Source of the DNA: Azoarcus sp. Aa7
GTDB taxonomy: Bacteria > Pseudomonadota > Gammaproteobacteria > Burkholderiales > Rhodocyclaceae
Direction of reading: 5' to 3'
Assembly: GCF_014822185.1 (NCBI RefSeq)
Contig: NZ_QVLR01000009.1
Coordinates: 124,001-188,000, forward strand
DNA: 64,000 nt
Shown: positions 1-64,000 of the stretch, piece by piece
Layout of the letters: each line of letters begins with the position of its first letter
Numbering within the stretch: the stretch's first letter is position 1
Made by a program: the position numbers and the translations under genes
Notes under the pieces: model-generated
What the model saw: the letters and a program-made list of their open reading frames with translations, nothing else
Databases searched by the model: none
Told to the model about the DNA's origin: nothing

Positions 1-11
1 ATTTCTTTCAT
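1..11 (-). CDS. Possible 5' end of a leftward gene (WrbA-like?), cut by the window edge
   Basis: An ATG on the minus strand at 9-11 would begin Met-Lys-Glu, the start seen in many betaproteobacterial WrbA (NAD(P)H:quinone oxidoreductase) proteins, and wrbA is often near yihY in this group. Only three codons are visible, so this is context-based inference and could simply be chance. Confidence 0.2.
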
Positions 12-79
12 CTGAACGGTCTGGATCGAATTGCGGCATTATAGCCGCCCCTTCAGCCCCGCCCGACCGCACCCTCTGC

Positions 80-1303
80 ATGCCCGCCGTGCCGTTGAAC
101 TCCGCGCGCGATTTCCTGCGCCTACTCGCACAACGCTTCGTCGCGACCCGCTGTCCGCAGGTCGCCGGAAGCCTCGCCTTCACGACACTGCTCGCGCTGG
201 TGCCCCTCGTCACCGTCGTGATCGCGCTCTTCAGCAACTTCCCGGCGTTCTCCGAGCTCGGAACTTCGCTGAAGATCTTCCTGCTCGAAAACCTCCTGCC
301 CGACCGTGCCGGCAAGATCATCGCCACCTACGCCTTCCAGTTTTCGCAGAAGGCCGCCAAGCTCACGCTGATCGGCACCGGCGCGCTGGTCGTCACCGCA
401 CTGATGCTGCTGATGACGATAGACCGCGTGTTCAACCAGATCTGGGGCGTGCACCGCCCGCGTCCGCTGCTCACGCGCCTGACCGTGCACTGGTCGACCC
501 TCACGCTGGGCCCGGTCGCGCTCGGCGCCAGCGCGCTCGCGACCGGCCACCTCGTCGCCAGCTCCGTCGCCCTCGCCGGCCAGGGTTCCTGGGTCGTCGA
601 AGCCTTCTCGACGCTGGTGTCGGCAGCGCTGCTGTGCGTCGTGTTCACCTTCCTCTACTACGCGATCCCCAACCACAAGGTGCGCCCGACCCATGCGCTC
701 GCCGGCGGTACCACCGCGGCGTTGGCCTTCCTGCTGATGCAGCAGCTCTTCGCCCTCTTCCTCGCGCGCATCCCGACCTACACGCTGATTTACGGCACCT
801 TTGCGACCGTGCCGATCTTCCTGCTGTGGCTCTACCTGTCGTGGGTCGTGATCCTGCTCGGGGCGATCCTGTGCGCGTCGCTGCCCGGCTTCTTCGAACG
901 TACGCGCGTGCTCGCCCCCTTCGCCGGCGACCGTGCGTGGGCGGCGACCACGGTATTGACGATGCTCGCGCGCGCGCAGGCCGAAGGCCGCACCGTAGCA
1001 TTCGAACCGCTCGTCGGAGCGGCCCGCCTCAACGGCAACGAAGGCGAAAGCCTGCTCGGCGAGCTGTGCGAGGCCGGCTGGGTCGCCCGCACCGAGGACG
1101 GCAACTGGCTGCTCACACGCGACGCCGCCGGCATCGGGCTCGCCGACGTGCTGTGCCGGCTCGCGCTGTCACCCGCAGCGTGGCGCAAGGCCGGCCGCAA
1201 CGACCTGTCGCGCGACACCGCCGAACGCATCGAGACCGCATTGCGCGCCGCGGACATCTCGATCGCGGCACTCGCCGCGGAGAGAACCCAAGTGAGAAGC
1301 TAA
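80..1303 (+). CDS. YihY/BrkB-family inner-membrane protein
   Basis: A 407-residue polytopic membrane protein of the YihY/virulence factor BrkB family (once misnamed RNase BN). Several hydrophobic segments fill the first ~280 residues, including the family-typical 'CPQVAGSLAFTTLLALVPL' stretch near residues 27-45. A soluble ~120-residue C-terminal extension looks like the winged-helix-type tail seen in betaproteobacterial members. The biochemical role of the family is not established. The stop codon overlaps the stop of the convergent PilZ-like gene by four bases (CTAA), so the two transcripts must overlap. The ATG at 80 is the first in-frame start that retains the conserved N-terminus. Confidence 0.85.
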   Translation: MPAVPLNSARDFLRLLAQRFVATRCPQVAGSLAFTTLLALVPLVTVVIALFSNFPAFSELGTSLKIFLLENLLPDRAGKIIATYAFQFSQKAAKLTLIGTGALVVTALMLLMTIDRVFNQIWGVHRPRPLLTRLTVHWSTLTLGPVALGASALATGHLVASSVALAGQGSWVVEAFSTLVSAALLCVVFTFLYYAIPNHKVRPTHALAGGTTAALAFLLMQQLFALFLARIPTYTLIYGTFATVPIFLLWLYLSWVVILLGAILCASLPGFFERTRVLAPFAGDRAWAATTVLTMLARAQAEGRTVAFEPLVGAARLNGNEGESLLGELCEAGWVARTEDGNWLLTRDAAGIGLADVLCRLALSPAAWRKAGRNDLSRDTAERIETALRAADISIAALAAERTQVRS

Positions 1304-2826
1304 ATCGGGTAAGGATCGACCTCGTACTGGAACAGCTCGACGTTCGCCGTCTGCATGTCGAGACTCAGCACGCGGGCCTGCGCCACATAGAGGTGCTCGC
1401 CTTCGTGCACCAGCACGAAACGGCGCGACGCATAGGTGCCCGCCGGCGCCAGGATCGCCTGATTGCGGCGCAAGGCGGGCAGCGGCGGCAGGATGAGCGC
1501 GTGCGTCGTCGAACTCACCTCGGCACCGCGAAAACCGATCGTCACCGGCGTACAGGTCTGCGCGACGAGCTGCAGGCCGAGTTCGACCTGCCCGGGGCTG
1601 TCGCTGCGGATCCAGCGCACGATGCACACCGCCCACGGATGTCCGGCGTCGCGGCGCAGCGCGACCGCCATGCCGGCGCTCAGACTGCCCGTCACGCCCT
1701 CCACGGACATCAATGCATACCCGCCGGGGCTCTCGTTGTACACCATCCATTCCGAGATGCGTTCCGTCGCGCCATCGGACCGGGCGACCTCCCATACCGC
1801 GCGCAGGCCCACGCACACCTGCACCGAATACCGGTACGCACGGCGCGACTGCCCCCGATTCGGCGGCAGCGCCCAGCGGTCACGCATGCGCTGGAGCAGC
1901 GAGACCATCTCCACCGGCGTCAGGCCGACCGGCAATCCGGACGCATCGGGCTCGAGCAGTTCGCCGTCGCGCTCCAGCCCCACTGCTTCGGCCTCGGCAA
2001 TGCGTTCCTTGAGCCAGTCGAGCTGCCCCGCGAGCGCACGCGACACGCCGAACGCGGAAAAATACACGAGCCCCTCGGCCACGGGCGCCGCGCTGCGGAT
2101 TGTCGCAATCGGCGGCAGATCATCACCCGGATCGACCCAGAACGACGAAGCGGCAGGCTGCAGGGCTTCCCGCGACAGCGCCCCCTCGTCCGCAATCCCT
2201 TCGAGGTAATCGTTCGCCCACACCAGCTCGCGCGCCGTCAGGCTCTCGGGCTGCAGCACCGCCAGAGCCAGAAGGCGCTTCAGCGCATGCAGGGCATCGG
2301 CGGCAGCCGTTTCCGGCCGCGCGGATACCAGCGCGTCGAAGCCCCCCCCGGCATCGACGATGCCGTATGCCGCGAGCCACAATCCGGGTGGCGTGACCGC
2401 CCCTCCCATCGCAGCGACAAGGAAGGCCTCATGCACCAGACCCAACGCACGCGCCGTCATGGCCATCGGATCCCCGCGGCGCACCGGACGCCAGCGCTCG
2501 CGCGCCGCAGCAGCCATATCGCCCAGCTTTCCACCCACTTCGAGCAAGGCCTCGACGAGCTCCCCTGCGACCGCATGCAGTTCGTGCGAAAGCGGCAACG
2601 CCGCATTGAGAAGACGCGGCTTCAGGCGGCCGCACACGTCGAGAACCCGCGCCTCGAATTCGTCGACGCATTGCCCGAGCGGAGCGCCCCCGACGGCCGC
2701 GTCGGGCAGCCCTCCCAGATGTCCCCGCAGGGCACTCAGCTCCGCGTGCGGATCGTCGGCCGGCTCGCTCGCCAGCCACTCCAGCACGGGAGCCAACTGT
2801 TCGGGGACCGGATCGGATGCAGCCAT
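1300..2826 (-). CDS. Large PilZ-like protein, probable c-di-GMP-binding
   Basis: A 508-residue cytoplasmic protein with no signal peptide or membrane segment. The N-terminal ~300 residues are Ala/Leu-rich and look helical. A PilZ-like signature follows: RxxxR at residues 328-332 (RRAYR) and NxSxxG at 364-369 (NESPGG), spaced as in PilZ c-di-GMP receptors. The C-terminal part has the alternating beta pattern of a PilZ barrel. A role as a c-di-GMP effector, for example in motility or surface behaviour, is inference from these motifs; the helical N-terminus is not recognised. It is convergent with the YihY gene, sharing four bases, and divergent from rpsP. Confidence 0.65.
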   Translation of the reverse strand: MAASDPVPEQLAPVLEWLASEPADDPHAELSALRGHLGGLPDAAVGGAPLGQCVDEFEARVLDVCGRLKPRLLNAALPLSHELHAVAGELVEALLEVGGKLGDMAAAARERWRPVRRGDPMAMTARALGLVHEAFLVAAMGGAVTPPGLWLAAYGIVDAGGGFDALVSARPETAAADALHALKRLLALAVLQPESLTARELVWANDYLEGIADEGALSREALQPAASSFWVDPGDDLPPIATIRSAAPVAEGLVYFSAFGVSRALAGQLDWLKERIAEAEAVGLERDGELLEPDASGLPVGLTPVEMVSLLQRMRDRWALPPNRGQSRRAYRYSVQVCVGLRAVWEVARSDGATERISEWMVYNESPGGYALMSVEGVTGSLSAGMAVALRRDAGHPWAVCIVRWIRSDSPGQVELGLQLVAQTCTPVTIGFRGAEVSSTTHALILPPLPALRRNQAILAPAGTYASRRFVLVHEGEHLYVAQARVLSLDMQTANVELFQYEVDPYPI

Positions 2827-2957
2827 CGGGGTAAAATTCCGCTTGGAGACGTCCTCGCATTCTATTCAAGAATCACCCTCTTGAGCGGAACCCCGCAGCC
2901 CGCGGGCTTTGCGGCCGGATCGATATACGCCTTTCGCCGACCAATCACGATCCGCAC

Positions 2958-2986
2958 TTGTCTCACGCAGCCGTTTGCCTTACACT
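2958..2986 (+). promoter_or_regulatory. Sigma-70-type promoter of the rpsP operon
   Basis: TTGTCT (2958-2963) and TACACT (2981-2986) are separated by 17 bp and lie 37 bp before the rpsP start, a good position for the promoter of the ribosomal operon. This is a motif match only. Confidence 0.5.
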
Positions 2987-3022
2987 CGCCTGCTTTTCGC
3001 ATCCACTTATCAGGACACCCCA

Positions 3023-3274
3023 ATGGTCGTCATTCGCCTTGCCCGTGGTGGCGCCAAGAAGCGCCCGTTCTACAACATCGTTGCTGCCGACTCGCGCAAC
3101 CGCCGCGACGGCCGCTTCATCGAGCGCGTTGGCTTCTACAACCCGATGGCAGCCGAGTCCGAGAAGGGCCTCGTGATCAACGCCGAACGTCTGGCCTACT
3201 GGAAGCAGAACGGCGCCCAGCTGTCGCCGACGGTCGAGCGCCTGGCCAAGCAGGCCGCGCAAGCCGCCGCCTGA
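3023..3274 (+). CDS. rpsP: 30S ribosomal protein S16
   Basis: S16 is a small-subunit protein needed for 30S assembly. The 83-residue product has the canonical start [20 protein letters not shown] and the conserved [14 protein letters not shown] segment. A longer in-frame opening exists, but the ATG at 3023 matches the family start and has AGGA at 3012-3015 upstream. It is the first gene of the standard S16-RimM-TrmD-L19 operon, with 19 bp to rimM. Confidence 0.97.
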
Positions 3275-3293
3275 TCCTGACTGACTCGTAGTC

Positions 3294-3800
3294 ATGATAG
3301 TACTGGGGCGCATCGTCGCCCCTTTTGGCGTCCAGGGTTGGGTCAAGGTGCATCCCTTCGGGGACGACCCGCTCTCCTGGCGTGAAATGGCTCAGTGGTG
3401 GCTTGCCGACAAGGCCGAAGCCCCTGCAGAGGCATGGCAGCCGGTGAAACTGGCCGGTTTCCGCGCGCACGGCGCGGGCTTCATTGCCTCCTTCGAAGGC
3501 GTGACGGACCGCAACGGCGCCGAAGCACTGCAGGGCCGCTACATCGCCGCGCCGCGCGAGGCGATGCCCGGCACCGGCGATGACGAATACTACTGGGGCG
3601 ACCTGGTGGGTCTTTCGGTTGTAAACGAGTCGGGCGAATCGCTCGGCACGGTCGAGAGCCTGATGTCGACCGGCGCCCATGACGTACTGCAGGTTCGCGA
3701 CGGCGACGAGGAGCGACTGATCCCCTTCGTCGCCGCCTACGTGCTGGACGTGGACCTGTCAGGCCGGACGATCCGGGTCGACTGGCAAAAGGATTGGTGA
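3294..3800 (+). CDS. rimM: Ribosome maturation factor RimM
   Basis: RimM binds S19 and assists late 30S subunit maturation. The 168-residue product has the N-terminal RimM barrel ([19 protein letters not shown]) and a C-terminal PRC-barrel ([25 protein letters not shown]). Length and order match the family. It follows rpsP by 19 bp and precedes trmD by 7 bp, so the genes are almost certainly co-transcribed. Confidence 0.96.
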
Positions 3801-3807
3801 AGACGGG

Positions 3808-4596
3808 GTGAGCGCACCAGCCGCCGCGAGGCGCTTCGACGTGATCACCCTGTTTCCCGAGATGTTCGCGGCGCTGACCGCCAGCGGCATCACGCGGCGC
3901 GCGCTGGATCGCGGTCTCTATGACATCGCGTTCCACAGCCCGCGGGATTTCGTTGACGATCCGCACCGCACCGTGGACGACCGCCCCTACGGCGGCGGCC
4001 CCGGAATGGTGATGATGGCCGAGCCGCTCGAAAAAGCGATCGGCCAGGCGAAGACGGCGCAACAGGCGCAGCTCGGCGCTGCGGGACGCGTGATCTACCT
4101 GTCGCCGCAAGGCCGGCCGCTGGACCATGCGAAAGTGCTGGAACTGAAGGAATTGCCGGCATTGACGCTGCTGTGCGGGCGCTACGAAGGCGTCGATCAG
4201 CGGCTCATCGAGCGCTGCGTAGACGAAGAAATATCGCTCGGCGACTTTGTACTGTCGGGCGGCGAATTGCCGGCAATGGTGCTGCTCGACGCGATCGTGC
4301 GCCAGCTGCCGGGCGCATTGAACGACGCCGTATCTGCGATCGAAGACTCGTTCGTGGACGGGCTGCTGGACTGCCCCCACTACACGCGGCCCGAGATCTA
4401 CGAAGGCGAGCCGGTGCCGGCGGTGCTGCTCTCCGGCAACCACGCCGCGATCCGTCGCTGGCGGCTGAAACAGGCACTGGGCACGACCTGGCGCCGGCGC
4501 CCCGACCTGCTGGAAGGGCGCACGATGACGAAAGAAGAATTGTCACTGCTTGGTGAATTCAGGCAGGAGCAAGCAGGGGCCGAAGGCAGAGCCTGA
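3808..4596 (+). CDS. trmD: tRNA (guanine-N1)-methyltransferase TrmD
   Basis: TrmD methylates G37 N1 in tRNAs that have G36, preventing frameshifting. The 262-residue protein shows the SPOUT trefoil-knot signatures [12 protein letters not shown] and [14 protein letters not shown] and the N-terminal [11 protein letters not shown]. The start is GTG at 3808, 7 bp after rimM, with GACGGGG as a short ribosome-binding stretch just upstream. It is the third gene of the S16 operon. Confidence 0.96.
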
Positions 4597-4678
4597 AGCC
4601 CGTATACAAACCGCGCGCATCAGGCACGTCCTGCTCTGCCGCAAGGCCAAGTGCCATTGAATCGACAGGAGTCGCACA

Positions 4679-5056
4679 ATGAACCTGATTCAGCTGCTCG
4701 AACAGGAAGAAATCGCCCGCCTGAACAAGACCATCCCCGAGTTCGCCCCCGGCGACACCGTGGTGGTGCAGGTGAAGGTCAAGGAAGGCACGCGCGAGCG
4801 TCTCCAGGCCTACGAAGGCGTGGTGATCGCCAAGCGCAACCGTGGCCTGAACTCCAACTTCATCGTGCGCAAGATTTCGTCGGGCGAAGGCGTGGAGCGT
4901 ACGTTCCAGACCTACTCCCCGCTGGTCGACAGCATCGAAGTCAAGCGTCGCGGTGACGTGCGCCGTGCCAAGCTCTACTACCTGCGCGACCGCTCCGGCA
5001 AGTCCGCACGGATCAAGGAAAAGCTCAACTACAAGGGCACCGCGAAGCAGAACTGA
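4679..5056 (+). CDS. rplS: 50S ribosomal protein L19
   Basis: L19 sits at the 30S-50S interface. The 125-residue product carries the conserved [16 protein letters not shown] and [19 protein letters not shown] segments. An 82-bp gap separates it from trmD, and ACAGGAG precedes the ATG at a normal distance. A strong intrinsic terminator follows at 5085-5109, closing the operon. Confidence 0.97.
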
Positions 5057-5084
5057 TCGCGAGATTCAGCCAGCAACAAATGAA

Positions 5085-5109
5085 ACGGGCCCCGCGGGGC
5101 CCGTTTTTT
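5085..5109 (+). terminator. Rho-independent terminator of the rpsP-rplS operon
   Basis: A perfect 20-base palindrome, ACGGGCCCCGCGGGGCCCGT (5085-5104), is followed by a T run, 29 bp after the rplS stop. Confidence 0.9.
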
Positions 5110-5167
5110 CATCCTCGACGATCGACGGCGCAGTGCCGCGCATGCGAGCACATCGCGCCGAATGCGA

Positions 5168-5359
5168 CTACTCCTTCGTCGCATCCTCGTCGTCATCGTC
5201 GTCCGGAATCACCGCATCGACTCCGGCGCCGACGACCTTGGCGCCCACCTTGACCGTTGTCGCTACCACGGTGACCGCCGCATCGGCGACGGCAAACACC
5301 GCACACCCGCCCAGCATTGCCGCGCACACAGCAGCGAGCAGCAGATTCCTCACGCTCAT
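5168..5359 (-). CDS. Small lipoprotein
   Basis: A 63-residue protein with a short signal peptide ending in a lipobox (LGGC, Cys at residue 19), then an Ala/Val-rich stretch (VADAAVTVVATTVKVGAKVV) and an acidic tail with DDDDDED. The start is the ATG at 5357-5359, with GGGGGA just upstream; the longer in-frame reading lacks a signal peptide and is rejected. It is probably anchored in the outer or inner membrane. Small lipoproteins of this shape recur in proteobacteria without a defined function. It is convergent with rplS. Confidence 0.7.
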   Translation of the reverse strand: MSVRNLLLAAVCAAMLGGCAVFAVADAAVTVVATTVKVGAKVVGAGVDAVIPDDDDDEDATKE

Positions 5360-5531
5360 TTTCCCCCGATCCCTTTCCGATAACGGCCGCGCAGCCGACG
5401 CCGCGCGACACTTTCGCCTCAACGGCGTCGTTCTGCGATTATTCTCCCCGCCGAACGCCCCGTGTGTATCGACTGGTATCACCCCGCCGGAGCGCGGCGA
5501 CACTACCCCCTCCGAACGCCGCGCACCAAAG

Positions 5532-5563
5532 AAAAAAGCCGCCAAAAATCGGCGGCTTTTTCT
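5532..5563 (-). terminator. Bidirectional-type hairpin, probably the ancestral terminator of the tRNA-Ser gene
   Basis: The stem GCCGCC / GGCGGC has A and T runs on both sides (5532-5563), 8 bp to the left of the attL repeat. Before the island inserted, it would have lain just downstream of the tRNA-Ser 3' end, so it is probably the tRNA's original terminator. It now faces only a 3' remnant of that gene. Confidence 0.6.
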
Positions 5564-5570
5564 GTATGGC

Positions 5571-5584
5571 TGGCGGAGAGTGAG
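5571..5584. repeat. attL, 14-bp remnant of the tRNA-Ser 3' end
   Basis: TGGCGGAGAGTGAG is identical to 12454-12467 in the tRNA-Ser gene and is not part of any tRNA here. Confidence 0.85.
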
Positions 5585-5659
5585 TCAGCCGAAATAGAAC
5601 TTTCTGCCGTATCACGTCGCATCACCGCAGACACAAAACGCTTACCGTCGTTGCTTTTG

Positions 5660-5717
5660 TTGTATACGGTCGTTTCACGTGCTATCGTTGAATCGCACCT
5701 CTTATGTTGGGTGCGAT
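5660..5717 (+). promoter_or_regulatory. Integrase promoter and inverted repeat near attL
   Basis: TTGTAT (5660-5665) and TATCGT (5683-5688) are spaced 17 bp apart. Immediately downstream, ATCGCACC (5692-5699) and GGTGCGAT (5710-5717) form an inverted repeat over the likely transcript start. Part of it, ATGTTGGGTGC (5704-5714), recurs at the other end of the element (12402-12412). It could be an operator or an integrase/excisionase arm site. Confidence 0.4.
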
Positions 5718-5738
5718 GCAGGATGCGGAGAAACGGCC

Positions 5739-6977
5739 ATGCCCAAGAAAGCCAAAGAACTTTCAGCTCTGGAAGTCCAGCGACTGACGAAGCCGGGATT
5801 GTACGCGGTCGGCGGAGTTGCGGGCCTGCAGCTCCAAGTTCTGCCGTCTAGCGCGCGGACATGGGTGTTGCGCGTTGTCATTGGCGGCAAGCGCCGGGAC
5901 ATGGGCTTAGGTGGATACCCTGACGTAACCCTCGCCGGAGCACGCGAGAAGGCCCGAGAAGCCCGCAACCTGATCGAGCAAGGCACAGACCCTATCGCAC
6001 AGCGCGCGGCCGCTCGTAGCGCCTTGGCAGCCTCACGAGGCGCTGAAATCACGTTCGATGAGTGCGCCCGCAAGTTCATCGAAGCCAAGTCCATCGAGTG
6101 GAAAAACCAGAAACATGGCGCGCAGTGGTCGGCAACCCTCGAAACCTACGCATCGCCCATTGTCGGAAAGCTCCAAGTGCGCGACGTAACGCTCGCTCAC
6201 ATCATCAAGATTCTGGAATCCCTCTGGACAACGAAGACGGAAACGGCAACCCGCTTGCGCGGTCGCATTGAAAGCGTGCTGGATTGGGCAACGGTGCGCG
6301 GATACCGCCACGGCGAGAACCCTGCGCGATGGAAAGGACATCTAGACAAAATCCTAGCGAAGCCCTCCAAGGTCGCAAAGGTCGAACACCATGCCGCCTT
6401 GGCCGTTGATGAACTCGGAGCCTTCATGAAGGCCCTGCGCAATCGCGGCGGCATGGCAGCCCGTGCGCTCGAAGTGCTGATTCTGACCGCCGCACGCTCC
6501 GGCGAGATACGTGGCATGCAGTGGGATGAAATCGACCTGCAGAACGCTGTCTGGACGATCCCCGGTGAGCGCATGAAGATGGGCAAGGAGCACCGCGTTC
6601 CGCTGACAGACCGCGTATTGGAGATTCTGCGCGCCCTTCCTCGCATTGATGACTCCCCGCTCGTCTTTCCTGCCCCGCGTGGCGGCATGTTGTCCGATAT
6701 GAGCATTACCGCAGTCTTGCGCCGCATGAATGTCGATGCGGTCCCGCACGGCTTCCGCTCGACGTTCCGCGATTGGGCTGCCGAGCGCACGAACTACCCG
6801 CGAGAAGTCGCAGAAATGGCCCTAGCGCACGCAATCGGCAACGCCGTCGAGGCCGCCTATCGTCGCGGCGACCTGTTCGATAAGCGCCGCAGGCTGATGA
6901 ACGATTGGACGAAATTCTGCGACACGGTGCAGAAGGCCGGCGACGTCGTACCGCTAAGGAGCATCACCGCCGCCTGA
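5739..6977 (+). CDS. Tyrosine-type integrase of the island
   Basis: A site-specific recombinase of 412 residues, likely responsible for insertion into and excision from the tRNA-Ser gene. It has an N-terminal arm-binding domain of the DUF4102 type (GGVAGLQLQVLPSSARTWVL), a central core-binding domain, and a C-terminal catalytic domain with Arg 253 (TAARSGEIRG), H337-x-x-R340 (HGFR), His 364 and the nucleophile Tyr 374 (EAAYRRGD). All catalytic residues are present. The start at 5739 (MPKKAKEL) matches the family and has GGAG upstream. It lies at the attL end, reading inward, away from the intact tRNA. Confidence 0.95.
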   Translation: MPKKAKELSALEVQRLTKPGLYAVGGVAGLQLQVLPSSARTWVLRVVIGGKRRDMGLGGYPDVTLAGAREKAREARNLIEQGTDPIAQRAAARSALAASRGAEITFDECARKFIEAKSIEWKNQKHGAQWSATLETYASPIVGKLQVRDVTLAHIIKILESLWTTKTETATRLRGRIESVLDWATVRGYRHGENPARWKGHLDKILAKPSKVAKVEHHAALAVDELGAFMKALRNRGGMAARALEVLILTAARSGEIRGMQWDEIDLQNAVWTIPGERMKMGKEHRVPLTDRVLEILRALPRIDDSPLVFPAPRGGMLSDMSITAVLRRMNVDAVPHGFRSTFRDWAAERTNYPREVAEMALAHAIGNAVEAAYRRGDLFDKRRRLMNDWTKFCDTVQKAGDVVPLRSITAA

Positions 6978-7059
6978 CGGACTCAGGCAAAGCGGGCCGC
7001 GCAACGTCTTGGAACACGGAGCGCGACCCTGACCACAACGTGAAAAGGAGCTTCACATC

Positions 7060-7317
7060 ATGGCTGAGAGAATTGTACGCAACGGCGTCGAGCTGGTCAC
7101 ACGCGAGTCGCTAATCAATGCGATGCAGATGAACATGGAGGAGATGGATTCTGTTCTGGATGCCCTGCAGATCATGCGCAAGATTGCGGAACGCGATGTT
7201 CGTGACCTGATGCTCGTCGGTCTAGCCGATGCTGCCATAGCAGCACTTGCAGCAATCCATAATGATCTGGATGTGGTGCGCGAGCAGGCCGAAAAATGCG
7301 GGCTTGTCACCGCATAA
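7060..7317 (+). CDS. Unknown island protein, 85 aa
   Basis: A predicted helical protein (AMQMNMEEMDSVLDALQIM; LADAAIAALAAIHNDLDVV) with AAAAGGAG 11 bp upstream of the ATG. There is no signal peptide, no membrane segment and no recognised domain. It starts 82 bp after the integrase and is followed 15 bp later by another small gene, so the two are probably co-transcribed. Base composition is AT-richer than the chromosome around the island. No function is proposed. Confidence 0.6.
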   Translation: MAERIVRNGVELVTRESLINAMQMNMEEMDSVLDALQIMRKIAERDVRDLMLVGLADAAIAALAAIHNDLDVVREQAEKCGLVTA

Positions 7318-7332
7318 CCTGGAGAATACATC

Positions 7333-7566
7333 ATGTCTACAGAAGATTTTTCAGATGACCGCGTCTTCATTGTTCGCCCCGGTGATCATCGCCTGGGGCT
7401 TGTCTGGAGCGATGAACGGGCCGGGTACGAACAGGCGTGCGACGGTCCGATCTTTGCCGTAGTGGGAGCAAACGCATCGGATGAAAAGCTCGGCAAGCTG
7501 TCGCAGAGATTCGGCTTCGAAATCTCTGAGTTGCGCCGATTCAGGGATACTGAAAAGACTCTCTGA
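7333..7566 (+). CDS. Unknown island protein, 77 aa
   Basis: A small acidic cytoplasmic protein (MSTEDFSDDRVFIVRPGDHRL start) preceded by CTGGAGAA, a good ribosome-binding site 8 bp before the ATG. No domain is recognised. It lies 15 bp after the 85-residue gene and 102 bp before the HhH-motif gene, in the AT-richer cargo pocket. Confidence 0.55.
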   Translation: MSTEDFSDDRVFIVRPGDHRLGLVWSDERAGYEQACDGPIFAVVGANASDEKLGKLSQRFGFEISELRRFRDTEKTL

Positions 7567-7668
7567 CCGCTTCACGCCGCCCCTACCAAAAGCCCGACAC
7601 CCTGCCGGCCTGGGGCGGCACCGTACGTGCCACACAAAACGCATCAACCCGTAATGGGGAGCGCATCC

Positions 7669-8292
7669 ATGAGCAACGAACTAATTGGCGGGCATGAATA
7701 TTTCGCAACCCTCCACCTTCGGACCCCGCTCGTTGTGCTCATGAAGGACGGCGAGCACACATCAAGCAAAACACCCCCAGATAACCCTTATGGCCTTGAG
7801 CACGGGATATGGGTTCCGACGATTCGATCATGGCGTGAGCTTGGGATTGATTTCGATGACGGACCGGAGAGCGACGTCGCCTCCGACATCGGACCAGTAA
7901 ATCGCGTCAAGTACCGCAATTTTCTTATCACAGTCAAAGCTGCTGCCAGCCAAGACGAGTCATCTATTGCTGAAAGAATAAATCGCATCAAAGAGGTGTT
8001 GAAGCTACCGGAGCACAAAGCATTCTGTCGGCGACTCGGTGGCCAGACAGCGATCATCGATGCACTTTTTCCGCCTGTAGTTTCCATGATTTGCGGCATT
8101 ACAAAGCCGGCATCTGCTGCCCTCTGGAAATCAGGACTGCGCACCATTGAGAAGATCAACAAGGCTGACGATTCGCGACTGCTAGCGTTATCCGGAATAG
8201 GAAAAAAGACGCTGGATGTACTTCGCGCTTTTTGCGCCCAGTATTCTGGGGACTTGAGAGCAGAACGATATACTCCATCCAACGACGTCTGA
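7669..8292 (+). CDS. Unknown protein with a C-terminal helix-hairpin-helix motif
   Basis: A 207-residue soluble protein. Near the C-terminus, LLALSGIGKKTLDVLRAF has the LxxxxGIGxKT pattern of a helix-hairpin-helix non-specific DNA-binding motif, as found in DNA repair and nuclease proteins. The N-terminal ~120 residues are not recognised. Three in-frame ATGs exist; the one at 7669 is chosen because GGGGAG lies 8 bp upstream. DNA binding is inferred from the motif alone. It is in the AT-rich pocket, so it may be cargo such as an anti-phage or nucleic-acid-processing gene, but nothing in the sequence shows this. Confidence 0.55.
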   Translation: MSNELIGGHEYFATLHLRTPLVVLMKDGEHTSSKTPPDNPYGLEHGIWVPTIRSWRELGIDFDDGPESDVASDIGPVNRVKYRNFLITVKAAASQDESSIAERINRIKEVLKLPEHKAFCRRLGGQTAIIDALFPPVVSMICGITKPASAALWKSGLRTIEKINKADDSRLLALSGIGKKTLDVLRAFCAQYSGDLRAERYTPSNDV

Positions 8293-8324
8293 CGGATGAA
8301 ACACCAAGAAGAACGAGGTGAAGC

Positions 8325-8858
8325 GTGATTAACAGACGCGAGATCAAACCCGGCGCATGGGAATACCTGGATCAAGATGAGTCGTGCTTTGTGTGGGAAA
8401 TGTCCATCGGCCGTAATTCGACAGACGGAAACATAGAAGGCATCGATAACTTCATCCTTGACCCGCACACTCCTGACGACGTGAAGGCCACACTTCTGGA
8501 ACATCGCCATAACGCATTCGAGGCATACAAACGCAAGGATTTCGCCCTATGTGATGCTCATGTCGCGCGATTGCACGAATGCTGCCGATACCACGGTCTA
8601 TCGATAGCTGTGCGGCCGCTTTCCGAGACTGGAAGGAAGGTGAAGGATGGAGCTCGCACAGGGCATGAACTAGTGCATGGCACCGACGAACAGAAGCGGG
8701 CTCGATGGGACACGTATTGCAGCGACTACGACAGGGTATCCAGAGAAAACCATGCGTGGCCGCAAAAATCCATCGTAATGACCGTTGCCGAGGCAAATGG
8801 CGTTTGCGAGAGAACTATTTATCGCGCACTGAAATGGCGCAAAAATGAAGGAACCTAG
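8325..8858 (+). CDS. Unknown protein with a C-terminal helix-turn-helix-like segment
   Basis: A 177-residue protein starting at GTG 8325, with GAGGTG 4 bp upstream. The C-terminal segment TVAEANGVCERTIYRALKWR has the pattern of a helix-turn-helix (AEANGVCERTIYRAL), which suggests DNA binding. The N-terminal part, rich in charged and aromatic residues, is not recognised. It follows the HhH-motif gene by 32 bp and could be in the same transcript. Confidence 0.55.
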   Translation: MINRREIKPGAWEYLDQDESCFVWEMSIGRNSTDGNIEGIDNFILDPHTPDDVKATLLEHRHNAFEAYKRKDFALCDAHVARLHECCRYHGLSIAVRPLSETGRKVKDGARTGHELVHGTDEQKRARWDTYCSDYDRVSRENHAWPQKSIVMTVAEANGVCERTIYRALKWRKNEGT

Positions 8859-8870
8859 TTATTAATTCGT

Positions 8871-8888
8871 GACAGTCCGGCCACTGTC
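8871..8888. promoter_or_regulatory. Palindromic operator candidate upstream of alpA
   Basis: GACAGT-CCGGCC-ACTGTC is a perfect inverted repeat of 6-bp arms whose 6-bp spacer is itself palindromic (CCGGCC). It lies 60 bp before the AlpA start in a non-coding gap of 89 bp. It is a plausible binding site for a dimeric regulator controlling the right half of the island. Confidence 0.4.
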
Positions 8889-8947
8889 AATAATGCAAAG
8901 AAAGATGATGTTCCTAACCGCAACAACGCGGTGTAACGGAGCACATC

Positions 8948-9139
8948 ATGAAAAAAAGCCTTCGCCCAAGTCAGGCCGCTGAGTTTCTTGGAATCAGCCG
9001 GGTAACTATCTATCGCTGGATCAGAGAACGTCCAGACTTCCCGCGGCCAATTCATCTTTCCTCTCGCTGCACCGTGTTCGATCAGGATGCACTGATCGCA
9101 TTTCGGGACGCGCACTCCACCGGCCGCAAAGCGGCTTAA
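8948..9139 (+). CDS. AlpA-type helix-turn-helix regulator / excisionase-like
   Basis: A 63-residue protein with the AlpA/MerR-like fold: LRPSQAAEFLGISRVTIYRWI (helix-turn-helix, residues ~5-25), FPRPIHLSS and FDQDALIAF. AlpA proteins switch on excision or late genes in prophages, P4-like satellites and islands, and are often the recombination directionality factor. GTAACGGAG lies upstream of the ATG. Here it separates the AT-rich cargo pocket from the GC-richer replication/structural genes. Role inferred from family. Confidence 0.85.
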   Translation: MKKSLRPSQAAEFLGISRVTIYRWIRERPDFPRPIHLSSRCTVFDQDALIAFRDAHSTGRKAA

Positions 9140-9151
9140 GGAGGCGCGGTC

Positions 9152-9538
9152 ATGCTAGCGACGACCCCTGCAAACGACAAAGCCTCCCTGGCCGGAGGCT
9201 CTGACGCTAAAACAAATTGCGCGACGACCAGCGCATTTTACACCAGCAGTGAAAGCAGCACGCACCTTCCCCGCGTAAGCAACCCGCGCGAGTGGCGCGC
9301 CTTGATGGCGCTCGCCGCGCGCGACCTGTCGCGCGAACAAATGGACAGGACAGCAGGCGCGAGCAATTCGCCTGACCTGATGAAACGCTGCCGAGAGCGG
9401 TACGGCCTCGACATTCCGTGCATCAAGGAAACCGTGCGCGACCGTGACGGCCTCGAAGTGCAGCGAGGCGTCTATCGCCCGACCGCTGCCGACCGCCGCC
9501 GCATCCGTCAATTGCTCGCGCGCAGGGGGACGCGATGA
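9152..9538 (+). CDS. Island protein, 128 aa, winged-helix-like
   Basis: A 128-residue basic protein. The first ~45 residues are Ser/Thr/Ala-rich and probably disordered. The middle and end (REWRALMALAARDLSREQM; LMKRCRERYGLDIPC; TAADRRRIRQLLARRG) resemble the short helical DNA-binding-like proteins found beside AlpA in integrated elements. It starts 12 bp after alpA behind GGAGG (9140-9144), and its TGA abuts the ATG of the next gene, indicating tight translational coupling. Function not known. Confidence 0.6.
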   Translation: MLATTPANDKASLAGGSDAKTNCATTSAFYTSSESSTHLPRVSNPREWRALMALAARDLSREQMDRTAGASNSPDLMKRCRERYGLDIPCIKETVRDRDGLEVQRGVYRPTAADRRRIRQLLARRGTR

Positions 9539-9931
9539 ATGGGCCGCGAACGCACGAAAAACCGCGTAGGCGGGCGATTCCTCGCGCTGCCGCATCAGGT
9601 GATGGACTGCCCCGCATTCATCGGCTTGAGCGCGCCGGCAACGCGTCTGCTGTTGGATATGGCGCGCCAGTTTGCAGGCACGAACAACGGAAAGTTGCTC
9701 TGCACGCTTTCGGTGATGCGCAAACGCGGGTGGAGCAGCAACGACACGTTGTGTCGTGCTCGCAAGGAACTGGAGGCCGCGCGGTTCATCCAGAAAACCC
9801 GCGAAGCATGGATGCCGCGCCGCGCCGCATGGTTCGGCCTGTGCTGGCTGCCGCTGGACTACGACCCCGCAATGGACATCAAACCGGGCGAGTTCCTGAC
9901 GAAGCAATACCTGCTTGCAACGCCGACGTAA
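9539..9931 (+). CDS. Probable replication-module protein, 130 aa
   Basis: A basic 130-residue protein (MGRERTKNRVGGRFLALPHQV) with a helix-turn-helix-like central part (LSAPATRLLLDMARQFAGTNNGKLLCTLSVMRKRG; SNDTLCRARKELEAARFI). This organisation is seen in small DnaD/RepA-like replication proteins of islands and phages. An iteron-like repeat cluster begins 14 bp after its stop, as expected if it binds an origin there. The ATG directly follows the previous gene's stop. A replication role is inference from context and motif style; a transcriptional regulator is the alternative. Confidence 0.6.
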   Translation: MGRERTKNRVGGRFLALPHQVMDCPAFIGLSAPATRLLLDMARQFAGTNNGKLLCTLSVMRKRGWSSNDTLCRARKELEAARFIQKTREAWMPRRAAWFGLCWLPLDYDPAMDIKPGEFLTKQYLLATPT

Positions 9932-9944
9932 AACAAAACATGGC

Positions 9945-10067
9945 ACCGGCTCCCGGTAACACGACCTGTCCTACTGTACCGGCTCCCGGTAACACGAATC
10001 GCGCCGTGTTACCGGGAGCCGGTTCTATGGGGCCGGTTTTCCGCGTTTCCGTGTTACCGGCTCCCGG
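9945..10067. repeat. Iteron-like repeat cluster with a perfect 19-bp stem (candidate origin or operator)
   Basis: There are four copies of one motif. ACCGGCTCCCGGTAACACGA occurs at 9945-9964 and 9978-9997. Its inverted 19-bp core is at 10005-10023. A shortened direct copy, ACCGGCTCCCGG, is at 10056-10067. Copies two and three form a perfect 19-bp stem with an 8-base loop (9997-10004). The cluster occupies the gap between the replication-like gene and the next gene; no T run follows the stem, so it is not a typical terminator. The rest of the 362-bp gap (10068-10293) shows a normal ribosome-binding site (AGGAG) before 10294 and nothing else recognised. Confidence 0.8.
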
Positions 10068-10293
10068 ACGCTATTTAGATATTGCCATCTGCAGCAGCTT
10101 TCTACGGGAAGCGTCTGGAGGGGTGGAGGGTGCGCGCGGCCCCTCGAAATCACCCCTTGGCGGAGACGCGATCCGCCCGACAGCCCGCCATTCTGGCATT
10201 GCAGACCGTCGCGACGCGATGCCCAACCTCACACCCCACAGAACCGCCCCGACCGGAAGCCGGGAAATCCATCCTCACCAGGAGCAATGAACC

Positions 10294-11046
10294 ATGAACC
10301 TCGAATTCAAGCTCGGACCTGCACGCTTTGAAATGCCGCCCGCACCGTTTGACATGGCGAGCCCGCCGGAGCCGGCATTGTTTTTCACGGTCGCGCTGGA
10401 ATCCGCGAAGGACTACATCGGCAGCCGGGCGGCCGTGCTCGCCGATAAGCGGCTTTCCGATGTCGGCAAGGACGAGAAGATGGAACCGCTTACCGCCGCG
10501 ATGGCGGACCGGCTCGGACACGCGTTAAGTGGCCTCGAAAACTTCGAAGACCACCTCGCCGCCGTCGACGCCGAATTGATGGCAGTCGCGGCACCTGTGA
10601 CCCCCTTCGAAATCTCGCAGCAGAAAGAGACGCGCGAATGGTGGCGGTCGCTGCCCAACAAAGGCCGGCTGGACGCGCTCGACAAGATGAAGTCGGACCC
10701 GGTCGCCTACCGAGGCGTCATTCATTCACTGCTGAACAGCCCGATTCCGGGCGACCTGCACGGGCACGAATTGGCGTTCATCGAGGAGCTGCACCGCACG
10801 GCCCGCGAACACGAGCGCCCCGACTTGGCGGTCAAGCTGCGCGATGGCCGCGCCGCACAAGAATGGGCGCGTCGTGGCTTCGGCCACCTTCGCGGACTGC
10901 TGAAGATGACGACCGGCATCGATGACGCGCAACTGTTGCGACACTTCGCATGGCGCGAAGGTGGCCGCCAAGCCCTTCGCGCTTTGGGCTTCACACCGTC
11001 CGACATCGAACGCGCACAGATGGCCGCGAAGCGTCGCGCAGCGTAA
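10294..11046 (+). CDS. Unknown island protein, 250 aa
   Basis: A soluble, largely helical, Ala/Glu/Arg-rich protein of 250 residues (MNLEFKLGPARFEMPPAPFDM start) preceded by CAGGAGCA. It has no signal peptide, membrane segment or recognised motif. It starts the right-hand gene group, which leads to a phage neck/tail-completion protein, so it may belong to a packaging or assembly-interference module; that is speculation from position. It is GC-rich, unlike the left-hand cargo genes. Confidence 0.6.
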   Translation: MNLEFKLGPARFEMPPAPFDMASPPEPALFFTVALESAKDYIGSRAAVLADKRLSDVGKDEKMEPLTAAMADRLGHALSGLENFEDHLAAVDAELMAVAAPVTPFEISQQKETREWWRSLPNKGRLDALDKMKSDPVAYRGVIHSLLNSPIPGDLHGHELAFIEELHRTAREHERPDLAVKLRDGRAAQEWARRGFGHLRGLLKMTTGIDDAQLLRHFAWREGGRQALRALGFTPSDIERAQMAAKRRAA

Positions 11047-11055
11047 GGGGCAATC

Positions 11056-11331
11056 ATGGCGCGCGGTGGCGACGAAAACATGGTGGAAGTGCTTGATGCT
11101 GTAGGCGTACCCGCGCGCCCCTCCCCCCGGCTGCGACTGAGCACGATTCGCGACTGCCGGCGAGAGTTGGCGCGCGTCTATGCCGAGGTGCGCGCCGGAA
11201 CCCTTGAGCCGCAGACCGGGACGCGGCTTGCCTATCTGCTGCAGGCAATGGTCGGGATGATTCGCGACGGCGACCTAGAGCAGCGCATTGCCGCACTCGA
11301 AGCGGCATCGAAGGAGAATCACGCAAGATGA
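11056..11331 (+). CDS. Island protein, 91 aa, of a type found near phage packaging genes
   Basis: A 91-residue helical protein whose core (LRLSTIRDCRRELARVYAEVRAG, TRLAYLLQAMVGMIRDGDLEQRIAALE) resembles small proteins encoded beside terminase genes in prophages and islands; I cannot assign it firmly to the small-terminase family. AAGGGG lies 6 bp before the ATG at 11056. Its stop overlaps the start of the tail-completion gene by four bases (ATGA), so the two are coupled. Confidence 0.6.
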   Translation: MARGGDENMVEVLDAVGVPARPSPRLRLSTIRDCRRELARVYAEVRAGTLEPQTGTRLAYLLQAMVGMIRDGDLEQRIAALEAASKENHAR

Positions 11332-11720
11332 AGAGCTTTAGTCAGCAACTGAGCAGCGCGGTCGTCCGCATCAACCAACAGACCGAGCAGGCAGTCCGCA
11401 AGGTGATATTCGAGTGCTTTCGTTCGGTCATCCTCAAGTCGCCCGTAAAAACTGGTCGCTTCCGCGCCAACTGGAAGCCCGGTATCGGCTCGATTCCCGA
11501 AGGCGTAATCAACGAACTGGACCCGTCAGGCGGCAAGACGATTCAGAAGGTGTTGATCGAAACCGAAGATGCGATGGCCTTGGTGATGGACGGACGGCCG
11601 CTCTACATCGTCAATCACGTCCCCTATGGTCTTGCGCTCGAATTTGGATCATCGAAGCAAGCGCCTTCCGGAATGGTCCGCACCACACTGGCCGAAATCG
11701 CGGCCAAGTATGGCGCGTGA
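11328..11720 (+). CDS. HK97-gp10-like phage neck / tail-completion protein
   Basis: A 130-residue protein with hallmarks of the HK97-gp10-like tail-completion/neck family: the early SPVKTGRFRANW motif and the late YIVNHVPYGLALEFGSSKQ followed by APSGMVRTTLAEI. In phages, such proteins connect head and tail. Neighbouring capsid, portal and tail genes expected of a prophage are absent. In this satellite-sized element it may modify or substitute a helper phage's neck, or be a relic. It overlaps the previous gene by four bases (ATGA). Family assignment is from motif recognition. Confidence 0.75.
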   Translation: MKSFSQQLSSAVVRINQQTEQAVRKVIFECFRSVILKSPVKTGRFRANWKPGIGSIPEGVINELDPSGGKTIQKVLIETEDAMALVMDGRPLYIVNHVPYGLALEFGSSKQAPSGMVRTTLAEIAAKYGA

Positions 11721-11769
11721 GAACAGGAGATGGCGACAATCCCCTTGAACGGCTTGTGGAGCATTTTCT

Positions 11770-11979
11770 ATGACGCTCGCCAAACGACTGGAACGCTTGG
11801 AGCAACGCAACGAGGCCGCCGAACTGCCGCCCGCTGCGCTCACGCTCTTGCCGGGCTGCGACGAAGCTGCAGAACGCGCGAAGTTCGAGCAAATCCACGG
11901 CAGGCCGCCCGCGCTGGTGATCCGCCTCACAGTCAAGGATGCCCGTGTCCGTCCGGACCCCGACGAGGTGCAGACATGA
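11770..11979 (+). CDS. Small island protein, 69 aa, N-terminal coiled coil
   Basis: A 69-residue protein beginning MTLAKRLERLEQRNEAAEL, a short amphipathic or coiled-coil segment. Its N-terminus resembles that of the next gene (MKAIETRLAALESKLAAME). Its stop overlaps the next start (ATGA). No function is recognised. Confidence 0.55.
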   Translation: MTLAKRLERLEQRNEAAELPPAALTLLPGCDEAAERAKFEQIHGRPPALVIRLTVKDARVRPDPDEVQT

Positions 11980-12209
11980 AAGCGATTGAAACCCGCCTGG
12001 CCGCGCTCGAAAGCAAGCTGGCCGCAATGGAGCAACGCGGAACGTGCGCCATCGTGCTCGAAGATGGCGAGGACTTCGCCGCCGCCTGCACGCGCCTTGG
12101 CATCAAGGACGGCGGTTATCTCGTCGTGCGGCGCATCCTGACGGCCGAAGAGTTCGCGCAGTGCGCACCGGAGCAGCAGCGCAGATTACTCGACACTGGC
12201 GACGACTGA
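11976..12209 (+). CDS. Small island protein, 77 aa, N-terminal coiled coil
   Basis: A 77-residue protein with an N-terminal coiled-coil stretch (residues 1-20) followed by a small alpha/beta-like part (IVLEDGEDFAAACTRLGI, GGYLVVRRIL). The start at 11976 overlaps the previous stop (ATGA); a longer in-frame opening from 11730 lacks such coupling. It is the last gene of the right-hand group, closed by a terminator at 12228-12260. Function unknown. Confidence 0.55.
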   Translation: MKAIETRLAALESKLAAMEQRGTCAIVLEDGEDFAAACTRLGIKDGGYLVVRRILTAEEFAQCAPEQQRRLLDTGDD

Positions 12210-12227
12210 CCCGTAGAAGCCCCTTCG

Positions 12228-12260
12228 AAGCCCCTTCCAGTCAAAAGGAAGGGGCTTTTT
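12228..12260 (+). terminator. Rho-independent terminator of the island's right-hand gene group
   Basis: AAGCCCCTTCC (12228-12238) and GGAAGGGGCTT (12247-12257) form an 11-bp stem with an 8-base loop, followed by T residues, 18 bp after the last island gene. Confidence 0.9.
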
Positions 12261-12266
12261 ACTTTC

Positions 12267-12336
12267 TGGCAACACCTTGCATGCGTGGCAGCGCAGCCGA
12301 AGAGCAAAGGTGCAACGTTGCACCATTGGCAACACC
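12267..12336. repeat. Direct repeat and palindrome near attR
   Basis: TGGCAACACC occurs at 12267-12276 and 12327-12336, flanking a perfect 16-bp palindrome GGTGCAACGTTGCACC (12309-12324). The stretch 12261-12416 has no convincing gene. ATGTTGGGTGC at 12402-12412 also matches the left end (5704-5714). These are candidates for integrase/excisionase arm sites or an operator. Confidence 0.5.
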
Positions 12337-12414
12337 CGGCCGCGCGCCGGGGTTTTTGTGCCCGCTCAGGCCGATCAAGCGTTTGGGCTTAGTGGGGCAG
12401 GATGTTGGGTGCAA

Positions 12415-12445
12415 GAAAAAAGCGCCCCGAAAGGCGCTTGTTTCT
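12415..12445 (-). terminator. Terminator now serving the tRNA-Ser(GCU) gene
   Basis: The stem AAGCGCC / GGCGCTT (loop CCGAAA) has an A run at 12415-12421 that reads as a T run on the minus strand, about 10 bp beyond the tRNA 3' end. It lies inside the element, so the island appears to bring its own terminator for the tRNA. Confidence 0.7.
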
Positions 12446-12453
12446 TGATGCTG

Positions 12454-12467
12454 TGGCGGAGAGTGAG
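12454..12467. repeat. attR, 14-bp repeat inside the tRNA-Ser 3' end
   Basis: TGGCGGAGAGTGAG is identical to attL at 5571-5584 and corresponds to the CCA end, discriminator and acceptor strand of the tRNA on the minus strand. Confidence 0.85.
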
Positions 12468-12547
12468 GGATTCGAACCCTCGATACGAGTTTTAGCCCGT
12501 ATGCTCCCTTAGCAGGGGAGTGCCTTCGACCTCTCGGCCAACTCTCC
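12454..12547 (-). tRNA. tRNA-Ser (anticodon GCU)
   Basis: On the minus strand the gene begins GGAGAGTTGGCCGAGAGG and ends with an encoded CCA. It has the long variable arm typical of tRNA-Ser, the anticodon loop CTGCTAA (anticodon GCU) and a GGTTCGAATCC T-arm. The acceptor strands GGAGAGT and ACTCTCC pair perfectly. It reads AGC/AGU serine codons. It is intact and marks the right boundary of the integrated element. Confidence 0.97.
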
Positions 12548-12598
12548 AACCTTTGAGCCCGCCATCATAGCGATTCCGGGCCTGACGGTCAAACTTAA

Positions 12599-13825
12599 TT
12601 ATGCGGCAACATCGAGGCCGAAAGCCTTGTGCAGCACGCGCACGGCCAGCTCGAGGTACTTCTCCTCGATCGCGACCGAGATCTTGATTTCGGACGTCGA
12701 GATCATCTGGATGTTGATGCCCTCTTCCGCCAACGTGCGGAACATCTGCGAGGCGACGCCGGCGTGCGAACGCATGCCGACGCCGACGATGGAGACCTTG
12801 GCCATGGTCCGGTCGGTGACGATCGTGCGGGCGCCGATATGCTCCTTGACCGCTTCGAGCACCTTCACGGCCTTGTCGAGTTCGCCGCGAGCGACGGTGA
12901 ACGAGAAGTCGGTCGTGCCGTCCTTGCTCACGTTCTGGATGATCATGTCGACTTCGATGTTGGCATCGGCGACCGGCCCGAGGATCTGGTAGGCGATACC
13001 CGGCTTGTCGGGGACGCCGAGCACCGTGAGCTTGGCTTCATCGCGGTTGAAGGCGATGCCGGAGATGACGGGTTGTTCCATGTTCTGATCTTCCTCAACA
13101 GTGATGAGCGTGCCCTCGCCTTCTTCCTGGAAGCTGGACAGGACGCGCAACTTGACCTTGTACTTGCCGGCAAATTCCACCGAGCGGATCTGCAGCACCT
13201 TGGAGCCGAGACTGGCGAGCTCGAGCATCTCCTCGAAGGTGATCGTGTCGAGCTTGCGCGCTTCCGGCACGACGCGCGGGTCGGTGGTGTAGACGCCGTC
13301 CACGTCCGTGTAGATCTGGCACTCATCCGCCTTCAGCGCGGCAGCGAGCGCGACGCCGGTAGTGTCGGAGCCGCCGCGACCCAGCGTGGTGATGGCACCG
13401 TGCTCGTCCACCCCCTGGAAGCCGGCGACGACGACGATGTTGCCCTCGTCGAGATCCTTCTTGATCGGCGCCTCGTCGATATTCAGGATGCGCGCCTTCG
13501 TATGCGCGCTGTCGGTGAGGATGCGCACCTGGCCGCCGGTGTAGCTCTTCGCCTTGACGCCGATGTCCTGCAGCGCCATGCACAGCAGGCCGATGGTGAC
13601 CTGCTCGCCGGTCGACACGACCACGTCCAGCTCGCGCGGATCGGGAGCGCCCGCAACTTCCTTGGCGAGCGCGATCAGGCGGTTGGTTTCGCCGCTCATC
13701 GCGGACACCACCACCACGACCTGATTGCCGGCCGCCTGGAACTTGGCGACCTTTCGGGCGACATTCTTGATGCGTTCCGGATTGCCAACGGAGGTGCCGC
13801 CGTACTTCTGAACTATCAGTGCCAT
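12599..13825 (-). CDS. lysC: Aspartate kinase
   Basis: LysC phosphorylates aspartate, the first step to lysine, threonine, methionine and diaminopimelate. The 408-residue product has the N-terminal kinase motif [18 protein letters not shown], the [16 protein letters not shown] substrate-binding segment, and two C-terminal ACT domains ([38 protein letters not shown]) typical of feedback-inhibited monofunctional enzymes. The start ATG at 13825 matches [10 protein letters not shown]; the four-residue upstream extension is not conserved. dapA, which acts further along the same route, is at 50 kb. Confidence 0.96.
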
Positions 13826-13966
13826 CGTCGTATCCAAATAGCGGTGGATAAAACACGTGATTTTAGCGAAAGCCCGGGGACTTTGCAGTTCCGTGTCGTT
13901 CGTGCCGTCAAGCCCAATCTGGGCACTTATGGATTGCGGTTAACCCTAGGACTTTTGATTTCCCCG

Positions 13967-14024
13967 TTGTATTTGTACGGAATAGTAATCTATACTTTGG
14001 GTACCATATGACTTAAGTCGTATG
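13967..14024 (+). promoter_or_regulatory. Promoter with overlapping palindromic operator of the XRE regulator
   Basis: TTGTAT (13967-13972) and TATACT (13991-13996) are spaced 18 bp apart. Nine bases later lies the near-perfect 20-bp palindrome CATATGACTTAAGTCGTATG (14005-14024; 9 of 10 pairs), covering the likely transcription start. A repressor bound there would block initiation, which fits autoregulation by the downstream helix-turn-helix protein. Confidence 0.55.
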
Positions 14025-14085
14025 ATCGCCCTAGGGCGCAGCTAATCCTCATAGCACAACCGACTTCACAACAGAGGCCCAAGAG

Positions 14086-14388
14086 ATGAAAAGCACTGAA
14101 ACCATTGATGTTCGCGAGATCCGCCGCAAGCTCGGTCTGAACCAGTCGCAGTTCTGGTCGAAGATCGGCGTTACCCAAAGTGGGGGGTCCCGTTACGAGA
14201 GCGGCCGCAACATTCCGCGCCCCGTGCAGGCCCTGCTCCGCCTCGTCCACATCGAACAGATCGACATCAACAAGGTCAAGAAGGAAGACGTCGAAGTGGC
14301 CGAGTTCCTGAAGGCTTCGAACCCGGATCTGTTCAAGACGCTGAAGAAGGAAGCCCGTGCAAAACGCAAGGAGCGCACGTCGCGCTAA
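14086..14388 (+). CDS. Small XRE-type helix-turn-helix regulator
   Basis: A 100-residue DNA-binding protein. Residues ~9-45 (VREIRRKLGLNQSQFWSKIGVTQSGGSRYESG) form a Cro/CI-type helix-turn-helix; the C-terminal half is Lys/Glu-rich (FLKASNPDLFKTLKKEARAKRKE). It has no ligand-binding domain. It lies between lysC (divergent) and a convergent radical SAM gene. CCAAGAG precedes the ATG. Its regulon is unknown; the palindrome over its own promoter suggests autoregulation. Confidence 0.85.
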   Translation: MKSTETIDVREIRRKLGLNQSQFWSKIGVTQSGGSRYESGRNIPRPVQALLRLVHIEQIDINKVKKEDVEVAEFLKASNPDLFKTLKKEARAKRKERTSR

Positions 14389-14412
14389 CCCGGGCGGAGT
14401 AGCACATGGTCA

Positions 14413-15267
14413 TCAGGGGCTGACGCGAACCGTCAGCCCCGTTTTTCTTATGCGCTCGGCGATCGCCTCGAGCTCGGCCTCGGTGAGTGGCGACAGGCGC
14501 GGCGCCTCGGACTGCATCGAGGGACGCGCGATGCCGTAGAGCAGCACCCCGGCGAGGCGTTCGACGCCGGCCTTTTCCAGTACGGCCACATACGCGGCGA
14601 TGTCCGCATCGGACGGCGCCTGCCCGTCCCAGCGGAACATGCAGGTCTGCACCCAGGTCGTGCAGCGCTCGGCGCTCGCCTGCAGGCGGCGCGCGACCGC
14701 ATCGGGGTCGGGTCCGACGCCGTTGATGCGACGCATACCTGCCCGCGTGCCCGCATCGACCTTGAACCATACTTCCCCGCCCGCTTCACCCAGCCGACGC
14801 ACCCCTTCGCGCACGGTCACCTGCCCCATCAGGCTGCCGTTGGTGATGAGGCGCAGCGGCACCTCGGTGCCGAATCCGAAACGCGCCCGCAGGCGTACCG
14901 CGATCCCGACCGCATCGGCGAATTCGGCTGCGCTGGTCGGCTCGCCATTGCCGGAGAAGGCGATGTCGCGGACCTGGCGCAAGCCTTCGGGGACGTGCCG
15001 CACGAGGTAGTCGCCATGCACGAGCGCATCGAGGAAACCGCCGAGCTCGGCCTCGAGTTGCGCGAGGTCGATTGGCGGCGCACTGCCGCGCACGAGGTCC
15101 GGCACCTGGCAGTAGACGCAATGCCAGTTGCAGGCGTTGTTGGGATTGAGGTTGATGCCGACGGAGACGCCACCGGCACGGCGCGACAGCACCGGATAGA
15201 CGTAGGTGAGCCCCGCGAGATCGCGGTCGTGGTTGCGGATCGTGAGTTGCCGGTCGCTGGATGCCAT
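14413..15267 (-). CDS. Radical SAM protein
   Basis: A 284-residue radical S-adenosylmethionine enzyme with the cluster motif C46xxxC50xxC53 (CNWHCVYC) and a downstream FSGNGEPTS segment, equivalent to the GGE-type SAM-binding motif. FGTEVPLRLITNGSLM and GGEVWFKVDAGT are further core strands. The product reaction is not known. It is divergent from queD, but it lacks the features of QueE (7-carboxy-7-deazaguanine synthase), so a queuosine role is not supported. The start at 15267 (MASSDRQLT) is chosen because the upstream extension is low-complexity and overlaps the queD promoter. The stop lies at the edge of a convergent terminator. Confidence 0.85.
   Translation of the reverse strand: MASSDRQLTIRNHDRDLAGLTYVYPVLSRRAGGVSVGINLNPNNACNWHCVYCQVPDLVRGSAPPIDLAQLEAELGGFLDALVHGDYLVRHVPEGLRQVRDIAFSGNGEPTSAAEFADAVGIAVRLRARFGFGTEVPLRLITNGSLMGQVTVREGVRRLGEAGGEVWFKVDAGTRAGMRRINGVGPDPDAVARRLQASAERCTTWVQTCMFRWDGQAPSDADIAAYVAVLEKAGVERLAGVLLYGIARPSMQSEAPRLSPLTEAELEAIAERIRKTGLTVRVSP
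14416..14447 (+). terminator. Terminator of the XRE regulator gene, overlapping the convergent coding end
   Basis: GGGGCTGAC (14416-14424) and GTCAGCCCC (14432-14440) form a perfect 9-bp stem followed by GTTTTT. The hairpin begins one base after the convergent radical SAM stop codon, so it also encodes that protein's last residues. Confidence 0.9.
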
Positions 15268-15338
15268 CGATGTAGGTGCCGCGAATCGCGGTCGAAGGAA
15301 GCAAGGGGCGCCCGGAATGGGCGATCGGGGTCGGGTGC

Positions 15339-15344
15339 TATAAT
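15339..15344 (+). promoter_or_regulatory. -10 element of queD
   Basis: A perfect TATAAT lies 27 bp before the queD ATG in the divergent gap; the -35 region is weak. Confidence 0.45.
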
Positions 15345-15371
15345 CCGCGCCCTGCACTCCCGAGGTCAATC

Positions 15372-15827
15372 ATGCGCATCACCCGCCGCCTGGAATTCGA
15401 CGCAGGCCACCGGATTCCGGACCACGCCAGCCAGTGCCGCCACCTGCACGGCCACCGTTACGCGATCGAGATCACCCTGTCCGGGGGAATCATCGAAGCC
15501 GCCGGCCAGCCGGTCAATGGCATGGTGATGGACTTCGGCGAGGTGAAGACGATCGCCAAGGCGCATGTCGTCGACGTCTGGGACCACGCCTTCCTGGTGT
15601 TCCGCGGCGATGCGCAGGTCATGCAGTTCCTCGCCTCGATGCCGGGCCACAAGACCGTTGTGCTCGACTGCGTGCCGACTGCCGAGAATCTCGCACGCGA
15701 GGCCTTCCGCATCCTCGACCCGCGCTACCACGACAGCTACGGCAACCATCTGCGCCTCGAGCGCGTGCGCCTGTACGAGACGCCCAACTGCTGGGCCGAC
15801 GCCGTGCGCTGCGACGCCGGCCTCTGA
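15372..15827 (+). CDS. queD: 6-carboxy-5,6,7,8-tetrahydropterin synthase family protein (QueD)
   Basis: QueD converts 7,8-dihydroneopterin triphosphate to 6-carboxytetrahydropterin on the way to queuosine and other 7-deazapurines. The 151-residue product has the zinc ligands His 13, His 26 and His 28 (HLHGH), the catalytic Cys 22 (SQCRHLHGHRY), and the MVMDFGEVK and WDHAFL segments of the PTPS/QueD fold. The start at 15372 gives the family's MRITRRLEFDAGH N-terminus. Other queuosine genes are not in the window. Confidence 0.9.
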   Translation: MRITRRLEFDAGHRIPDHASQCRHLHGHRYAIEITLSGGIIEAAGQPVNGMVMDFGEVKTIAKAHVVDVWDHAFLVFRGDAQVMQFLASMPGHKTVVLDCVPTAENLAREAFRILDPRYHDSYGNHLRLERVRLYETPNCWADAVRCDAGL

Positions 15828-15840
15828 CGCAGCGGCAGGA

Positions 15841-17136
15841 TCAGTCCTCTGCCGCGGCGGCGGCGACCGCCTGCGCCAGCGCGGCCTCGCCGTGCACGAC
15901 GCGCACCTCGCGCTGCGGGTAGGGGATCTCGATGCCCTCGGCACGGAAGCGCTTCCACACTTCGAGATTGATGTGGGAGATCACGCCCAGCGTGCCTTCC
16001 TGCGGGTCGGCGATCCATACCGCGAGGCGCAGGTCGACGCCGCTCTCGCCGAAGGCGACGACGAAGGCCTTGGGCTCCGGCTCCGCGATCACGCGCTCAT
16101 GCGTCTTCGCCGCCTCGACAAGGATCTGCATCGCGCGCTCCAGGTCCGTGGCATAGCTCACCTGGATGTTGATCGGCACGACGATGCGCGTGTCGCTGTA
16201 GGTTTCGTTCTGCACGACGGAGCCGATCAGGGTCTCGTTCGGCACCAGCGATTCGATGCCGCTCGCCGCGCGCAGCACCGTGTAGCGGGTGTTGATCTGG
16301 GTGACGACGCCGCGCTCGGTACCGACGGAGATCAGGTTGCCGATGCGCAGGGAACGGTCGAGCAGGATGATGAAACCGGAGACGTAGTTCGCTGCGATCT
16401 TCTGCAGGCCGAAGCCCAGGCCCACACCCAGCGCGCCGCCGAAGACCGACAGCGTGGTGAGATCGATGCCGACCATGGGCAACGCGATCAGCACGGCGAC
16501 GACGATCAGGAGCGCCTTCGCGACCCGCATCAGCACGAGACGCATGCTGTCGTCGAGGCCCGCGGCGGCGCTCAGGCGGCGTTCCAGTGCTCCCGCCGCC
16601 CACAGCGCGATGAGCAGGGTGAACATCACCATGCCGGCGCCCTGCAGCAGGGTCCATAGCGAGAGCTTCTGGCTGCCGATCTTGAAGGACACGCTCTCGA
16701 GCGCGTCGATCACCTCCGGCAGCCAGCCGAGGATATGCAACGCGACCACGGCCCACGCGAGCGACGCGAAGATGCGTTCGAAGTTGCCCAGCCAGCTCGA
16801 ACGGCCGATGCCCTGCCGCACCGTGAAGACGACGAAGCGGATCGCGGCAAACGAGGTCAGCAGGGGCACCGCCAGATTGAGCAGGTGCACGCTCTGGTAC
16901 TTGCCCAGCACGGCGCGCGCGGCGAACACGAAGATCAGCGCCGACAGCGGGAACAGCACGCGGCGCAGGCCGCTGCGGCCGAAGCGCCGGGCGGCGGTTT
17001 CGGCGTCGCCGCTGCGTGCGACGCGCGCGAGCATCGCACGTTCGATCAGCCACGCGAGCAGGAGACAGCCGACCAGGGCGCCGAGCTGCCACAGGATGGA
17101 GGGGCTCTGCAGGTCGCTCCAGGTATCCATGAGCAT
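15841..17136 (-). CDS. MscS-family mechanosensitive channel
   Basis: An inner-membrane protein of ~431 residues with about six membrane segments. The pore-lining MscS signature LTTLSVFGGALGVGLGFGLQKIAANYVSGFIILLDR is followed by the beta domain (GNLISVGTERGVVTQINTRYTVLR) and a C-terminal alpha/beta domain. It should open under membrane tension during hypo-osmotic shock. Start choice is uncertain: ATG 17136 is listed; a GTG at 17178 would overlap the upstream nuclease gene by 19 bp. It is last in a leftward run from purN. Confidence 0.9.
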   Translation of the reverse strand: MLMDTWSDLQSPSILWQLGALVGCLLLAWLIERAMLARVARSGDAETAARRFGRSGLRRVLFPLSALIFVFAARAVLGKYQSVHLLNLAVPLLTSFAAIRFVVFTVRQGIGRSSWLGNFERIFASLAWAVVALHILGWLPEVIDALESVSFKIGSQKLSLWTLLQGAGMVMFTLLIALWAAGALERRLSAAAGLDDSMRLVLMRVAKALLIVVAVLIALPMVGIDLTTLSVFGGALGVGLGFGLQKIAANYVSGFIILLDRSLRIGNLISVGTERGVVTQINTRYTVLRAASGIESLVPNETLIGSVVQNETYSDTRIVVPINIQVSYATDLERAMQILVEAAKTHERVIAEPEPKAFVVAFGESGVDLRLAVWIADPQEGTLGVISHINLEVWKRFRAEGIEIPYPQREVRVVHGEAALAQAVAAAAAED

Positions 17137-17159
17137 AGCGGCGAAACGAATCTCTTCTT

Positions 17160-17750
17160 TCACGTTCCGGGTTTCCACGGCAGACGGGTGATGCGGGTGG
17201 CGTCCGCGCGATGACGGCGCCAGTTGTCGAGGTAGATCTGCGTCAGCGTGCAGTTGTCGCGCAGCACGAGGAGGTTTTCGGCGTTGCGCTTGACGGCCGA
17301 CTTCGTGAAGTTGAACGAGCCGGTGACCAGCGCGCAGGCGGGGCCGTCGGCGTCGGCAATCATGACCTTGTTGTGGGCAGCGGCAAAGCGCGTCTCGAGC
17401 GATACCGGGATGCCGGCCGCGAGCAGTTCGGGCAGCACGTTGCCCTTGCCGCGCTTGTTCATCTTCGCGTCGGCGAGCACTTCGACGCGCACGCCGCGCT
17501 GGTGCGCGTCGATCAGCGCGCGCGCGATCGGCTTGCTCGTGAAGGCGTAGGCCTGCACATGCAGCGTCTTGCGCGCGTCGTCGATGACGTCGATCAGCAG
17601 CGCCTCGGGGCGATCGGCCGGGGAAAACGCAACCTCGACCGAGCCGCGCGCGGGCAGCCGCTGGCTCGCCGCGGCGACTTGCGCCGCCATGGCGATGAAC
17701 GCGAGGGCGACGCCTGCGAGCAGTCGCCCCGATACATCACGCCCCTGCAT
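17160..17750 (-). CDS. Secreted phospholipase-D-family nuclease
   Basis: A ~196-residue periplasmic protein. A signal-peptide-like segment (LLAGVALAFIAMAAQVAAA) is followed by one PLD domain with the HKD motif HNKVMIADADGPACALVTGS and the following NFTKSAVKRNAENLLV. This is the arrangement of the Nuc/EndA single-domain nucleases, which work as dimers. The start at 17750 (MQGRDVSG) overlaps the rsmB 3' end by 14 bp; earlier starts would lack a clean signal peptide. Nuclease activity is inferred from the family. Confidence 0.85.
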   Translation of the reverse strand: MQGRDVSGRLLAGVALAFIAMAAQVAAASQRLPARGSVEVAFSPADRPEALLIDVIDDARKTLHVQAYAFTSKPIARALIDAHQRGVRVEVLADAKMNKRGKGNVLPELLAAGIPVSLETRFAAAHNKVMIADADGPACALVTGSFNFTKSAVKRNAENLLVLRDNCTLTQIYLDNWRRHRADATRITRLPWKPGT

Positions 17751-19020
17751 CCACACGCTCCAGCACGGCCGCGAAGAAGCCGTCGGTGTCATGCACGCGC
17801 GGCGTCAGGCGCAGGCGCTCGCCGGTGGCGAGCACGATGCCCTGCTTGCCGAGCACGTCGGTGGCGCTGACCTGGCGGAATTCGGGATGCGCAGCGAGGA
17901 AGGCGTCGACGATGCCGTCGTTCTCCTCGGCGAGCAGGCTGCAGGTCGCATACACGAGGCGGCCGCCCGGTTTCACGAGGCGTGCGGCCGACTCGAGGAT
18001 CGCGCCCTGCTTGGCGACCATCTCGGCGACCGACTCGGGGGTCTGGCGCCACTTCAGGTCGGGGTTGCGGCGCAAGGTGCCCAGCCCGCTGCACGGCGCA
18101 TCGACCAGCACACGGTCGGCCTTGCCGGCGAGGCGCTTCACCTTGGCGTCGCGTTCGTGGGCGATCAGCACCGGATGCACGTTCGACAGGCCGGCGCGGG
18201 CGCAGCGCGGCTTGAGCTTGGCGAGGCGCTTCTCGGACACGTCGAAGGCGTACAGGCGGCCGGTCGAGCGCATCAGCGCGCCGAGCTGCAGCGTCTTGCC
18301 GCCGGCGCCGGCGCAGAAATCGACGACCAGTTCGCCGCGCTTGGGCTGCACGAGGAAGCCGAGCAATTGGCTACCCTCGTCCTGCACCTCGAAGGAGCCG
18401 TCGAGAAACAGCGGATGCTTCTGCAGCGCGGGCTTGCCGGCGAGGCGGATGCCCTGCGGCGAGTACGGGCAGGGGGCGGCCGCGATGCCGTTCACCTTGA
18501 ATGCCTCGAGTACCTTGTCGCGCTCCGTTTTCAGTACGTTCACGCGCAGGTCGAGCGGTGCGGCGCGGTTGAGGCTGTGCGCGAGCTCGAGCAGCGTGGC
18601 TTCGTCATGCGTCGCGAGCAGGCGCTCGGCGAGCCAGTCCGGCATGTCGGCGCGTTCGCCGAGCGAGCCCTCGTCGAGTTCCTTGGCCTTGATCCCCGAG
18701 ATCCAGTCGCGCTCGGTGGCCGACGCGAGGCCTTCGAAGTTGCGCATCGGCCAGCCCTCGCCGCGCGCGAGCCACGCCAGCAAGAGGGTGCGCGGACGCG
18801 CGTCGTCGCCGACGAGGCGGCGCAGCCAGCGCAGGCGCCGCACGATGCCGTAGACCGCCTCGGCGATGAAGCCGCGGTCGCGATGGCCGATCTCGCGGTT
18901 CTCGCGGAAGTGCCGCGACAGGACGACGTCGGCCGGATGTTCGAAGGTGAGCACCGCCCCGAGGACCTGGGCGGCGTGGATCAGCAGGCCGCGCGAGGCG
19001 GCCTCTTCATGTCTTGCCAT
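17737..19020 (-). CDS. rsmB: 16S rRNA m5C967-type methyltransferase (RsmB)
   Basis: A SAM-dependent RNA cytosine-5 methyltransferase of 427 residues, close to E. coli RsmB in length. It has an N-terminal NusB-like helical RNA-binding domain (~1-140) and a C-terminal Rossmann domain with VDFCAGAGGKTLQLG (SAM-binding), DAPCSGLGTLRRNPDLKW and the nucleophile motif YATCSLL. It follows the DUF3108 gene by 9 bp in the betaproteobacterial purN-DUF3108-rsmB order. Target C967 is inferred from the family. Confidence 0.9.
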   Translation of the reverse strand: MARHEEAASRGLLIHAAQVLGAVLTFEHPADVVLSRHFRENREIGHRDRGFIAEAVYGIVRRLRWLRRLVGDDARPRTLLLAWLARGEGWPMRNFEGLASATERDWISGIKAKELDEGSLGERADMPDWLAERLLATHDEATLLELAHSLNRAAPLDLRVNVLKTERDKVLEAFKVNGIAAAPCPYSPQGIRLAGKPALQKHPLFLDGSFEVQDEGSQLLGFLVQPKRGELVVDFCAGAGGKTLQLGALMRSTGRLYAFDVSEKRLAKLKPRCARAGLSNVHPVLIAHERDAKVKRLAGKADRVLVDAPCSGLGTLRRNPDLKWRQTPESVAEMVAKQGAILESAARLVKPGGRLVYATCSLLAEENDGIVDAFLAAHPEFRQVSATDVLGKQGIVLATGERLRLTPRVHDTDGFFAAVLERVDAGA

Positions 19021-19029
19021 AGTTGTTCT

Positions 19030-20265
19030 TCAGTTTCCGATGGATGGATGGGCGAAGGCATTGTCCTCCGCCCGCAATTCGATCATGTCTTCTTCCGCCC
19101 CCTCGCCGCCGGTCCCCGCCACGGGGGGTTCGTCGCCGGCCGATCCGGGCGGCGACAGGCGCAACTCGACCGCCTGCTGGTCGAGCACCTCGCCCTTGTC
19201 GTCGATGACGCGGATGCGCACCGGCAGCATGCCGTAGTTGCGCGCGAGCCAGATGTCTATCGTCAGGCTGCCGTTGCGCGCCTCGGCACGCACGCGCACG
19301 GTATCCAGCAGCCCGATCGGCAGCGGCAGCTTCTCGGGCCCGACGACCTCGACGCTCGACGGCGTGGCCTCGCGTCCAGTGATAACGTTCAGCTCGGTCG
19401 ATCCGCTGACCGCGCCGACGATGCCGATCTGGTGCCACAGGCTCAGGAGGTCCTGGTCGCCTGGGCGCAGGTCCGCGACACGCTCCTTGGCGCCGCGCTT
19501 CATCGTCACCTTGCGCGCGCCCCAGTCGAACTCGGCGCTGGCGGGCGTCTTGCGCGATTGCTCGACGCTGAAGCGCTCCGGCTTCAGGCCTTCGCGTCCG
19601 ACGCTGCCCGCGCTGCTCTGGGCGTAGTGGAAGGACCGGAACAAGTCGACGACGCCGGTCGTGCGCACGGCGACCGACATGCGATAGCGTTTGCCGTCGT
19701 GCGACCACTCGTGCTGCGCCTCGCCGACGGCGAAACCGCCCTCGCCCAGATGCACGCGGAAGCGGATGCTGCCGCGCTCGGGCCAGCCGGCGATGTTGAA
19801 GCCCTTGAGATCGGCAGCCGCGACGAGTTCCGGCGTGGCATCGGCGGCAGGCGCCGCATCGACGGGCGGCGGCACCTCCGCCGCAGCCTGCGCCTCGACC
19901 GCGGCAGGCGTCGCAATGGCGATCTCCCCGACCTCTCCGGCCGGCGCCGTCAGCGGCACCACAGGTGGCGCTTCGGCCGCCGGCGCGGGCCTGGGCTTCG
20001 GCTTGGGTCGCGGCTTGGGCTTTTCCGGCACGACGGGCGGCGGCGGGGGCGTCACGACCGGCGCGAGGTCGACGACCGGCTTGGGCTCGGGGATCACGAG
20101 CGTCGCGTGCAGGACCGGCGGTTCGATGCCGACGTGCGCGGGCCCGCCCGGCAGACTCAGCACGAGCGCGTGTGCGAGCACCGAAGCGCCCGTCGCGAGG
20201 ATCAGGATTGTCGGCTGCCGCACGCTCCGGCCCCGGGGCTGCGATCCAGCGCGGGGATCGTCCAC
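19030..20265 (-). CDS. DUF3108 protein with TonB-like Pro/Lys-rich linker
   Basis: A 411-residue envelope protein. An N-terminal membrane anchor (TILILATGASVLAHALVLSL) precedes a long Pro/Lys/Arg-rich segment (PEKPKPRPKPKPRP, residues ~75-115), then an Ala-rich stretch and a C-terminal DUF3108 beta-rich domain (~190-400). The layout resembles TonB, with an inner-membrane anchor and a periplasm-spanning linker, but the terminal domain differs. The start is GTG 20265, overlapping purN by 64 bp; a later GTG at 20223 is possible. Function unknown. It is conserved between purN and rsmB in betaproteobacteria. Confidence 0.8.
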   Translation of the reverse strand: MDDPRAGSQPRGRSVRQPTILILATGASVLAHALVLSLPGGPAHVGIEPPVLHATLVIPEPKPVVDLAPVVTPPPPPVVPEKPKPRPKPKPRPAPAAEAPPVVPLTAPAGEVGEIAIATPAAVEAQAAAEVPPPVDAAPAADATPELVAAADLKGFNIAGWPERGSIRFRVHLGEGGFAVGEAQHEWSHDGKRYRMSVAVRTTGVVDLFRSFHYAQSSAGSVGREGLKPERFSVEQSRKTPASAEFDWGARKVTMKRGAKERVADLRPGDQDLLSLWHQIGIVGAVSGSTELNVITGREATPSSVEVVGPEKLPLPIGLLDTVRVRAEARNGSLTIDIWLARNYGMLPVRIRVIDDKGEVLDQQAVELRLSPPGSAGDEPPVAGTGGEGAEEDMIELRAEDNAFAHPSIGN

Positions 20266-20882
20266 CCGGCCTCATCGACGGCTTCGTCACGCACGCGCAC
20301 CTGGCCCTGCGCGGTGATCGTCAGCCGGTCCTCGACGAACCAGCGCACCGCCTGCGGGTAGATGCGATGCTCCTGCCGCAGCACGCGCGCCGACAGGCTG
20401 CCCTCGTCGTCATCGGGCAGCACCGGCACGACAGCCTGGATCACGACCGGTCCGCAATCGAGCTCCGGGGTCACGAAATGTACCGTCGCCCCATGCGCCC
20501 GCACGCCCGCCTCGATCGCCCGCTGGTGCGTATGCAGGCCGGGGAAGGACGGCAGCAGCGAGGGATGGATATTCATCAGGCGCCCCTCGTAGCGGCGCAC
20601 GAAGGCGTCGGTGAGCACGCGCATGAAGCCGGCGAGCACGACGAGGTCGGCGCCGTGCGCGTCGATGCTCTCGGCGAGCGCGGCATCGAAGGCGTCACGC
20701 GACGCGAAGGCCTTGTGGTCGACGACGGCGGTCGCGATGCCGTGCGCCGCGGCGAATTCGAGCCCCTTGGCGTCGGCACGGTTGCTGATCACCGCGGCGA
20801 TGCGCGCGCCCGCAATGCCCGCGTTCACGATGGCTTCCATGTTGCTGCCGCGGCCGGAAATGAGGATGACGATGGACTTCAT
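20202..20882 (-). CDS. purN: Phosphoribosylglycinamide formyltransferase (PurN)
   Basis: PurN transfers a formyl group from 10-formyl-THF to GAR in purine synthesis. The 226-residue protein has ISGRGSNMEAI (phosphate binding), MNIHPSLLPSFPGLHTH with catalytic Asn and His, and VTPELDCGPVVIQ with the catalytic Asp. The ATG at 20882 gives the conserved MKSIVILISGRG start; the very long in-frame opening upstream is antisense to mutL. The C-terminal ~15 residues (PGAGACGSRQS) overlap the DUF3108 start region. Confidence 0.95.
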   Translation of the reverse strand: MKSIVILISGRGSNMEAIVNAGIAGARIAAVISNRADAKGLEFAAAHGIATAVVDHKAFASRDAFDAALAESIDAHGADLVVLAGFMRVLTDAFVRRYEGRLMNIHPSLLPSFPGLHTHQRAIEAGVRAHGATVHFVTPELDCGPVVIQAVVPVLPDDDEGSLSARVLRQEHRIYPQAVRWFVEDRLTITAQGQVRVRDEAVDEAGWTIPALDRSPGAGACGSRQS

Positions 20883-21077
20883 GAAGGTGTTCTTGGTATT
20901 CGGTTCGGACGCGCACGCGCGCGTCGGGGGAATCGGACAGGGACCGGCGCGCGATGTTCCGCAGGCAATCCGGCACCCGCGCACGGAGGATGGATTTTCG
21001 CCAATGATACCGGAAGGGGGCCCCGGCCCCGAAACGCGGCCGGCACGGCGGGGCGACCGGGGCCGGGGCGGACTCCG

Positions 21078-21083
21078 TATAAT
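21078..21083 (+). promoter_or_regulatory. -10 element of mutL
   Basis: TATAAT at 21078-21083, 30 bp before the mutL ATG, in the 231-bp divergent gap with purN. No good -35 is seen. Confidence 0.4.
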
Positions 21084-21113
21084 TGCGCGTTGCGCCGCTT
21101 TTCCCCCGCCCCC

Positions 21114-23006
21114 ATGCCCTCGATCCACCTGCTGTCCGACCTCCTGATCAACCAGATCGCCGCCGGCGAGGTCGTCGAACGGCCGGCCTCGGTGCTCAAG
21201 GAGGTGCTGGAGAATGCGGTCGACGCGGGCTCCCGCGCGATCGACGTGCAGCTCGAACAGGGCGGCGTGCGGCGCATCCGCGTCGCCGACGACGGCTGCG
21301 GCATCGCGAAGGACGAGCTGGCGCTCGCGCTCGAACGCCACGCGACGAGCAAGATCGCGAACCTCGACGATCTCGAGCGCGTCGGCACGATGGGCTTTCG
21401 CGGCGAGGCTCTGGCGGCGATTGCGGCGGTCGCGCGCACCACGCTGACGAGCCGCGCCGAAGGCAGCGCGCACGCGTGGCGCATCGACGGCTCCGACCGC
21501 AGCGTGGCCCCGGCGGCGCTCGGTGCGGGCACGGTCGTCGATGTCGCCGACCTGTATTACAACACCCCGGCGCGGCGCAAGTTCCTGAAGTCGGAAGGAA
21601 CCGAATACGCGCACTGCGACGAGATGTTCCGCCGCGTCGCGCTGGCGCGCCCGGACATCGGCCTGCAGCTCGCGCACAACGGCCGTGTCGTGCATCGCCT
21701 GCCCGCCGCCGACCACGCACGGCGCGTCGCCGCGCTGATGGGCGACGATTTCCTCGCCCAGGCGCGCGCGCTCGACGCCGATGCGGGCCCGCTGCGCCTG
21801 TCCGGATTCGCCTCGCTGCCCGCGTATTCGCGCGCGAGCCGCGACGCACAGTATTTCTTCGTCAACGGCCGCTTCGTGCGCGACAAGCTGCTCACGCACG
21901 CGGTGCGCCAAGCCTACACGGACATCCTGCACGGCAACCGCCATCCGGCCTACGTGCTGTTCCTCGAACTCGACCCGGCGGGCGTCGACGTGAACGTCCA
22001 TCCGGCCAAGATCGAGGTGCGCTTCCGCGAAGCGCGCGCGATCCACCAGTTCGTGTTCCATGCGCTGACGCGCACGCTCGCGGAGTCGGGTGCGAGCCTT
22101 GCGGCACGCGACGAAGCGGAGGCGGTGACGACGACGACCGCCAGCGCGGCGTACGCGCCCGAAGCGCGCACGCAGGACGAACGCCCGCGCCCCTTCGGCG
22201 GCTACGGCAACGCGCCGCCCGTGCAGGGCCGTCTCGCGATGGAATCCGCGAGCCGCAGCTACTTCGATTTCGTCGGCACGGCGCGCGAACCCGCACCGAC
22301 CGCAATTCCGGCCCCGATGCCAATGGCCGCCGGGGCACAGGATTTTCGACCGACCGCCTTCGCCCCCGCCGCGGGCCGCCCCACGACGCCGGTCGCGACC
22401 GCGCTGCCGCAGCACGCCGACGATTCCGCCCCGCTCGGCTACGCCCTCGGCCAGCTCCACGGCATCTACATCCTCGCGCAGAACGCGAAGGGCCTGGTGC
22501 TCGTCGACATGCACGCGGCGCACGAGCGCATCCTGTACGAGAAGCTCAAGACCGTGCTCGACGGCACCCCGTCCGTGCAGCGCCTGCTGATCCCGGCGGT
22601 GTTCTCGGTGAGCGCGAAGGACATGGCGGCGGCCGAGGAATGTGCCGAAGTGCTCGCCGGCATGGGCTTCGAGATCGCGCCCGCCGGCCCGCAGGAACTC
22701 GCCGTGCGCGCGGTGCCGGTGCTGCTCGCGAATGCGCCCGTGGCGGAACTGCTGAGGAAGCTTCTCGAAGAGTTGCGCGAATACCCGGCCTCGGAAGTCG
22801 TCACCGCGCGCAGGAACGAGCTCCTCGCGACGATGGCCTGCCACGGCGCCGTGCGCGCGCACCGCAGCCTGACGATTCCCGAGATGAATGCGCTGCTGCG
22901 CGACATGGAGGCGACCGAGCGCGCCGACCAGTGCAACCACGGCCGCCCGACCTGGAACCAGCTCACGATGAGCGATCTCGACCGCTTCTTCATGCGCGGG
23001 CAGTAG
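21114..23006 (+). CDS. mutL: DNA mismatch repair protein MutL
   Basis: MutL couples MutS mismatch recognition to strand incision and excision. The 630-residue protein has the GHKL ATPase motifs ENAVDAG, ADDGCGI and GTMGFRGEAL at the N-terminus, a Pro/Ala-rich linker (~340-450), and a C-terminal dimerisation domain. The C-domain contains DMHAAHERILYE, matching the DxHA(x)2E(x)4E metal-binding endonuclease motif, and CNHGRPTW, so it looks like an endonuclease-type MutL, as in species that lack MutH. The start at 21114 (MPSIHLLSD) is the family start; an in-frame opening runs far upstream but is antisense to other genes. Confidence 0.95.
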   Translation: MPSIHLLSDLLINQIAAGEVVERPASVLKEVLENAVDAGSRAIDVQLEQGGVRRIRVADDGCGIAKDELALALERHATSKIANLDDLERVGTMGFRGEALAAIAAVARTTLTSRAEGSAHAWRIDGSDRSVAPAALGAGTVVDVADLYYNTPARRKFLKSEGTEYAHCDEMFRRVALARPDIGLQLAHNGRVVHRLPAADHARRVAALMGDDFLAQARALDADAGPLRLSGFASLPAYSRASRDAQYFFVNGRFVRDKLLTHAVRQAYTDILHGNRHPAYVLFLELDPAGVDVNVHPAKIEVRFREARAIHQFVFHALTRTLAESGASLAARDEAEAVTTTTASAAYAPEARTQDERPRPFGGYGNAPPVQGRLAMESASRSYFDFVGTAREPAPTAIPAPMPMAAGAQDFRPTAFAPAAGRPTTPVATALPQHADDSAPLGYALGQLHGIYILAQNAKGLVLVDMHAAHERILYEKLKTVLDGTPSVQRLLIPAVFSVSAKDMAAAEECAEVLAGMGFEIAPAGPQELAVRAVPVLLANAPVAELLRKLLEELREYPASEVVTARRNELLATMACHGAVRAHRSLTIPEMNALLRDMEATERADQCNHGRPTWNQLTMSDLDRFFMRGQ

Positions 23007-23414
23007 ACGCGCACGAGCGCCGCGGCCGCACTCGCGAACGGCGGCGGCGAGCGGTCGGACATGCGACTCGACGGCCGACTCGATCGTGCATCCGGCATTT
23101 GCCATCCTGCATCGCCCCCCGGCCGCAAGGCGCCCGTAGAGCCTGCCCATACCAGCATTTCGTTGCAATTTCGCCGGAGTTGGCAGCAGAAAACGATGGC
23201 ATGCAGATGGCCGTCGGCCTATAACGGTACAGGAGCGACCGGGCGGCGCTCGCACGTCGACCGTCCGGCTCATCCCGCCCGCATGATGTGGAAGGTGTGC
23301 CACCCGGGCATGCTTTCCATAGGACGGAGCGAGCGATTCGGGGTTTGATCCACGCGACGGCAGCAACGACACCGACAGCATCTCACGTGGGTCAGCCCCG
23401 AGGGAGAAATGACC
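23007..23414. other. 408-bp gap between mutL and the secreted Met/Arg-rich gene
   Basis: No open frame with coding character was found. A TATAAC at 23220-23225 could be a -10 element but lacks a clear -35. The ribosome-binding site GGAG (23403-23406) serves the next gene. Confidence 0.4.
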
Positions 23415-24371
23415 ATGCGCACTCTAGTGATGGTGTTGTGGCTGCTGTTGGCCGGGGTCACGTCGGCAACGGCCTCGCTACAGGTATTCATCGGGATCAA
23501 CCTGCCGGTGTATCCGCAGCTCGTGCGGGTGCCAGGCTATCCGGTGTATTACGCGCCGCGGGTGGCCGGCAATTTCTTCTTCTACGACGGCCTGTACTGG
23601 GTGTTCTACGACGACGACTGGTACGTGAGCTCCTGGTACAACGGGCCGTGGACGATCGTTGCACCGCTCGCCGTGCCGGTGTTCATCCTGCGGATTCCGG
23701 TCCGCTACTACCGCGACCCGCCGATCTATTTCCGCGCCTGGCGCCACGAGGCGCCACCGCGCTGGCGCGAGCACTGGGGCGACGAATGGGCCGAACACCG
23801 CAGGGGCTGGGACCGCTGGGACCGCCGTGCGGCACCGCCGCCGGCACCGTTGCCGACCTACCAGCGGCAGTACTCGGGCGACCGCTATCCGCGCGAAATC
23901 CGCGCCCAGCGCGAACTGAGCGGCCAGCATTACCGCTACCGGCCGCGCGACGCAACGGCCCGGGAGTTCCTGCCCCCGCCGGCGTCCACGAGAAGACAGG
24001 GCCCGGATCGCGACGAACGCGAAGCCACACGCCGCGAGCGCGACCCGCGCATCCTGGAGCAGGATCGGCGGCGTACCGCGCCCGACGCGGAATCGCGGCC
24101 GGGCGGCCCGAGTCCTCGGCGCGGCGAGCCGGTGCAGATGGAACCCCGGCGGATGGAACGCCGGCAGGTGGATCCGCGCCAGATGGAATCCGGTCGCGAA
24201 CACCAGATGCGGGAACAGCAGATGCGTGAGCGGCAGATGCCAGGCCCGCGCATGGACGAGCGCGCACCGCAGGACCGGGGAGGCGGCGCGCAGCCCCGCG
24301 GGCGCAAACCCCTGCAGGAAGAAGACGAACGCGGCAAGCGCGGCAGGAACGAGCAGCAGATGGAGCGATAG
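23415..24371 (+). CDS. Secreted aromatic- and Arg/Met-rich protein of unknown function
   Basis: A 318-residue exported protein: a signal peptide (MRTLVMVLWLLLAGVTSATA), a Tyr/Trp-rich ~110-residue domain (VYYAPRVAGNFFFYDGLYW; FYDDDWYVSSWYNGPW; IPVRYYRDP), then a long hydrophilic Arg/Glu/Pro tail. The end of the tail repeats short Met-Glu-Arg units (MEPRRMERRQVDPRQME, HQMREQQMRERQM). GGAG 8 bp before 23415 favours this start over ATG 23409. The first domain occurs in many proteobacterial envelope proteins without a known function. The tail resembles metal-binding or adhesive low-complexity regions, but no role is shown. Confidence 0.75.
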   Translation: MRTLVMVLWLLLAGVTSATASLQVFIGINLPVYPQLVRVPGYPVYYAPRVAGNFFFYDGLYWVFYDDDWYVSSWYNGPWTIVAPLAVPVFILRIPVRYYRDPPIYFRAWRHEAPPRWREHWGDEWAEHRRGWDRWDRRAAPPPAPLPTYQRQYSGDRYPREIRAQRELSGQHYRYRPRDATAREFLPPPASTRRQGPDRDEREATRRERDPRILEQDRRRTAPDAESRPGGPSPRRGEPVQMEPRRMERRQVDPRQMESGREHQMREQQMRERQMPGPRMDERAPQDRGGGAQPRGRKPLQEEDERGKRGRNEQQMER

Positions 24372-24510
24372 CGCGCCGCACCCGCAAAGCCTCATCTTAG
24401 CGACCACAGCCGTCGCGCGGAATCGCATCACCGCCGTGCCAGATCGCCGCCCAGCAGGTATCCTTGCACGCCTCCCGGCCCACGCCGGACCGCAACACAG
24501 TGCAGACACC

Positions 24511-26484
24511 ATGACAGGCAAGCAATACGACGAATCGTCCTTCCGCGTCCTCAAGGGACTCGAACCGGTGCGCGAGCGCCCCGGAATGTACACCCGCACG
24601 GACTCGCCGGCGCACATCATCCAGGAAGTCATCGACAACTCGGCCGACGAGGCGCTCGGGGGCTTCGCGAAGAAGATCCACGTGACGCTGCACCTCGACG
24701 GCTCGGTGAGCGTCGCCGACGACGGCCGCGGCATCCCGGTCGGCCTGCACCCCGAGGAAGGCGTGCCGGTCGTCGTGCTCGCCTACACGCGCCTGCACGC
24801 GGGCGGCAAGTTCGACAAGCGCGACGGCAACGGCGCCTATGCGTTCTCGGGCGGCCTGCACGGCGTCGGTGTCGCGGTGACGAACGCGCTGTCGACGCGC
24901 GTCGAAGTCGAAGTGAAGCGCGAGGGCAAGATCCACCGCATCGATTTCGCCGACGGCGGCGAGAACATCGGCGCGATCACGGTTGTCGGCGATTGCGGCC
25001 GCCAGAGCGGCACGCGCGTGCGCGTGTGGCCGGACGGCAAATACTTCGAGAATCCGCGCGTGCCGCAGAACGAGATCGAGCGTCTGCTGCGCTCGAAGGC
25101 GGTGCTGCTGTCGGGCGTGTCGGTGCGGCTCGACATCGAGCAGGCCAGCGGCCCGGCGCTGACCAAGACGTGGTCCTATCCGGACGGCTTGGCCGGCTAT
25201 CTGCGTGAGCAGGCGGGCGACGTGGAGGCGGTCGCACCGCTCTACACGGCCGAGAAATACGCCGACAAGGACGACGCGACTTTCGCGCCGGGCGAAGGCG
25301 CGGCCTGGGTACTCGGCTGGTTCGAGCAGTCGGTGCCTTCGGAGTCCTTCGTGAACCTGATCCCGACGGTCGCCGGCGGCACGCACGAAAGCGGCCTGCG
25401 CGCGGGCGTGTTCGATGCGGTGAAGAGTTTCATCGAGCACCATGCGCTGCTGCCGCGCGGCGTGAAGCTGCAGCAGGACGACGTCGCGGGGCGCATGAGT
25501 TTCGTGCTCTCCGCGCGCCTGCTGGACCCCCAGTTCCAGGGCCAGGTGAAGGAAAAGCTCAACTCGCGCGAGGCGGTGAAGCTCGTCTCGTCGATGATCC
25601 GCGACCCCTTCGAGATCTGGCTCAACAACCACGTCGAGGCCGGCAAGGCGATCGCGGAACTGTCGATCAAGCAGGCGCTCGCACGCCAGAAGAGCGCGCA
25701 GAAGGTCGAGAAGAAGAAGACCTCGGGCGTCGCGGTGCTGCCGGGCAAGCTGTCGGATTGCGAGTCGGAGGACATCGCCGACAACGAGCTCTTCCTCGTC
25801 GAGGGCGACTCCGCGGGCGGCTCGGCGAAAATGGCGCGCAACAAGGAGACGCAGGCGATCCTGCCCTTGCGCGGCAAGGTGCAGAACGCGTGGGAGATCG
25901 ACCCCGACCGCCTGCTCGCGAACGCCGAAATCCACGACATCGCGGTCGCGCTCGGTGTCGACGCGCATGCCGCGGGCAGCACCCCGGACCTCTCCGGCCT
26001 GCGCTACGGCAAGGTCGTCATCATGTCCGATGCGGACGTCGACGGCGCGCACATCCAGACCCTGCTGCTGACGCTGTTCTTCCGCCACTTCCCCGAGCTC
26101 ATCACGCGCGGCCACATCTACGTCGCGCAGCCGCCGCTGTACCGCGTCGACGTCCCCGCGCAGGGCAAGAAGCGCCCGGCGCGGCGCCTCTATGCGCTCG
26201 ACGACGGCGAACTCGCGGCGATCCGCGATCGCGTGCAGAAGGAAGGTTTCAAGCCGGAGTCGATCGAGGTCGGGCGCTTCAAGGGCCTGGGCGAGATGAA
26301 CCCCGACCAGCTGCGCGAGACGACGATGGACCCCGCGACACGGCGCGTGCTGCCGGTGCACGTGCGCCCCGACGCGCTCGACGAGACGCTGCGCATGTTC
26401 ACGCTGCTGATGGGCAAGGGCGAAGCCTCCGGCCGCCGCGCGTGGATGGAGGAAAAGGGCGACACCGTCGAGGCCGACATCTGA
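24511..26484 (+). CDS. parE: DNA topoisomerase IV subunit B (ParE)
   Basis: ParE is the ATPase subunit of topoisomerase IV, which decatenates daughter chromosomes. The 657-residue protein has the GHKL motifs EVIDNSADEAL, DDGRGIPV and GGLHGVGVAVTNALS. Its TOPRIM motifs are EGDSAGGSAKMARNKETQAI with PLRGKVQN, and DADVDGAHIQTLLLTLFFRHF. Length and the NKETQAI wording point to ParE rather than GyrB, and parC lies 7.7 kb downstream. The ATG at 24511 gives the expected N-terminus; the longer in-frame opening overlaps the previous gene. Confidence 0.95.
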   Translation: MTGKQYDESSFRVLKGLEPVRERPGMYTRTDSPAHIIQEVIDNSADEALGGFAKKIHVTLHLDGSVSVADDGRGIPVGLHPEEGVPVVVLAYTRLHAGGKFDKRDGNGAYAFSGGLHGVGVAVTNALSTRVEVEVKREGKIHRIDFADGGENIGAITVVGDCGRQSGTRVRVWPDGKYFENPRVPQNEIERLLRSKAVLLSGVSVRLDIEQASGPALTKTWSYPDGLAGYLREQAGDVEAVAPLYTAEKYADKDDATFAPGEGAAWVLGWFEQSVPSESFVNLIPTVAGGTHESGLRAGVFDAVKSFIEHHALLPRGVKLQQDDVAGRMSFVLSARLLDPQFQGQVKEKLNSREAVKLVSSMIRDPFEIWLNNHVEAGKAIAELSIKQALARQKSAQKVEKKKTSGVAVLPGKLSDCESEDIADNELFLVEGDSAGGSAKMARNKETQAILPLRGKVQNAWEIDPDRLLANAEIHDIAVALGVDAHAAGSTPDLSGLRYGKVVIMSDADVDGAHIQTLLLTLFFRHFPELITRGHIYVAQPPLYRVDVPAQGKKRPARRLYALDDGELAAIRDRVQKEGFKPESIEVGRFKGLGEMNPDQLRETTMDPATRRVLPVHVRPDALDETLRMFTLLMGKGEASGRRAWMEEKGDTVEADI

Positions 26485-26570
26485 GCCGGCAGCCCCGATG
26501 GCGGCGCCTTGCTGCACTGCATCACGCCGCCTATAACGGAAACGCCCGTCCAGTTTTCGAGTAAGCCCAC

Positions 26571-27362
26571 ATGGCTCCGAATCCCGTTCCGCACCTCGCC
26601 CGGCGCCCCCGCGCCGCGCTGGTGGACCTCGCCGGCGTGCTGCACGTCGGCGAACAGGCCATCCCCGGCGCGGTGGACGCCCTCGCCCGCCTGCGCGCCG
26701 CGGGGCTGCCGCTGCGCTTTCTCACCAACACGACGCGCACGCCGCGCCGCACGCTGGTCGCGAAGCTGCAAAGATTGGGCTTCGCGATCACCGAAGACGA
26801 GCTCCAGACCGCGCCGCACGCGGCGCAGCAGCTCGTGCGCCAGCGCGGCCTGAAGCCGCTGTACCTCGTCCATCCCGACCTCGCGGCCGAAATCGGCCCG
26901 AGCGCGGAGGCCCCCGATGCGGTCGTGCTGGGCGACATGGGCCCGCATCTCGACTACGCGCGGCTCAACGCCGCGTTCCGCCTGCTGATGGCCGGCGGCG
27001 CCTTCATCGCGATGGCGAAGAACCGTTACTTCATGGAAGAGGACGGCCTGTCGCTCGACATGGGCGCCTTCGTGACCGGCCTCGAGTTCAGCAGCGGCGT
27101 CACGGCCGAAATCGTCGGCAAGCCCGCGGCGAGCTTCTTCCACACCGCGCTCGCCGAACTGGGCGTCGCACCGGCCGACGCGGTGGTGATCGGCGACGAC
27201 CTGCACGATGACGTCGGCGCGGCGATCGACGCCGGCATTCCGGCCGTCCTCGTGCGCACCGGCAAGTTCCGTCCGGGCGATGACGCCGCCCCCGACGTGC
27301 GTCCCTCGCTCATCGCCGACGACTTTGCCGATGCCGTCGCGCGCCTGCTCGCGCTCGGCTGA
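26571..27362 (+). CDS. HAD-superfamily subclass IIA phosphatase, LHPP-like
   Basis: A 263-residue HAD-IIA hydrolase related to phospholysine/phosphohistidine/pyrophosphate phosphatases (LHPP-type). Motif I is D19-L-A-G (VDLAGVLH), so the second Asp of the usual DxDG is replaced, as in the LHPP subgroup, which has Ser or Ala there. Motif II is FLTNTTRTPRR, the motif III lysine is in EIVGKPAASFF, and motif IV is VIGDDLHDDVGAAIDAG. It sits 86 bp after parE on the same strand. The physiological substrate is not known. Confidence 0.88.
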   Translation: MAPNPVPHLARRPRAALVDLAGVLHVGEQAIPGAVDALARLRAAGLPLRFLTNTTRTPRRTLVAKLQRLGFAITEDELQTAPHAAQQLVRQRGLKPLYLVHPDLAAEIGPSAEAPDAVVLGDMGPHLDYARLNAAFRLLMAGGAFIAMAKNRYFMEEDGLSLDMGAFVTGLEFSSGVTAEIVGKPAASFFHTALAELGVAPADAVVIGDDLHDDVGAAIDAGIPAVLVRTGKFRPGDDAAPDVRPSLIADDFADAVARLLALG

Positions 27363-28133
27363 TCAGCCGAGTTCGGGGATCGGCACCAGCGCGTAGCCGG
27401 CGCGCTGCAGCCCGTCGCGCAGCGCCCGCGCGGTCGCGACCGCCTCGGCGTCGTCGCCATGCACGCAGATGCTTTGCGCCTTCACCGGCAGATGCTTGCC
27501 GTTGATCGAGATCAGCGCGCCGGCTTCCAGCATGTCGAGCACGTGGCGCAGGCAGGCCTCGGCGCCGTGGATCATCGCGCCCGGCTGCGAGCGCGGCACG
27601 AGATTGCCGTCGTCGAGATAGGCGCGGTCGGCGAAGATTTCGTCGATCACGCGGAGGCCCGCCTCGCGCCCCGCGACCGCGAGTTGCGACAGCGCCGGCG
27701 CGAGCAGGATCAGGTTCGGATCGAGGCGATGGACCGCGCGCGCGATGGTCGCGGCAAGCTTCGCGTCGGCGCAGGCCATGTTGTTCAGCGCGCCGTGCGG
27801 CTTGACGTGCGTGACCGCCATGCCTTCGGCGCGTGCGATGCCGGCGAGCGCGCCGATCTGGTAGATCAGCATCGCTTCGAGTTCCGCGGGCGGCAGGTCC
27901 ATGCGCCGGCGGCCGAAGCCCTGCAGGTCGGGGAAGCCCGGATGCGCGCCCAGGCTCACGCCGCAGCGCTTCGCGGTCGCGACGGTCTGGCGCATCACGA
28001 GCGGGTCGCCGGCATGGAAGCCGCAGGCGACGTTGGCCGACTTCACGACCTCCAGCATCGCCGCGTCGTCGCCCATATGCCAGGCGCCGAAACTTTCGCC
28101 GAGGTCGGCGTTGAGATTGATGCACTCAGACAT
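27363..28133 (-). CDS. pxpA: 5-oxoprolinase subunit A (LamB/YcsF family)
   Basis: PxpA is one of three subunits of the ATP-dependent 5-oxoprolinase that opens pyroglutamate to L-glutamate. The 256-residue protein has the family start CINLNADLGESFGAW, VACGFHAGDPLVM, LGAHPGFPDLQGFGRR and THVKPHGALNN segments. Its start overlaps the pxpC 3' end by 8 bp (28126-28133). It is the last gene of the cluster LysR / DUF1445 / MFS / pxpB / pxpC / pxpA and ends immediately beside the convergent HAD gene. Confidence 0.93.
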   Translation of the reverse strand: MSECINLNADLGESFGAWHMGDDAAMLEVVKSANVACGFHAGDPLVMRQTVATAKRCGVSLGAHPGFPDLQGFGRRRMDLPPAELEAMLIYQIGALAGIARAEGMAVTHVKPHGALNNMACADAKLAATIARAVHRLDPNLILLAPALSQLAVAGREAGLRVIDEIFADRAYLDDGNLVPRSQPGAMIHGAEACLRHVLDMLEAGALISINGKHLPVKAQSICVHGDDAEAVATARALRDGLQRAGYALVPIPELG

Positions 28134-29211
28134 GCTGTGCTCCGCAGTAATGGGTGAGATCGACGCCGTGCAGGTTCCATTCGTCGCCGCGCACGGCGCC
28201 ACAGATGAGGTTCGCGCCATACAGTGCCGCCTCGTCGATGACGCCGGGCGGGCGGAAGGTCTGGATCGCGCCGCTCCAGTCGGCGAGCCGCCGCAGCTGT
28301 TCGCGCAGCGCCGCGGCAGCCTCGGCATGGCTGACTGCGACGAAGCGCAGCTCGTCGCCGGGTCGTAGATGCGCGAGACGCGGCAGGTCGGCGCGGATCA
28401 CGGTCGCGATCTTCGGATAACCGCCCGAGGTCTGGCAATCGGCCATCAACACGATCGGCTGGCCGTTCGCCGGCACCTGGATCGTACCCGGCGCGACGCC
28501 ATCCGACACGATCTCGGCGCACTTCTCGTTGTGCGCGAGCTTTTCGCCTTCGAGACGCAGGCCCATGCGGTCCATGTCGCGCGTGACCGCATAGGGTCGC
28601 GTCAGGAAGGTCGCCAGCGCCTCGCGTGTAAAGTGGTCCTCCTGCGGCCCGAGGATCACGCGGACCGGCCCGGTCTCGTGATGCCACGGCGCCTGCGCGC
28701 GGAATTCGAGCCAGGGGTCGCCACGCACCGCCTCGCACTGCAGACGGTCGCCGACCCTGGGCGCGCGGCCCTGCACGCCGCCGATCGCCGCGCGCAGATA
28801 GGTCGAACAGCTGCCGAGCTGCGCCGGCACCTGCACGCCACCCGAGAGCGCGACGTAGCCGACGCCGTGCGACACCCCGCCGACGCGGATGACGTCGCCC
28901 GGAACCAGCGTCGCCGTCTGCCACGGCGCCACCTTGAGCACCTGGCCGCGCGTGTTGACGACCTGTGCTCCCATCTCGCCGGCGAACCCGATGCGCACGG
29001 TACCGGACAAGGCCTTCAGCGACGGCCCGCTGAGGCCGACTTCGAGCACCGCAACCTCGGATGCGTTGCCGGCGAGCGCGTTGGCCGCGGCCATCAGCAC
29101 CGGATCAAGCGCGCCCGACACCGGCACGCCGATATTGCGAAAGCCCGTGCGACCGCGATCCTGCACGCTGACGGCGAGGCCCGCATCGACCACTTCGACG
29201 ATCGCGCTCAT
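28126..29211 (-). CDS. pxpC: 5-oxoprolinase subunit C (KipA/urea-carboxylase C-like)
   Basis: PxpC (biotin-dependent carboxyltransferase family, KipA-like) forms 5-oxoprolinase with PxpA and PxpB. The 361-residue protein shows SVQDRGRTGFRNIGVPVSGALD near the N-terminus, FAGEMGAQV, GCSTYLRAAIGGVQGR-type text (LGSCSTYLRAAIGG) and MADCQTSGGYPKIATV. The ATG at 29211 overlaps the pxpB stop by four bases (ATGA), indicating translational coupling. The upstream in-frame extension would overlap pxpB and is rejected. Confidence 0.93.
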   Translation of the reverse strand: MSAIVEVVDAGLAVSVQDRGRTGFRNIGVPVSGALDPVLMAAANALAGNASEVAVLEVGLSGPSLKALSGTVRIGFAGEMGAQVVNTRGQVLKVAPWQTATLVPGDVIRVGGVSHGVGYVALSGGVQVPAQLGSCSTYLRAAIGGVQGRAPRVGDRLQCEAVRGDPWLEFRAQAPWHHETGPVRVILGPQEDHFTREALATFLTRPYAVTRDMDRMGLRLEGEKLAHNEKCAEIVSDGVAPGTIQVPANGQPIVLMADCQTSGGYPKIATVIRADLPRLAHLRPGDELRFVAVSHAEAAAALREQLRRLADWSGAIQTFRPPGVIDEAALYGANLICGAVRGDEWNLHGVDLTHYCGAQHV

Positions 29212-29975
29212 GTCGTGACTCCTTCCTTCAACAGCGAGGACAGATCGAAGCGACCGGCGGCGCATTCCCGCTCGAGCGCTTCGTAGGTGTCCGTGTCGAT
29301 CGCCTGCCACACGAGCTCGTCACCGGGCGCGAGCAGCGCCGGCCGGCGCGCGTTGGCCGGATCGAAGAGGCGCACCGGCGTGCGCCCGAGCAGCCGCCAT
29401 CCGCCCGGGCTTTGCCACGGGTAGGCCGCGCACATGCGGCCGGCGATCGCGATCGAGCGCGACGGCACGACCTTGCGCGGCGTCGCGAGCCGCGGCATAT
29501 CGAGCGCCTCGGGCAGGCCGCCAAGATAGGGGAAGCCGGGCAGGAAGCCCAGCATGTATACGGTAAAGACCGTCTCCGTCATCAGGCGCACGACCTCCTC
29601 GCGCCCCATCCCTTTGGCAGCAGCGACCTCATCGAGGTCCGGCGCGCAGTCCGCGTCGAAGCAGACCGGAATGTGCCAGCGGCAACCGGCCGCCGACAGG
29701 CTGCCGCTCTTGTCGGCAAGCTCGGCGAGCAGATCGTGCAGCGCCATCGCGTCGGCGCGCAGCGGGTCGAAATGAACGGTCACTGAACGGAAGGTCGGCA
29801 CCCATTCGACGACGCCGTCGAGGCGCCCGTCGTTCGACAGCGTGTCGAGCAGGCTGGAGAAGCCGAGCACGCGGCCGTGGATGGCCGGGTCGATGCCGTC
29901 GCCGAACTCGACGGTCCAGGCGGCGTCGCCGACGCTCAGCAGACGCGCCGGCCGGTGTACAAGCTCAGTAGTCAT
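29208..29975 (-). CDS. pxpB: 5-oxoprolinase subunit B (KipI family)
   Basis: PxpB (allophanate hydrolase subunit 1 / KipI family) is the second 5-oxoprolinase subunit. The 255-residue product carries HIPVCFDADCAPDLDEVA, VYMLGFLPGFPYLGGL and PWQSPGGWRLLGRTPVRLFDP, the characteristic cyclophilin-like core. The start at 29975 (MTTELVHRPARLLSVGD) is the family start; the long in-frame opening upstream is a shadow of the MFS gene. It is coupled to pxpC by an ATGA overlap. Confidence 0.93.
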   Translation of the reverse strand: MTTELVHRPARLLSVGDAAWTVEFGDGIDPAIHGRVLGFSSLLDTLSNDGRLDGVVEWVPTFRSVTVHFDPLRADAMALHDLLAELADKSGSLSAAGCRWHIPVCFDADCAPDLDEVAAAKGMGREEVVRLMTETVFTVYMLGFLPGFPYLGGLPEALDMPRLATPRKVVPSRSIAIAGRMCAAYPWQSPGGWRLLGRTPVRLFDPANARRPALLAPGDELVWQAIDTDTYEALERECAAGRFDLSSLLKEGVTT

Positions 29976-30088
29976 GGCGGGATTATTCCGCAGGGGAGGG
30001 CGTGCGCCCAGTAACTTGGATGCGTGGCTGCCCGTGCCGTGCCGTGCAGGACGGCGCGGGAAGCCTTGCGACCGAAGGGACGGCTTGC

Positions 30089-31321
30089 TCAGTTCTGTAG
30101 CACAAGGTCCCGGCCGCGTGTTTCCGGCAACGGCAGGCAGGCGACGATCACCAGCAGGTAGCCGCCGACCGCCAGCATGCCGATCACTTCGCCGAGCGGC
30201 ATGCTGGTGCTGAGGTAGCCGACCAGCGCCGGGAAGGTAGCGCCGACCGCGCGGCCGAAGTTGTAGCAGAAACCCTGGCCCGAGCCGCGCAGCTCGTTCG
30301 GGAACAGCTCGGCGAGGAAGGCCCCCATCCCCGAGAAGATGCCGGAGAGGAAGAAGCCGAGCGGGAAGCCGAGGAAGAGCATCATCGTGTCGTTGATCGG
30401 CAGCAGCGTGTAGCTGTAGACCAGCGCCCCGGCGCAGGTCGCGAAGAGCATGAAGCAGCGGCGGCGCCCGAGGTGGTCCGACAGCCACGCGCTCGTCAGG
30501 TAGCCCACGAAGGAGCCGAGGATCAGTACCAGCAGGTAACCGCTCGTGCCCAGCACCGACAATCCGCGCTCGAGCTTGAGGAAGGTCGGCAGCCAGGTCG
30601 TGACCGCATAGTAGGCGCCCATCATGCCGGTCGACAGCAGGCTGGCGAAAATCGTCGTCGGCAAGAGGCGCGGCGAGAAGATCTGCAGGAAGTTGCCGCC
30701 GCCTTCGGCCTTCACTTTCGCACGGGCGATGTGGAAGACCTCCGGGTCGTGGATGTTGCGGCGGATGTAGAAGATCAGCCCCGCCGGCAGGATGCCGATC
30801 CAGAACAGCACGCGCCAGGCCTGCTCGGCGGGCAGCACCGCATACACCGCCCAGAAGGCGATCGCCGCCACGCCCCAGCCCACGGCCCAGCTGCTCTGCA
30901 CGAGGCCGACCGCCTTGCCGCGGTTCTTCGCCTGGACCATCTCGGCGATCAGCACCGCGCCGACCGACCATTCGCCGCCGAAGCCGAAACCCTGCATGGC
31001 CCGTGTGAAGAAGAGCTGCTCGAACGAGTTCGTGAAGCCCGAGAGGAAGGTGAACAGCGTGAACCAGATGACGGTCCACTGCAGCACGCGCACGCGTCCG
31101 TACTTGTCCGCCAGCACTCCGGCCGCCCAGCCGCCGATCGCGGAGGTGACCAGCGCGCCGGTCGCGATGTAGCCGGCCTCGACCTTGCTCATCGCCCACG
31201 CCGCCATCAGCGTCGGGATCAGGAATGTATAGATCATGTAATCGAACGCATCGACGCCGTACCCGGCAAATGCCGCGGTCAGGGTCTTGCGTTCGTTCTG
31301 GGTGGTTTCACGAAGCCACAC
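30089..31321 (-). CDS. MFS transporter of the pxp cluster
   Basis: A 410-residue major-facilitator permease with about 12 membrane segments. The cytoplasmic loop motif GVLADKYGRVRVL (residues ~75-87) and FGFGGEWSVGAVLIAEM are typical of the sialate/metabolite:H+ symporter branch; a second-half copy of the loop motif is LSDHLGRRRCF. The start is GTG 31321, with AGGAG 7 bp upstream; the longer in-frame reading has no membrane character. It lies 113 bp before pxpB, so 5-oxoproline or a related amino acid derivative is the likely cargo; this is an inference from context. Confidence 0.88.
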   Translation of the reverse strand: MWLRETTQNERKTLTAAFAGYGVDAFDYMIYTFLIPTLMAAWAMSKVEAGYIATGALVTSAIGGWAAGVLADKYGRVRVLQWTVIWFTLFTFLSGFTNSFEQLFFTRAMQGFGFGGEWSVGAVLIAEMVQAKNRGKAVGLVQSSWAVGWGVAAIAFWAVYAVLPAEQAWRVLFWIGILPAGLIFYIRRNIHDPEVFHIARAKVKAEGGGNFLQIFSPRLLPTTIFASLLSTGMMGAYYAVTTWLPTFLKLERGLSVLGTSGYLLVLILGSFVGYLTSAWLSDHLGRRRCFMLFATCAGALVYSYTLLPINDTMMLFLGFPLGFFLSGIFSGMGAFLAELFPNELRGSGQGFCYNFGRAVGATFPALVGYLSTSMPLGEVIGMLAVGGYLLVIVACLPLPETRGRDLVLQN

Positions 31322-31395
31322 GGTGAATCTCCTTTTGGTGTTTGGACACGCGCCGCCCCCGGTCTGTGCCGGTGTGGGGCGAAAACAGGCTCTGT

Positions 31396-32226
31396 TCAGG
31401 AAAAGGCGAGTTGGTGATTCAGGAGGTCGGTGACGAGCATGAATCCCGGCGCATGCGTGATGCACAGCTCCGGTTTTGCTTCCATCACCGCGGCCTGGGG
31501 CGTGACGCCGCAGGCCCAATAGACGGGCACTTCGCCCGGCAGGATCTCCACCGGGTCGCCGAAATCCGGCGTGGCGAGATCCGCGATGCCGATCTCGGCC
31601 GGGTCGCCGAAATGCACCGGTGCACCATGCACGTTCGGCAGGCGCGACGTGACCTGGATCGCGCGGATCGCATTCGCCGCCGTCATCGGGCGCATCGACA
31701 CGACGAGTGGACCATGGAACCTGCCCGCCGGCGTGGTCGCGATGTTCGTGCGGTACATCGCGACGTTGCGGCCGTTGGCCACGTGGCGCAGCGGGATGCC
31801 CGCGTCGAGCAGCGCCTGCTCGAAGGAGAACGAGCAACCGATCACGAAGGTCACGAAGTCAGGCTGCCACAGGTCGTCGATCGCGGCCGGCTCGGCGACG
31901 AGTTCCCCCTTGCGCCACACGCGGTAGCGCGGCACGTCGAAGCGGATGTCGACGTCCGCGCCGAGCGTCGGCAGCAGCGGCTCGCCCGGCTCGGACACCG
32001 CCAGCAGCGGACAGGGCTTGGGATTGCGCTGACAGAAGCGCAGGAAGTCGTCGGCGTCGGCCGCGCGCAGGATCACGACGTTGCCCTGCACATGTCCCGG
32101 CGCGAGACCGCTGGTATGCGAATTCCACTGCCCGGCGCGGATCGCCTTGCGCGCCGCGATCCCGGTCGTCAGTTGCGCGGGGGACGCGAACGCGCCGTCT
32201 CGATTTCCGTATCGATTCGTCTCCAC
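31396..32226 (-). CDS. DUF1445 (YcsI-type) putative hydro-lyase / D-glutamate cyclase-like
   Basis: A 276-residue soluble protein of the DUF1445 / 'putative hydro-lyase' family (YcsI), recognisable by [47 protein letters not shown] and [12 protein letters not shown]. Relatives are linked to D-glutamate cyclase, which makes 5-oxo-D-proline from D-glutamate; that activity is not shown for this protein. The start is GTG 32226, with AGGAGA 7 bp upstream. It lies between the LysR regulator and the MFS/pxpBCA genes, which supports a role in 5-oxoproline or D-glutamate metabolism. Confidence 0.82.
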
Positions 32227-32325
32227 CGAATGTCTCCTGGTTCTTTACCCGACACTGTGATCGCGCCGTAAGCAAAGTATCGGTGGCACCCGGAGGCTAC
32301 ACAAACGCAAAATTTCGTTTTGACC

Positions 32326-33282
32326 TCATCGATTTTTTCGATGGGCTGCGCGCTTTTTCCCCGCCTCCCCGGGCGCGTCGGACGTCTCCACGCCGTCGAC
32401 CGGAAACCGCCGCACGAACGCGATCGCCTCCTGCACCGCCGCCTCCATTTGCGGCGCAGACGGATAGGCCCAGTAGGACGCGTGGATCGGCAAGGGTTCG
32501 AGCCGGGGCTCGGCGTCCAGCACCGCGACGTCAGCCCCCTTGGCGACGGTCGGCACGGTCGCCAGCGGCAGCGTCGCGAAGCCGAAACCGCGTTCGACCA
32601 TGCGCACCAGAGCCGAGATCGACGAGATCGTGTGGATGCGCCCGCCCTCGATGCCCGCGCGCCGGATCAGCTCGAGCAGCGCCACGTGCGGCTGCGAGCT
32701 GCGCTGGAAGGTCAGCACGTCGTGTGCAAGGATCTCCGGCAAGGTCCATCTGCCCGCGCGTTCCGCATCGGCCCGACGCCCGACGAACACCATCTCCAGC
32801 GAGGGCATTTCCGCGACGCGGATGCCCTCGCCCGCGGCGGGCATCGCTGCGAACGCGAGATCGAGACCGCCGCGCCGCAACTGCTCGGTGATCACCGGCG
32901 TCATTTCCACCGTCAGCTCGAACTCGATGTGCGGCTGCGTGCGGCGCAGGTGCTCGACGAGCGGGATCAGCCAGGTGTGCAGCACCGACTCGATCCCGCC
33001 GATGCGCATCGTCATCGCCTGCGGCTCGGGCAGGCCGATCTCGCTCTTCAACTCGCGCTGGATGTCGAGCAGGCGCTCGGCGAAGACGAGGAAGCGGTTG
33101 CCGGCATTGGTGAGACGGAAGTGCCGTTCGCGCCGGTCGATCAGCGGCACGCCCAACTCCTCCTCCAGGCTCGCGATGCGGCTCGACACCGCCGACTGGG
33201 TCAGGCACAGCTTGTCCGCTGCGCGGGTGACGCTCTTGAGGCGCGCGACCCACAGGAAGGCTTCGACGAAACGCAGGTTCAT
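32326..33282 (-). CDS. LysR-family transcriptional regulator of the pxp cluster
   Basis: A 318-residue LTTR: N-terminal winged helix-turn-helix (MNLRFVEAFLWVARLKSVTRAADKL, TQSAVSSRIASLEEELG) and C-terminal periplasmic-binding-protein-like effector domain. The start at 33282 is the conserved LTTR start. Unlike the usual LTTR layout, it is not divergent from its likely targets; it is first in the same leftward direction, 99 bp before the DUF1445 gene. Regulation of the 5-oxoproline cluster is inferred from adjacency. The effector could be 5-oxoproline or glutamate. Confidence 0.9.
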   Translation of the reverse strand: MNLRFVEAFLWVARLKSVTRAADKLCLTQSAVSSRIASLEEELGVPLIDRRERHFRLTNAGNRFLVFAERLLDIQRELKSEIGLPEPQAMTMRIGGIESVLHTWLIPLVEHLRRTQPHIEFELTVEMTPVITEQLRRGGLDLAFAAMPAAGEGIRVAEMPSLEMVFVGRRADAERAGRWTLPEILAHDVLTFQRSSQPHVALLELIRRAGIEGGRIHTISSISALVRMVERGFGFATLPLATVPTVAKGADVAVLDAEPRLEPLPIHASYWAYPSAPQMEAAVQEAIAFVRRFPVDGVETSDAPGEAGKKRAAHRKNR

Positions 33283-33500
33283 CGCAAGGGACCGTTCGGA
33301 AGAGAAGATATGGCTGCCGCGGATAGGGTCAATACCGCGCCGGCCGAACGCCAAGCCGGCGCAGATGCCTCGACATTCTTGAACTTTCAGCGGGAACACT
33401 GCCAGAATGCGCGCTGCCCGCGGCGGACCCCTGCAAGGACTCTAAGCCGATCGGGTCGCCGGCGCAATTCAGGCGGGTCGGGCGATGTCATCGACCGTGA

Positions 33501-33522
33501 TATATACTATCGGTAGATACCG
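33501..33522 (+). promoter_or_regulatory. vapBC promoter/operator candidate
   Basis: TATATACT (33501-33508) resembles a -10 region and is followed at once by the palindrome CGGTA-GA-TACCG (33511-33522), 15 bp before the antitoxin ATG. This position suits autorepression by VapBC. Confidence 0.5.
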
Positions 33523-33537
33523 TCAATCGAGGCCGCC

Positions 33538-33768
33538 ATGGAAACCGCCAAGTTGTTCATCAATGGCCGCAGCCAGGCCGTAAGGTTGCCCAAGGAGTTC
33601 CGCTTCGAAGGCGACGAAGTATTCATCAAGCGCGTTGGCGACGCGGTCGTACTGCTGCCACGCCATGGCTGGGGCACTTTGTTCGCCGCGTTGGATGCTT
33701 TCGAGCCGGACTTCACGATCGACCGCAACCAGCCCGATCAGCCCGCCCGGGAGGCACTGTTGCCGTGA
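33538..33768 (+). CDS. vapB: VapB-type antitoxin
   Basis: A 76-residue antitoxin with an N-terminal AbrB/SpoVT swapped-hairpin domain ([36 protein letters not shown]) for DNA binding and a C-terminal acidic tail expected to wrap the toxin. Its TGA overlaps the toxin's GTG start (GTGA), the usual coupling of TA modules. It likely represses its own operon through the palindrome at 33511-33522. Confidence 0.9.
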
Positions 33769-34201
33769 GGTACATGCTCGACACCAACATCTGCATCTAC
33801 CTGATCAATCAACGCCCGGCGCATGTGCGCGCCCGCTTCGAAGCACATTCCATTGGCGACATCGGCATGTCCGCAATCACCGCCGCCGAACTTGCCTACG
33901 GCGTCGAGAAAAGCGCTTCGGCCCGCAATCGAAGCGCGCTGGAAACCTTTCTGCTGCCACTTGACGTTGCGCCCTTCGATGACCGCGCGATCTGGCACTA
34001 CGCGAAACTGCGCACCGAACTCGAACGACGCGGTACGCCGATCGGCGCGCTCGACACCCAGATCGCCGCGCATGCACTGACGCTCGGCTGCATCCTGGTC
34101 ACCAACAACACCCGCGAATTCGCGCGGGTCGATGGCCTCGCCCTGGAAAACTGGACGGAATCGAACCTGATGGAACCCGCCGCTACCTATTCGAACGCTT
34201 C

Positions 34202-34205
<4 letters not shown>
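33765..34205 (+). CDS. vapC: VapC-type PIN-domain toxin
   Basis: A 146-residue PIN-domain RNase. Acidic metal-binding residues are Asp 6 ([11 protein letters not shown]), Glu 42 ([12 protein letters not shown]) and Asp 97 ([12 protein letters not shown]), with the [12 protein letters not shown] motif following. VapC toxins cleave tRNAs or rRNA unless held by VapB. Start GTG 33765 overlaps the vapB stop; ATG 33774 is possible. The stop (TGA 34203-34205) overlaps the parC start ATG 34202, so the toxin and the topoisomerase IV A subunit are likely translated from one message. Confidence 0.92.
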
Positions 34206-36556
<2,351 letters not shown>

Positions 36557-36695
36557 TGCGTCGCCGTGCCCGGCGCGGATGATGAGCACTCCGGCCGCAG
36601 GCAACGGCACCAAGGCATCGACGCCGGAGAGCCGCACGCTTCCTTCGGATTTCCGCGAGAAACGCGGCCCGCGCCCCGCCCGACAGCGGAGAACC

Positions 36696-37565
36696 TCAGC
36701 GGGCGGGTGGAGTTTCCTCGCTCCCGACGGCCTCGCCCGGAGGAAGGATCGAGCGGATCGGATCGCCCTCGCGGATCTGCCCCGGCGCGCGCGGCGGCGG
36801 CTCGCCGATCATCGACTCGATCAGGATCGTCACGCGCCGGTTGCGCGCGCGGCCTTCCTCGTTGGTGTTGTCGGTGAGCGGCCGCTGGTCCGCGTAGCCG
36901 GCCGCGGTGAGGCGGGCGCCGCGCACCCCCGATTCGATGAAGAGCCGCACGACCGTCGAGGCGCGCACCGCGGACAGCTCCCAGTTCGACGGGAAGCGCC
37001 CGTTGCGGATCGGCACGTTGTCGGTATGACCTTCCACCGTCACGGGAAACTCCGCGCGCGCCAGCACTTCCGCGACCGCGCGCAACGCGGCGACGGCGGC
37101 CGGCGCAAGCACCGCATCGCCCGGCGCGAACAGCACCTTGGCGTTGATCTCCACCGAGATCCCGCGCGCGCCTTCGGACACACGGACCTGCCCACCCTGC
37201 GTGAGCGGATCCAGCACGCGACGGATATCCTCGGCCATCGTCGTCATGCGCTTGTACTCGGCGCGGCGCCGCTTCTCGACCTCTTCGTCGGGGGTCGGCG
37301 TCAGCGGCGCGGGCTTGGGCGGGGCGACGGCCGGGGGCGGCGCGATCACCGGGTCGCCCGGCACATTCACGGTAATGTTGCGGAAGGCGTTGATCAGCGA
37401 ATCGGACAGGACGCGGTACTTGCCTTCGTTCACCGACGACAGCGAATACATCACGACGAAGAACGCGAACAGCAGCGTGATGAAGTCGGCATAGGACACG
37501 AGCCAGCGATCCTGATTCTCGTGGTTCGCGTCGTCCAGCTGGCGGTGTCGGCGGTGGCGTCGCAT
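36696..37565 (-). CDS. motD: Flagellar motor protein MotD (MotB-like stator)
   Basis: A 289-residue stator subunit. A single N-terminal membrane segment carries the proton-accepting Asp (WLVSYADFITLLFAFFVV), followed by a Pro-rich linker and an OmpA-like peptidoglycan-binding domain (TVEGHTDNVPIRNGRFPSNWELS, NRRVTILIES). It lies 10 bp after motC and forms the MotCD stator pair found in pseudomonads and relatives. It converges on parC, with a 139-bp gap where no hairpin terminator is obvious. Confidence 0.92.
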   Translation of the reverse strand: MRRHRRHRQLDDANHENQDRWLVSYADFITLLFAFFVVMYSLSSVNEGKYRVLSDSLINAFRNITVNVPGDPVIAPPPAVAPPKPAPLTPTPDEEVEKRRRAEYKRMTTMAEDIRRVLDPLTQGGQVRVSEGARGISVEINAKVLFAPGDAVLAPAAVAALRAVAEVLARAEFPVTVEGHTDNVPIRNGRFPSNWELSAVRASTVVRLFIESGVRGARLTAAGYADQRPLTDNTNEEGRARNRRVTILIESMIGEPPPRAPGQIREGDPIRSILPPGEAVGSEETPPAR

Positions 37566-37575
37566 CGCGGCACGC

Positions 37576-38316
37576 TCAGGCCATGTAGCCCTGCATGCGG
37601 CTCTCGATGATGCGCGGGTTGTCGCCGTTGGCGATACCCACCAGCCCGTCGACGAGCATCTCGCGCTGCGATACCCCGTCGGCCACGTAAGCCATCAGCT
37701 TCTTCGACATCGGCAGGAAAACGAGGTTGGCGAAGCCCACGCCATACACGGTGGCGACGAAGGCCACCGCAATTCCGGCGCCCAGCTTCGACGGATCGGT
37801 CAGGTTCTCCATCACGTGGATCAAACCCAGCACCGCCCCCAGGATGCCCAGCGTCGGCGCGTAGCCGCCCGCCGCCTCCCAGATACGCGCGCCCTGGCGC
37901 ATCTGCGCCGCCCAGGCGTCGATCTCGACCTCCAGCACCTCACGCAGCCGCTGCGGCTCGACGCCATCTACAAGGAGCTGTAGCCCCTTGCGGGTGAATG
38001 CGTCGTGGATGCGCGGGATCTGCGCCTCCAGCGCCAACAGCCCTTCCTTGCGCGCGATCTGGCTCCAGCTCGTCGCCTGGCGGATCAGCGCTGCGTGGCT
38101 CGACGGCGGCGGCACGAAGACCCATCGGGTCATGCGGATGCCTTCGCGGAAGACCTTCAGCGGACTCTGCAGCATCACCGCGCCCAGCGTGCCGCCGATC
38201 ACGATCAGGAAGGCGGTGGGCTGCAGGAGCGACGCGATATGGCCGCCCTCGATCACCTGCCCCATGATCAGGGCGGCGATGCCGAGGGTGAGCCCGACGA
38301 CGCTGATCTTGTCCAT
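37576..38316 (-). CDS. motC: Flagellar motor protein MotC (MotA-like stator)
   Basis: A 246-residue stator component with four membrane segments. It has the N-terminal MDKISVVGLTLGIAALIMG-like start, FLIVIGGTLGAVMLQSPL, the central cytoplasmic loop, and GGYAPTLGILGAVLGLIHVMENL with the conserved prolines of MotA-type proteins. Partner of MotD immediately downstream. It follows fliA by 25 bp in the same direction, so the stator and sigma-28 genes form one cluster. Confidence 0.92.
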   Translation of the reverse strand: MDKISVVGLTLGIAALIMGQVIEGGHIASLLQPTAFLIVIGGTLGAVMLQSPLKVFREGIRMTRWVFVPPPSSHAALIRQATSWSQIARKEGLLALEAQIPRIHDAFTRKGLQLLVDGVEPQRLREVLEVEIDAWAAQMRQGARIWEAAGGYAPTLGILGAVLGLIHVMENLTDPSKLGAGIAVAFVATVYGVGFANLVFLPMSKKLMAYVADGVSQREMLVDGLVGIANGDNPRIIESRMQGYMA

Positions 38317-38341
38317 GTCCGCAGTCCCCCGGCCGGCCCGC

Positions 38342-39121
38342 TCAGGCGCCGGACGGCGGATTCTTGGGCGGCCGTCCGCGGCGCGCCCCGGTCGTCGCGC
38401 CGGCCGGGCGCGCGGCCCCCAGGATGCGCGAGCGCAGGCGCGCCACGGCCTGGCTGTGGAGCTGGCACACGCGCGACTCGGAAACGCCCAGCACCTCGCC
38501 GATCTCGCGCAGGTTGAGCTCCTCGTCGTAGTACAGCGCCATCATCAGTTTCTCGCGCTCGGGCAGATCCTCGATCGCCCGCACGAGCGCGTTGCGCATG
38601 TCGGCCTTCTCGAGGATGTCGGCCGGATTCGACTCGTGCTCGCCGAGGTGGCGCTCGAAGTAGTCCTCGCCCTCGCCATCGGTGAAGTCCTCGAAATGCA
38701 CGAGCTGGTAGCCGCGCGCGTCCTGCAGCATGCGCTGGTACTCGGCGAGCGGCATCCCCAGCAATTCCGCGAGCTCCGCCTCGCTCGGCTGACGCCCGTT
38801 GCGCTGCTCGAGCTCGTGCACCGCCGATTCGATGCGCCGCATGTCGCGCCGCATGCTGCGCGGCAGCCAGTCGTTCTCGCGCAAGCCGTCGAGCATCGCG
38901 CCGCGGATGCGCTGCACCGCGTAGGTCTCGAACTGCGCGCCGAGCCCGTCCTCGTAGCGGCCGATCGCATCCAGCAGGCCCATCATGCCGTTCTGGATCA
39001 GGTCGTCCATCTGCACGCTGGCCGGCAGCTTCGCCATCAGGTGATAGGCGATGCGCTTGACCAGGGGGGCATAAGCCTCCACCAGATGGTTCTTGTCGAG
39101 ATTACCTGCTGCGTCGTACAT
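38342..39121 (-). CDS. fliA: Flagellar sigma factor FliA (sigma-28)
   Basis: Sigma-28 directs late flagellar and chemotaxis transcription. The 259-residue protein has region 2 (VKRIAYHLMAKLPASVQMDDLIQNGMMGLLDAI and FETYAVQRIRGAMLDGLR), region 3, and region 4 (LPEREKLMMALYYDEELNLREIGEVLGVSESRVCQLHSQAV). The start at 39121 (MYDAAGNLDKNHLVEAY) matches the family. A low-complexity Arg/Pro/Gly tail (~20 residues) extends the C-terminus. It lies downstream of the flhF/flhG-like genes. Confidence 0.95.
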   Translation of the reverse strand: MYDAAGNLDKNHLVEAYAPLVKRIAYHLMAKLPASVQMDDLIQNGMMGLLDAIGRYEDGLGAQFETYAVQRIRGAMLDGLRENDWLPRSMRRDMRRIESAVHELEQRNGRQPSEAELAELLGMPLAEYQRMLQDARGYQLVHFEDFTDGEGEDYFERHLGEHESNPADILEKADMRNALVRAIEDLPEREKLMMALYYDEELNLREIGEVLGVSESRVCQLHSQAVARLRSRILGAARPAGATTGARRGRPPKNPPSGA

Positions 39122-39231
39122 CCACTTCGCCTGTATTTTCTTCCGGCCCGGACGGGTTTCCGGGCATGGGGGCAAACCAGCGGATTTCCATTGTCCCCCT
39201 GCCGGCCCGCTTTTGCCAAACGGGTACGCGC

Positions 39232-40047
39232 TCAATCCCATGCCAGCCTCCCGCGAACGGCCGCCGCGCCGGCCCCTGCGCTGCCGAAAGCCGCGAGGCG
39301 CCGCAGGAAGGCGGCCTCCGCATCGCGCGGAGACGCTTCCGCCGCACTGCGCCCCAGGCCAGCCGCCAACTCGTCGCGCTCGAGCTCGCCCAGCCAGGCG
39401 AGGGGCACGCCGACGTGGCGGCGCACCAGTTCGTTGAGGCTGCGGAAGAAGGCCGCGGCGTCGGCACGGCCGCGTGCACCGCACACGGCCACGTGCAGCG
39501 AACCCGCCCCGGCCGCGGCGAGCCCCTTGATCACCTGATAGGCGTCCGTCGCACCGCTGCGACTCGCCTCGGCGACAACCAGACGGCGCGGCGCCGCCAG
39601 CGCGAAGGGCGACGGATCGGCCGCACTCTCGCACGCCGAGTTAATGAGGATGAAGCTCGCCGGACGCTGCAGCGTGCGCAATGCCGCGAGGAGGCATTCG
39701 CGCCGTTCGTCGTCGAGCAGCGGCAATGCGAGGGCACAGGCAGCCACAGGCACGCGCCCGAGCAGGCCCGGCACCGGCTGGACGAGTTCCCGCACCGAAC
39801 TGCGACCGCCGAGCACGCTCAACAGGTCTCCCCCGGCAGGCAGGCCGAGCACCCCGGCCAGCGAATCCTCGCCCTGCACCTCGTCGAGCAGCAGCACGCG
39901 CTGGCTGTGCCCGGCGATGCGGTGCGCCGCCTGCAGCGCGACATGCGCACGGCGGCGTCCGGTCGCGTACAGCGCGACGACCGTCGGGGGCGCGCGCCGG
40001 AACAGGCGCCGCAGCCCTGCCGCTTGGTCTTCCCGCGGGTCGATCAT
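39232..40047 (-). CDS. FlhG/FleN-like protein lacking the Walker A motif
   Basis: A 271-residue protein in the slot occupied by flhG/fleN, directly downstream of flhF. Several MinD-like strands are recognisable (QRVLLLDEVQGEDSLAGVLGL, DLLSVLGG, ASFILINSACESAADPSPFALAAPRRLVVAEAS, DAYQVIKGLA). The ATP-binding KGGxGKT loop expected at residues 25-37 is replaced by ALYATGRRRAHVA, so ATP binding looks lost. It may still modulate FlhF or flagellar number without ATPase cycling, or be a decayed copy. It starts 1 bp after the flhF stop. Confidence 0.7.
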   Translation of the reverse strand: MIDPREDQAAGLRRLFRRAPPTVVALYATGRRRAHVALQAAHRIAGHSQRVLLLDEVQGEDSLAGVLGLPAGGDLLSVLGGRSSVRELVQPVPGLLGRVPVAACALALPLLDDERRECLLAALRTLQRPASFILINSACESAADPSPFALAAPRRLVVAEASRSGATDAYQVIKGLAAAGAGSLHVAVCGARGRADAAAFFRSLNELVRRHVGVPLAWLGELERDELAAGLGRSAAEASPRDAEAAFLRRLAAFGSAGAGAAAVRGRLAWD

Positions 40048-40048
40048 G

Positions 40049-41521
40049 TCAGACTCCGCCGGCCGCCAGCATCAGCGCCGCTTCGTCGCCCTGCAGCTTC
40101 CACGGCGATTCGGCCCCCTGCTCGCGCAGCGCGCGGTGCAGCAGGTAGGCGCGATTCGGCAGGTGCAGGTCCTCCGGCACGCGCTGGCCGTTGGCGACGT
40201 AGAACACGTTGAGTTCGTTGCGCACGGCCACATCCAGCGCCGGGGCGAGCGACGCCGCCTCGTCGACCTTGGTCAGCACGCAGCCCGCCAGGTCCGGCCC
40301 GCTGTAGGCACGCACGACGTCGGCGAGCGTATCGCCGCGACAGGTCGAATTGAGCAGCAGCAGGCGGCGCACATCACCGGCACCGGTCAGCATCGCCGCC
40401 TGATCGGCAACCATCTTGTCGCGCTGGCTCATGCCCATCGTGTCGATCAGCACCATGTGCTTGTTGCGCAGCTCGGCAAGCGTCTGGCGCAGGTCGGCGG
40501 CGTCGCGCACCGAGAACACCGGCACGCCGAGGATGCGGCCGTAGATGCGCAGCTGCTCCTGTGCGCCGATCCGGTAGCCGTCGGTCGTGATCAGCGCCAG
40601 CCGTTCCGCACCGTGACGCACGACGCAGCGTGCTGCGAGCTTTGCCGTCGTCGTGGTCTTGCCCACGCCGGTCGGCCCCACCAGCGCATAAACGCCGCCA
40701 CGATCGATGATGTCCGCATCCGACGCGACCGCACGCAGATCGCTCGCGAGCGCGTTCTTCACCGCGGCACGCGCGTCCTCCGGCGAAGCCTCTTCATCCA
40801 CGGATTCGGCCAGCCGGCGCGCGAGCACGCCGGAGAAACCGGCTTCGAGCAGCTCGCCGACGATGTCGGCGCGTGCGGGCGCCTTGCGCCGGGTCTCGCC
40901 CCAGGCGAAGCCCGCGAGCTGACGCTCGATCATGCTGCGGATACCGGCCATTTCCTTCATCAGCTGGACGTTCGCTTCCTGCAGCGAACGGATGCGCTCG
41001 TCCTCGACCTCGCGTGCGGGCTCGGCGGCGCGGACCTGCGCTGCGGCCGGGGCCGGCTGCTTCGGGGCAGGAGCCGTCGTCGCGGCAAGCGGAGCGGGCA
41101 CGGAGTCGGGCGCGCTCCAGTCGTCGATCGAGTACTGCTCGCTCAGTGCCGCTGCGCGCGTACGCATCACGTAGTCCGCCGTCTCCATGCGCGGCGGGTT
41201 GAACGGGCGGATGATCTTCGCCGGCTTCGGCGTGGCGGCCGGGGCTGCGGGCGCACGTCCCGACAGGCTTACCTGGAAGTCGTCGTCCTCGGCCGAAGGC
41301 GCAGGCGCAAGCGGAGCCGGTCGGGGGGTCGGCTGGGGAGCAGGCGCTGCAGCGCGCTGCGTCCCCGGCAGCGCTCCGACGTCATCCGCCGGCAGAGCCA
41401 GGATCTCGACGCCGCCTTCGACCGCGCGGTTCGACAGCACGATGGCATCGGCACCGAGTTCGGCCTTCAGGGCACGCAGGGCCTCACGGGCGGAGGGGGC
41501 AAAGTAGCGCTTGACGTTCAT
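40049..41521 (-). CDS. flhF: Flagellar biosynthesis GTPase FlhF
   Basis: FlhF is an SRP-type GTPase that sets the site and number of polar flagella. The 490-residue protein has the basic N-terminal domain (MNVKRYFAPSAREALRALK), a long Ala/Pro-rich B region (~50-180), and an NG domain with P-loop GPTGVGKTTTT (residues 282-292), LITTDGYRIGAQEQLRIYG, LIDTMGMSQRD and VLTKVDEAAS. All GTPase motifs are intact, in contrast to the adjacent FlhG-like gene. It is followed by that gene after one base. Confidence 0.95.
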   Translation of the reverse strand: MNVKRYFAPSAREALRALKAELGADAIVLSNRAVEGGVEILALPADDVGALPGTQRAAAPAPQPTPRPAPLAPAPSAEDDDFQVSLSGRAPAAPAATPKPAKIIRPFNPPRMETADYVMRTRAAALSEQYSIDDWSAPDSVPAPLAATTAPAPKQPAPAAAQVRAAEPAREVEDERIRSLQEANVQLMKEMAGIRSMIERQLAGFAWGETRRKAPARADIVGELLEAGFSGVLARRLAESVDEEASPEDARAAVKNALASDLRAVASDADIIDRGGVYALVGPTGVGKTTTTAKLAARCVVRHGAERLALITTDGYRIGAQEQLRIYGRILGVPVFSVRDAADLRQTLAELRNKHMVLIDTMGMSQRDKMVADQAAMLTGAGDVRRLLLLNSTCRGDTLADVVRAYSGPDLAGCVLTKVDEAASLAPALDVAVRNELNVFYVANGQRVPEDLHLPNRAYLLHRALREQGAESPWKLQGDEAALMLAAGGV

Positions 41522-41654
41522 GGTGGTTCTCCCGACTACCGCGCTCTGTGCGCAGCATGGAACCGATTATGGTGGCGGGGAGACGGATCGATAGCGCGGA
41601 ATAGACCCGGTTTCCCCCCGCAAATCCGGCCCGCGACGGTTTCCTCAAAAGCGC

Positions 41655-43757
41655 TCAGCGCGCGGCGCCGCCGACCATCGCCGTGACGCGGATCGTGCGC
41701 GTCTCGGGCACTTCCGAATTCGCTATGACCTTCAGCGAAGGCACCGCACGGCGCAGGAAGCGCGACAACAGCCAGCGCAGCTGCGGCGGCACCAGCAGCA
41801 CCGGCGGCAGCCCCATGTCCTCCTGCCGCTGCGACACCTCGGCCGCGTGGCGCAGCATGCCGTCGGCGAGGCTCGGCTCGATGACGCCGCCATCGCCGCC
41901 ACCCGTCGACATGGCCTGCATGAGGATGCGCTCGAGCGTCGGATCCAGGGCCATCACCTGGATATCGGCATTACCCGGGAACAGGCTCTGCAGGATCGAG
42001 CGTCCCAGCGCCTGGCGCACGCGCGACGTGAGTTCGAGCGGGTCCTGGGTGCGCGGCGCGTTCTCGGCGAGCGTCTCGATGATCGTGCGCATGTCGCGGA
42101 TATTGACCCCTTCTTCGAGCAGGTTCTGCAGCACGCGCTGCACCGTCGCGACCGGCAGCAGCGCCGGCACGAGGTCCTCGACGAGCTTCGGCGTCGTCTT
42201 GCTGATGTGGTCGAGCAGCGCCTGCGTCTCCTGGCGCCCGAGCAGCTCCGCCGCGTGGTTCAGGATCAGGTGGTTGAGGTGCGTCGCGACCACCGTGCTC
42301 GCGTCGACGACCGTGTAGCCCAGCGCATGCGCCTGCTCGCGCTGGCTCGCGTCGATCCAGTATGCCGGCAGATCGAACGCCGGATCGCGTGTCTCGCGCC
42401 CGACGAGCGGCCCGGTCACCCGCCCCGGGTTGATTGCCAGATACTGGCCCGGATAGGCTTCACCGGAACCGATCTCGACGCCCTTCAGCGCGATGCGGTA
42501 CGCGTTCGGCTTGAGTTCGAGGTTGTCGCGGATATGCACCGGCGCCGACAGGAAGCCGACGTCCTGCGCGAACTTCTTGCGCAGCCCGCGGATGCGCTTC
42601 AGCAGCTCGCCGTCCTGCCCCTTGTCGACCATCGGAATCAGCCGGTAGCCGACTTCCAGCCCCAACACGTCCACCGGCGCGACGTCGTTCCAGCTCGCCT
42701 CCTGGCTCTCGGCCGCAGGCACCGCCGCCGCGGCCTCGGGCGCCACGCGTGCGGCCGCAACCGCCTCCTGGCGCGCGATGCCGAAGCGCCGCCAGGCGAG
42801 CCAGCCGAGCGAACCGGCCATCAGGATGAACACCAGATTCGGCATGCCGGGAATCAGACCCAGCACCCCGATGATCGCCGCCGTGAGCATCAGCACCTGC
42901 GGATTCGAGAACACCTGGCTGATCACCAGGCCACCCACGTCCGCGTCGTCGCCGACACGCGCAACGACCATACCCGCCGCGACGGAAATGATCAGCGCCG
43001 GGATCTGCGCGACCAGGCCGTCGCCGATCGTCAGCAGCGTATAGGTCTCGACCGCGACGCCCGCCGGCATGTCGTGCTGGATGATGCCGACGAGCAGTCC
43101 GCCGACGATGTTGATCAGCAGGATCACGATGCCCGCGACCGCATCGCCACGAACGAACTTCGACGCACCGTCCATCGCGCCGAAGAACTCCGCCTCCTGA
43201 GCGACCTCCTTGCGCCGGCGCTTCGCCTCCGCCTCGTCGACCAGCCCCGCATTGAGGTCGGCGTCGATCGCCATCTGCTTGCCGGGCATTGCGTCCAGCG
43301 TGAAGCGCGCACTCACTTCCGCGATACGCCCCGCGCCCTTCGTCACCACGACGAAGTTGATGACGACGAGAATCACGAACACGACCAGACCGATCGCCGT
43401 GTTGCCGCCGACGAGGAAGTGTCCGAAGGCCTCGATGACCTTGCCCGCAGCGTCAGGGCCGGTATGCCCCTCGAGCAGCACGATGCGCGTCGACGCGACG
43501 TTCAGCGCCAGGCGCAGCAGCGTCGTCACCAGCAGCACGGTCGGGAATACCGAAAACTCCAGCGGCCGGCGCGTGTACATTGCCACCAGCATCACCATCA
43601 CCGACACGGCGATGTTGAAGGTGAAGAACACGTCCAACGCGAACGCCGGCAGCGGCAGCACCATCATGGACAGCACCATGATGATGAAGATCGGCGCACC
43701 CAGCATCCGCAGGTTCGTCGGCGTCAGCAGCGCACGCAGGTTGAGGACATCGTTCAT
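41655..43757 (-). CDS. flhA: Flagellar biosynthesis protein FlhA
   Basis: FlhA is the large export-gate subunit of the flagellar type III secretion system. The 700-residue protein has eight N-terminal membrane segments (~20-310) with the FHIPEP-family motifs (VTKGAGRIAEVSARFTLDAMPGKQMAIDADLNAG and DAEFFGAMDGASKFVRGDAVAG-type sequence), then a cytoplasmic C-domain that receives chaperone-substrate complexes. The upstream flhB and downstream flhF keep the usual order. The ATG at 43757 is supported by length. Confidence 0.96.
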   Translation of the reverse strand: MNDVLNLRALLTPTNLRMLGAPIFIIMVLSMMVLPLPAFALDVFFTFNIAVSVMVMLVAMYTRRPLEFSVFPTVLLVTTLLRLALNVASTRIVLLEGHTGPDAAGKVIEAFGHFLVGGNTAIGLVVFVILVVINFVVVTKGAGRIAEVSARFTLDAMPGKQMAIDADLNAGLVDEAEAKRRRKEVAQEAEFFGAMDGASKFVRGDAVAGIVILLINIVGGLLVGIIQHDMPAGVAVETYTLLTIGDGLVAQIPALIISVAAGMVVARVGDDADVGGLVISQVFSNPQVLMLTAAIIGVLGLIPGMPNLVFILMAGSLGWLAWRRFGIARQEAVAAARVAPEAAAAVPAAESQEASWNDVAPVDVLGLEVGYRLIPMVDKGQDGELLKRIRGLRKKFAQDVGFLSAPVHIRDNLELKPNAYRIALKGVEIGSGEAYPGQYLAINPGRVTGPLVGRETRDPAFDLPAYWIDASQREQAHALGYTVVDASTVVATHLNHLILNHAAELLGRQETQALLDHISKTTPKLVEDLVPALLPVATVQRVLQNLLEEGVNIRDMRTIIETLAENAPRTQDPLELTSRVRQALGRSILQSLFPGNADIQVMALDPTLERILMQAMSTGGGDGGVIEPSLADGMLRHAAEVSQRQEDMGLPPVLLVPPQLRWLLSRFLRRAVPSLKVIANSEVPETRTIRVTAMVGGAAR

Positions 43758-43795
43758 TGCCAGCCTCTATCGCATCGTCCGTTCCGCACGCCCGC

Positions 43796-44935
43796 TCAGT
43801 CGGGCGCGCCGGGGTCCATGTCGGCGGGCACCGGCAGCTTGCCGGGCGCCGCGGGCGGAAGTCCGCCGTGAGCCATCCAGTGGTTGAGCTGATACACGTA
43901 GGCCATCACCTCGGCCACCGCCGTGTACAGCGCACCGGGCACCGCCTGCTCCAGTTCGCAATGCTTGTACAGCGCACGCGCGAGCGGCGGCGCCTCCAGC
44001 ATCGGCACCTTGTGTTCCTTCGCCAACTCGCGGATCTTCAGCGCGACCTCGCCGCGCCCCTTCGCGACGACGATAGGCGCACGCATCTTGTCCGCGTCGT
44101 ACTTCAGCGCCACCGAGAAGTGTGTCGGGTTCGTCACCACCACATCCGCCTTCGGCACCTGCGTCATCATGCGGCGGCGTGCCATCTCGCGCTGCATCGC
44201 GCGGATGCGCCCCTTCACCTGCGGATCGCCTTCCTGTTCCTTGCTCTCGCGCTTGACCTCTTCCTTCGTCATGCGCAGCTTCTTGTTGTACTGCCACAGC
44301 TGGAAAGGCACGTCGATCAGCGCGAGGATCGCGAGCCCCATGATGATCAGCAGCGTCGCGAACAGCACCATCTCAAGGAAGTCCGGCACCGCCGCCTCCA
44401 CCGCCTCGCCCGTCAGGCCGAAGATGTGCTCGTGCTCGCGCCACACCGCGAAGACGCCCATCAGGCCGACCACCGCCGCCTTCAGCAGCGACTTCACCAG
44501 TTCCGCCAACCCGTGCAGCGAGAACATGCGGCCGATGCCCTGGACGGGGTTCATGCGTTCGAGCTTCAGCCCCAGCATCTTGGGCGCGAACACGAAGCCC
44601 CCCATCAGGACCGGCGCCGCGATCGCCGCGACCATCAGGATCCCGAACAGCGGCATCATCGTCAGCAGCGCATCGGTGAACAGATTGCCGAAGCTCTCCA
44701 GCATCAGCTTCGCATCGAAGGCACGCGCCCGCTCGATCGCAAAACCGGCGCGCAACATGCCGAGGATCCGCCCCGAGATCCATTCCCCCATCATCCACAG
44801 CGCGCCGATGCCCGTGATCAGGACGAGAAAGGTCGACAGCTCGCGCGACTGCGGAATCTGCCCTTCCTCGCGGGCCTGTTCCAGCCTTCGTGCCGATGGC
44901 TGTTCGGTTTTCTCGAGATCGCTGTCTTCGGCCAC
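43796..44935 (-). CDS. flhB: Flagellar biosynthesis protein FlhB
   Basis: FlhB is the export-gate substrate-specificity switch. The 379-residue protein has the typical Lys/Glu-rich start (DSDLEKTEQPSARRLEQAREEGQIPQS), four membrane segments, a conserved linker, and the self-cleaving NPTH motif in VVVTNPTHFSVALKYD, followed by the cytoplasmic C-terminal domain. All expected residues are present. It lies 38 bp upstream of flhA. Confidence 0.96.
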   Translation of the reverse strand: MAEDSDLEKTEQPSARRLEQAREEGQIPQSRELSTFLVLITGIGALWMMGEWISGRILGMLRAGFAIERARAFDAKLMLESFGNLFTDALLTMMPLFGILMVAAIAAPVLMGGFVFAPKMLGLKLERMNPVQGIGRMFSLHGLAELVKSLLKAAVVGLMGVFAVWREHEHIFGLTGEAVEAAVPDFLEMVLFATLLIIMGLAILALIDVPFQLWQYNKKLRMTKEEVKRESKEQEGDPQVKGRIRAMQREMARRRMMTQVPKADVVVTNPTHFSVALKYDADKMRAPIVVAKGRGEVALKIRELAKEHKVPMLEAPPLARALYKHCELEQAVPGALYTAVAEVMAYVYQLNHWMAHGGLPPAAPGKLPVPADMDPGAPD

Positions 44936-45104
44936 GGCCGACTCCTTGCCTGCACGCCGGATGTGCCCCGTTCAGCACGGACACTCGGCGACGTGCGGCA
45001 ATTATCGCCGCACACCGGCAAGCCCCGCCGCCGGATAAGCGCGGGAAAACAGCCCTAAATCGCGTCTTGGAAAGTGCGGCGGCCGACGCGCCGCCATCGG
45101 CGCA

Positions 45105-45560
45105 TCAGCGTCCGGCAGGCAGCCGGTCGACGCCGCGGACCACCGTACCGGCGCCGATGCCGCGCGCGGCGAACCAGCCGGCATTCATCTCCAGCGCGAA
45201 GCGCGCCGGCGCCGCGGCGCAATGGCTGGTCTCCGATTGCGGCTGCATGTCGGCGATGTTCAGGATGCGCCCGTCGCGATCCATGAATGCCACCGACAAA
45301 GGTATCAGCGTGTTCTTCATCCACATGCAGTGACGCGCATCCTGCGCAAACGCGAACACCATGCCGTGCTGCAGCGGCATCGCCTTGCGATTCATCAGGC
45401 CGATCTGGCGCGCCTGATCGGTATGCGCCAGTTCCGCCTCGATGCGGTGCATCCCCGCCCCCAGCTCGACCATCGGCAATTCCGCACGGGCAGCGGGCAG
45501 GCAGGCAGCGGCCAGCGTGACGATCACCGCGCAGCGGCCGAAAAGGGACGGAAGACTCAT
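45105..45560 (-). CDS. Secreted DUF192 protein
   Basis: A 151-residue protein with a signal peptide (VIVTLAAACLPAARA) and a DUF192 domain recognisable by HTDQARQIGLMNRKAMPLQHGMVF, CMWMKNTLIPLSVAFMDRDGRIL and YALEMNAG-type (FALEMNAGWF) segments. DUF192 proteins are widespread, small and mostly without known function. It stands alone between flhB and rluE on the same strand. Confidence 0.85.
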   Translation of the reverse strand: MSLPSLFGRCAVIVTLAAACLPAARAELPMVELGAGMHRIEAELAHTDQARQIGLMNRKAMPLQHGMVFAFAQDARHCMWMKNTLIPLSVAFMDRDGRILNIADMQPQSETSHCAAAPARFALEMNAGWFAARGIGAGTVVRGVDRLPAGR

Positions 45561-45622
45561 CGCCGGAAAGCCCTGGGGGAATAATTGGGAAGCGCGATTC
45601 TACCGCGCACGCCGCACCGCAG

Positions 45623-46231
45623 TTAAGAACGCTGGACGCGTGAGGAACCGGCCGTGCGCGCCCGTCCTTCGTTGCCAAGGCGCCCGCCATCCACCTCTTC
45701 GGCGCGCCACGCCCCCGGCGCCAGGCCCGCGAGCGACCACGCTCCGATCGCCACCCGGATCAGGCGCAGCGTCGGGAACCCCGCCTTCGCGGTCATCCGT
45801 CGCACCTGCCGGTTCTTCCCCTCGCGCAGCACGATTTCCAGCCACGCCGTCGGCACACTCTTGCGGAAACGCACGGGAGGATCGCGCGGCCAAAGCCAGT
45901 CGGGCTCCGAAATACGCCGCACATCGCACGGCCGTGTCACGAAATCGCCCAAGTCCAGCCCCCCGCGCAGCCGCGCCAAGGCGTCCTCGTCCGGCTCCCC
46001 CTCGACCTGCACGACATAGGTCTTGGGCAGCTTGTGGCGCGGATCCGCGATCCGGTGCTGCAGTGCGCCGTCATCAGTCAGCAGCAGCAGCCCCTCGCTG
46101 TCAGTATCGAGCCGCCCGGCCGCATACACACCGGGCACCGGCACGAAATCCTTGAGCGTCGGCCGCCCCGGCTCCGCCGTGAACTGGCAGATCACGCCGA
46201 AAGGCTTGTTCAGGAGAATGACGCGGGACAT
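45623..46231 (-). CDS. rluE: 23S rRNA pseudouridine synthase (RluE-like)
   Basis: A RsuA-family pseudouridine synthase of 202 residues without the S4 domain, as in RluE (pseudouridine at 23S position 2457). The catalytic Asp is in [29 protein letters not shown] and [29 protein letters not shown] are further family motifs. Specificity within the family is inferred from length and lack of S4. It is 60 bp downstream of tRNA-Ser(UGA). Confidence 0.88.
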
Positions 46232-46291
46232 GCGCAGAATGATGGGTGGAAGATCCCGTCGCCGGTAGATGCGGGGAACATGGGCAGGATC

Positions 46292-46379
46292 TGGCGGAGG
46301 CGGTGAGATTCGAACTCACGAACGGTTGCCCGTTGCCGGTTTTCAAGACCGGTGCAATCGACCACTCTGCCACACCTCC
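46292..46379 (-). tRNA. tRNA-Ser (anticodon UGA)
   Basis: On the minus strand it starts GGAGGTGTGGCAGAGTGG and ends with encoded CCA. The anticodon loop CTTGAAA gives anticodon UGA, and a long variable arm marks it as class II (Ser). Acceptor strands GGAGGTG and CGCCTCC pair. It is a separate gene from the GCU isoacceptor at 12.5 kb and carries no element. Confidence 0.96.
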
Positions 46380-46414
46380 GGAAGCGGCGGAGTATATCAC
46401 CCCGCCTTCGCATG

Positions 46415-47716
46415 TCAGCCCCGCTCGAACAGCGCGATCGACTCGACGTGCGAGGTCTGCGGGAACATGTTCGCGATCCCCGCGCCACGCAGCACATAGC
46501 CCTTTTCGCGCACCAGTACCGCCGCGTCGCGCGCGAGCGTCGCCGGGTTGCACGACACATACACGATGCGCGGCGGCATCTGCTGTTCGCTCAGCGCCTT
46601 GACCACCGCGATCGCCCCCTCGCGCGGCGGATCGATCAGCAGCTTGTCGAACCGGCCGAGCGCGGCGAGGCTGTCCTCGGTGGCCTCGAAGAGATTCGCC
46701 GCGTAGAACTCGGTCCGTTCCGCCAGGCCGTTGCGCCGCGCATTCTTCAGAGCCCGCGCGACCAGCGTGTCACTGCCCTCGACCCCGATCACATGCGCCC
46801 CGCGGCGCGCGATCGGCAGGCTGAAATTCCCCAGACCGCAGAACAGATCGGCGATGCGCTCGCCCGGCTGCGGGTCAAGCAGTTGCATCGAGCGCCGGAT
46901 CAGCAGCCGGTTGATGTCGACGTTCACCTGCGTGAAGTCCGTCGGCAGGAAGTCCAGCGTCACATCGAACTCGGGCAGCGTATACGTGAGCCCCGGCCCC
47001 TTCTTCGGATGCAACGGCTTGGCCGTTTCCGGGCTGCCCGGCTGCTGCCACACCTGCACGCCATGCAAGTCGGCAAACGCCGCGAGACGCGCGATGTCCT
47101 GCGGCGTGAACGGCATCAGGTTGCGGAACACCAGCACCGTGACGTCCGCGCTCACCGCGATCTCGATCTGCGGCAGCCGGTCGGGAATCGACAGTCCCGC
47201 GACAAGCTCGTGCAGCTCGGGCAGCAACGCCGACACATGCGCAGGCAGCACCGCACAGCTCTGCATGTCGGCGATGTAGCTGCTACGACGCTCGTGAAAA
47301 CCGATCAGCACCCCGCCCTTCGACGGCACCATCCGCACGCCGATGCGCGCGCGGTAGCGATAGCCCCATGCCGGCCCGTGGATCGCCGGATACACCACTT
47401 CCGGCGTGACCTTGGCGATGTGCCACAGCGCATCCTCGAGCACGCGCTGCTTGGTCGCCGCCTGTGCCACCGAATCGAAATGCTGCATCGAGCAGCCACC
47501 GCACGTACCGTAATGCGGACAGGGCGGCGCCACCCGCTGCCCGCTGGGCCTGAGCACGCGCTCCAGTTCGGCCAGATCGTAGCTCGGCCTCTGGCGCACC
47601 ACGCGGTATTCGACCGTCTCGCCGGGCAACGCGCCATCGACGAACACCGCCTTGCCGTCCACGCGGGTGAAGCCGCGCCCTTCATGGTCCAGTGATTCGA
47701 TGACAGCAACAGGCAT
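46415..47716 (-). CDS. rlmD: 23S rRNA (uracil-1939-C5)-methyltransferase RlmD
   Basis: An iron-sulfur-cluster RNA methyltransferase of 433 residues. It has an N-terminal TRAM domain (ESLDHEGRGFTRVDGKAVFVDGALPGE), cluster cysteines in CPHYGTCGGCSMQHFD and MQSCAVLP, a SAM-binding site FCGLGNFSLPIA, DPPREG, and catalytic Cys in YVSCNPATLARD. Start ATG 47716 (MPVAVIES) is chosen over 47731 by homology of the TRAM start. It lies between tRNA-Ser(UGA) and a divergent unknown gene. Confidence 0.94.
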   Translation of the reverse strand: MPVAVIESLDHEGRGFTRVDGKAVFVDGALPGETVEYRVVRQRPSYDLAELERVLRPSGQRVAPPCPHYGTCGGCSMQHFDSVAQAATKQRVLEDALWHIAKVTPEVVYPAIHGPAWGYRYRARIGVRMVPSKGGVLIGFHERRSSYIADMQSCAVLPAHVSALLPELHELVAGLSIPDRLPQIEIAVSADVTVLVFRNLMPFTPQDIARLAAFADLHGVQVWQQPGSPETAKPLHPKKGPGLTYTLPEFDVTLDFLPTDFTQVNVDINRLLIRRSMQLLDPQPGERIADLFCGLGNFSLPIARRGAHVIGVEGSDTLVARALKNARRNGLAERTEFYAANLFEATEDSLAALGRFDKLLIDPPREGAIAVVKALSEQQMPPRIVYVSCNPATLARDAAVLVREKGYVLRGAGIANMFPQTSHVESIALFERG

Positions 47717-47778
47717 CAAGCGTCCGCCCAAAAGAGCGCGATTTTACCTACTCGCAGAGTGCTTTACCCGTCGGGTTC

Positions 47779-47784
47779 TATAAT
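47779..47784 (+). promoter_or_regulatory. -10 element upstream of the 47.9-kb unknown gene
   Basis: A perfect TATAAT lies 75 bp before the gene start in the divergent gap with rlmD; the -35 is not clear. Confidence 0.35.
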
Positions 47785-47859
47785 TGCCGCGATCGGGCGA
47801 CAAACAGGCGGTCGCATCCGGCCTCCGCCCCCGCCCGCCCCACCGTGCACGCACTGACC

Positions 47860-48348
47860 ATGGATACTCCACGCGAACAGACTTTCGACACCTACGGCGA
47901 ATACCGCGCAGCCCTCATCGGCGCCTTGGAGAACGCGCAGCAAACGGTGATCGTCTTCGATCCCGATCTGCGCGAATGCGGCCTGGAGAGCCGGCAAGGC
48001 ATCGCGCAGCTGGAACGCCTGTGCTCGCAGAGCACGCGCCGCGACGCCCTGCGCATCCTGCTGCACTCCACCACCTGGCTGCAACAGGACTGCCCCCGCC
48101 TCACGCGCCTGCTCAGCCACTATGCGCACTGCGCCAGTGTCCGCACCGCCGATGCGGGGGCCCGCATCTGGAGCCAGCCCTTCCTGATCGCAGACGACCG
48201 CCACCTCGTAACCCGCTTCCACCAGGACCTGCCGCGCGGAAAGAGCAGCGCCGAGGTAGCGGGCTCACTGGCGCACCTCGCTACGCAATTCGAAACATTC
48301 TGGATGAATGGCGAGGCGAGTTCAGTCGGCACGCCACTTGACATTTGA
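47860..48348 (+). CDS. Unknown protein, 162 aa, PLD-like fold possible
   Basis: A cytoplasmic 162-residue protein (MDTPREQTFDTYGEYRAALIGALENAQQTVIVFDPDL...). The pattern (TVIVFDPDLRECGL; LRILLHSTTWLQQ; FLIADDRHLVTRF) resembles a phospholipase-D-type fold without the HKD catalytic motif. It is recognisable as a conserved betaproteobacterial protein, sometimes fused to acetyltransferases, but no function is established. A GTG at 47845 would add five residues; the ATG is listed. It stands alone. Confidence 0.6.
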   Translation: MDTPREQTFDTYGEYRAALIGALENAQQTVIVFDPDLRECGLESRQGIAQLERLCSQSTRRDALRILLHSTTWLQQDCPRLTRLLSHYAHCASVRTADAGARIWSQPFLIADDRHLVTRFHQDLPRGKSSAEVAGSLAHLATQFETFWMNGEASSVGTPLDI

Positions 48349-48386
48349 CCTATCGTTTTTCCTTATTGCATTGCACCAACAAACTA

Positions 48387-48414
48387 TTGGCACACCTGAA
48401 TCACATGCTAGAAT
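48387..48414 (+). promoter_or_regulatory. Promoter of the Ala/Pro-rich lipoprotein gene
   Basis: TTGGCA (48387-48392) and TAGAAT (48409-48414), 16 bp apart, in a gap that is AT-richer than its surroundings, 88 bp before the lipoprotein start. Confidence 0.55.
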
Positions 48415-48502
48415 TTCCTGAGGTTCACCGGACGGGAGGCTGTTTGCATCCGCCCGGCTGGAACTGATCATCCATCTAGCCCCAAAAGAAAGGACATCGA
48501 AC

Positions 48503-48748
48503 ATGAAACAGTCGCTCCTCGTTGCTTCCCTGCTCGCCCTCGCCCTCGCCGCCTGCGGCAAGCCGGCCGAAGCTCCGAAGGCTGAAGCCCCCGCCGCCGC
48601 TCCGGCTGCGCCGGCTGCTGCTCCGGCCGCCCCGGAAGCCGCGCCGGCTGCTGCTCCTGCTGCTGCCCCGGCTCAGGAAGCCGCCCCGGCTGCCGCTGCT
48701 CCGGCCGCTGCCCCCGCCGAAGCTCCGAAGGACGGCGCGCAGAAGTAA
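48503..48748 (+). CDS. Ala/Pro-rich low-complexity lipoprotein
   Basis: An 81-residue lipoprotein: signal peptide with lipobox LAAC (Cys 18), then a mature part made almost entirely of Ala, Pro, Glu and Lys (repeats such as APAAAPAAPEAAPA). The DNA shows matching imperfect GCTCCGGCC-type repeats. AAAGGAC lies before the ATG, with a promoter at 48387 and a strong terminator at 48773, so it is a one-gene unit. It may act as a flexible envelope spacer; no specific role can be assigned. Confidence 0.75.
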   Translation: MKQSLLVASLLALALAACGKPAEAPKAEAPAAAPAAPAAAPAAPEAAPAAAPAAAPAQEAAPAAAAPAAAPAEAPKDGAQK

Positions 48749-48772
48749 TTTCGCTCTCGCAGCGACGCAAAA

Positions 48773-48799
48773 AAGCCGGCTCTCGAGCCGGCTTTTTTT
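48773..48799 (+). terminator. Rho-independent terminator of the lipoprotein gene
   Basis: AAGCCGGCTC and GAGCCGGCTT form a 10-bp stem flanked by A and T runs, 25 bp after the lipoprotein stop; it could also work on the other strand. Confidence 0.9.
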
Positions 48800-48917
48800 G
48801 TTGTCCGTCGCAGTCGCAGTCTTCACTGCCGCCGCGGTCAGGCCACGCAGCCACCTGGCCGCGTAAATCGCAGCGCGGCCTGCGGACCTGTCGGCCCCGC
48901 AAGCCGCGCCCGGCTCC

Positions 48918-50057
48918 TCAGCGCAACTGCTCCTGCAGCAACCCCAGGATCTTGCGCGCGGTTTCGGACGAATCCTCACCCCCCTCGCGGGTCATCACGC
49001 TGACCACCGATTTCTCGCCCTCACCGCGGACACGCAGGCGGTATTCGCCACCCTTCTGCACCACCTGCTCGCTGCTGCGCCAGAAAGCGAGCTTGGACAG
49101 GATGCCCTCGGACTTCTTCGTCTGCACATCCGCATCCGGATCCACGTAACGGACAAAGAAAAGCCCCTTCGAGCGGTCACGATCCTCGACCGTGAAGCCG
49201 ATGCGGTCCAGCGCGAGGCCCACGCGACGCCACGCCCGGTCGAAGGACTCGTCGATCGCCAGCGCCACGCTTCCACCGTTTGCCCCCTTGAGGGCGGCAC
49301 GCTCGGCCGCCGGCGCCGCCGCGACGATTGCCGCCGCGCGCTCTTCCGCCGCGCCGAGCCGGACCATCAGGCGACGCAGCATTTCCGCTTCGAGCTCGGG
49401 ATCGGCCGGGCGCGGCTGCCACACGGTCGTGTCCTTGGCCTCGTTGGGATAGATTTCCATCATGCCGCGATGGCTGATGTAGATCTCGACGGTATCGGGA
49501 TCCTTGCCCGCCTCCAGTCGCGTACGGAACTTGTCGCGTACCGGTGTCGAGAACACGCCGTCGAGCACCTTGCCCAGCGCGGAGCGGATAAAGTCCTGCG
49601 GGATCTTCGCGCGATCCTCGGCCCAGTCCGTCTCCATCACGCCGACTTCAGGACGCTCGACGTTGAGGATGAAACCCGTTTCGAGCCAGAAGTCCTTGAC
49701 CTTGGGCCACATGGTCTCCGCCGAGCCCTGGACCACCAGCCAGCGCTGGCTGCCTGCGCGCTCGACGCGCATGCTCTCGACCTTCGGCAGCACCTGCTGC
49801 TGGCTTGCAGCCGGTTGGGGCTGTGCGCGGTCGGTCGCATAAGCCGAATAGGTCGCCACGCCCTTGGGCGAGACATCCGGCACCACATAACGGTCATCGC
49901 GCGTCGGCGCCGTAAGGTCCGGCGGGATCTCCAGCGACGGCAGCTGCCGTGCGCTCTTGTAATCGATCTTCTTGGATTCGACGAGGGAGCCGGAACAACC
50001 CGACAGGGCGATGGCCGCGCCGAGCAGCGAGGCCGCAGTACGCAAGGTACGATTCAT
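48918..50057 (-). CDS. bamC: Outer membrane assembly lipoprotein BamC
   Basis: BamC is a lipoprotein of the BAM complex that inserts outer-membrane proteins. The 379-residue protein has a signal peptide with lipobox LSGC, the conserved unstructured N-terminal segment (KKIDYKSARQLPSLEIPPDLTAP, residues ~29-51) that binds BamD, and two helix-grip domains. It follows dapA by 24 bp, the same dapA-bamC order as in E. coli. Confidence 0.93.
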   Translation of the reverse strand: MNRTLRTAASLLGAAIALSGCSGSLVESKKIDYKSARQLPSLEIPPDLTAPTRDDRYVVPDVSPKGVATYSAYATDRAQPQPAASQQQVLPKVESMRVERAGSQRWLVVQGSAETMWPKVKDFWLETGFILNVERPEVGVMETDWAEDRAKIPQDFIRSALGKVLDGVFSTPVRDKFRTRLEAGKDPDTVEIYISHRGMMEIYPNEAKDTTVWQPRPADPELEAEMLRRLMVRLGAAEERAAAIVAAAPAAERAALKGANGGSVALAIDESFDRAWRRVGLALDRIGFTVEDRDRSKGLFFVRYVDPDADVQTKKSEGILSKLAFWRSSEQVVQKGGEYRLRVRGEGEKSVVSVMTREGGEDSSETARKILGLLQEQLR

Positions 50058-50081
50058 GAGTTTCGGTAATTCCAGGAAAAA

Positions 50082-50960
50082 TCAGACGTTCACGCTGGCA
50101 CGACGCATTGCCGCACGTACCCGCTCGTGCAAGCCCTCGGACAGCGGGGTGAGCGGCAGGCGGATGCCGGACTTGATCAGGCCCATCTGCTCGACCGCCC
50201 ACTTCACCGGAATCGGGTTGGCCTCGCAGAACAGGTCGCGGTGCAGGCCGACAAGGCGTGCATTGATCTCGCGCGCCTTGATCGCGTCGCCGGCGATGGC
50301 TGCGGCGCACATCTCGTGCATCGCGCGCGGGGCGACGTTGGCCGTCACCGAGATCGCGCCATGACCACCCAACAGCATGAAGGCCATGCCGGTCATGTCG
50401 TCGCCGGTATACAGCGCAAATCCCTTGGGTGCGCGCTCGATCAGGTCGCACGCCCGGTCGATGCTGCCCGTGGCGTCCTTGATGCCGACGATGTTGGGAA
50501 TCTGCGCCAGCCGCAGCGCAGTGTCGTTGGACAGGTCGGCCACCGTGCGCCCCGGCACGTTGTACAGGATCAGCGGCAGTTCGACCGCCTCGGCGATCGA
50601 GCGATAGTGGCGGTACAGCCCTTCCTGCGTGGGCTTGTTGTAGTACGGCACCACCGACAGGTGCGCCACGGCGCCCGCCTTCTGCGCGAAGCGCGCGAGT
50701 TCGATGGCCTCGGCCGTCGAATTGGCGCCGGTGCCGGCGATCACGGGGATACGTCCCGCCGCGTGTTCGACCGCGACGCGGATCAGCTCGCAGTGTTCTT
50801 CGACGGTCACCGTGGGCGACTCGCCGGTCGTTCCGACGATGACGATACCGTCGGTGCCCTCGGCAACATGGAAGTCGATCAGGGCGCGCAGGCGCGGAAT
50901 GTCCAGGCTGCCATCTTCGTTCATCGGGGTGACGATGGCGACAATCGATCCGGTAATCAT
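50082..50960 (-). CDS. dapA: 4-hydroxy-tetrahydrodipicolinate synthase
   Basis: DapA condenses pyruvate with aspartate semialdehyde in the lysine/diaminopimelate branch downstream of LysC. The 292-residue TIM-barrel protein has GTTGESPTV (substrate threonines), [10 protein letters not shown] with the catalytic Tyr, and [13 protein letters not shown] with the Schiff-base Lys. The start at 50960 gives [13 protein letters not shown], the expected N-terminus. It is upstream of and probably co-transcribed with bamC. Confidence 0.96.
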
Positions 50961-51093
50961 GGAAGCGGCCGAAAATTAAAAGAATCGATTCTACCTGATC
51001 GACGCCGGACGGCCAGTGGCTTGCTCGCAGGGCTGGCCCGCGGATCCGGCTCGCGCCCGCACGACCCGGCACGGGTGCCCCACAGCCCGGCGC

Positions 51094-52020
51094 TCAAAGG
51101 TCGGCAAGCGCCTTGACGTGCGCCACGACCGAGCGCGCCAGCGATGACAGCGAATAGCCGCCCTCGAGGATCGACACGATGTTCTTGTGCCCGCATTCCT
51201 CGGCCACGGCCTTGATCTGCTGGGTGACCCACACGTAGTCCGACTCCACCAGCCCGACCGAGCCCATGTCGTCCTCGTAATGCGCATCGAAACCGGCCGA
51301 TATGAAGACCATCTGCGGCTTGTGCTCCCTCAGCGCAGGCACCCAGCGCTCGGCGACGATGGTACGGAAGGCATCGCCGCGCGTCCCCGCGGGCACGGGC
51401 ACGTTGACCATGTTCGGCGCCGTGCAGTCCGCACCGCTGTACGGATAGAAAGGATGCTGGAAGATGCTCACCATGAGCACCCGCGGGTCGTCGCGAAAGG
51501 CGTCTTCCGTTCCGTTGCCGTGATGCACGTCGAAATCGACGATCGCCACGCGCTCCAGCCCGTGCGCCTCCAGCGCATGGCGCGCGGCGATGGCCACGTT
51601 GTTCAGGAAGCAGAAACCCATCGCCTTGCCGCGCTCGGCGTGATGGCCCGGCGGGCGCACCGCACAGAACGCATTCTCGATTTCGCCCTTGAGCACCAGA
51701 TCCGTCGCCAGAATGCCGGCGCCGGCCGAGCGCAACGCCGCCTTCATCGTTCCCGGACTCATCGCGGTATCGGGGTCGAGATGGCGGATGCCGTGATCGG
51801 GCACGCTGGCGTTGAGCTCCGCGAGATAGTTCGCCGGATGCACCCGGACGATCTGCTCCTCCGTCGCCAGCGGCGCGTCATAGAACGAAAGGTACATGTC
51901 GAGACCGGCGGCGATCAGCCGATCATTGATGGCCGCCAGCCGATCCGGACATTCCGGATGGAAGGTTCCCATGTCGTGCAGCCAGCAATCGCGGTGCGTG
52001 ATGAACGCAGTCGTCGTCAT
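51094..52020 (-). CDS. Histone-deacetylase-family zinc amidohydrolase
   Basis: A 308-residue HDAC/acetoin-utilisation/polyamine-deacetylase family protein. The active-site His pair is in RPPGHHAERGKAMGFCFLNN, the zinc ligands include Asp and His in VDFDVHHGNGTED and a second Asp in ISAGFDAHYEDDMG, and Tyr is in EGGYSLSSLA. All are present. The substrate (acetylated polyamine, amino-acid derivative or protein) cannot be inferred. Start ATG 52020 (MTTTAFITHRDC) is the family-like start. Confidence 0.88.
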   Translation of the reverse strand: MTTTAFITHRDCWLHDMGTFHPECPDRLAAINDRLIAAGLDMYLSFYDAPLATEEQIVRVHPANYLAELNASVPDHGIRHLDPDTAMSPGTMKAALRSAGAGILATDLVLKGEIENAFCAVRPPGHHAERGKAMGFCFLNNVAIAARHALEAHGLERVAIVDFDVHHGNGTEDAFRDDPRVLMVSIFQHPFYPYSGADCTAPNMVNVPVPAGTRGDAFRTIVAERWVPALREHKPQMVFISAGFDAHYEDDMGSVGLVESDYVWVTQQIKAVAEECGHKNIVSILEGGYSLSSLARSVVAHVKALADL

Positions 52021-52155
52021 ACCCCCCCTCTCTCGCGTGCGGGCCAAGCTTCCCGCATCCCGGCCTTGGAATCGGCGCGTCCTTGAAGGGCGCGTCCTGT
52101 CGGTCTTTGCTCTATTATCACCGCTTCCCGGTGAATTTCACAGAGCGTCCGCGCC

Positions 52156-53073
52156 ATGCCCCATCGTTACGCAATTCGCGTTCTTGAAGCCGCCAACTGC
52201 ATCATCCTCGGCAAGGACCGCGAATTGCGGCTCGCACTCGCCTGCCTCATCGCGCGCGGGCACCTGCTGATCGAGGACCTCCCCGGCGTGGGCAAGACCA
52301 CGCTCGCGCACGTCATCGCACGCCTCATCGGTCTGCACTTCCAGCGCATCCAGTTCACGAGCGACCTTCTCCCCGCCGACATCGTCGGCGTGTCGATATT
52401 CGACCGCGACACAGGCAGCTTCCGCTTCCACCCCGGCCCCATCTTCAGCCAGCTCATCCTCGCCGACGAGATCAACCGCGCCACGCCGAAGACACAGAGC
52501 GCGCTGCTGGAAGCCATGGAAGAGCGCCAGGTCACGGCGGACAGCGAGACGCACCCGCTGCCCGAGCCGTTCTTCGTCATCGCGACGCAGAACCCGTCTC
52601 ACCAGATCGGCACCTTCCCCCTGCCCGAGAGCCAGCTCGACCGATTCCTGCTGCGCATCCGCCTCGGCTATCCCGACCGCAGCGCCGAACGGGCACTGCT
52701 GATGGGCGAGGACAGGCGCGAACTCCTCGAACGCCAGCGTGCGGTGATCCAGCCCGACGATCTGCTCGCGATGCAGCAGGCCGCGCACGCAATCACCGTA
52801 TCCGAGCGCCTCGTCGACTACGTCCAGGCGCTCCTCGCCAGCACCCGCCACAGCCCCGAGCTCGCGGCCGGCCTCAGCCCGCGCGCCGGCCTGGGCCTGA
52901 TCGCCGCGGCTCGCGCCTGGGCCCTCATCGACGGACGCGACCACGTCCTGCCCGAAGACATCCAGACCGTATTCCCGCACGTCGCAGCCCATCGCCTGCA
53001 TACCGCAGGCGATGGGCGCAGCGTCACACCCGAGGCACTCAGCCAGCTCGTCCGCGACGTACCCGTCGTCTGA
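52156..53073 (+). CDS. MoxR-type AAA+ ATPase
   Basis: A 305-residue MoxR ATPase, a chaperone-like AAA+ protein. Walker A is LPGVGKTTLAHV (residues ~43-52), Walker B is LILADEINRATPK (~98-110), the sensor segment is FFVIATQNPSHQIGTFPLPESQLDRF, and a C-terminal lid domain follows. It overlaps the DUF58 gene by one base and begins a conserved MoxR-DUF58-TgpA operon. Confidence 0.93.
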   Translation: MPHRYAIRVLEAANCIILGKDRELRLALACLIARGHLLIEDLPGVGKTTLAHVIARLIGLHFQRIQFTSDLLPADIVGVSIFDRDTGSFRFHPGPIFSQLILADEINRATPKTQSALLEAMEERQVTADSETHPLPEPFFVIATQNPSHQIGTFPLPESQLDRFLLRIRLGYPDRSAERALLMGEDRRELLERQRAVIQPDDLLAMQQAAHAITVSERLVDYVQALLASTRHSPELAAGLSPRAGLGLIAAARAWALIDGRDHVLPEDIQTVFPHVAAHRLHTAGDGRSVTPEALSQLVRDVPVV

Positions 53074-54092
53074 TGCCGGCTCGCCCCGACGCTTCACGTC
53101 GCCACTTCATCGCTTCGCGTCGCCATCTCACCGCCCTGCGTCGACACCTCGATCGCTGGCTGTTTCGGGTCGGACCGCCTGAACCGTCCCCGATCGTGCT
53201 CGGCCAGCGGCGTATCTTCGTGCTACCCACACCCGCGGGCCTCGCCTTCGCGACCGCGCTCCTGGTCATGCTGATCGCATCGATCAACTACAACCTGAGC
53301 CTCGGTTATGCGCTGGTATTCCTCCTCGGCGGCGTGTCTGTTGCCAGCATCGTGCACGCCTTCCGCAACCTGCTGCACCTGTCATTCTCACCGGGACGCG
53401 CCGAGCCGGTCTTTGCCGGCGAACGTGCCAGTTTCCACATCGTCGTAGCCAACCACAGGCCTGCACGGCGACCTGCGCTGCGTCTCACGGCACACGGAGC
53501 GGTCGTGCCGTTCGAGATCGGCGCCTGGGACGGCGCCGACGTGATCGTTCCGGCCGTGACCGCAGGACGCGGCTGGATGACGCTCGGCCGCGTACGCATC
53601 GAAACGACCTATCCTCTCGGCTTGATTCGCGCCTGGAGCATCCTGGTCCCCGATCAGCGCTGCCTCGTGTATCCCGCCCCCGAACCGACACCCCCGCCGC
53701 TGCCCGAAGGCGCATCCCGCAGCCTCGGGCGGCAGACCGGATCGGCCGGCGACGACGATTTTGCCGGCCTGCGCCGGCATCAACCGGCGGACTCTCCGCG
53801 CCACGTCGCATGGAAGACGCTCGCCCGCGGCGGCCCCATGCTTACCAAACAGTTCAGCGGCATGGATGGCGGGGAGATCCATCTCGACTGGAACACCCTG
53901 CCGGCGGAGCTCGGCACCGAGGCCCGACTATCGCGCATGACGGCATGGATCGTGGCCGCCGGGCAGCAGGGTCTCGCCTTCTCGCTCGCCCTGCCCGGCG
54001 CAAGAATCGCGACCGGGCGCGGATCCGAGCACAGCGCGAACTGCCTGCGGCGTCTTGCCCTGTTCGGAACGGACGTCGCCGCCGATGCGTGA
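53073..54092 (+). CDS. DUF58 membrane protein
   Basis: A 339-residue protein with two or so N-terminal membrane segments (AFATALLVMLIASINYNLSL, YALVFLLGGVSVASIVHAF), an Ig-like beta part, and a C-terminal DUF58 segment (DFAGLRRHQPADSPRHVAWKTLARGGPMLTKQF), which includes the conserved RxYxxGDxxRxIxW-type core in variant form. It partners MoxR in many bacteria. The function of the pair is unclear. Confidence 0.9.
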   Translation: MPARPDASRRHFIASRRHLTALRRHLDRWLFRVGPPEPSPIVLGQRRIFVLPTPAGLAFATALLVMLIASINYNLSLGYALVFLLGGVSVASIVHAFRNLLHLSFSPGRAEPVFAGERASFHIVVANHRPARRPALRLTAHGAVVPFEIGAWDGADVIVPAVTAGRGWMTLGRVRIETTYPLGLIRAWSILVPDQRCLVYPAPEPTPPPLPEGASRSLGRQTGSAGDDDFAGLRRHQPADSPRHVAWKTLARGGPMLTKQFSGMDGGEIHLDWNTLPAELGTEARLSRMTAWIVAAGQQGLAFSLALPGARIATGRGSEHSANCLRRLALFGTDVAADA

Positions 54093-56034
54093 CACGCGCT
54101 CGCCCACTCCTGTGCAGTTCGGCTGGCTGCTCGCTGCCGTCACGGCGACGCTCGCACCTCACGCGATCGAACTCCCCTACTGGCTGATCGTCCTCTGCGC
54201 CAGCCTCATCGCCATCCGCAGCGCACTGCTGTTGCGGCGCGGGAAGCCGCCCCGCCAGCTCCTCATCCTGCTCGTTGCAGTCGCAGCGGGAATCGGGGTG
54301 CGGTTCGAATTCGGCCATTTCTTCGGCAAGGATCCGGGCGTCGCGCTGCTTGCCGTGCTGCTGTGCCTCAAGCTGCTCGAATCGCGCACCCCGCGCGACC
54401 TTCGCGCGGCCGTCCTGCTCGCCTACTTCCTGCAGCTCGGCCTGTTCTTCTACAACCAGACGCCGAGTATCGCCGCTCTCGCGCTCGCCGGAGCGCTGCT
54501 GACCACGACGACCCTGCAGAGTCTCGAGGATGCCGCCGCGCGGCCCGCTGCCCAGCTGCGCACCAGCGCGGTGCTCCTCGCGCAGGGCCTGCCCTTCATG
54601 CTGGTCCTGTTCGTGCTGTTCCCGCGCGTGCAGGGACCGTTGTGGGGTCTGCCGTCGGATGCGTACAGCGGCATGACCGGGCTCTCCGACACGATGACCC
54701 CCGGCTCGATCAGCCAGCTCGGCCTGTCCGATGCAATCGCCTTCCGCGCCGAGTTCAGCGGCGCTCCGCCCCCGCCGTCCCAGCGCTACTGGCGCGGCCC
54801 GGTGCTCACCCGCTACGACGGACGAAGCTGGCGACCGGGCTTCAGCACGATCGCCGCGGCGCCCCGTTACAAACCCTCGGGCCGCGCCTACGAGTACCGT
54901 CTCACGCTCGAAGCGCACAATCAGCCCTGGCTCCTCGCGCTCGATTTCCCGGCGGCGAGCATCCCGAAGACGCGCTATGCCGGCGACTTCCGGCTGCTCG
55001 CCGAACAGCCCGTGCGCATGCGCACACGCCTCGACCTGCGCTCGTATCCCGCAACCGCGGTGGGCAAGGACGAAGACGCCTTCGTGCTTGCCGAGGCGCG
55101 GCGGCTTCCGGCCGACTTCAATCCGCGCAGCAGAAGCCTGGCAAAGGCAATCACAGCCGGAGCTTCCGACCCCGCAGCGATCCTCGCTCGCACTCTCGAA
55201 CGCCTGCGCGGCATCGACCTGAGGTACACGCTCAGCCCGCCCCTCCTGGGCACCCATGCAGTCGACGAATTCCTGTTCGACACCCGGCAGGGGTTCTGCG
55301 AGCATTTCGCGTCGGCCTTCGTGTTCCTGATGCGCGCCGCGGGCGTTCCGGCCCGCGTCGTCACCGGCTATCAGGGCGGCGAGATCAATCCGGTCGACGG
55401 CAGCCTCGTCGTGCGGCAATCCGATGCCCACGCCTGGGCGGAAGTATGGCTCGCCGGGCGCGGCTGGGTTCGCGTCGACCCCACCGCGCTGTCGGCCCCG
55501 GCCCGCATCGAGTCCGGCCTGAGCGCTGCCCTGCAGGACTGGGACGCGCTCCCGCTGCTCCGGCGCCCCGGCATGGACTGGCTGCGCGACCTGCGGCACC
55601 GCTGGGACGCCCTGTCGAATACGTGGAACCAGTGGGTTCTTGGATACAATCCCGACCGGCAACGCGACCTGCTCGAACGGATCGGATTCCCGCAGCCCGA
55701 CTGGCGCACGCTGGCCATGCTCCTGGGCGTCTCCGCGACGGGCCTGATGCTGCTGCTCCTGGCGTGGGCCTTTGCGCAGCGCCGCCGACACGACCCGCTC
55801 GACGTCGCGTGGGCGCGCTTTTCCCGCAAGCTCGCCCGCCACGGCGCGGCCAGGCTTCCGTGGGAGGGACCGCTCGATTACGGCAGACGGCTGGCGATGA
55901 CCTTCCCGGAGAGCTCCGAACCGCTGCGCACGATCAGCGAAGACTACGCCCGGCTACGCTACGGCGCGGAGCCTGCCGACCCGCGCAGCGTGCGCTTGCT
56001 CGCCCGATCCATCCGGAGACTGAAGCTGAAATGA
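54085..56034 (+). CDS. TgpA-family transglutaminase-like membrane protein
   Basis: A 649-residue inner-membrane protein. About six membrane segments in the first ~180 residues are followed by a periplasmic transglutaminase-like domain with catalytic Cys (TRQGFCEHFASAFV), His (SDAHAWAEVW) and Asp (VRVDPTAL), then one more membrane segment (LAMLLGVSATGLMLLLLAWAF) and a cytoplasmic tail. It belongs to the TgpA family (DUF3488/DUF4129 architecture). ATG 54085 overlaps the DUF58 stop by 8 bp; an earlier in-frame ATG lies inside the DUF58 gene. Confidence 0.92.
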   Translation: MRDTRSPTPVQFGWLLAAVTATLAPHAIELPYWLIVLCASLIAIRSALLLRRGKPPRQLLILLVAVAAGIGVRFEFGHFFGKDPGVALLAVLLCLKLLESRTPRDLRAAVLLAYFLQLGLFFYNQTPSIAALALAGALLTTTTLQSLEDAAARPAAQLRTSAVLLAQGLPFMLVLFVLFPRVQGPLWGLPSDAYSGMTGLSDTMTPGSISQLGLSDAIAFRAEFSGAPPPPSQRYWRGPVLTRYDGRSWRPGFSTIAAAPRYKPSGRAYEYRLTLEAHNQPWLLALDFPAASIPKTRYAGDFRLLAEQPVRMRTRLDLRSYPATAVGKDEDAFVLAEARRLPADFNPRSRSLAKAITAGASDPAAILARTLERLRGIDLRYTLSPPLLGTHAVDEFLFDTRQGFCEHFASAFVFLMRAAGVPARVVTGYQGGEINPVDGSLVVRQSDAHAWAEVWLAGRGWVRVDPTALSAPARIESGLSAALQDWDALPLLRRPGMDWLRDLRHRWDALSNTWNQWVLGYNPDRQRDLLERIGFPQPDWRTLAMLLGVSATGLMLLLLAWAFAQRRRHDPLDVAWARFSRKLARHGAARLPWEGPLDYGRRLAMTFPESSEPLRTISEDYARLRYGAEPADPRSVRLLARSIRRLKLK

Positions 56035-57041
56035 AACGAACCCTCGCCGCCGCCGCCCTGAGCCTCGGACTGATATCACAGCCGGGCCTCGCCAGCGGCT
56101 CCTATGCCGAACGCCCCGAAGCCATCCGCTTCGCGGACTCGATGCGGGAAAAACACGGCTTCGACCGCGACGCCGTGCTCGCAGCGCTCGGACAGGCCCG
56201 CCACGAAGCTCGCGTCATCGACCTCATCCGCCCGCCCGCGACGCCCGGCACCCGCTCCTGGCAGCGTTACCGCGCACGCTTCCTCGACGGCAAGCGGATC
56301 GAGGGCGGCATCGCATTCTGGCAAGCGCATGCGACGGCACTGCAGAAGGCCGCCGATCAGTACGGCGTTCCGCCCGAAATAATCGTCGCCATCATCGGCG
56401 TGGAAACCTATTACGGGCGCAATACGGGCAATTTCGAAACCGTCTCGGCCCTCGCGACCCTCGCCTTCGACTACCCGCCGCGCGCCGCACTCTTTCTCGG
56501 CGAACTCGAACACCTGTTCCTGCTCGCGCGCGAACAGGTCCGCGATCCGCTGTCGTACTACGGCTCCTACGCCGGCGCGCTCGGCTATCCCCAGTTCCTG
56601 CCCAGCAGCATCCGCAGCTATGCCGTCGACTTCGACGACAACGGGCACATCGATTTCGACAACGAGCCCGTCGACGCCATCGGCAGCGTCGCCAACTACC
56701 TCGCCCGCCACGGATGGGTGCGTGGCGAAACCGTCGCCATCCCGGCCCTCGTGCCTCCCGAAGCGGATGCCCGGACACTCGTCGACGCCGGCATCGAACC
56801 GGCACTCACACCGGAGACGATCGCCTCCGCCGGCATCGTCGCTGCCAGCGCCAATCCCCCGGCGGTGCCGGCGACCCTCGTCGATCTGGCGACCCCGGGC
56901 GCACCGACCGAATACTGGCTCGGCTATCGCAACTTCTACGTGATCACGCGCTACAACAAGAGCAGCTTCTACGCGATGGCCGTGTACGAGCTGGCGCGCG
57001 CGCTGCGCGACCAGTACGCGAACCTCGCCGCGCCGCAATAG
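56031..57041 (+). CDS. mltB: Lytic murein transglycosylase B
   Basis: MltB cleaves peptidoglycan to 1,6-anhydro-muropeptides. The 336-residue exported protein has a signal peptide (MKRTLAAAALSLGLISQPGLASG), the catalytic Glu in IIGVETYYGRNTGNFETVSALATLAFDYPPR, and GALGYPQFLPSSIRSYAVDFDDNGHIDFDN of the MltB family. There is no Cys at the cleavage site, so it is soluble rather than lipid-anchored. It overlaps tgpA by four bases (ATGA), so it belongs to the MoxR-DUF58-TgpA operon here. Confidence 0.93.
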   Translation: MKRTLAAAALSLGLISQPGLASGSYAERPEAIRFADSMREKHGFDRDAVLAALGQARHEARVIDLIRPPATPGTRSWQRYRARFLDGKRIEGGIAFWQAHATALQKAADQYGVPPEIIVAIIGVETYYGRNTGNFETVSALATLAFDYPPRAALFLGELEHLFLLAREQVRDPLSYYGSYAGALGYPQFLPSSIRSYAVDFDDNGHIDFDNEPVDAIGSVANYLARHGWVRGETVAIPALVPPEADARTLVDAGIEPALTPETIASAGIVAASANPPAVPATLVDLATPGAPTEYWLGYRNFYVITRYNKSSFYAMAVYELARALRDQYANLAAPQ

Positions 57042-57069
57042 GTACAGCCGCAATCAGCGGGGAAAAGCG

Positions 57070-58005
57070 TCAGAGCAGTTCGTCGCGCGAAATGCCGCGG
57101 CGCTTGACGGTGCGCCGCAACTGACTCAGCGCCTCGAGCTGGATCTGGCGCACCCGCTCGCGCGTGAGCGACAGGCGTGCGGCCAGCTCCTCCAGCGTCA
57201 TCACCTCGCATTCGTCAAGGCCGTAGCGGTGACGGATGACCAGGCGCTGCTTCTCGTTGAGCATGCCGATCCACTCGCGTATCAGCGCCTCGACCTCGGC
57301 ATCCTGGATCGACAGATCGGGCGACATCGCCTGGTCGTCGGCCAGCGATTCGCCGATCGACAGCGTAGGATCGATGTCCAGCGGCGCATCGAGCGAGGCC
57401 GTGTGCTCGCTCAGGGACAGGATCGCACGCACCTCGTCGACGGACTTGTCCAGCATCGTCGCGACCTGCTCCAGCGTAAACTCCCCGTTCCCGGCCGCCT
57501 CCAGGCTGCGCTGGGCGCGCAGGACCTGGTTGAGTTCCTTCACCACATGGACCGGCAGCCGGATCGTGCGCGACTGGTTCATGATCGCCCGCTCGATGTT
57601 CTGGCGTATCCACCAGGTCGCATAGGTCGAGAAGCGGAACCCGCGCTCGGGATCGAATTTCTCCAGCGCGTGCATCAGGCCGAGATTGCCCTCCTCGACC
57701 AGGTCGAGCAGGGGAATGCCGCGATTGAGGTAATGCTTGGCGATATTGACGACCAGGCGCAGGTTGCGCTCTATCATCGTCTGGCGGGCCTGGAAGTCGC
57801 CCACCCTGACGCGGCGCGCCAGCGTCGCCTCCTCCTCCGCGGTCAGAAGCGGATTGGCGCCGATCTCGTTGAGGTAGATCTGGGTGACGTCGCTGAGAAA
57901 CTCGTTCTCGAAAACCGGCGCGGCCCGCTCGACAAAGACCTCCACCTCGAGGGGCAGATCCGGTTCCTGACTCTCTACATCGTCATGACTTGCCGGATCG
58001 TACAT
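57070..58005 (-). CDS. rpoS: RNA polymerase sigma factor RpoS
   Basis: The stationary-phase and general-stress sigma factor. The 311-residue protein has region 1.2 ([28 protein letters not shown]), region 2 ([62 protein letters not shown]), and region 4 with [12 protein letters not shown]. The C-terminus is typical of RpoS rather than RpoD or RpoH. It lies downstream of nlpD with a 10-bp gap, as in many proteobacteria. Convergent with mltB. Confidence 0.95.
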
Positions 58006-58015
58006 AGCCTCCTCG

Positions 58016-58963
58016 TCAGCGTGCAGGCAAATACTTCAGCGGATCAACCGGGCGGCCCTGCTTGCGGATCTCGAAATGCACCTTGGGACGATCCGCATCG
58101 GTGCTGCCAAGCTCCGCGATCTTCTGGCCTTTCGACACCGAATCGCCTTCCTTCACCAGCAATTGCTGATTATGCGCATAGGCTGTCAGGTAATTCGCAT
58201 CGTGCTTGATGATGACCAGTTTTCCATAGCCACGCAAGCCGCTTCCGGAATACACCACCTTTCCGCCCGCGGACGCCACCACCGGATCCCCCGGTTTGCC
58301 GGCGATGTCGACACCCTTGTTCGTGCCCTCGTCGAATGTTTCGATGACCTGACCCGCGGCCGGCCACAGCCATGTGGTATTGCCCGGCGCCTTGTCCGGC
58401 TCAGGCGCGGCAGGAGCCGGAGTCGGGGCGGCAGGTACGGTCGCCCCCGCCCGCGGATTCAGCGAGGCCCACGCCTCGTCGCTATACGGCTGCTTGCCTC
58501 CACGGGGCTCCTGCTTGAACCCGCCGGCGACCGGCGGGGCGGTTTCGCCCGGAGTCTTGACCGGCTGAACGTCCACCGGCTGCGTGATCGCGATCGGTTG
58601 CGCCACCGCGCCGGCCGTCGCGCCACCGGCCGCAGCGGAAGCCGGAGCAGCACCCACCCTCAGCGCCTGCCCGACATGGATCTGGTTAGGATCGGCGAGG
58701 CCGTTCCAGCCGACCAGATCCTTCACCGTGACTCCGTACTGCCGCGCGATCCCCAACAGGGTGTCCCCGGGACGCACCACATGAGTCGGGGCATCCGTCT
58801 TCGACACCGCACCGGCGGCACCCGAGGCAGGCTCGGCGGCCGGCGGCGGGGTACCGTCCCTGACGGGGGCGGGCCGCGGGGCCGCACACCCCACCAGCAC
58901 CGCGACGACGCCGCACAGCGTCAGCCAGCGGCACACATGACCAAGCTTCACTGAATCACTCAT
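58016..58963 (-). CDS. nlpD: NlpD-type LysM/LytM lipoprotein (amidase activator)
   Basis: A 315-residue lipoprotein: lipobox LVGC, LysM domain ([29 protein letters not shown], residues ~61-105), Ala/Pro-rich linker and LytM/M23 domain (~200-310). The usual zinc ligand His in HxGxD is replaced by Asn (NKGVDIAG), while YAHN and VHFEIR remain. Loss of that ligand is the signature of non-catalytic NlpD/EnvC-type activators of septal amidases such as AmiC. It overlaps pcm by four bases and precedes rpoS, the conserved order. Confidence 0.94.
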
Positions 58964-59616
58964 TCCGTACCAGTCAATAATGGGACGAACCGCACAGCAT
59001 CGAGGCGACTCTCCCTGAAAACATTCCCCTGCCGCTCGATCATCACGAGCCTCTGTTCCGCGCCACCGACCGGCAGCATCAGTCGCCCGCCCGGAGCAAG
59101 TTGCTCCTTGAGGGACACTGGCACGCTCGCCGCAGCAGCCGCAACGATAATCGTGTCATACGGGGCAGCCTCGGGCAAACCCATCGTGCCATCGGCACAT
59201 TTCAAGCGCACGTTGGGCAGGCGCAGTGGGCGGAGATTTTCGCGTGCCACATCGAGCAACGGACGGATCCGTTCCACCGCATAGACTTCCTTGGCAACGA
59301 GGGACAACACCGCTGCCTGGTAGCCACAACCCGCTCCGACCTCCAGAGTGCGCCCGAGCTCGCGGCCGGCGCGCAGCGTCTCGATCATCTTCGCGACCAC
59401 GAACGGCTGCGAAATCGTCTGCTGATAACCGATCGGCAGTGCCGTGTCGTCGTACGCGCTGTACGCCAGCCCCTCTTCGACGAATGCGTGCCGCGGCACC
59501 TGCATCATCGCCGCGAGCACCTTCTCGTCCCGGATGCCCTGAGCGCGCAGGCGCTCCACCATGCGAGCCCGCGCACGTGTCGCGGCCTGGCCCGCATCGG
59601 GCCGGCGCAGGCTCAT
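58960..59616 (-). CDS. pcm: Protein-L-isoaspartate O-methyltransferase
   Basis: Pcm repairs isoaspartyl residues in aged proteins with SAM. The 218-residue protein has [31 protein letters not shown] (SAM loop) and [14 protein letters not shown]. Start 59616 (MSLRRPDAG) overlaps the surE stop by four bases (ATGA); a slightly longer in-frame reading is less likely. Member of surE-pcm-nlpD-rpoS. Confidence 0.95.
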
Positions 59617-60356
59617 CGTGCCAGCCACTCCGAGACACCCGGCATCAGGTTGTAATGCGTCAGATCGATCTGCAGGGGCGTGATGGAGACAAACCCTTCC
59701 GCCACGGCGTTGAAGTCCGTTCCTTCACCGGCATCGGCCGCCTGCCCGGCAGCACCGACCCAATATACCGTCTCGTTGCGCGGCGTCACGCTGCGGATCA
59801 CCGGCTCGGCCTTGTGGCGCTTACCCAGCCGCGTGATCTTCTGCCCGCGCAGCTCCTCGTACGGTCGATCCGGAACATTCACGTTCAGCAGCACGGGCTG
59901 ACGAAACGGCTCACGCTGGAAACGTTCGGCCAGGTCGCGCGCCACACGCGCTGCGGCGGAAAAATCGCTCGCCTGCTTGCTCACGAGCGAGATCGCGATC
60001 GACGGCACGCCGAGCAGGTAGCCCTCCGTGGCCGCCGCGACCGTGCCGGAGTACACCGTGTCGTCGCCCATGTTGGCGCCGTGATTGACTCCCGACACGA
60101 CCATGTCAGGCAGATGATCCAGCATCCCCGTCACGGCCAGATGCACGCAGTCCGTGGGCGTGCCGTTGACGAAATGGAAGCCGTTGGCCGCGCGGCGCAG
60201 CGACAAGGGACGATCCAGGGTCAGCGAGTTGCTCGCACCGCTGCGGTCGCGCTCGGGTGCCACGACGGTCACATCCCCCACCTCGGAGAGGGCCGCTGCG
60301 AGGGCAGCGATGCCAGGAGCAAAATAACCGTCGTCGTTACTGACCAGAATGCGCAT
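59613..60356 (-). CDS. surE: 5'/3'-nucleotidase SurE
   Basis: A survival protein that dephosphorylates nucleoside monophosphates, exopolyphosphate and others. The 247-residue protein has the metal site [33 protein letters not shown] and [22 protein letters not shown]. Start 60356 matches the family. It is the first gene of surE-pcm-nlpD-rpoS; 167 bp separate it from tRNA-Pro, with a hairpin at 60487-60512. Confidence 0.95.
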
Positions 60357-60486
60357 GTTTTTTCCGTTCGGAGGGATACGAGCCACGATGCGAGGCCGGA
60401 TGTATCGCAGAAGCGGCGAAGCATCTTAGCACACCGGCGCACCACCGCCCGGTCACCCGGCCAGTCCGACGGAGTGCATAAAAGCA

Positions 60487-60512
60487 AAAACCGGCCAGCG
60501 GCCGGTTCTTGT
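60487..60512 (-). terminator. Terminator of tRNA-Pro (GGG)
   Basis: AACCGGCC / GGCCGGTT stem with an A run at 60481-60489 that reads as U residues on the minus strand, about 12 bp after the tRNA 3' end. Confidence 0.8.
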
Positions 60513-60523
60513 TTGAATTTATT

Positions 60524-60600
<77 letters not shown>

Positions 60601-60647
60601 CACAAGCCGCCATTATAGCAGCGCTATCGGATTTTGCCAGTCCCGAA

Positions 60648-61028
60648 TCACGCTTTCAGCAGCCCGAGCGTCGCCACGATTTCCGCCCGCACGCCGGCGA
60701 GCGTTTCGCGCAGCCGGTCGGACTCTTCCGCCTCCTCCTGCTCATGGATGGCGGACTCGCCGAGCTTGTTGCGCGCCCCCGAGATCGTGAAGCCTTCGTC
60801 GTACAGTAGCTCGCGGATGCGTCGCACCAGCAGCACTTCGTGATGCTGGTAGTAGCGCCGGTTGCCACGCCGCTTCACCGGCTTCAGCTGGGTGAACTCC
60901 TGCTCCCAGTAGCGCAGTACATGGGGCTTCACTGCACACAGCTCGCTCACCTCACCGATCGTGAAGTAGCGCTTGGCCGGAATCGGCGGCAGAGGCCCGG
61001 AGGCCTCGTTATGGCTGCTTGCCTGCAT
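60648..61028 (-). CDS. MerR-family transcriptional regulator
   Basis: A 126-residue MerR-type regulator with winged helix-turn-helix ([53 protein letters not shown]-type text, residues ~19-65) and a coiled coil ([22 protein letters not shown]). No effector-binding cysteines are seen, as expected for this ihfA-linked subgroup. The start overlaps the ihfA 3' end by 20 bp. Target genes are not known. Confidence 0.9.
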
Positions 61029-61320
61029 CGCTCAGCTGCTCCACGGCTGCCTTCAGTTTCTGACTGGCATGGAAGGTGACGACGCGGCGGGCGGTAATCG
61101 GAATTTCCTCGCCGGTCTTCGGGTTGCGCCCGGGCCTTTGCGGCTTGTCGCGCAACTGGAAATTGCCGAATCCGGAAAGTTTCACGGACTCGCCCTTTTC
61201 CAGGGCCAGGCGGATCTCCTCGAAGAAGCCTTCCACCATGTCCTTGGCTTCACGCTTGTTGAGGCCGACACGCTCGAACAGCATGTCGGCCAGCTCTGCT
61301 TTGGTCAGGGTAATGTTCAT
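61009..61320 (-). CDS. ihfA: Integration host factor subunit alpha
   Basis: IHF-alpha bends DNA as a heterodimer with IHF-beta and is needed by many integrases. The 103-residue protein has [46 protein letters not shown] and the DNA-intercalating arm [20 protein letters not shown]. Start 61320 is the family start. It is 7 bp downstream of pheT, the conserved order. Confidence 0.96.
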
Positions 61321-61327
61321 TCCGGGA

Positions 61328-63706
61328 CTATCCACGCAAGCGGGCGCCGAGCACAGTTTCGGCATGCTGCACAATCGTCGTGACTGCGGCATCCACCTCT
61401 GCATCCTCAAGCGTGCGCTGAGTATCTTGCATCAACACCCTGAACGCAAGGCTCTTTTTCCCCGGATCGATGCCTTTGCCATGATACACGTCGAAGAGCT
61501 CGACACCCTTCACGATGGCGGGCGCAGACTCGTTCAGCACCTCGATCACGCGCGCGACGGGCAGCGCCTGCTCGACGACGAGAGCGAGGTCGCGGGTGAC
61601 CGCGGGCTGGCGCGAGATCTCCGCGTAGGCGGGCAAATCGGCCAGCAACGCCGCATCCACGTCGAGCTCGAACACGACGGGAGCAACGCCGAGCTCGTAG
61701 CGCTGAACCCAGACCGGGTGGATCTCGCCGACTACGCCGATGCGACGCCCTTCCAGCAGCACCGCCGCGGCACGACCGGGATGGAGTGCAGGCTCCGAGA
61801 CCGGCTCGAACTTCAGGGCGCGCGGCGCAAAGAGGGCCTCGACATCGCCCTTCACATCGTAGAAATCGACATTGCGGGTCGGCGCACCCCATTGTTCGGG
61901 CAGCGCCGAGCCGGCCGCGAGACCGGCGACGCGCACGGGCTGATGGAAGCCGGCGACCGGCTCGCCGTCGGCCTTGCGCTCGAAGCAGCGGCCGATTTCG
62001 AACACGCGCACGCGGCTCAACTGCCGCTTGCGGTTCGCGACGAGGTTGCCCGCGAGCCCCGGAATCAGGCTGCTGCGCATCACGCTCATCTGGCTGGCGA
62101 TCGGGTTCGCGAGCTGGATCGGCGTGTCGTTGGAACAGAAATCGCGCTCCCACGCTTCTTCGACGAACGCGTAGTTGACCACCTCCTGGTAGTCGCGGCC
62201 GGCCAGCAGATGACGGACGTCCCAGACGCTGCGGCCGGACTCGGAACGGTCCAGCATCGCCAGCCCACCCTGCGGCGGCAGGGCCGGGATGTTGTCGTAG
62301 CCGTAAAGCCGCGCGATCTCCTCGATCAGGTCTTCCTCGATCTCGATGTCGAAACGGAAGGACGGCGGCACGACGAGCAGGTCTTCGCCCTCATGGCGCA
62401 CACCGAGGTGCACGCCGTTGAGCAGTTTCACGATCGCCGCATTGTCGGGATCGATGCCGAGCAGGCGACGCGCGCGCGCCGGACGCAGACGGACCGCCTT
62501 GCGTGCGGGCAGATGCTCCTTCGACACCGCCTCGACGACCGGCCCCGCCGCCCCGCCGCAGATTTCGAGGATCAGCTGTGTCGCACGCTCGATCGCGCTC
62601 GCCGCCAGCTCGAAGTCCACGCCACGCTCGAAGCGGTGCGAGGCATCGGACACGAAGCCGTAGCTGCGCGCGCGACCCGCGATCGCGTCGGGCGCGAAGA
62701 AGGCGCTCTCGAGGAACATGTCGGTCGTGTCGAGCGTGATCCCGCTTTCCTCACCGCCCATGATGCCCGCGAGCGCCAACGCGCGTGTCTCGTCGGCGAT
62801 CAGCAGGGTGTCGGCCGCCGGAGTGATGGTCTGCTCGTTGAGCAACAACACCTGTTCGCCCTCGCGCGGATAGCGCACGTGGATCGCACCGGACAGGCGC
62901 GCGTTGTCGAAGGCGTGCAGGGGCTGGCCGAGTTCCAGCATCACGTAGTTCGTGACGTCGACGAGCGCACTGATCGAGCGCACGCCGCAACGCTGCAGGC
63001 GCTGCTTCATCCAGTCCGGCGTGGGCGCCTTCGCATCGACGCCGCGCACGATACGCCCGCAGTAGCGCGGACACGCCGCCGGCACGTCGAGGACGATGTC
63101 GCGGCGGTCGTCGAGGGTCGGCTTGACCGCCACGACTTCAGGCACTAAAAGCGACTGCCCCGTCAGCGCTGCGACCTCGCGGCCGACACCGAGCAGGCTC
63201 AGGCAATCCGAGCGGTTGGGCGTGAGCTTGATCGTGAACAGCGTGTCGTCGAGCGCCAGATACTCGCGCAGGTTCATCCCGACAGGGGCGTCGGCGGGAA
63301 GATCCATCAGGCCGGCATGGTCCTCCGAGAGACCCAGCTCGCGAGCCGAGCACAGCATGCCGAAAGACTCGACGCCGCGCAGCTTGGCCGCCTTGATCTC
63401 GAAGCCGGGCAACTTCGCACCGACGATGGCGCAGGGCACCGTCATGCCGACTGCCGCATTCGGCGCGCCGCAGACGATCTGCAACAACTCGCCCTGCCCC
63501 GCGTCGACCTTGCACAGCTTCAACTTGTCGGCGTTGGGATGCTTTTCCGCCTCGACGATCCGGGCGACGACGACACCGGAGAAGGGCGGCGCAACGGGAG
63601 CCGATTCTTCCACCTCGAGGCCGGCCATCGTCATGAGATGTCCGAGCGCCTCGCTGTCGAGCGGAGGATTGACGAGGCTCCGCAGCCACTGTTCCGAGAA
63701 TTGCAT
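61328..63706 (-). CDS. pheT: Phenylalanine-tRNA ligase subunit beta
   Basis: The beta subunit of the alpha2-beta2 PheRS. The 792-residue protein has the N-terminal tRNA-binding EMAP-II-like domain ([29 protein letters not shown]), B3/B4 editing domain, B5 and a C-terminal ferredoxin-fold anticodon-binding domain ([18 protein letters not shown]...). Length is normal. Stop is 8 bp before the ihfA start; pheS lies 7 bp upstream. Confidence 0.97.
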
Positions 63707-63713
63707 GATTCGA

Positions 63714-64000
<287 letters not shown>

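Follow-up and report, generated by a model that had tools for sequence, protein, structure and literature searches.

The locus described here lies in a 64,000-nucleotide (64-kb) stretch of Azoarcus sp. Aa7 DNA, referred to below as the window, and raises the question of why a small element inserted at a tRNA gene should carry a single gene for a phage neck protein. A preliminary description proposed a compact phage satellite, possibly belonging to an undescribed system. The reading favoured here, with a probability of about 0.6, is a compact PICI-like phage satellite whose own neck protein would act at the head–tail joint of a helper phage to divert or poison its assembly.

Boundaries and gene content

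With up to one mismatch allowed, the window contains exactly two occurrences of the 14-bp repeat TGGCGGAGAGTGAG, at 5571–5584 and 12454–12467, compared with a mean of 0.03 matches and a maximum of 1 in 100 shuffles. The right copy coincides with the final 14 nt of the tRNA-Ser(GCU) gene (12454–12547, minus strand), which include the CCA; the match to the tRNA 3′ end had been stated in the preliminary description. Five congeners contain an uninterrupted site, to which the window flanks, once joined at the repeat, give a single unbroken alignment (G002 95%, G016 91%, G005 89%, G003 89% and G009 87%); in 10 of 17 genus genomes the joined site gave no such unbroken alignment. The empty site of G002 agrees base by base with both window junctions, and together these comparisons define the inserted unit, which measures 6,883 bp when one copy of att is counted. 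The element is thus self-contained and precisely bounded. Neither of the findings named beforehand as overturning this view appeared, be it the same genes in relatives without the left repeat as a boundary or an enclosing larger prophage: only the 6,883-bp insert distinguishes the window from the empty sites of the five congeners, which rules a larger prophage out. At the same att, congener G001 carries Cas genes. The features of the element are as follows.

5571..5584, no strand: attL, left att repeat TGGCGGAGAGTGAG (repeat search, empty-site comparison, junctions base by base)
5739..6977, plus: tyrosine integrase, 412 aa (Pfam; 68% identical in the sister element L015)
7060..7317, plus: g2, 85 aa, no significant family match (PHROGs, Pfam)
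7333..7566, plus: g3, 77 aa, one homologue, in sibling locus L129 (1e-13)
7669..8292, plus: g4, 207 aa, C-terminal helix-hairpin-helix (8.8e-5, under the Pfam cut-off); 59% identical in the sister
8325..8858, plus: g5, 177 aa, weak C-terminal HTH, under the cut-off
8948..9139, plus: AlpA-type regulator/excisionase candidate, 63 aa (PF05930, 2.3e-9)
9152..9538, plus: g7, 128 aa, directly upstream of rep; 80% identical in the sister, homologue in L098 (7.6e-14)
9539..9931, plus: Rep, 130 aa, putative short O-type replication initiator (weak phrog_678 match, homologues elsewhere); 93–94% identical in the sister
9945..10067, no strand: iteron array, four copies of CCGGTAACACG, two per strand; putative origin (repeat search)
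10294..11046, plus: g9, 250 aa, all-helical in a low-confidence model
11056..11331, plus: g10, 91 aa, of a family common to L015, L085, L095, L123 and L131 (all E<1e-9)
11328..11720, plus: Ne1-type neck / tail-completion protein, 130 aa; its start overlaps the g10 stop (ATGA)
11770..11979, plus: g12, 69 aa, small; 74% identical in the sister
11976..12209, plus: g13, 77 aa, small; its start overlaps the g12 stop (ATGA)
12227..12260, plus: intrinsic-terminator-like hairpin with a T run, 3′ of g13 (z −2.5)
12412..12447, minus: terminator-like hairpin carried by the element, downstream of the tRNA 3′ end (z −3.9)
12454..12467, no strand: attR, right att repeat, the tRNA 3′ end
12454..12547, minus: tRNA-Ser(GCU), target gene, intact

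All 13 genes, which were picked from the list of ORFs, are on the plus strand and run rightward from the integrase. The order is int, six small genes (AlpA among them), the short rep, four iterons, g9, g10, the neck gene, two small genes and a terminator-like hairpin. A native hairpin that resembles the one at 12412–12447, as judged by sequence and not by folding, now sits to the left of attL.

The intact integrase, AlpA and single neck gene of the preliminary description are borne out by the profile matches (Arm-DNA-bind_3 1.2e-19, Phage_int_M 1.2e-29 and Phage_integrase 6.3e-16 for the integrase; AlpA 2.3e-9; phrog_169 ‘tail completion or Neck1’ 4.5e-40 for the neck). Of the conjugation genes said to be lacking, Pfam likewise finds no trace, with no relaxase or conjugation family in any of the 13 proteins. 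No primase or helicase is recognised (no primase family in 13/13 proteins, Pfam), and neither terS nor capsid gives a significant match (PHROGs on 10 of the 13 proteins, Pfam on all), leaving the neck as the sole virion homologue. The g4 protein matches phrog_22882, a family whose function is not known (4.2e-11). The longest gene without known function is g9, with a structure model at pLDDT 49, of too low a quality for a structure search; it was dropped as a widespread marker, having no phage match by tblastn, none in scans of viral and genome contigs, and no similarity by BLASTP to the 263-aa protein in the same place in the sister. No match was obtained with g10 among plasmids, or with its relative from L085 among phages.

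A Rep–iteron backbone shared with other islands

The replication-like gene of the preliminary description has a weak match to phrog_678 ‘replication initiation O-like’ (E 0.059), a weak link to phage O proteins, and its homologues recur in tRNA islands. When the Rep profile is compared with the PDB, one chain, a replication initiator, is returned at E 0.6 and was set aside. The iterons also described there are found directly 3′ of rep as one cluster, followed by an AT-richer stretch. The four exact copies of CCGGTAACACG fall within 9953–10060, no further exact copy is present in the window, and the element has no second set of this motif. With one mismatch allowed there are 5 matches against a mean of 0.73, a count never reached in 100 shuffles.

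Homologues of Rep are present in 30 of 399 genomes of the order, host included (E<=1e-12), and in 20 of 370 genomes of the class (profile, E<=1e-15). Only one of 50,697 phage records and one of 72,556 plasmids contains a homologue (E<=1e-5), and the latter figure rules out a plasmid-type Rep. A Pseudomonas record, vB_Pae_U1, was dropped as a candidate packaged relative; the record extends into Rhs genes and has the appearance of a called genome region. Near the 3′ end of rep a 9-mer reaches at least three copies in 40 of 58 loci and four or more in 19 of 58, compared with 11.7% and 1.1%, respectively, of 2,012 control windows. Automatic delimitation by tRNA or tmRNA repeats succeeded for 22 of 57 fetched Rep loci, giving elements of 4.2–11.7 kb; seven of these 22 att pairs measure 12–16 bp, and individual ones could have arisen by chance. 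Going by these sequences, Rep with 3′ iterons is a mark of compact tRNA/tmRNA islands.

The sister element, L015 from Aromatoleum evansii (8.3 kb), matches the window element in gene order. It has ends of its own, 14-bp tRNA-Ser-type repeats 8,279 bp apart, but no tRNA on its contig. Between the two elements dN/dS is at most ~0.2 in int, g4, AlpA, Rep and g12, and is 0.37 in g7 and 0.45 in g10. The idea of a conserved family of the same gene order is supported by the sister and, as regards the backbone, by the siblings.

This Rep–iteron backbone occurs in islands of many genera, where the right-end cargo differs and the virion genes are different or not recognised. Among 24 delimited siblings (L095, with no att pair, is bounded by a contig end and a host gene, and the bounds of L083 were placed by hand), at least six have one or two virion genes among the matches listed: neck, Dit-like, capsid, capsid with tape measure, or protease with capsid. 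The other 18 have no virion match among the matches listed. Some siblings encode proteins matching the defence-like profiles AriA, GajA and MTase_I. The 24 elements have 102 right-side ORFs (none in L099), of which 86 were scanned, one L085 start being moved, and 16 judged likely spurious were omitted; 86 of 202 ORFs from outside the elements served as control. The matches listed cover 25 of 96 matched families in the sibling scan and 25 of 74 in the control scan, with members not named, so virion genes may be undercounted in elements and control alike. One control protein, an ATPase in L015, matches a large-terminase profile at 2.5e-9. Neither portal nor large terminase is found in the 40 right-side ORFs of the six virion-bearing siblings, all of which were scanned (22 in earlier scans, 18 in one scan with a complete family list). 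A small-terminase match is present in one of the six (by eye, L110); small terminase is a packaging part known from PICIs.

The host itself has two further compact tRNA islands, each with a capsid gene, and both of its Phage_capsid matches fall in them. Across the 10 proteins scanned from these islands there is no other head or tail gene except one small-terminase match.

The neck protein and its possible action

P2 needs its Ne1 protein, gpS, to join heads to tails, and lambda needs its own, gpZ, to be fully infectious (parts of PMC4362835). Of 17 columns that are invariant in 24 phage necks, the sister neck keeps all 17 and the window neck 16, the odd one being a change from L to V. The two satellite necks form one clade of their own (100/96) and are 59–61% identical; dS is saturated, and for this reason no dN/dS constraint figure is given for the neck. 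Lone neck genes are rare, with two elements found. The neck has no match among PDB sequences and nothing in Foldseek at E<0.001, the rest of the VIA list being unrelated chains. Neither the host genome, beyond this gene, nor 15 of the 17 genus genomes (host counted) holds a neck homologue. No resident prophage with the same neck was found that could serve as helper, and the host has no match to PF04860, the one portal family searched. Of 301 neck-bearing IMG/VR loci 80 were kept; none of them has a Rep homologue, so that they give no sign of packaging.

A phage signal would raise AlpA, which together with Int would excise the element. Rep could then bind the iterons that lie immediately 3′ of rep and recruit host or helper replication proteins, and the helper phage would package the resulting DNA. 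The neck, presumably made late with g9–g13, would enter helper particles at the head–tail joint, where it might render satellite-filled heads competent for tails, or compete with the helper's own neck and lower helper yield. Action at head–tail joining is likely, although the present evidence cannot tell benefit from sabotage.

The neck could also be purely an anti-phage decoy in a satellite or defence island, poisoning the head–tail joining of invaders with no role in satellite particles. Such a decoy would be in keeping with the tail-assembly inhibitor Tai of PICIs and P4-like elements (PMC11364771), with the defence-like genes of some siblings and with the Cas genes in G001, although Tai is not presented as a neck homologue in the relevant part of that source. 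The 16 of 17 invariant columns are kept as would be expected of a functional joint and not of a mutated decoy, even if a decoy may need them too, and the overlap of the neck start with the g10 stop also speaks against this reading, which we consider unlikely. Nor is the neck likely to be a neutral passenger gained by chance in an autonomous tRNA island. The variable right-end cargo of the siblings would allow this, yet the gene is intact in both elements despite their deep divergence and belongs to a single clade, making a passenger most improbable.

Very little weight is given to a decayed prophage remnant that has retained its ends and a few genes. A phage-like element with a single virion gene and several genes without known function could arise in this way, but the precise att, the 13 intact ORFs and the low dN/dS values listed above argue otherwise. 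Furthermore, the gene order shared with the sister and the backbone shared across many genera, whose islands differ in their virion genes or have none that is recognised, would not easily be produced through convergence by independent decay. Integrative mobilisable elements, conjugated via an oriT and the relaxase of another element, can take the form of small tRNA islands with int and Rep, and a relaxase-less oriT is hard to see. This too is very improbable for an element with no relaxase or conjugation family, a Rep found in a single plasmid record and siblings among which virion genes recur. A phage satellite, as first proposed, is the best fit and is what we infer from the sequence.

A wider reading is offered tentatively, with the odds somewhat against it. 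The Rep–iteron islands may be one unrecognised satellite family that samples virion modules, with one or two parts swapped in to control different joints of helper assembly, and the window element may be the first satellite to parasitise head–tail joining via its own neck. The sibling set is a ready comparison, as at least six of the 24 delimited elements carry different virion parts on a common backbone. The host genus is not known to be pathogenic. The related elements with other single virion parts point to a little-explored way to exploit or sabotage phages.

Comparison with known satellites

The element most resembles the Gram-negative PICIs, which have int-AlpA-Rep-ori in one direction (e.g. 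EcCICFT073 and PmCI172; passages of PMC6092414). Both are small and have an integrase, AlpA, genes running rightward and iterons directly 3′ of rep, here a putative origin; some of these PICIs have a terS or capsid-morphogenesis homologue. The element differs in having no recognised primase (pri or pri-rep), a Rep of 130 aa, a single cluster of iterons where PICIs have two sets on either side of an AT-rich region, and a neck in place of the capsid gene (PMC6092414); it is also shorter than the 10–15 kb given for PICIs (PMC11364771). The suggestion of an undescribed system is only partly right, the short Rep without primase and the lone neck being what is unusual. Neither a satellite with a lone neck gene nor one with this Rep family appears in the open PMC literature, as far as titles and the starts of abstracts go.

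The PICMIs of Vibrionaceae are similarly very small (prototype ~6 kb), with int, AlpA, a replication gene and unknown small genes between int and alpA. Their model requires a DUF3987/DUF5906 primase, which Pfam does not find in the 13 proteins, their site is fis rather than tRNA-Ser(GCU), and they are said to be without capsid-remodelling genes, in contrast to the neck gene here (parts of PMC10803314). The Psu, delta, epsilon and alpha proteins described for P4-like satellites (PMC8628076, in part) are not among the 13 proteins by Pfam. P4-like elements also have a primase, and none is recognised in this element. Capsid-forming PICIs have their own capsid and packaging set (capsid, portal and terminase), none of which is matched in the 13 proteins (Pfam). 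Islands at tmRNA genes such as I55, for which transduction by a jumbo phage has been shown, share the tyrosine integrase, AlpA, a 14-bp repeat at the end of the target gene and the absence of autonomous transfer genes; they are larger (a region of ~18 kb is common to three islands) and have other frequent genes (RadC, YqaJ and others), and the part of the account concerned reports no Rep/iteron/neck module (PMC12595487).

A parallel to the proposed action is Ccm of SaPIbov5, with which a satellite uses its own homologue of one virion protein to redirect helper assembly. Ccm is a capsid protein (PMC8569155, in part), whereas the homologue here belongs to the head–tail joint and, if it has an effect, would alter joining and not head size. 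If this is true, the conflict shifts to the step that joins heads and tails. Known satellites act by redirecting packaging or the size of the capsid; a neck carried by a satellite could account for the way in which tiny islands pick whose tails to use, or block competitors.

Integration site and gene content

The element is delimited by a 14-bp att repeat, present in two copies that bound the unit:

5571-5584: left copy of the repeat, TGGCGGAGAGTGAG
12454-12467: right copy of the same sequence

To the left lies a gene recognised from its sequence, which we take to be rplS (4679-5056). To the right are tRNA-Ser(GCU), whose 3' end, CCA included, is formed by the right att copy, and a gene that is presumably lysC. 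The tRNA is restored by the insert, which also supplies its own terminator-like hairpin for it. When fused at the repeat, the flanks align end to end in five congeners; the 17 genomes of the genus consist of the host, these five, G001 and ten without a one-piece alignment. One of the five, G003, carries the sister element on another contig, and in G001 the att site is occupied by a different element.

This 11.7-kb occupant of the same attB (L019:6536-18001 and L040; G001 contig C212, 140535-152265) encodes an integrase 64% identical to that of the window element and a Rep homologue. It also contains Cas3-like (3.3e-8), Csb1 (Cas_GSU0053, 4.3e-32) and Csb2 (Cas_GSU0054, 2.5e-15) genes and a repeat array with a 72-bp period; by eye, no ORFs for Cas8/Csx17, Cas1 or Cas2 were seen. 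The gene set resembles a minimal CRISPR-Cas system of type I-G/U carried by a compact tRNA island.

The window element has 13 genes, all on the plus strand. The integrase, AlpA and the neck protein have clear family matches. g4 has a weak helix-hairpin-helix match as well as matches to PHROG families of unknown function, and scans with PHROGs (10 of the 13 proteins) and Pfam (all 13) gave no informative match for g2, g3, g5, g7, g9, g10, g12 and g13. ATGA overlaps join g10 to the neck gene and g12 to g13, and the gene run is closed by a terminator-like hairpin.

The sister element, Rep and the putative origin

The sister element of Aromatoleum evansii, on a 12,693-bp contig, has its matched genes in the same order as the window element. 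Identities are 68% for the integrase, 59% for g4, 77% for AlpA, 80% for g7, 94% for Rep, 42% for g10, 60% for the neck and 74% for g12, and the putative origin regions are 82% identical over 216 bp. These differences along the element suggest that modules have been exchanged. The sister ends in a 14-bp sequence, with copies 8,279 bp apart, that we read as tRNA-Ser-type; no tRNA gene was found on its contig. It has one additional cargo gene, whose matches to glycosyltransferase and TPR families fall below threshold.

Rep, a protein of 130 aa, matches O-like initiators only weakly (E 0.059). With the host counted, homologues occur in 8 of 41 relatives and 30 of 399 genomes of the order, and by profile in 20 of 370 genomes of the class, with only one among 50,697 phage records and one among 72,556 plasmid records. 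Around the rep 3' end, at least three copies of a 9-mer are found in 40 of 58 loci, as against 11.7% of 2,012 control windows, and at least four copies in 19 of 58, as against 1.1%, the control windows excluding one locus with a CRISPR array. Judged by eye, copies repeatedly lie about 22, 33 or 44 bp apart, the pattern expected if the sites share one face of the helix.

A family of Rep islands

Among the 57 Rep loci fetched, 22 have a 12- to 76-bp repeat (at least 17 bp in 15 of the 22) with one copy at a tRNA or tmRNA end and the other past rep, which delimits islands of 4.2 to 11.7 kb. Three tRNA-Ser islands (L021, L085, L088) have the integrase at the end far from the tRNA, like the window element. 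g10 is common to the window element, its sister, L085, L095, L123 and L131, and some siblings contain defence-like genes.

Virion genes occur in 6 of 24 delimited siblings, the neck of the sister element counted. L095 encodes a Dit-like tail protein (PF21821, 4e-32), and L110 a capsid (3.1e-71). L092 and L083 each combine a capsid (phrog_617, 1.8e-40, in L092; 4.2e-12 in L083) with a tape measure protein (1.2e-30 and 2.8e-24, respectively), and L100 has a capsid (7.1e-19) together with a protease (5.1e-40). Scans of every right-side ORF in the six siblings, 40 in total, gave no portal or large-terminase match; one ORF, by eye L110:6275-6595, matched a small terminase (2.4e-6). An HNH protein of L092 matches mainly phage HNH families. 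Right-side ORFs of the 24 siblings (86 of 102 scanned) included at least four major head protein members and at least two tape measures among the matches listed, and control ORFs outside elements (86 of 202 scanned) gave neither among the 25 families listed; one control ATPase matched a large-terminase profile.

In both L083:4213-11979 and L092:6207-16516 the recognised virion genes are the capsid and tape measure, proteins thought to set the sizes of head and tail; similarity between the two tape measures is weak (24-27 bits). Elsewhere, at L087:14912-18057, large- and small-terminase-like ORFs lie, by eye, about 5 kb from a Rep homologue; no integrase match or longer att pair was found at this locus, and the ORFs could be part of a neighbouring prophage. 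Pseudomonas phage vB_Pae_U1, deposited as a 'complete genome' (PP003913.1), resembles an int-cox-RepO-primase island that continues into Rhs genes, and the record may therefore be mis-delimited.

The host genome has two further islands with a capsid gene. That on contig C47 (L217:6809-16301; tRNA-Lys, 49-bp repeat, 9,444 bp) encodes an integrase, a primase and a capsid (1.4e-39), and one of its genes matches a small terminase (2.8e-18). The island on C14 (L218:3504-11894; tRNA-Met, 47-bp repeat, 8,344 bp) has a capsid (1.5e-15) alongside an integrase and a helicase/primase-like gene. Neither island yielded a homologue of the window element's Rep, and the PF04860 portal had no match in the host genome.

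Proposed function and relation to known satellites

The integration site, gene order and conservation of the element are established. AlpA would be the excision trigger, as in work on PICMIs and PICIs (PMC10803314, PMC6092414). Replication would start from the iterons, and a helper phage would package the element DNA. The neck may also have a role: that a compact island in which no further virion gene was recognised has kept a phage-like neck intact is best explained by an action on the particles of a helper or of a competitor.

No description of the family pattern appeared among the open-access papers listed, as judged by their titles and abstract openings; it is testable, though the single element is small and unproven. 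In outline the window element would work like a Gram-negative PICI. However, PICIs, PICMIs and P4-like elements have a primase, and none was recognised here; the element is therefore filed as a variant of the phage-satellite kind, outside these three families.
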